Source: Candidatus Methylomirabilis sp. (GTDB taxonomy: Bacteria > DYJV01). Taken from it: a stretch of DNA of 19,916 nt. Below are positions 1 to 19,916 of this stretch, in pieces; the stretch's first letter is position 1; every line of letters begins with the position of its first letter. A program made the translations under genes and the position numbers. The stretch is taken from assembly GCA_020722945.1 (NCBI GenBank), contig DYJV01000043.1, positions 1-19,916 on the forward strand. Direction: 5' to 3'. The notes below the pieces were generated by a model, which was given only the letters and a program-made list of their open reading frames with translations, had not been told where the DNA came from and did not search any database.

Positions 1-100
1 CCCCGTCACCTAACGGTGCCACCCCTTGAATAGATGGAAATTTCCCGCCGGTTTGCGACACCCACCCCAGAAGAACAGGCACAAGGCGGGAAAAAGGGGA
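1..100. repeat. GC-rich inverted-repeat element at left edge
   Basis: This stretch is much richer in G and C than the rest of the window and holds nested inverted repeats. TTTCCCGCC at 41-49 pairs exactly with GGCGGGAAA at 85-93. Outside it, CCCCTT at 22-27 pairs with AAGGGG at 94-99, leaving a 13-base bulge at 28-40. A small CACC/GGTG hairpin lies at 7-18. No convincing protein is encoded; the open frame starting at 34 is low-complexity and matches nothing I know. It looks like a dispersed intergenic repeat or the end of a mobile element cut by the window edge. The family assignment is inference. Confidence 0.45.
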
Positions 101-207
101 AAATAGTTGTTAGTTGGTATTTGTTAGTTTTTAGAAGAGAAAAGATAAAAGCAGAGAGGTTTTATTTTTGTCTTGTATGGTATAGTTTTTTTTTAAAATT
201 CCTTTCC

Positions 208-275
208 ATAAGAACAGGCGTAAGGCTCAAGGAAAGATAAAAAACAAGAGATAAAACAAAAATAAAAACCAAAGG
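208..275. repeat. degenerate purine-rich intergenic repeat (left copy)
   Basis: The string AAGAACAGGC at 210-219, followed two bases later by AAGGC (222-226), repeats the arrangement at 71-87 (AAGAACAGGC, two bases, AAGGC). The part from 216 onward, AGGCGTAAGG and then AAGGCTCAAGGAAAG with an A-rich tail, closely resembles 19853-19905 at the other end of the window. No gene is present between 100 and 359. The rest of that gap is AT-rich and holds only the candidate promoter at 290-318. Confidence 0.4.
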
Positions 276-289
276 GTATTAGAAATTAG

Positions 290-318
290 TTGACTTTATA
301 TCCCCATTTTAGTTAATT
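290..318 (+). promoter_or_regulatory. weak candidate promoter for the propeller gene
   Basis: TTGACT at 290-295 matches five of six bases of a housekeeping -35 box. Seventeen bases on, TTAATT at 313-318 is only a poor -10 (three of six). The following AT-rich bases give alternative -10 boxes, so the exact start is uncertain. Confidence 0.3.
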
Positions 319-359
319 AAAATGTTGTTTTTATATTATATTTTTACAAGGAGAAATAA

Positions 360-1897
360 ATGAAAATTAAAAAGTTCTTTCCTATTACCATATTTATGAA
401 TTTTATTTTTCTCTTCTTTATATCCACTATTTTTTCGGCGACTAATGAGGGGACAAAAAAGTGGTCATTTGAAACAGGGGATAGTATCAAGTCTTCCCCT
501 GCTGTTGGATTGGATGGGACTGTTTACATAGGTTCTGAAAATGGAAGATTGTATGCTATAAAACATGATGGGACAATGAGGTGGGAATTTCAGACAGAGA
601 CAGGGGTAACGTGTTTTCCTGCAATAGGGCAGATGGCACAATATATCTAAGTGGAGGTGATCACAAAGTTTATGCCATTAATCCTGATGGTTCTCTAAAG
701 TGGAAGTTTCATGCCGAGGGTCCTTTTTCCTATTCATCACCTGCTATTAGTTCAGATGGAACTATTTATGTAGCTTCAAAAGATAAAATTTTATATGCAA
801 TCAACTTTGATGGGACAAAGAAATGGGAGTTTAAAACAGGTGAAATGATATTTATGACATCGCCTGTAATCGGTTCAGATGGGACTGTTTATATAGGTTC
901 ACATGATAAAATCTTGTATGCGATAAATCCTGATGGGACAAAAAAGTGGGGATTTGAGACAACTTCTTATATAAGATCGTATCCTGCGATAGGAGCAGAT
1001 GGCACTATATATATTACCTCGTATGATGGTAATCTTTATGCAATAAATGCTGATGGGGAGAAAAAGTGGTCAACTAAATTTAGTGATTCTTCATCTTCCA
1101 GCTACTCTTCATGTTTGATTGGTGCGGATGGCACAATATATATAACTTCAGATAATGGTAATCTGTATGCTTTTAATCATGATGGCACTGCCAAATGGGT
1201 AACCAAACTTACTGATTCTTCTCTTAGTTACTCATCTGCAATAGGTGCAGATGGCAGCATTTATTTAGGATCAGGTGATGGATACCTTTATGCTGTTAAT
1301 CCTGATGGAACTGTAAAATGGAAATTTCAAACTAATGACGCAATATATTCTGCACCTGCCATTGGAATCGATGGAACAATCTACGTTGGTTCAATGGATT
1401 ATAACCTCTATGCTGTAAATTCAGATTCAGGGGGACTTGCAGATGCAGGATGGCCAATGTTGAGCAAAAATACATTTCATATAGGTAATGCAGGTCTCTG
1501 TAAAGGTGGATCAGATTATAACTGTATGTATAATGCGGCACCGTCAAAGATACTTTCTACTGTTGCCTATCCTGATATTGCTGATCCAACATTCGAAAAA
1601 GTTACTATACCACCTTCCAAATATGTTTATCTGAAACCTTCTTTACATATAGACAACAAAGATGTGGGTAAAAGTGCTGATCTTGCAATGGTTGGGATTA
1701 TTCCAATGCTTGATAATATGGTTGTGGAATTACCTACAAAAAGTAGGATACTTAGCGAGACGGTTACTTATGATAATATTGATGAGAGTATTGATTTTAC
1801 CCAGAGTGCAGGATTGAGCTTCTATATATTGTATGGATATATACTTCTTGATAAAAGTATCAAATACAGTGGATACATGGTCACAATAGAGTATTGA
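360..1897 (+). pseudogene. secreted PQQ-like beta-propeller protein, frameshifted
   Basis: Two overlapping frames, 360-650 and a second that continues to 1897, are halves of one gene. The start at 360 has an AAGGAGA ribosome site at 348-354. Residues 1-27 form a signal peptide (KIKK, hydrophobic core, cleavage near FSA). Eight repeats of about 40 residues follow, each with a leading W, then a DGT(I/V)Y(I/V) strand and a (L)YA(I/V)N.DG turn, typical of PQQ-like eight-bladed propellers. Blade 2 is broken: the first frame ends at 650, while the repeat continues in another frame. Other blades read ATAGG-N-GCAGATGG, but here one base is missing in GGG at 627-629. Restored, the protein would be about 512 residues. 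The last 170 or so form a C-terminal domain I do not recognise. Similar proteins are exported and bind partners or scaffold; no enzyme activity is evident. A sequencing error is an alternative to a true pseudogene. Confidence 0.8.
462..1430 (+). repeat. eight tandem propeller-blade repeats
   Basis: Eight in-register units of about 120 bases encode the blades of the propeller. Each begins at a TGG (Trp) codon and contains a GATGG(A/C/G)AC-type segment coding DGT. Units 3 and 4 are notably alike (the DKILYAIN segment), suggesting recent duplication. The frameshift lies in unit 2. Confidence 0.75.
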
Positions 1898-2148
1898 GCA
1901 TAAAGATATATTTTTGTCGAAATGATAAGAGTATAATTTGTCGTTATAATTTGAATTTAAAACCTTGAACCATTATGTTTTTTGTATAACATATCTCAGG
2001 ATTAAGGGGATATTTTTTATTGTCTATTTTTTTTAAGCCATTATACCGCATATATTTTATTTTTACTCAAAATTATAGCATTTGGAAGAAAAATTCTATA
2101 TATTTAGGCTTTTATCCCGATATTATAAAAGTTTCCCATTATCGAAAA
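1898..2148. other. intergenic gap between convergent genes
   Basis: This 251-base AT-rich gap lies between convergent genes. Two weak inverted repeats are visible: TATGTT 1974-1979 with AACATA 1988-1993, and CTTTTAT 2109-2115 with ATAAAAG 2125-2131. Neither has a clean T tract directly after it, so I do not call a firm terminator. An open frame starting at 2020 runs into the oxidoreductase gene antisense and has no family features. Confidence 0.4.
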
Positions 2149-3021
2149 TTAGATTATTCCCAATTTTTTGAGTTTTTTATTCAATCTTTCTTGGATAACC
2201 TTGATCTCATCTTTTTTCAAATTTTTATATCTTCCTTGAATCTTAAAATACTCTTCAAGAGGGAGAACTTGGGAAGGTTTGTATGTAACTTTTATTTCAC
2301 TGTCATACTCCCTCTCCATTAAGACAAATATCCCTGCTTCAATACCTTTTCTCATAACTTTGAGGGTATCTGAAGAGTCTATTTTCCATCCCGGGACACA
2401 ACTTGAAAAAAGATGTATAAATCTAAACCCTTTCATACTTTTTGCTTTCTCAAATTTTTTATAAAAATCTTCAGGGTATGCAATAGATGCAGTTGCAACA
2501 TATTCGGGATTGTGAGCCGCAACAATTGAGAATATATCCTTTTTCTCAAAATTAAGCTCTTTACCTACAGGAGTAGTAGTAGTCCAAGCTCCTTCAGGCG
2601 TAGCAGAGCTACGTTGAATCCCTGTATTCATATAAGCTTCATTGTCGTAACATACATATATAAAATTTTCTTTTCTCTCTGCTGCTCCTGATAAAGCTTG
2701 CAAGCCAATGTCAAAAGTCCCTCCGTCACCTGCCCATACAACAACATTTATATCATCTATCCCTTTATATTCATATCCTCGGCTTACACCAGTAGCACAT
2801 GCAGCTGCAACAGCAAAAGGAACGTGCATAAGTGGAAGCTGTAGTGCAGTCATTGGGATTCCGCCAGCAATGATTGACCAGCATGAAGCGGGCATTATAA
2901 TTACGGTATTTTCACCCAATACTTTTAATGCGTGTCTCATAGAGAGTGTTGCTCCGCACCCAGGACAACCGAGATGTCCCTGATTCATATATTCTATGTT
3001 GGTAATTTTTGAAAAGTCCAT
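2149..3021 (-). CDS. 2-oxoacid:ferredoxin oxidoreductase, beta subunit (PorB family)
   Basis: This 290-residue protein is the thiamine-diphosphate-binding subunit of a pyruvate/2-oxoacid:ferredoxin oxidoreductase, a cytoplasmic enzyme that splits a 2-oxoacid and CoA to acyl-CoA, CO2 and two electrons. The start HLGCPGCGA supplies C19 and C22. With C47 (PASCWS) and C208 (SSCVPGW) these match the four-cysteine pattern that holds the proximal [4Fe-4S] cluster in this family. GDGG at 98-101 and DNEAYMNTG from 126 form the ThDP/Mg motif. Length is normal. A GAGGGGG ribosome site precedes the start, 14 bases after the alpha stop codon. It is the last gene of the operon. The substrate (pyruvate, branched-chain, aryl or other oxoacid) cannot be fixed by inspection. 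Confidence 0.93.
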   Translation of the reverse strand: MDFSKITNIEYMNQGHLGCPGCGATLSMRHALKVLGENTVIIMPASCWSIIAGGIPMTALQLPLMHVPFAVAAACATGVSRGYEYKGIDDINVVVWAGDGGTFDIGLQALSGAAERKENFIYVCYDNEAYMNTGIQRSSATPEGAWTTTTPVGKELNFEKKDIFSIVAAHNPEYVATASIAYPEDFYKKFEKAKSMKGFRFIHLFSSCVPGWKIDSSDTLKVMRKGIEAGIFVLMEREYDSEIKVTYKPSQVLPLEEYFKIQGRYKNLKKDEIKVIQERLNKKLKKLGII

Positions 3022-3035
3022 TAATTCCCCCTCAA

Positions 3036-4184
3036 TTAGTCGAGCCAGATAGTTTCTTCTTTGTTGTATTTGGAATTTTTTACTGAATTAACCATATCTA
3101 TGATTGTTTCAGGATAGATATCTTTGCCACCAAGTGTAGCTATAATATCAAATACGTTAGGTTTGTCGGTCAGGTCGTATAAAGCTGTTTTCACCTCTTG
3201 GGTAATACTTCCACAGCAACCGTAAGAGACAGACTTGTTTAGGACAATGATATTTTTTTTACCTTTTAAAATTTTTATTAGCTCATTTTTTGGGAATGGT
3301 CTAAAATATCTCAATCTTACAAGTCCGATATTCTCCCCTTTATCCTTTAACTCTCTCAATGCAACTTTAACTGTCCCTTCAAGAGCACCACATACAATAA
3401 AGAGTGTATCGGAATTTTCAGTGTTAAATGTATGGATAAGGTCGTATTTCCTGTTAAAAAATTGTTCAAATCTGGTATGTGTATCATTTATAATATCAAA
3501 AGAGTTTTCGATGGTTGTATGAATATCTTTTTTCAAATTATAAAAGATATCACCCTTTGCTGCTGCATTGAATGTGTATGGATTGTCAGGGGTAAGATAA
3601 TATTCTGGGATGTAAGGTGGTAAAAATTTATCCACATCCTCTTGGTCTGGGATATCCACGGGCTCCATAGTGTGAGAGAGAATAAATCCATCTATCATTA
3701 TCATAACTGGTAGAAGAAGTTTTTCTGAAATATAGAAACCTTGTATTACTGTATCAAGAGCTTCCTGTGAATTTGCACAGTAGATTTGCAGCCAGCCAAG
3801 ATCTCTTTGCGTCATACTGTCGGTTTGGTCAGTCCAAATATTCCAAGGAGCACCGATTGCCCTGTTTGCATTTACAAGCACCATTGGGACTCTTGAACCG
3901 GGTATCCAATGGAGTATTTCGTGCATAAGGGCTAATCCGTGCGAGCTTGTTGCAGTGAAAGTTCGGACTCCTGCTGTGGCTGACCCAAGAGCGGCAGCAG
4001 CGGCAGATAGTTCTGATTCTATCTTTATGAATTTGGCGTTGAGCTGATTGTTATCAACCATCTCTGATAAAACTTCTATTATGTTTGTTTGAGGGGTAAT
4101 TGGATATGCTGGGATTACCCCCGGTCTTGATAATCTTACACCTTCAGCTATAGCTTCGCTTCCAAGAAGCATATCTCTTCTCAT
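3036..4184 (-). CDS. 2-oxoacid:ferredoxin oxidoreductase, alpha subunit (PorA family)
   Basis: This 382-residue subunit supplies the pyrimidine-binding half of the ThDP site and the substrate-facing loop of the 2-oxoacid oxidoreductase. The conserved YPITPQT loop lies at residues 27-33. IESE, whose E58 corresponds to the glutamate contacting the ThDP aminopyrimidine, is at 55-58. FTATSSHGLALMHE follows at 76-89 and NIWTDQTDSMTQRD at 115-128. The C-terminal part (GALEGTVKVAL, ENIGLVRLRYFRPFP) is the transketolase-C-like domain. It fits the PorA branch better than the single-chain PFOR or the OorA/KorA gamma-alpha fusion. AGGAGA precedes the start, and 16 bases separate it from the upstream stop codon. 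Alpha and beta pair to form the active site. Confidence 0.92.
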   Translation of the reverse strand: MRRDMLLGSEAIAEGVRLSRPGVIPAYPITPQTNIIEVLSEMVDNNQLNAKFIKIESELSAAAAALGSATAGVRTFTATSSHGLALMHEILHWIPGSRVPMVLVNANRAIGAPWNIWTDQTDSMTQRDLGWLQIYCANSQEALDTVIQGFYISEKLLLPVMIMIDGFILSHTMEPVDIPDQEDVDKFLPPYIPEYYLTPDNPYTFNAAAKGDIFYNLKKDIHTTIENSFDIINDTHTRFEQFFNRKYDLIHTFNTENSDTLFIVCGALEGTVKVALRELKDKGENIGLVRLRYFRPFPKNELIKILKGKKNIIVLNKSVSYGCCGSITQEVKTALYDLTDKPNVFDIIATLGGKDIYPETIIDMVNSVKNSKYNKEETIWLD

Positions 4185-4200
4185 GTTGTCTCCTATAAAA

Positions 4201-5829
4201 TTATTTATCCTCTTCCATTTCTATTACACCCCTTGGGCACTCTGAAGAGCATACTGAACAACCTTTACAGTGATCATAATCAAAATTGATGTTTTCATCA
4301 TTTTCTTTACTATACTCAACTGATACATCCGGGCAACAGAACCAGCATGTCCCACATTTGTTACATAAACCGCAGTTAAAACATCTTTTAGCTTCTGCCA
4401 CTATATCTTCTAATGAATGAATTTTGTATATTTCTTGAAAAGAGCTTAATCTTTTATTTAAACTTAATTTTTCAAGTTCTATTTTACCCTTTTTTTCAAA
4501 ATAAAAGGTGTTTATCTTATCAAAAGAAACAATATCTTTATTTTGATAATCGTTTGCAGCTCTAAAAAAATTGTCAGATATATCTTTATCTGTAATTTTT
4601 AGGTAATTGAGTATTTTAAATGCTCCCCTTTTACCTGAGGCTATTGATTCGGTTACTGTGGATGGACCCAATGCAAGATCACCACCAATAAAGATTGAAT
4701 CACTTTCATGGAAGAAGTATTCAGAATCTTGACCTATTGCGAATATAATTTTGTCAAATTCCAAATTAGTTTTTTCTGTGGATTTGATAACTTCTTTTTC
4801 AATTATCTTTTCAACTTTTGATAAAGATACTGTTACCCGATTTTCTGAAATCGAGTAGCTATCAATAACTGAATTTTCAATTATCTGTATTTTCTCTTCA
4901 ATAGCATCATTAACCTCATCTTCAAATGCAGGCATTTCTGAGAGCGTCCTTCTATATATAATTGTAGGTTCGCATTTGAGTCTTTTTAGTGTCCTTGAAA
5001 TATCAATGGCAACATTCCCTCCACCGATTACAGCTATCTTCTGATTTGAGAAGAGGGTGTGATCTCTATTTATATTTTTGAGAAAATCCACTCCTTTAAA
5101 TAAAAATTTGTTGTCTATTGTGAAATTGTCCGGAATCTTTGAGTTCCACAACCCTGTAGCCACAAATACAGCATCGTAGTCCCCCAGAAGAGCTTCTGCT
5201 TTTGCAGGATCAATGTCAGAAGATGTTTGGACAGTAACCCCTGTGTCAATGATATTTTTGAGTTCTTTATCAAGGATAGTTTTTGGTAGTCTATATTCAG
5301 GGATACCGTATCTTAACATTCCTCCCAAAGAATCCTCTTTCTCAAATATAGTAACATCAACACCATATTTTCTTAAAAAGTATGCTGCAGTCATTCCAGA
5401 TGGACCAGAGCCGACAATAGCTACTTTTTTCCCACTGTTTTTTGCGTTAAATTTAAAAGGGATATCAAGTCCGTAATCACCAAGAAATTTTTCTATCTCC
5501 TTGATTGCAACAGGCTCATCAAGAAAACTCCTATTGCAGTCAAACTGACAAAAATGTGGGCAGACCCTGCCACATACTGCTGGGAAAGGGTTTTCATTTC
5601 TTAAAATGTCAAGGGCTTCCCTTAAATTCCCTTTTACAAGAGAGATAATATATTTTGATATATTGATGTTGGAGGGGCATGCCATTGTGCATGGAGATAG
5701 CTTCTCTTTTAAAAATGGTCTAAAAAATTTCCATGAACCTGTCAGATTGACATCTGTTGTAGTAACTGAGATAGGTAGTTTGCTAATATCATAAGAAGAT
5801 AAAACACCTTCATATTCGACAGTTTCCAT
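4201..5829 (-). CDS. FAD/NAD(P)H oxidoreductase (GltD-like) fused to 2[4Fe-4S] ferredoxin
   Basis: This 542-residue protein has three parts. Residues 47-98 carry six cysteines (C47, C51, then C86, C90, C94, C98), as in the Fe-S N-terminal domain of glutamate synthase small subunit and dihydropyrimidine dehydrogenase. Residues 135-400 hold the FAD motif VAIVGSGPSG, an NAD(P) motif IAVIGGGNVA from 265, and the second FAD motif around IGGDLALGPSTV (381-392). Residues 483-532 are a ferredoxin domain with two full CxxCxxCxxxCP sets (C489/492/495/499 and C521/524/527/531) plus extra C483, C486 and C498. Here it occupies the place of the usual delta (ferredoxin) subunit, so I infer that it passes electrons between the oxoacid oxidoreductase and NAD(P). 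It starts 2 bases after the gamma stop codon, with GAGGAG inside the gamma gene. Phenylglyoxylate oxidoreductase has similar modules on separate chains. Confidence 0.88.
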   Translation of the reverse strand: METVEYEGVLSSYDISKLPISVTTTDVNLTGSWKFFRPFLKEKLSPCTMACPSNINISKYIISLVKGNLREALDILRNENPFPAVCGRVCPHFCQFDCNRSFLDEPVAIKEIEKFLGDYGLDIPFKFNAKNSGKKVAIVGSGPSGMTAAYFLRKYGVDVTIFEKEDSLGGMLRYGIPEYRLPKTILDKELKNIIDTGVTVQTSSDIDPAKAEALLGDYDAVFVATGLWNSKIPDNFTIDNKFLFKGVDFLKNINRDHTLFSNQKIAVIGGGNVAIDISRTLKRLKCEPTIIYRRTLSEMPAFEDEVNDAIEEKIQIIENSVIDSYSISENRVTVSLSKVEKIIEKEVIKSTEKTNLEFDKIIFAIGQDSEYFFHESDSIFIGGDLALGPSTVTESIASGKRGAFKILNYLKITDKDISDNFFRAANDYQNKDIVSFDKINTFYFEKKGKIELEKLSLNKRLSSFQEIYKIHSLEDIVAEAKRCFNCGLCNKCGTCWFCCPDVSVEYSKENDENINFDYDHCKGCSVCSSECPRGVIEMEEDK

Positions 5830-5831
5830 AT

Positions 5832-6389
5832 TTACTCCTCTAATTTTTGAGCTATTATAAAAGCTTCCTCAAGTGCTTCAATATTGTTTTCAACTTTGGC
5901 GGGGATATATTTGTGGACTGCTTTTTTGAGTGAGTCTATAGATACAATTTTTGTGAACCCAGCAAATATTCCGAGTATGGGTGCATTTATTATAGGTGAA
6001 GTTTTTGTGCCAAGTTTGTATTTGAAAGCAAGAGAGTTTACATCAAAAGTAATGACATTGCATTGGTCTTCAAAGTGATAGAAACTCTTATTTTTTTCAC
6101 TATTTATGATTACCAGACCACTCTTTTTTATTCCGAGAGAAACATCTATATTCTCAGCAAGCTTTCCTGCCATTACGATTACATAATCTGGTGACTGTAT
6201 AGGACTTCTATTTTCTATTGGGGAATTATCCTCCCTTACAAATGCTGCAACAGGAGCACCTCGCCTTTCAGCTCCAAAAGTAGGGAATGATTGTGCATAT
6301 TTGCCATCGAGAAAAAAAGCATAAGCGAGCATTTTTGAGGCGATCACAGCTCCCTGTCCACCTCTTCCGTGAAATCTTATCTCAATCAT
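5832..6389 (-). CDS. 2-oxoacid:ferredoxin oxidoreductase, gamma subunit (PorG family)
   Basis: This 185-residue subunit carries the family's opening motif [15 protein letters not shown] and the [14 protein letters not shown] segment of the gamma/CoA-binding domain. The frame is open to 6422, but I place the start at 6389: AAGGA at 6396-6400 sits six bases before that ATG, and the family begins right at IEIRFHG. The longer version would add eleven unlikely residues inside the regulator gene. The AAGGA is just upstream of the start and overlaps the regulator's stop codon region (stop 6400-6402), which suggests translational coupling. Gamma contributes to CoA handling in the assembled complex. 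Confidence 0.9.
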
Positions 6390-6399
6390 TGTTATTCCT

Positions 6400-6996
6400 T
6401 TAGATTTTATTGTAGACCACAACCACTGCTACAGCGTTCTCTTTGCCAATAGCTCTGTAGCCGTGTGCGATGTCAGACTCAAAATATAGACAATCACCCT
6501 CTTCCAAAAGAATATTATCACCCTTTTCAGTAATAAATTCAAGCTGTCCTGAGGTAAGCAAGAGACACTCTTCACCTTCATGACTAAACATAACAATATC
6601 ATCTTTATCTTTTGGCTCAAATGTAACCACAAATGGCTCCATATGTTTGTTAACCTTTTTGTATGCGAGAGATTCGTAAGAGTAGCCCAGCTCAATACCT
6701 TTTACACCTCTTCTCCCTGTTTTGATCCGCTCATCACTCTTTACAACAGTAATTTTGGAATCTGATTCTTTCTGCTCAAAGAAATGGGCAATGTCTGTTT
6801 TGAGGGCAGATGCAATTTTGAGAAGTGTTGAAATAGGGGGTGAAACCTGATCGTTCTCTACTTGTGATATTAAACCTTTTGATAGACCTGTTTTTTCGCT
6901 CAAATCTTGAATAGTAATATTCTTATCTTGTCTGAGCTTTCTTATTTTCCAGCCGATACCTAAGTCTTTAAGAGCATTTTTAACTTCTTTTGGCAT
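6400..6996 (-). CDS. XRE-family regulator with C-terminal cupin domain
   Basis: A 198-residue transcription factor. Residues 14-70 form a Cro/CI-type helix-turn-helix (KIRKLRQDKNITIQDLSEKTGLSKGLISQVEND; recognition helix SKGLISQVE). Residues 105-195 form a small cupin barrel (HEGEECLLLTSGQLEF and GDCLYFESDIAHGYRAIG), which in related proteins binds a small effector. AGGAGAG precedes the ATG. It is the first gene of the minus-strand operon and is followed directly by the oxidoreductase gamma gene, so it probably controls this operon and itself. The effector is unknown; a 2-oxoacid or its parent amino acid is a reasonable guess. Confidence 0.88.
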   Translation of the reverse strand: MPKEVKNALKDLGIGWKIRKLRQDKNITIQDLSEKTGLSKGLISQVENDQVSPPISTLLKIASALKTDIAHFFEQKESDSKITVVKSDERIKTGRRGVKGIELGYSYESLAYKKVNKHMEPFVVTFEPKDKDDIVMFSHEGEECLLLTSGQLEFITEKGDNILLEEGDCLYFESDIAHGYRAIGKENAVAVVVVYNKI

Positions 6997-7048
6997 TTTA
7001 CTCTCCTACTAAGAATTTGTGTTATAAAATTTATATAAACGGGTTTTA

Positions 7049-7067
7049 CCTGTTAAAATTGGACAGG
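7049..7067. promoter_or_regulatory. candidate operator, imperfect palindrome
   Basis: CCTGT and ACAGG flank a nine-base AT-rich centre; seven of the nine pairs around the central base match. It sits 53 bases before the regulator's start and overlaps TTAACA (read on the minus strand, 7051-7056), a possible secondary -35 with TATAAA at 7030-7035 and a short 15-base spacer. This would suit autoregulation by the XRE/cupin protein. Binding is inference. Confidence 0.3.
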
Positions 7068-7118
7068 CAGGAGAACTCCATTTCACCTGGGTCAATGAAC
7101 CATTATAGGAGTCTGTCC
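7061..7118 (-). promoter_or_regulatory. structured leader upstream of the regulator operon
   Basis: Read on the minus strand, GGACAGACTCC (7118-7108) pairs perfectly with GGAGT (7079-7075) and CTGTCC (7066-7061), with an eight-base bulge TCTCCTGC on the 3' arm. The bulge contains TCTCCT, the exact complement of the regulator's ribosome site AGGAGA (7002-7007). A competing hairpin pairs TAGGAG (7125-7120) with CTCCTA (7111-7106). If transcription starts from the promoter at 7146-7174, this lies in the 5' leader. It may be a translational switch. It could instead be a short mobile-element relic. I do not recognise a known riboswitch class. Confidence 0.4.
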
Positions 7119-7145
7119 CCTCCTACTAAAATTTAATTATATTGA

Positions 7146-7174
7146 AATATATTTTAATGAAACTAAAAAGTCAA
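7146..7174 (-). promoter_or_regulatory. promoter of the regulator/oxidoreductase operon
   Basis: On the minus strand, TTGACT (7174-7169) is followed after exactly 17 bases by TATATT (7151-7146). Each box matches five of six consensus bases. The transcript would begin near 7139 and carry a leader of about 140 bases before the regulator's ATG at 6996. Confidence 0.55.
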
Positions 7175-7224
7175 CAATTTTTTAATATTTTTTTATATTT
7201 ATAAGCCAAAATAGGAAAAGTGAT

Positions 7225-7253
7225 TTGACATATCTAAAAAATTCAAATATTGA
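7225..7253 (+). promoter_or_regulatory. candidate promoter for the amidase gene
   Basis: A perfect TTGACA at 7225-7230 is followed after 17 bases by TATTGA at 7248-7253, a weak -10. Transcription would start near 7260, right at the base of the hairpin described at 7262-7289. Confidence 0.45.
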
Positions 7254-7261
7254 GATTAAAA

Positions 7262-7301
7262 CACCATAAAAATATTTAAAAGTATGGTGGAATATTTTTT
7301 T
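7262..7301 (+). terminator. terminator-like hairpin before the amidase gene
   Basis: CACCATA (7262-7268) pairs perfectly with TATGGTG (7283-7289) around a 14-base A/T loop, and seven T residues follow at 7295-7301. It looks like an intrinsic terminator, but it sits between the candidate promoter and the ATG at 7325, with no upstream gene on this strand. It may act as an attenuator or as a protective 5' stem. Confidence 0.5.
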
Positions 7302-7324
7302 ACCAACTAAATTAATCTTACCTA

Positions 7325-8986
7325 ATGGATAAACTTATAATAAAAATTTTTTACAACACTTTAATAATTATAATATTTTTTCTCCTATTAAGTAATCATC
7401 TCCTCTCAAAAAATTCAAATGATGAAAAGAGTAGAGATACAGAGAAGATGAATTACTGCATCTCATTATACAACAAATTACAATCGAGCAGTATCAAGAA
7501 CAAAAGTAGTTTTAGTAACGATGTGATAGAGAATCTTTACTACTTTTATCAAATCACGAAAGATAGGACTCAGAAGGGTAGAGCTTTATATTACATAGGG
7601 AGCACCTACTACTATCTCACCAAATACTACAATTCAGAGATTTACGCTGACCTAACAATAGGTATTTTTTCGAAATTGTTAAAAGAGTTGCCAGACTCCT
7701 CATACTCTGATGATGCTAAATATTATATAGCTGATGTCTATTTTTATCATAAAAATATTCCCAAGTTAGCAATTAATGAATTAAAGGAGAATATTTCCAA
7801 ATATCCGAAAGGTGATTTTTATCAGAGAAGTCTTGAACTCCTTAAAAAGATAGAGAAGAAGGTTGCATACCTTGAAAAGATTAAAATAAAGATTAAAAAA
7901 AATGTTGTGCCGCAAGATCATAAGAAGGATGATAAAAAAGTTAATAAAAAGATAGAACCAGAATTTAGAAGTGATTTTAACCTTGAAAAAGTCAAATTTG
8001 TTAATTTAAAAAATCTATTCAGATACTCTGTGGCATTTCAAAAGCTCCCTGAATATTCAATTGTTGAAAGTGACGGGACGGTTACTTTGAAACTATCTCG
8101 GGCGAGGTTCTCAACCAACTTTAAAAATACACCTGAATATAACACCTTTAAAAAATACTTTGCTGTATCAGAAAGTAAAGATGCTCTTGAACTTACCTAT
8201 AATATTCCAGATGGTAATTGGGTTAAAGCAGCTAATACATACATTCTAAAGAACCCTTTGAGGATTGTAGTGGATATTGAATTTGATAATATTGCTTCTA
8301 TTCAATCCCCTAATAACGCAATTTCGACAATTATAATTGACCCTGGCCACGGTGGACATGATCCGGGAGCTACTTATTATGGGGTTGAAGAGAAGGATGT
8401 TGCCCTCAAAATATCCAATTATATAAAGTATTTTATTTACAAATTATCAAATAACAAGTTTAAAGTTTTACTTACCAGAACAACAGATGAATTTTTATCT
8501 CTTGAAGATCGGTCATACTTTGCAAATAAGAGTAAAGCGGATCTATTTATCTCCATACATTGCAATGCCTCAAGAAATGAGAAGACTTACGGTTTTGAAA
8601 CTTACTACTTGAGAGAATCTTCAAACAAAAAGTATTTACAGCGGAAGATGAAGCAGCTTGACGAAACAAACTTTATAATAGAGGATCTTGTAAGGACATC
8701 TAAAATGCAGGAGTCGGTGGAGCTTGCAAACTCTATTCATAAAAAAATAATCAATAATTTAAGGAAAAGTTACTCTGATATTAATGATCTGGGGATTAAG
8801 GAAGCACCATTCTTTGTTCTTTACAATACTAAAATGCCTTCGGTTTTGGCTGAAATATCGTTCCTTTCACATAAAATGGAGAATCAAAGACTCCAAAATC
8901 AAACTTATTTAAAATCAGTAGCAAGAGCAATTGCAGAGGGTATCCTTGATTATATTCAGAAAAATGGTGCTCATAGTAAGAAGTAA
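7325..8986 (+). CDS. N-acetylmuramoyl-L-alanine amidase (Amidase_3) with TPR-like and AMIN-like domains
   Basis: This 553-residue exported protein cuts the bond between N-acetylmuramic acid and the L-alanine of peptidoglycan stem peptides, probably during cell separation. Residues 1-28 are a signal peptide or anchor. Residues 86-175 look like TPR/Sel-type helical repeats (ALYYIGSTYYYLTKYYNSEIYADL, AKYYIADVYFYHKNIPKLAI). A lysine-rich linker follows at about 180-212. Residues 225-325 are an AMIN-like beta domain that may bind the envelope. The catalytic domain runs from 336 to about 548: DPGHGGHDPG (H342), EEKD (E356), SIHCNA (H412) and VLAEISFLS (E510) are the zinc and catalytic residues. No ribosome binding site is visible before the ATG, yet the signal peptide argues for this start. 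The next gene begins at the base after its stop codon. Confidence 0.9.
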   Translation: MDKLIIKIFYNTLIIIIFFLLLSNHLLSKNSNDEKSRDTEKMNYCISLYNKLQSSSIKNKSSFSNDVIENLYYFYQITKDRTQKGRALYYIGSTYYYLTKYYNSEIYADLTIGIFSKLLKELPDSSYSDDAKYYIADVYFYHKNIPKLAINELKENISKYPKGDFYQRSLELLKKIEKKVAYLEKIKIKIKKNVVPQDHKKDDKKVNKKIEPEFRSDFNLEKVKFVNLKNLFRYSVAFQKLPEYSIVESDGTVTLKLSRARFSTNFKNTPEYNTFKKYFAVSESKDALELTYNIPDGNWVKAANTYILKNPLRIVVDIEFDNIASIQSPNNAISTIIIDPGHGGHDPGATYYGVEEKDVALKISNYIKYFIYKLSNNKFKVLLTRTTDEFLSLEDRSYFANKSKADLFISIHCNASRNEKTYGFETYYLRESSNKKYLQRKMKQLDETNFIIEDLVRTSKMQESVELANSIHKKIINNLRKSYSDINDLGIKEAPFFVLYNTKMPSVLAEISFLSHKMENQRLQNQTYLKSVARAIAEGILDYIQKNGAHSKK

Positions 8987-9826
8987 ATGATTAAATTCTC
9001 GATTTATCTAAATACCAGCCTTAGGTTTGACAAGTATTTATCTGACCTACTTCATTTTTCAAGAAATAATATTTTTCAGCTCTTCAAAGATAATAAGATC
9101 AAGCTTAATGGTAAAGATGTTAATAAATCTGTTATTGCCCAAAAGGGTGATGTTGTAGAGATAGATATTTCTCAAAATTACCATTTACCATTTTTAGAAT
9201 CTGATTTTTCAAAATTAAAAGTTATATTTGAAAATCAGGAGTTTTTATTTATATACAAGCCTCCTCTATTTCACTCTGCAAATCTTAAAGGTAGTTTTTA
9301 CTCTGTTGAATCTTATCTCAGTAAGGTTAACAGCAATTATGTTCTTCTCAATAGGCTCGATTTTAATACAGAGGGTATACTTATTGCAGCAAAGAGTAAA
9401 GAAGCTTTTTATAGATACAGAGCTTTTGAAAAATCTGACAAGATAGAGAAGTATTATATTGCTTTTGTTGATGGGTATCTGAAAAAACCGTTAGAGATAC
9501 AGAGTGATTTTATCTCAAAAGGTGTAAAGAGAGTCAAGATATCTTCTTTCGGTTTGGGTAAACACAAAACATTCATAAATCCAATAGCATTTTACAATGG
9601 GGGAACATTAGCAGATATCAAAATATTCAGAGGAGCAAGGCATCAAATTCGTGTCCATTCTGCTTCATCGGGGTATCCACTTATGGGTGATTTTTTATAC
9701 AACAAAAATATTGATAAAGCTGGGAGTTACTTCCTATTCTGTTACAAATATAATATAGATGGAGCTATCTTTGATTTTACTGAGTCATCACCTCTTAAAT
9801 CTTCATTTAAAAAATTTTTAATATAA
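8987..9826 (+). CDS. pseudouridine synthase, RluA-like with S4 domain
   Basis: This 279-residue protein should convert uridine to pseudouridine in RNA. Residues 12-60 form an S4-type RNA-binding domain (RFDKYLSDLLHFSRNNIFQLFKDNKIKLNGK). The catalytic motif is NRLDFNTEG at 122-130, with D125 as nucleophile. KPPLFHSA (91-98) and ARHQIRVHSASSGYPLMGDFLY near the C-terminus are RluA-type. RluA proteins usually read HRLDRxTSG; the N at 122 and the FNTEG tail are closer to the RsuA/RluB pattern, so substrate assignment is open. The ATG follows the amidase TAA with no gap, so translation is probably coupled. Size is typical for the family, and the target base is unknown. Confidence 0.88.
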   Translation: MIKFSIYLNTSLRFDKYLSDLLHFSRNNIFQLFKDNKIKLNGKDVNKSVIAQKGDVVEIDISQNYHLPFLESDFSKLKVIFENQEFLFIYKPPLFHSANLKGSFYSVESYLSKVNSNYVLLNRLDFNTEGILIAAKSKEAFYRYRAFEKSDKIEKYYIAFVDGYLKKPLEIQSDFISKGVKRVKISSFGLGKHKTFINPIAFYNGGTLADIKIFRGARHQIRVHSASSGYPLMGDFLYNKNIDKAGSYFLFCYKYNIDGAIFDFTESSPLKSSFKKFLI

Positions 9827-9937
9827 AAAATCTTGTAATTTTGCCAATCTTATATTAGAAGGTTTAACTTTTTCAAATTCCAATATGAAATATAAATTTC
9901 AGACTTTTTATCTGGTTTTAATAGAAAAGGAGAAAAT

Positions 9938-10873
9938 ATGATAGAAGTTAGGAATCTATCTAAATATTATGGAGCTTTTTCTGCAATTGAGAATATATCT
10001 TTTGATATAACAAAGAGTGAAATAGTCGGATTTTTAGGTCCAAATGGTGCAGGGAAAACTACAACAATGAAAATCCTTACATGTTTTATGAGACCTACTT
10101 CTGGGAGTGTTACTATTGGAGGAGTTGATATATATGACAACTCTCTCGAAATAAAGAGGAAGATCGGTTATCTCCCTGAGAATAACCCCCTATACTACGA
10201 TATGACAGTAAGAGAGTATCTATCCTACATAGCTGCAATAAAAGAGATCAGTAAAAGTGAGATTGGCAGTGCAGTAAATACTGTTTCTCAAAAGTGTGCT
10301 CTAAATGATGTTTTAGGTAAAAAGATAGGGACTCTTTCAAAGGGATACAAACAGAGGGTAGGTATATCTCAGGCAATTATTACAAACCCACAGATATTAA
10401 TACTTGATGAGCCTACTTCAGGTCTTGACCCCAATCAGATAGTTGAAATTCGTGAATTGATAAAGGAACTTGGAAAGGAGAAGACGGTAATACTCAGCAC
10501 TCATATTTTATCAGAAGTTGAGACAACTTGTAATCGCCTGATTATAATCAATAATGGTAAAATAGTTGCAGATGGCACCAAAGATGATATTGCTAAAGAT
10601 AATAAAGATAAATGGGAGATAATTTTAACTGTCAAGAGTGATGAAGTTGAAGATGTAAAGAGTAAACTTTTATCTACCCATGGTGTAATTGGGATAAAAG
10701 ATATAGTTAAAATTGAAAATGGTATCTTTTCATTTAAAGTGGAGAGTATCCCCCAAAATATAGCAATAGAGAGTATATTTGCCCTCTGTTCGGCTAACAA
10801 TTTTATAATTTATGAATTTAAGAGGGTGGAGCATTCACTTGAAGAGATATTCAAACAACTAACAGTTGAGTAA
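9938..10873 (+). CDS. ABC transporter ATP-binding protein (GldA/NatA type)
   Basis: This 311-residue cytoplasmic ATPase powers the permease encoded next to it. Walker A is GPNGAGKTT at 34-42, the signature is LSKGY at 133-137, and Walker B with the catalytic glutamate is ILILDEPTSGLDP (D157, E158), followed by the H-loop H189 (LSTHI). The C-terminal 90 or so residues are the accessory domain common in ABC-2 exporters and Gld ATPases, ending SLEEIFKQLT. AAGGAG lies just before the ATG. The preceding 111-base gap has no convincing promoter or terminator. Order ATPase-permease-GldG matches the gldA-gldF-gldG modules found in many non-gliding bacteria. The cargo is unknown. Confidence 0.92.
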   Translation: MIEVRNLSKYYGAFSAIENISFDITKSEIVGFLGPNGAGKTTTMKILTCFMRPTSGSVTIGGVDIYDNSLEIKRKIGYLPENNPLYYDMTVREYLSYIAAIKEISKSEIGSAVNTVSQKCALNDVLGKKIGTLSKGYKQRVGISQAIITNPQILILDEPTSGLDPNQIVEIRELIKELGKEKTVILSTHILSEVETTCNRLIIINNGKIVADGTKDDIAKDNKDKWEIILTVKSDEVEDVKSKLLSTHGVIGIKDIVKIENGIFSFKVESIPQNIAIESIFALCSANNFIIYEFKRVEHSLEEIFKQLTVE

Positions 10874-10891
10874 ATTTTGAAAGGGAGATAG

Positions 10892-11602
10892 ATGAAAGGG
10901 AAAATAATAGCAGAAAGAGAGCTTCACAGTTACTTTAATTCGCTATCCGCATACATTGTCGGTGGTGTATTTCTTTTTGTAACAGGGTGGTTTTTTGTAT
11001 CTAATCTTTTTTTGGCAGCAATAGCAAGTATTAGGACAGTTGTAGAGCTTGTCCCATTTCTGTTTCTTTTTTTTATTCCCGCAATTACAATGGGGAGTTT
11101 TACAGAGGAGCGGAAAACAGGGACAATAGAGATGCTTTTTACACTTCCGGTTACTGATTTTGACATTATAGCGGGGAAATTCCTCTCAAATTTATACCTT
11201 ACCTTAATAATTTTATCATTTACACTCTTTTATCCAATAACACTCTTTATAATTGGGGATCCAGATCTTGGAGAGGTAATCTCACAGTATATAGGACTTA
11301 TACTCCTTGCATCAGCTTATATTTCAATAGGTATGGCAGTATCATCCTTTTCATCAAATCAGGTTGTTTCCTTTATCATTACTTTTTTGATACTCTTTCT
11401 ATTTTTTATTATTGACAAATTTCTTATATTTTTTCCTGATAATGTTTCATCAGTAATAAATTATATATCTGTAATGCCTCACTTTCACAATATTATCAAA
11501 GGTGTTATTGATTCCACTGATCTTGTATACTTTTTTTCATTAATAATAGCGTTTCTTTATATAACATTATACTCTCTTGAGAGGAGACATTGGAATGGAT
11601 AG
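10892..11602 (+). CDS. ABC-2 type permease (GldF-like)
   Basis: A 236-residue inner-membrane protein with about six membrane segments (roughly 20-42, 53-69, 98-122, 134-155, 157-181, 211-229). FTEERKTGTIEMLFTLPV at 70-87, between segments 2 and 3, is the conserved cytoplasmic coupling segment of the ABC-2/GldF/NosY family. AAGGGAG precedes the start, 18 bases after the ATPase stop codon. Its last codons overlap the start of the next gene. It should form the channel partner of the ATPase. The transported molecule cannot be told from sequence. Confidence 0.9.
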   Translation: MKGKIIAERELHSYFNSLSAYIVGGVFLFVTGWFFVSNLFLAAIASIRTVVELVPFLFLFFIPAITMGSFTEERKTGTIEMLFTLPVTDFDIIAGKFLSNLYLTLIILSFTLFYPITLFIIGDPDLGEVISQYIGLILLASAYISIGMAVSSFSSNQVVSFIITFLILFLFFIIDKFLIFFPDNVSSVINYISVMPHFHNIIKGVIDSTDLVYFFSLIIAFLYITLYSLERRHWNG

Positions 11603-13208
11603 AAAAAAGTTGGGAGCGTTTAATGCTCTCTTTTCAATATTTATATTTATTGCTCTTTTAATAGTGATAAATATTCTTGCATACAAATATCATGCTAAAT
11701 TGGATTTTACCGAAAACAGCATCTACTCTTTGAGCAAGGAGAGTAGAGAGATTGCAAAAGGGGTAGAGAGTAATTTTATAGTTAAATGTTTTTTCAGTAG
11801 AAATCTCCCTGAAAATTACATGGTTAACAAAAGATATCTGAAAGATCTTCTTCACGAGTATAGTTCCTTATCTAATGGAAAGATAAGTTATGAATTTATA
11901 GACCCTGAAGAATCTACAGAATGGAAAAGTAAGTTGCAATCATTAGGGATACCGGGTCTTCAGATAACAGGTGTAACCAGTGATAAGTTTGAGGTTAAAA
12001 ATATATATATGGGGATAGCATTTTTCTACGGAGACAAAAAAGAGGTCATCCCTATTTTAAGAACTCCTTCAAATCTTGAATATAACATAACCAAAATAAT
12101 CAGCAAACTTACTTCAAAACAGCTTCAAACTATTGGATTTTTATCAGCAAGTGGCACCGCTATCCCTGAAATTGATATGAAGAGTCTCACTGAAGTTATG
12201 TCAGAGTATTTAGATATCAAAACAGTAAAACTAATAAAATATATTGGGATAGAAAAGGGGACTGATATCCTTGTTGTTGCAAATCCAAGAATGCAGCTTA
12301 GTGAATGGACAAAATTTCAGATAGATCAGTTTATAATGTCTGGAAAGCCTGTAATTTTTCTTGTTGATATGTCGAGCACAGATTTTACAAATATGTCATC
12401 TATAAAGAGTAACACAGATATAAATACACTCCTCCAAAAGTATGGGGTGAAAGTCTCTGAAGAGTTAATTGCAGATTCCAAAAATCAGAGGATAGGATTA
12501 GAGAAAATGGTTGGAGGGTTTGTTGTTCAAAATACTATTAACTACCCTTTTTATCCTGTTTTCACAGATATCAATCGAGATTTTACATTTTTGTCAGACT
12601 TTGATGGATTGTATTTCCCGATAATAAACAGAATTGAGATTATTGACAATAGCAGTAAAAGTAATATACATTGGTTATTTAAAAGTTCCCCCAAAAGTTT
12701 TCTCCAAAATCCACCTTACGATATTGACCCTTACCAAAATTTTGATCCTTCAAAGTTTAATTCAAACGAGCAGTATATTGGTGGGGTAATAATAGATGGT
12801 GCGTTAGAAAGTGCTTACAATAATGTTGATCTTAACAAACTTAATGACCCAGATATTGAGAAAAAGGTTAACAAAGAGGATTATGAAAAGTTTGATTTAA
12901 ATCAGATAAAGAAGAGTTTTATCTCAAAAACGGATAAAGCTAAAGTTATAGTAATAGGGGACTCTGATTTCATAAAAGATGCTTTGATGGATAAAACAAT
13001 GGAGTCGTTCTTTATGAATATGGTTGATTGGTTGATAGACAACAGAGGACTTATGAATATCCGTTCAAAGGGTATAAAGCTAAGATTAATAGATGAACCA
13101 TCCTCTTCTGTTAAGTTATTTATAAAAGTATTTAATATTGTTGTTCCTACTATTTTACTTCTGCTCATTGGGTTTTTTATAAGAGCAAGATGGGGTAAGA
13201 AGTATTAA
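11595..13208 (+). CDS. GldG-like ABC transporter auxiliary protein
   Basis: This 537-residue membrane-anchored protein has a membrane segment at about 11-29, a large extracytoplasmic region with the family's opening DFTENSIYSLSKESREI and the ILRTPSNLEYNITKIISKL segment, and a closing membrane segment near 508-530 followed by basic RARWGKK. I start it at ATG 11595, preceded by GGAGA at 11583-11587, not at the in-frame TTG at 11577. It overlaps the permease stop codon by eight bases (ATGGATAG), so translation is coupled. Related operons often add a DUF4340 protein after GldG; none is present here. Confidence 0.87.
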   Translation: MDRKKLGAFNALFSIFIFIALLIVINILAYKYHAKLDFTENSIYSLSKESREIAKGVESNFIVKCFFSRNLPENYMVNKRYLKDLLHEYSSLSNGKISYEFIDPEESTEWKSKLQSLGIPGLQITGVTSDKFEVKNIYMGIAFFYGDKKEVIPILRTPSNLEYNITKIISKLTSKQLQTIGFLSASGTAIPEIDMKSLTEVMSEYLDIKTVKLIKYIGIEKGTDILVVANPRMQLSEWTKFQIDQFIMSGKPVIFLVDMSSTDFTNMSSIKSNTDINTLLQKYGVKVSEELIADSKNQRIGLEKMVGGFVVQNTINYPFYPVFTDINRDFTFLSDFDGLYFPIINRIEIIDNSSKSNIHWLFKSSPKSFLQNPPYDIDPYQNFDPSKFNSNEQYIGGVIIDGALESAYNNVDLNKLNDPDIEKKVNKEDYEKFDLNQIKKSFISKTDKAKVIVIGDSDFIKDALMDKTMESFFMNMVDWLIDNRGLMNIRSKGIKLRLIDEPSSSVKLFIKVFNIVVPTILLLLIGFFIRARWGKKY

Positions 13209-13482
13209 TATTTTAAATCAGAAATGTTTTTTATTAAGATATGAAGATTTGATAATGTTTCTCTAATGCAATTCTTTCATCTCTTAATGTAGTTCCATTT
13301 CTAATTTTTAAAGTTGACATACTTACTTGATAGTTGCTCTCTAAAATTTTTATGTGGAGCAGTATTTTAATTATTTGCAAATAGTTTGGCTCATAACTCT
13401 TTTAAATTTATTTATTGACCTTTATATTAATAATTGTTATAGACATCATTTACTTTTTTTATATTTCAAAGGAGAATAAGAT
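13209..13482 (+). promoter_or_regulatory. intergenic region with promoter for trigger factor
   Basis: This 274-base AT-rich gap has no credible gene. The best promoter is TTGACC at 13415-13420 with TATAGA at 13438-13443, spaced 17 bases. Transcription would start near 13450, about 33 bases before the tig start. A TTGACA at 13314-13319 lacks a matching -10. No clear terminator hairpin follows the GldG-like gene, and no CIRCE-type heat-shock operator is seen. Confidence 0.55.
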
Positions 13483-14760
13483 ATGGATATACAGATAGAG
13501 GTTGTAAGCCCTACCCAAAAATCAGTTACTATTACCTATCCTAAAGATACGATTTCTGACGAGCTGTCTAAGGAGTATCAAAAATTTCAGAAAAAAGTCT
13601 CAATTAAAGGTTTTAGAAAAGGTAAAGCCCCAATTCAGATGATTAAGAAGTTTTATGATGACTCAGTAAAGTATGAATTGTTAAACAGACTTATCAATGA
13701 TGGGATAGAAACTGCTGTTAAAGATAACAAGCTTGTCTATGTTGGTGATCCTGTTATTAAAGATGTTTCAGATATATCTATTGATAATGACCTCAAAATA
13801 AATGCAGAGTTTTATAATATAGAGGAGTTTCAACTCAAAAATTATAAAGGTCTTGATATTGATGTTGAGAAGCCTAATATTACTGATGAGATGTTCCAAA
13901 ACAACATCAAATATATACAAGAAAGATTTTTATATTATGAAGATGTTGAAGATGAAAATACTCCAATAGAAGATGGATTTCAGGTTATTGCTGATATTGA
14001 TGCATATATTGACGGGGATAAGAGCAGTGATCTATCTAAGAATGAGTATATCCTTACCATTGGTCAAAATCACTATCTTGAAGGTTTTGATCACTACTTT
14101 GTTGGTCTTCATAAAAATGACTCTACAGAGGTTAGCCACCCTGCAATTGTTGGTGGAGAGAGTAGGGATGTTAAATTCATAATCAATGTAAAATGGATTA
14201 AGAAGCCTGTCCTTCCTGAAATAAATGAAGATTTTATTGCTCAATTTGGTGATAAGTATAAGAGTGTTGAAGATTTTAAGGAGCAGCTAAGATCTGAAAT
14301 GGAAAAAAATATTGAAAAAGAAACAAGAGATGTAGCTATTTCCAAAGCACTCGATAAGATAAGGGGTGAAAACCCTTTTGAAATACCTCAATTTATAGTT
14401 GAAAAGCAAGTAGAGGAGATCAAAAAGAGTGCTCATAAAAATCTTAATGAAGATGAGGAGTCATTTAATAAGAGATTAACTGAAATAGCAGTAAACCAGC
14501 TAAAAAATACTGTATTGCTCCAAAAAATTAGAGATATCGAAAATATCACATTAGATCGTGAAGATATAGAGGCTGAATACGAAAATTTATCTAAGATGTT
14601 TAATATTGCAAAAGAAACTATCGTAGATTACTACTCCAAAAACGAAAAACTTGTATCTGATATGATAAATAAAGTTTTATTTAGAAAAATTGCTTCATTC
14701 ATAATTGATAATTCAAATATCAACTATATCCAATTTGAAAATAAAGCAGCACAAGAGTAA
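13483..14760 (+). CDS. tig: trigger factor, ribosome-associated chaperone
   Basis: This 425-residue chaperone binds near the ribosome exit tunnel and shields nascent chains; it also has peptidyl-prolyl isomerase activity. The ribosome-docking signature GFRKGKAP is at residues 43-50. The FKBP-like domain occupies roughly 150-245 (GFQVIADIDAY, YLEGFDHYFVGL). The helical C-terminal chaperone arms follow (FGDKYKSVEDFKEQLRSEMEKNIE and beyond). Length is normal. AAAGGAG at 13468-13474 fixes the start. As in many bacteria, clpP comes next, 69 bases downstream, so the pair handles newly made and damaged proteins. Confidence 0.96.
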   Translation: MDIQIEVVSPTQKSVTITYPKDTISDELSKEYQKFQKKVSIKGFRKGKAPIQMIKKFYDDSVKYELLNRLINDGIETAVKDNKLVYVGDPVIKDVSDISIDNDLKINAEFYNIEEFQLKNYKGLDIDVEKPNITDEMFQNNIKYIQERFLYYEDVEDENTPIEDGFQVIADIDAYIDGDKSSDLSKNEYILTIGQNHYLEGFDHYFVGLHKNDSTEVSHPAIVGGESRDVKFIINVKWIKKPVLPEINEDFIAQFGDKYKSVEDFKEQLRSEMEKNIEKETRDVAISKALDKIRGENPFEIPQFIVEKQVEEIKKSAHKNLNEDEESFNKRLTEIAVNQLKNTVLLQKIRDIENITLDREDIEAEYENLSKMFNIAKETIVDYYSKNEKLVSDMINKVLFRKIASFIIDNSNINYIQFENKAAQE

Positions 14761-14770
14761 CCAAATATCC

Positions 14771-14792
14771 ACAAAGTGATCGTTATCTTTGT
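14771..14792 (+). other. small hairpin in the tig-clpP gap
   Basis: ACAAAG (14771-14776) and CTTTGT (14787-14792) can pair, extended by AT/AT inside a two-base bulge. No T tract follows directly, so it may be a processing or weak attenuation signal, or chance. No internal promoter for clpP is evident in the 69-base gap. Confidence 0.25.
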
Positions 14793-14829
14793 TAAATTTT
14801 AAAATATATGCCTTTTTTTAGGAGGAAAG

Positions 14830-15426
14830 ATGAATCTTACGCCAATAGTTATAGAGACTACTTCAAAGGGTGAAAGAGCTTACGATATTTATTCAAGATT
14901 ATTAAAAGACAGGATAATATTACTTGGTTCTGCTATTAATGATAGTGTTGCAAATGCAATAATTGCTCAGATGCTTTTTTTAGAAGCTGAAGACCCTGAA
15001 AAAGATATTTTTTTATACATAAATTCACCTGGTGGCTCTGTTACATCAGGTCTTGCTATATATGATACAATGCAGTATATCAAATCTGATGTATCTACAA
15101 TCTGCATTGGACAAGCTTCAAGTATGGGTGCTGTTTTACTTGCGGCTGGGGCTCAAAGTAAAAGATATGCTTTGCCTAATTCAAGAGTAATGTTGCACCA
15201 ACCTATGGGTGGTTTTCAGGGGCAGGCATCTGATATTGCGATACACGCAAAAGAGATGGCAACTGTAAAAGATTTAATAAATCAAATTTTATCAAAGCAT
15301 ACAGCTAAAAACATTGCTCAAATAAAAAAAGATACAGATAGAGATTTTTTTATGAATAGCAATGAAGCCTTAAAATATGGTTTAATAGACAAAGTCATTC
15401 AAAAAAGGGGTGAGGAGGGCTCATAA
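14830..15426 (+). CDS. clpP: ATP-dependent Clp protease proteolytic subunit
   Basis: This 198-residue serine peptidase forms the double-ring chamber that degrades proteins fed in by ClpX or ClpA-type ATPases. The catalytic triad is visible: S98 in GQASSMGA, H123 in MLHQP, and D172 in [25 protein letters not shown] at 65-82 is the family oxyanion-side motif. A strong AGGAGGA ribosome site lies just before the ATG. Size is standard. clpX, which commonly follows, is absent; ilvN begins on the base after the clpP stop codon, and its ribosome site lies inside clpP. Confidence 0.97.
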
Positions 15427-16936
<1,510 letters not shown>

Positions 16937-16944
16937 AGGAGTAG

Positions 16945-17583
16945 ATGAAGATAGCAAAAGAGGGTTACACTATTTTATTAACCATTGCGATAGCAATGGT
17001 TTTTTCTTTTCTCTTTAATATAAAGTTTTTAGCTGTTATTTTGCTAATATTACTACTTTTCTCTCTATATTTTTTTAGGGACCCTAAAAGATTTAGACCT
17101 CTCTCAGAGAACTTTATTGTTTCTCCTGCTGATGGTAAAGTCATAGAGATCAAAAAGTTATTTTCAGAGAAACTCCAAGAGGAATCCTACAAAATCAGTA
17201 TATTTATGAGTGTATTTGATGTCCATTTCAACAGACTTCCATATAGGGGTGTTATCTTGAAAAAAGATTATAGAAAAGGTAAATTTTTTAATGCTTCACT
17301 TGATAAAGCTTCTGAAGATAACGAAAAAATGATATATTATGTTGATTCTACTAAATTCAAATATACTGTTACCCAGATTGCAGGATTGATAGCACGAAGA
17401 ATAGTATCTTACCCTAATTCTGGGGAGGAGCTAAATACTTCAGATAAACTTGGTATTATAAAATTTGGCTCAAGAGCTGAGATAGAGATTCCCCAAAATA
17501 TTATTGATATCAATATTTCAGTTGGTCAGCAGGTCTATGCGGGTGAAAGTATAATAGGCTCAATTAAAGGTAGTCTTTTGTAA
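16945..17583 (+). CDS. psd: phosphatidylserine decarboxylase, short form
   Basis: This 212-residue membrane-associated enzyme turns phosphatidylserine into phosphatidylethanolamine. Two hydrophobic stretches at 8-44 anchor the N-terminus. SPADGKV (60-66), VHFNRLP (93-99; H94) and KFGSRAE (173-179) are the family motifs; self-cleavage between G175 and S176 would make the pyruvoyl group. The size places it in the short Psd group rather than the ~300-residue E. coli type. The start follows ilvC by eight bases behind GAGGAG. Its stop overlaps the pssA start by one base (TAATG). Confidence 0.93.
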   Translation: MKIAKEGYTILLTIAIAMVFSFLFNIKFLAVILLILLLFSLYFFRDPKRFRPLSENFIVSPADGKVIEIKKLFSEKLQEESYKISIFMSVFDVHFNRLPYRGVILKKDYRKGKFFNASLDKASEDNEKMIYYVDSTKFKYTVTQIAGLIARRIVSYPNSGEELNTSDKLGIIKFGSRAEIEIPQNIIDINISVGQQVYAGESIIGSIKGSLL

Positions 17584-18329
17584 TGGCTTTTAAAAAGATA
17601 CAGAGACCTATCTATGTATTACCTAATATTTTTACCACAGGTAACCTCTTTTGTGGTTTTTACTCTATCATTGCATCACTTAATGGTGATTTTAAAATTG
17701 CGGCAATAGCGATAATTGTAGCAAATATTTTTGATGTTGCAGATGGTAGAGTTGCCCGAATAACCAACACTACCAGCAAATTTGGTTTGGAGTATGACTC
17801 TTTGTGTGATTTGGTATCATTTGGTCTTGCTCCAAGTTTACTTATATATACATGGGCACTTGTCCCCTATGGCAAATATGGCTGGGTAGGTTCATTTTTA
17901 TTTACTGCATGTGGTGCTTTGAGGCTTGCAAGATTTAATGTTATGGTTGCAGTATCTGAAAAAAGCAGGTTTACAGGTTTACCAATACCTGCTGCCGCAA
18001 GTATGATAGCAACTTTGGTTTTACTTATGTTTGAAGTTGGCAAATTTGAAATAGGTAAAAATATTATTCTTCTTATATCGGTTTATACTTTATCATTTCT
18101 CATGGTTAGCAATGTTAGATATTTTAGCTTTAAAGATACCAAATCACTTACTCAAAAGCCTTTTAAACTTCTCTTCTTCTTTACACTTGCTATTCTGATT
18201 GTAGTTTTAGAGCCAGAAATAACTCTTTTCTCTCTTATGCTGATTTATACACTTTCTGGTCCTTTGGAGGGTTTGTATCATAAAATTTTTAGGAGGAGTA
18301 GCATTGTCAGAGATAATAAAGATATTTGA
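17583..18329 (+). CDS. pssA: CDP-diacylglycerol-serine O-phosphatidyltransferase
   Basis: This 248-residue integral membrane enzyme makes phosphatidylserine from CDP-diacylglycerol and serine, the substrate of the adjacent decarboxylase. The CDP-alcohol phosphotransferase motif is complete: D54 G55 xx A58 R59, G68, D72 and D76 in DGRVARITNTTSKFGLEYDSLCD. Several membrane segments follow. The Bacillus-type PssA length fits. Its start overlaps the psd stop codon (TAATG), and its last 26 bases overlap leuA, so the genes are translationally linked. Confidence 0.94.
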   Translation: MAFKKIQRPIYVLPNIFTTGNLFCGFYSIIASLNGDFKIAAIAIIVANIFDVADGRVARITNTTSKFGLEYDSLCDLVSFGLAPSLLIYTWALVPYGKYGWVGSFLFTACGALRLARFNVMVAVSEKSRFTGLPIPAAASMIATLVLLMFEVGKFEIGKNIILLISVYTLSFLMVSNVRYFSFKDTKSLTQKPFKLLFFFTLAILIVVLEPEITLFSLMLIYTLSGPLEGLYHKIFRRSSIVRDNKDI

Positions 18330-19833
18330 TACAACTTTGCGTGATGGTGAGCAGTCACCCGGTGCAAGTATGACTCCTGATGAGAAGATAATTATTGCTA
18401 AACAACTTGTAAAACTTAATGTTGATATTATTGAAGCGGGTTTCCCAATTGCAAGTGAGGGTGATTTTAATGCTGTAAGAAGGATAGCACAAGAGGTAAA
18501 AGGTGCTGAAATTGCAGGTCTTGCAAGAGCAAACAGAGAGGATATAGAGCGTGCTTATGAAGCAATAAAGTATAGTGATATGCCTCGTATCCACACATTT
18601 ATTGCAACATCTCCTATCCATATTGCTTCTAAGCTGAAATTAAAGCCTGAAGAAGTTATTGAAAGAGCTGTAGATTCAGTAAAATTTGCAAAGAAGTTTA
18701 CATCCAGTGTCGAATTTTCTGCTGAAGATGCCACAAGGAGCGAATTACCTTTTCTTTTAGAGATATTTCAAAAGGTAATTGATGCAGGGGCAACCTCCAT
18801 AAATATCCCTGATACAGTTGGTTATACTGTTCCAGAGGAGTATGCTGGGATTATCAAATACCTTATAAACAACATAAACGGTGCTGAAAAGGTGATATTT
18901 AGTGTTCATTGTCATAATGATTTAGGATTGGCTGTTGCAAATACACTTTCAGCAATAAAGGCTGGGGCAAGACAGATTGAAGCCACTATCAATGGTATTG
19001 GTGAGAGAGCTGGTAATGCTGCACTTGAAGAGATTGTAATGGCATTAAAGACAAGAAAAGATTTTTATAACTACGATACAAATATTATAACTGAAAATAT
19101 ATTTCCCACAAGTAAGCTTGTATCTCAGATAACAGGTATCTCAGTTCAGCCCAACAAAGCTATTATTGGGAAGAATGCTTTTCTCCATGAATCTGGAATA
19201 CATCAGGATGGAGTCTTAAAAGCTAAGGAGACCTACGAAATAATGAAGCCTGAAACCGTAGGAATCACAAAAGATAATATTATTTTGGGTAAACACTCAG
19301 GGAGACACGCATTCAAAGATAAGTTGGTGCAATTTGGATATGATCTTAGCAATGAAGATTTTGAAAAAGCGTTTAATGCATTTAAGAAAATAGCTGATAA
19401 GAAAAAGGTTGTCTATGATGAGGATATTGATGCAATAATAGCTGAAAATATTCTTAGAATACCACAAAGATATGAACTAAAATATATCAATGTCAATAGT
19501 GGCACATTTGTTAAACCATCTGCAACAATAGAGATGATGATGGATGATAAATCTGTCTTAAAGGCAGCTTTTGGTGATGGTCCTGTTGATGCTGCTTTCA
19601 AAACAATAAAAGAGATTACAGATATTGACTGCAAACTTATCACTTACTCAGTAAAAGCGATAACGGGCGGCACTGATGCTCTTGGTGAGGTATCTGTGAG
19701 GATTGAGTATAATGGGAAGCAGGTCTCTGGTCAGGGTGCTGATACAGATATTATAGTAGCGAGTGCAAAAGCATTTGTAAATGCTCTAAATAGGCTTTCA
19801 TATAGACTTGAAAATTGGGTAGATCTAAAATAA
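18304..19833 (+). CDS. leuA: 2-isopropylmalate synthase
   Basis: This 509-residue enzyme condenses acetyl-CoA with 2-oxoisovalerate, the first committed step of leucine synthesis. FDTTLRDGEQSPG opens the TIM barrel (metal ligand D14). HCHNDLG gives H202 and H204, and NGIGERAGN gives N238. Residues from about 390 to the end form the LeuA regulatory dimer domain, which usually binds leucine (GGTDALGEVSVRIEYNG). Residues between act as linker. It starts at TTG 18304 behind a strong AGGAGGAG (18291-18298) inside pssA. Homocitrate or citramalate synthases are less likely given the motifs and operon. Confidence 0.94.
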   Translation: MSEIIKIFDTTLRDGEQSPGASMTPDEKIIIAKQLVKLNVDIIEAGFPIASEGDFNAVRRIAQEVKGAEIAGLARANREDIERAYEAIKYSDMPRIHTFIATSPIHIASKLKLKPEEVIERAVDSVKFAKKFTSSVEFSAEDATRSELPFLLEIFQKVIDAGATSINIPDTVGYTVPEEYAGIIKYLINNINGAEKVIFSVHCHNDLGLAVANTLSAIKAGARQIEATINGIGERAGNAALEEIVMALKTRKDFYNYDTNIITENIFPTSKLVSQITGISVQPNKAIIGKNAFLHESGIHQDGVLKAKETYEIMKPETVGITKDNIILGKHSGRHAFKDKLVQFGYDLSNEDFEKAFNAFKKIADKKKVVYDEDIDAIIAENILRIPQRYELKYINVNSGTFVKPSATIEMMMDDKSVLKAAFGDGPVDAAFKTIKEITDIDCKLITYSVKAITGGTDALGEVSVRIEYNGKQVSGQGADTDIIVASAKAFVNALNRLSYRLENWVDLK

Positions 19834-19852
19834 AAGATATCCTGAAAAAGAT

Positions 19853-19905
19853 AGGCGTAAGGAGTAAGGCTGAAGGGAAAGAAAAAAGAGTAAAAGCAAA
19901 AAAAA
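19853..19905. repeat. degenerate purine-rich intergenic repeat (right copy)
   Basis: AGGCGTAAGG (19853-19862), then AAGGCTGAAGGGAAAG and an A-rich tail, matches the string at 216-275 near the left edge in the same orientation, with a few insertions. It lies directly after leuA, in the last 83 bases of the window. No hairpin terminator is visible after leuA here. Confidence 0.4.
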
Positions 19906-19916
19906 ATTGACCACCC

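Follow-up and report, generated by a model that had tools for sequence, protein, structure and literature searches.

2-Oxoacid oxidoreductases are commonly represented as ferredoxin-dependent, and in flux models a separate ferredoxin:NADP step comes after them. In the four-subunit 2-oxoacid:ferredoxin oxidoreductases, the delta subunit (PorD/VorD) is a free protein of around 100 aa that shows a TGxWRxxRP arm and a C-terminal 2[4Fe-4S] domain, possesses neither a flavin nor a nucleotide site, and is encoded in the slot between gamma and alpha. In phenylglyoxylate:NAD+ oxidoreductase, the modules are reportedly situated on separate chains. DsrL, an NAD(P)H:acceptor oxidoreductase that acts with DsrAB in dissimilatory sulfur metabolism, consists of an N-terminal Fe-S domain, an FAD/NAD(P) core, a linker and a C-terminal 2[4Fe-4S] domain (PMC7596348). 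Genes linked to subunits of pyruvate/ketoisovalerate:ferredoxin oxidoreductase are named in the 2020 DsrL paper only for exclusion (PMC7596348), i.e., the combination was noticed but not studied there. The literature searched, which did not extend to most subscription journals, yielded neither a paper devoted to the Por-linked fused subunit nor biochemistry of the Por-linked clade.

The operon described here is located on a stretch of 19,916 nt from Candidatus Methylomirabilis sp. (contig DYJV01000043.1; in the following, the window). It probably encodes a CoA-acylating 2-oxoacid oxidoreductase of the alpha-beta-gamma-delta type, the delta subunit of which has been remodelled by an NfnB/GltD-like NADPH-FAD module situated between its arm and its 2[4Fe-4S] domain. 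This reading builds on gene content and order, on motifs and their conservation, on a homologue fused to gamma and on a separate group of alpha subunits. The subunits would assemble into one complex, which is expected to be specific for NADP(H), to work in the oxidative direction, and to act on a substrate other than pyruvate, perhaps on branched-chain 2-oxoacids.

Organization of the operon

The genes follow each other in the order regulator, gamma, 542-aa protein, alpha, and beta (Table 1); being only 2-16 bp apart, they are regarded as one operon. As in the four-subunit Por/Vor enzymes, homologues of alpha, beta, and gamma are adjacent, the ThDP-binding beta subunit possesses four Cys that are candidate [4Fe-4S] ligands (C19, C22, C47, and C208), and the alpha pocket contains the Thr and the Arg. 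The gene between gamma and alpha (window 4201-5829, minus strand) is a complete ORF of 542 aa with an ATG start and without internal stops. A separate small gene for a delta ferredoxin is absent from this slot, in which the 542-aa ORF is the only one to encode a ferredoxin. The original prediction, according to which a GltD-like FAD/NAD(P) protein with a C-terminal 2[4Fe-4S] ferredoxin is encoded at this position, is thus confirmed by ORF, Pfam domains, and gene order.

Table 1. Features of the operon, with positions in the window and the evidence for each assignment
Feature	Position	Strand	Evidence
XRE-family helix-turn-helix and cupin regulator, first gene of the operon	6400..6996	-	HTH_3 5e-14, Cupin_2 5e-12
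Gamma subunit, PorC-like	5832..6389	-	POR domain 1.5e-33; TIGR02175 188.9 bits (cut-off 81.1)
Delta-type subunit with built-in NADPH-FAD module, 542 aa	4201..5829	-	Domains, AlphaFold model, structure match
Delta-type N-terminal arm LTGSWKFFRP, residues 29-38	5716..5745	-	Invariant residues; delta-arm HMM
GltD/NfnB-type N-terminal Fe-S domain, residues 45-119	5473..5697	-	Fer4_20 3.8e-20; alignment
FAD and NAD(P) double Rossmann core, residues 134-413	4591..5430	-	Pyr_redox_2 1.6e-24; NfnB, GltD, and DPD structure matches
YRR, residues 292-294, predicted NADP(H) 2'-phosphate site	4948..4956	-	Sequence; DsrL-2 analogy
Delta-like ferredoxin domain, residues 483-531	4237..4383	-	RCxxCG and two CxxCxxCxxxCP; TIGR02179 49.4 bits
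Alpha subunit, PorA-like	3036..4184	-	POR_N 4e-68, PFOR_II 3e-25; pocket T30, R108, W114
Beta subunit, ThDP site	2149..3021	-	TPP_enzyme_C 2e-19; aligned with solved POR beta 9bt4_C

The leader of the operon (window 6997-7121) contains an intergenic element of around 120 nt, copies of which (86-88% identity) are found at two other intergenic sites (contigs C31 and C37). It has no match in Rfam, its structure is no better than that of shuffled sequences, and it is perhaps a small mobile repeat. Elsewhere in the window, a gene for a PQQ-type beta-propeller protein (360-1897) appears to be spread over two frames that overlap (360-650 and 581-1897), possibly as the result of a frameshift.

Alpha subunit and substrate

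In PFOR, Thr31 and Arg114 hold the carboxylate, and Leu121 helps to line the narrow pocket for pyruvate (PMC5020499). Thr30 and Arg108 of the window alpha align with the first two, and Trp114 aligns with Leu121. Each of the 25 module-linked alphas has a Trp at this position, whereas among the 41 delta-linked alphas read only three do (L094, L136, and L137). The alphas of L136 and L137, enzymes with a free delta, fall within the module-linked group, and their delta arms resemble the module-linked arms. The module-linked alphas form one group apart from the pyruvate-type clade, which holds the solved POR 9bt4 and the ordinary por of the same genome. The Trp and the separate alpha group make pyruvate a doubtful substrate.

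That the operon encodes an ordinary pyruvate oxidoreductase using NADP+, and thus adds one more pyruvate enzyme to the genome, is accordingly considered unlikely, although the best-scoring alpha model is PorA_Arch (432 bits) and the pocket Thr and Arg are retained: the score lies below the cut-off of 550, as does that of the ordinary por alpha, the Trp and the alpha grouping point away from pyruvate, and the genome already possesses a por operon with a free delta as well as a NifJ-type enzyme.

Compared with the alphas of ordinary POR, the module-linked alphas are shifted in their NCBIfam scores towards the 2-ketoisovalerate (VOR) model, with PorA_Arch leading; an assignment to branched-chain VOR on the basis of these scores was dropped, since PorA_Arch stays on top. 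With low confidence, branched or other bulky 2-oxoacids may fit the predicted pocket better than pyruvate. Neighbouring genes were also considered as a clue to the substrate and discarded, being suggestive of branched-chain acids in places and inconsistent between loci: panB/panE adjoin some of the cassettes in Desulfobacterota/Syntrophaceae, whereas a gene of the methylmalonyl-CoA-mutase type adjoins L087 and succinate dehydrogenase genes adjoin L088. Genes resembling panE and panB were both recognized by Pfam in L015 and both by matching N-termini in L016; L022 has a panE-like gene only.

Domains, clusters, and fold of the 542-aa protein

The Pfam domains of the 542-aa protein are Fer4_20 (residues 45-119), Pyr_redox_2 (134-370), and Fer4 (515-537), and its best NCBIfam model is the generic 'NAD(P)-binding protein' PRK12771 (469 bits, cut-off 516). 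The AlphaFold model (mean pLDDT 83.5, pTM 0.83) matches the large subunit of NfnABC with Z 38.7 and rmsd 2.6 over 442 residues, and matches GltD and DPD as well. NfnB, respectively the NfnABC large subunit, and GltD thus represent the closest solved fold to the core, but their partner proteins differ.

A further difference from NfnB concerns the N-terminal Fe-S domain, the ligands of which were assigned following PMC7596348. In the alignment, C51, C90, C94, and a conserved Glu are retained. The ligands of the proximal cluster are kept, whereas the pair of Cys employed by NfnB ahead of C47 is missing. With only half of the four ligands left, the NfnB-type distal cluster is doubtful, and the protein probably carries fewer clusters than a simple reading as 'GltD plus ferredoxin' would give. 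The C-terminal domain exhibits the canonical CxxCxxCxxxCP twice (residues 489-499 and 521-531), and two further conserved Cys at 483 and 486.

A module probably inserted into the delta subunit

The protein resembles a delta subunit at both of its ends. At its beginning, TGxW is present in 22 of 22 Por-linked homologues with a readable N-terminus, and the same arm motif precedes the ferredoxin motifs in 36 of 43 free deltas (with a stricter regular expression). The TGxW expression also matched 1 of 13 DsrL N-termini, and a profile HMM built from 41 free-delta arms, with 860 shuffled N-termini as null, was used as evidence instead. This profile, which covers a short stretch only, recognizes 20 of the 22 Por-linked N-termini with 10.9-29.7 bits (14.3 bits for the window protein), whereas the best shuffled sequence reaches 5.2 bits; all 13 DsrL are below 0 or unreported, and none of 8 other relatives exceeds 1.2 bits. 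The two exceptions, L040 (4.5 bits) and L075 (1.6 bits), lie within the range of the shuffled sequences. T30, G31, W33, and P38 of the arm are invariant among 21 aligned Por-linked proteins, as are ten C-terminal Cys. Since the RP end of the arm is found in DsrL too, the TGxW part alone separates the two groups.

At the other end, the C-terminal domain of the window protein stays under the cut-off of the PorD_KorD model TIGR02179 (49.4 versus 60.05 bits), and those of several Por-linked homologues exceed it. With a TGxW[RK]xx[RK]P delta arm at the start and a delta-like ferredoxin at the end, the NADPH-FAD module appears to be inserted inside a delta subunit, with around 440 residues between arm and ferredoxin that the free PorD/VorD deltas do not have. 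The 'fusion' originally proposed can be sharpened to a module apparently placed between arm and ferredoxin domain of delta. Residues 1-31 of the AlphaFold model, including the start of the arm, are of low confidence; this would suit a segment that folds on its partners, though the model gives no proof of it.

Relation to DsrL and to phenylglyoxylate oxidoreductase

The window protein shares its domain order with DsrL and its YRR with the NADP(H)-specific DsrL-2 (PMC7596348). The two also differ: the partner of the window protein would be a 2-oxoacid oxidoreductase instead of DsrAB, and its TGxW delta arm was not detected by the arm HMM in the 13 dsr-linked proteins. A tree was built from 22 Por-linked proteins, 13 dsr-linked proteins, called DsrL from their proximity to dsrAB, and 8 others. 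In it, the Por-linked proteins are situated on one side of a branch with moderate support (85/80), and the DsrL proteins on one side of another (100/99). An identification of the 542-aa protein as DsrL was rejected, as its gene lies inside a Por operon, the protein belongs to a separate clade, and dsrA over the cut-off is absent from the genome (best 4e-4). An inserted module suggests a possible relation of the DsrL-type architecture to the Por-linked proteins, which the present tree leaves unsettled.

Phenylglyoxylate:NAD+ oxidoreductase PadEFGHI (Hirsch et al. 1998, as cited in PMC5109826) is likewise described as a 2-oxoacid oxidoreductase directly linked to a nicotinamide nucleotide. The likeness to this enzyme pointed out earlier is valid in general terms, but does not extend to the alpha, beta, and gamma subunits: the NCBIfam models PadG (254.9 of 700 bits), PadI (254.1 of 700), and PadE (141.9 of 300) all remain far under their cut-offs, and an assignment as an Azoarcus-type phenylglyoxylate enzyme was rejected.

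Distribution, gene order, and natural fusions

A homologue at 1e-70 was found in 27 of 386 sampled genomes, a count that takes in DsrL and other relatives, and an alpha-based search revealed a module-linked alpha in 13 of 192 sampled genomes. When named genomes were scanned by sequence, metagenome genomes with the labels Deltaproteobacteria, Syntrophaceae, Thermodesulfobacteriota, and Myxococcota turned out to carry the cassette; the one other genome of the window's phylum that was compared shows the same arrangement (55% identity). Almost every Por-linked locus read shows the order gamma, module, alpha, beta; these loci come from several phyla, and such repetition in many other genomes argues against chance. 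Of 27 related loci, several of them incomplete, 9 have a homologue of the regulator directly in front of gamma. A search of plasmids yielded distant relatives only. The single parts and the domain set are known; their arrangement recurs in scattered bacterial lineages.

Two natural fusions were encountered. In L077, gamma and module form a single ORF of 748 aa (gamma 8-150, module 222-745); in another genome, alpha and beta are fused. The former constitutes the best sequence evidence for the module being a subunit. Together with the conserved slot and the delta-like arm and ferredoxin, it makes the original prediction that the protein belongs to the complex, in the position of delta, very likely.

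Alternatively, the operon might encode a separate oxidoreductase of the NADPH:ferredoxin type, coupled through a soluble ferredoxin and not bound as a subunit. Related proteins outside the Por context (GltD, NfnB, PRK12771 family) do serve other partnerships, and in two genomes (G022 and G169) the module gene is not located beside alpha and beta on the same strand; yet the operons with the module have no free delta, the protein itself contains both the delta arm and the delta-like ferredoxin, and gamma can share an ORF with the module, such that a separate enzyme is judged quite improbable.

The loci of these two genomes (L040 in G022, L075 in G169) possess a variant cassette, in which regulator and gamma are followed by an ORF of around 147 aa (without a Pfam match in the L075 copy) and then by a module with LVCVEP replacing YRR. 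Alpha and beta are found elsewhere or on the opposite strand from the module. In the tree, the two represent the sister lineage of the window's clade. Given the lack of YRR, the distance of alpha and beta, and arms at the level of shuffled sequences, the coupling is not universal.

The reading of a remodelled delta can be taken further, albeit tentatively: the enzymes may constitute an undescribed, widespread NADP-linked clade that was born by insertion of the NADPH-FAD module into delta, has a range of substrates other than pyruvate, and gains NADPH directly from amino-acid-derived 2-oxoacids without free ferredoxin.

Nucleotide specificity and direction of electron flow

Concerning the nucleotide, 24 of 27 Por-linked loci encode YRR or FRR; of the remaining three, one has an incomplete ORF. 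In DsrL-2 of Desulfurella amilsii, YRR coincides with an enzyme that accepts NADP(H) but not NAD(H) (PMC7596348). By this analogy, the window enzyme is predicted to use NADP(H) rather than NAD(H), whereas the L040/L075 lineage, with LVCVEP instead of YRR, may use NAD. Of the direct electron exchange with NAD(P) originally proposed, the NAD(P) site is present, and NADP(H) is the nucleotide predicted from DsrL-2.

If delta is remodelled as proposed, the 2-oxoacid and CoA would react on ThDP at the alpha/beta interface to acyl-CoA and CO2, and the electrons would pass from ThDP to the [4Fe-4S] cluster of beta, from there to FAD by way of the remodelled delta, over its two C-terminal clusters and a remaining N-terminal cluster, and finally, as hydride, to NADP+.

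The potential of 2-oxoacid/acyl-CoA + CO2 is around -0.5 V and that of NADP+/NADPH around -0.32 V, such that by textbook potentials a carboxylation driven by NADPH is strongly uphill unless the enzyme is bifurcating. As the operon encodes no second flavin branch, reductive carboxylation by NADPH is unlikely, and the former suggestion of electron flow in either direction, including reductive carboxylation, finds no support. The flow is probably oxidative, supplying NADPH. A bifurcating or confurcating enzyme, the FAD of which would divide the electrons over NADP(H) and another acceptor and which could permit NADPH-dependent reductive carboxylation, is the least probable alternative and a very improbable one: although the core is nearest to the large subunits of the bifurcating NfnABC and StnABC, the operon contains neither a second flavoprotein nor an NADH branch, the ligands of the distal N-terminal cluster are incomplete, and the same core fold exists in the non-bifurcating GltD and DPD.

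If the reading of a remodelled, NADP-linked delta is true, scattered bacterial genomes would make NADPH directly from 2-oxoacids, and genes labelled just 'NAD(P)-binding protein' beside Por genes would gain a role.

Other 2-oxoacid oxidoreductases of the genome

The genome carries six POR_N alpha domains, among them that of the window operon. An ordinary por operon on contig C50 has a free delta of around 100 aa in the slot between gamma and alpha, contig C23 holds a VorB-like alpha, contig C6 a single-chain NifJ-type enzyme, and contigs C100 and C106 indolepyruvate-type enzymes, the types on C6, C100, and C106 being inferred from length and context. The window operon is hence an additional 2-oxoacid enzyme and not the only one.

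In the ordinary por operon (L041, G000:C50:12000-24325; positions 6136-12152), gamma, delta, alpha, and beta are followed by genes for NuoE-like, NuoF-like (with 2[4Fe-4S]), and 2Fe-2S/4Fe-4S proteins, an arrangement that suggests a second, NADH-type link for pyruvate oxidation. The VorB/2-oxoacid alpha-like gene on C23 (L042, 10047-11087) has no adjoining beta or gamma, and a candidate beta-like partner is situated on contig C84.
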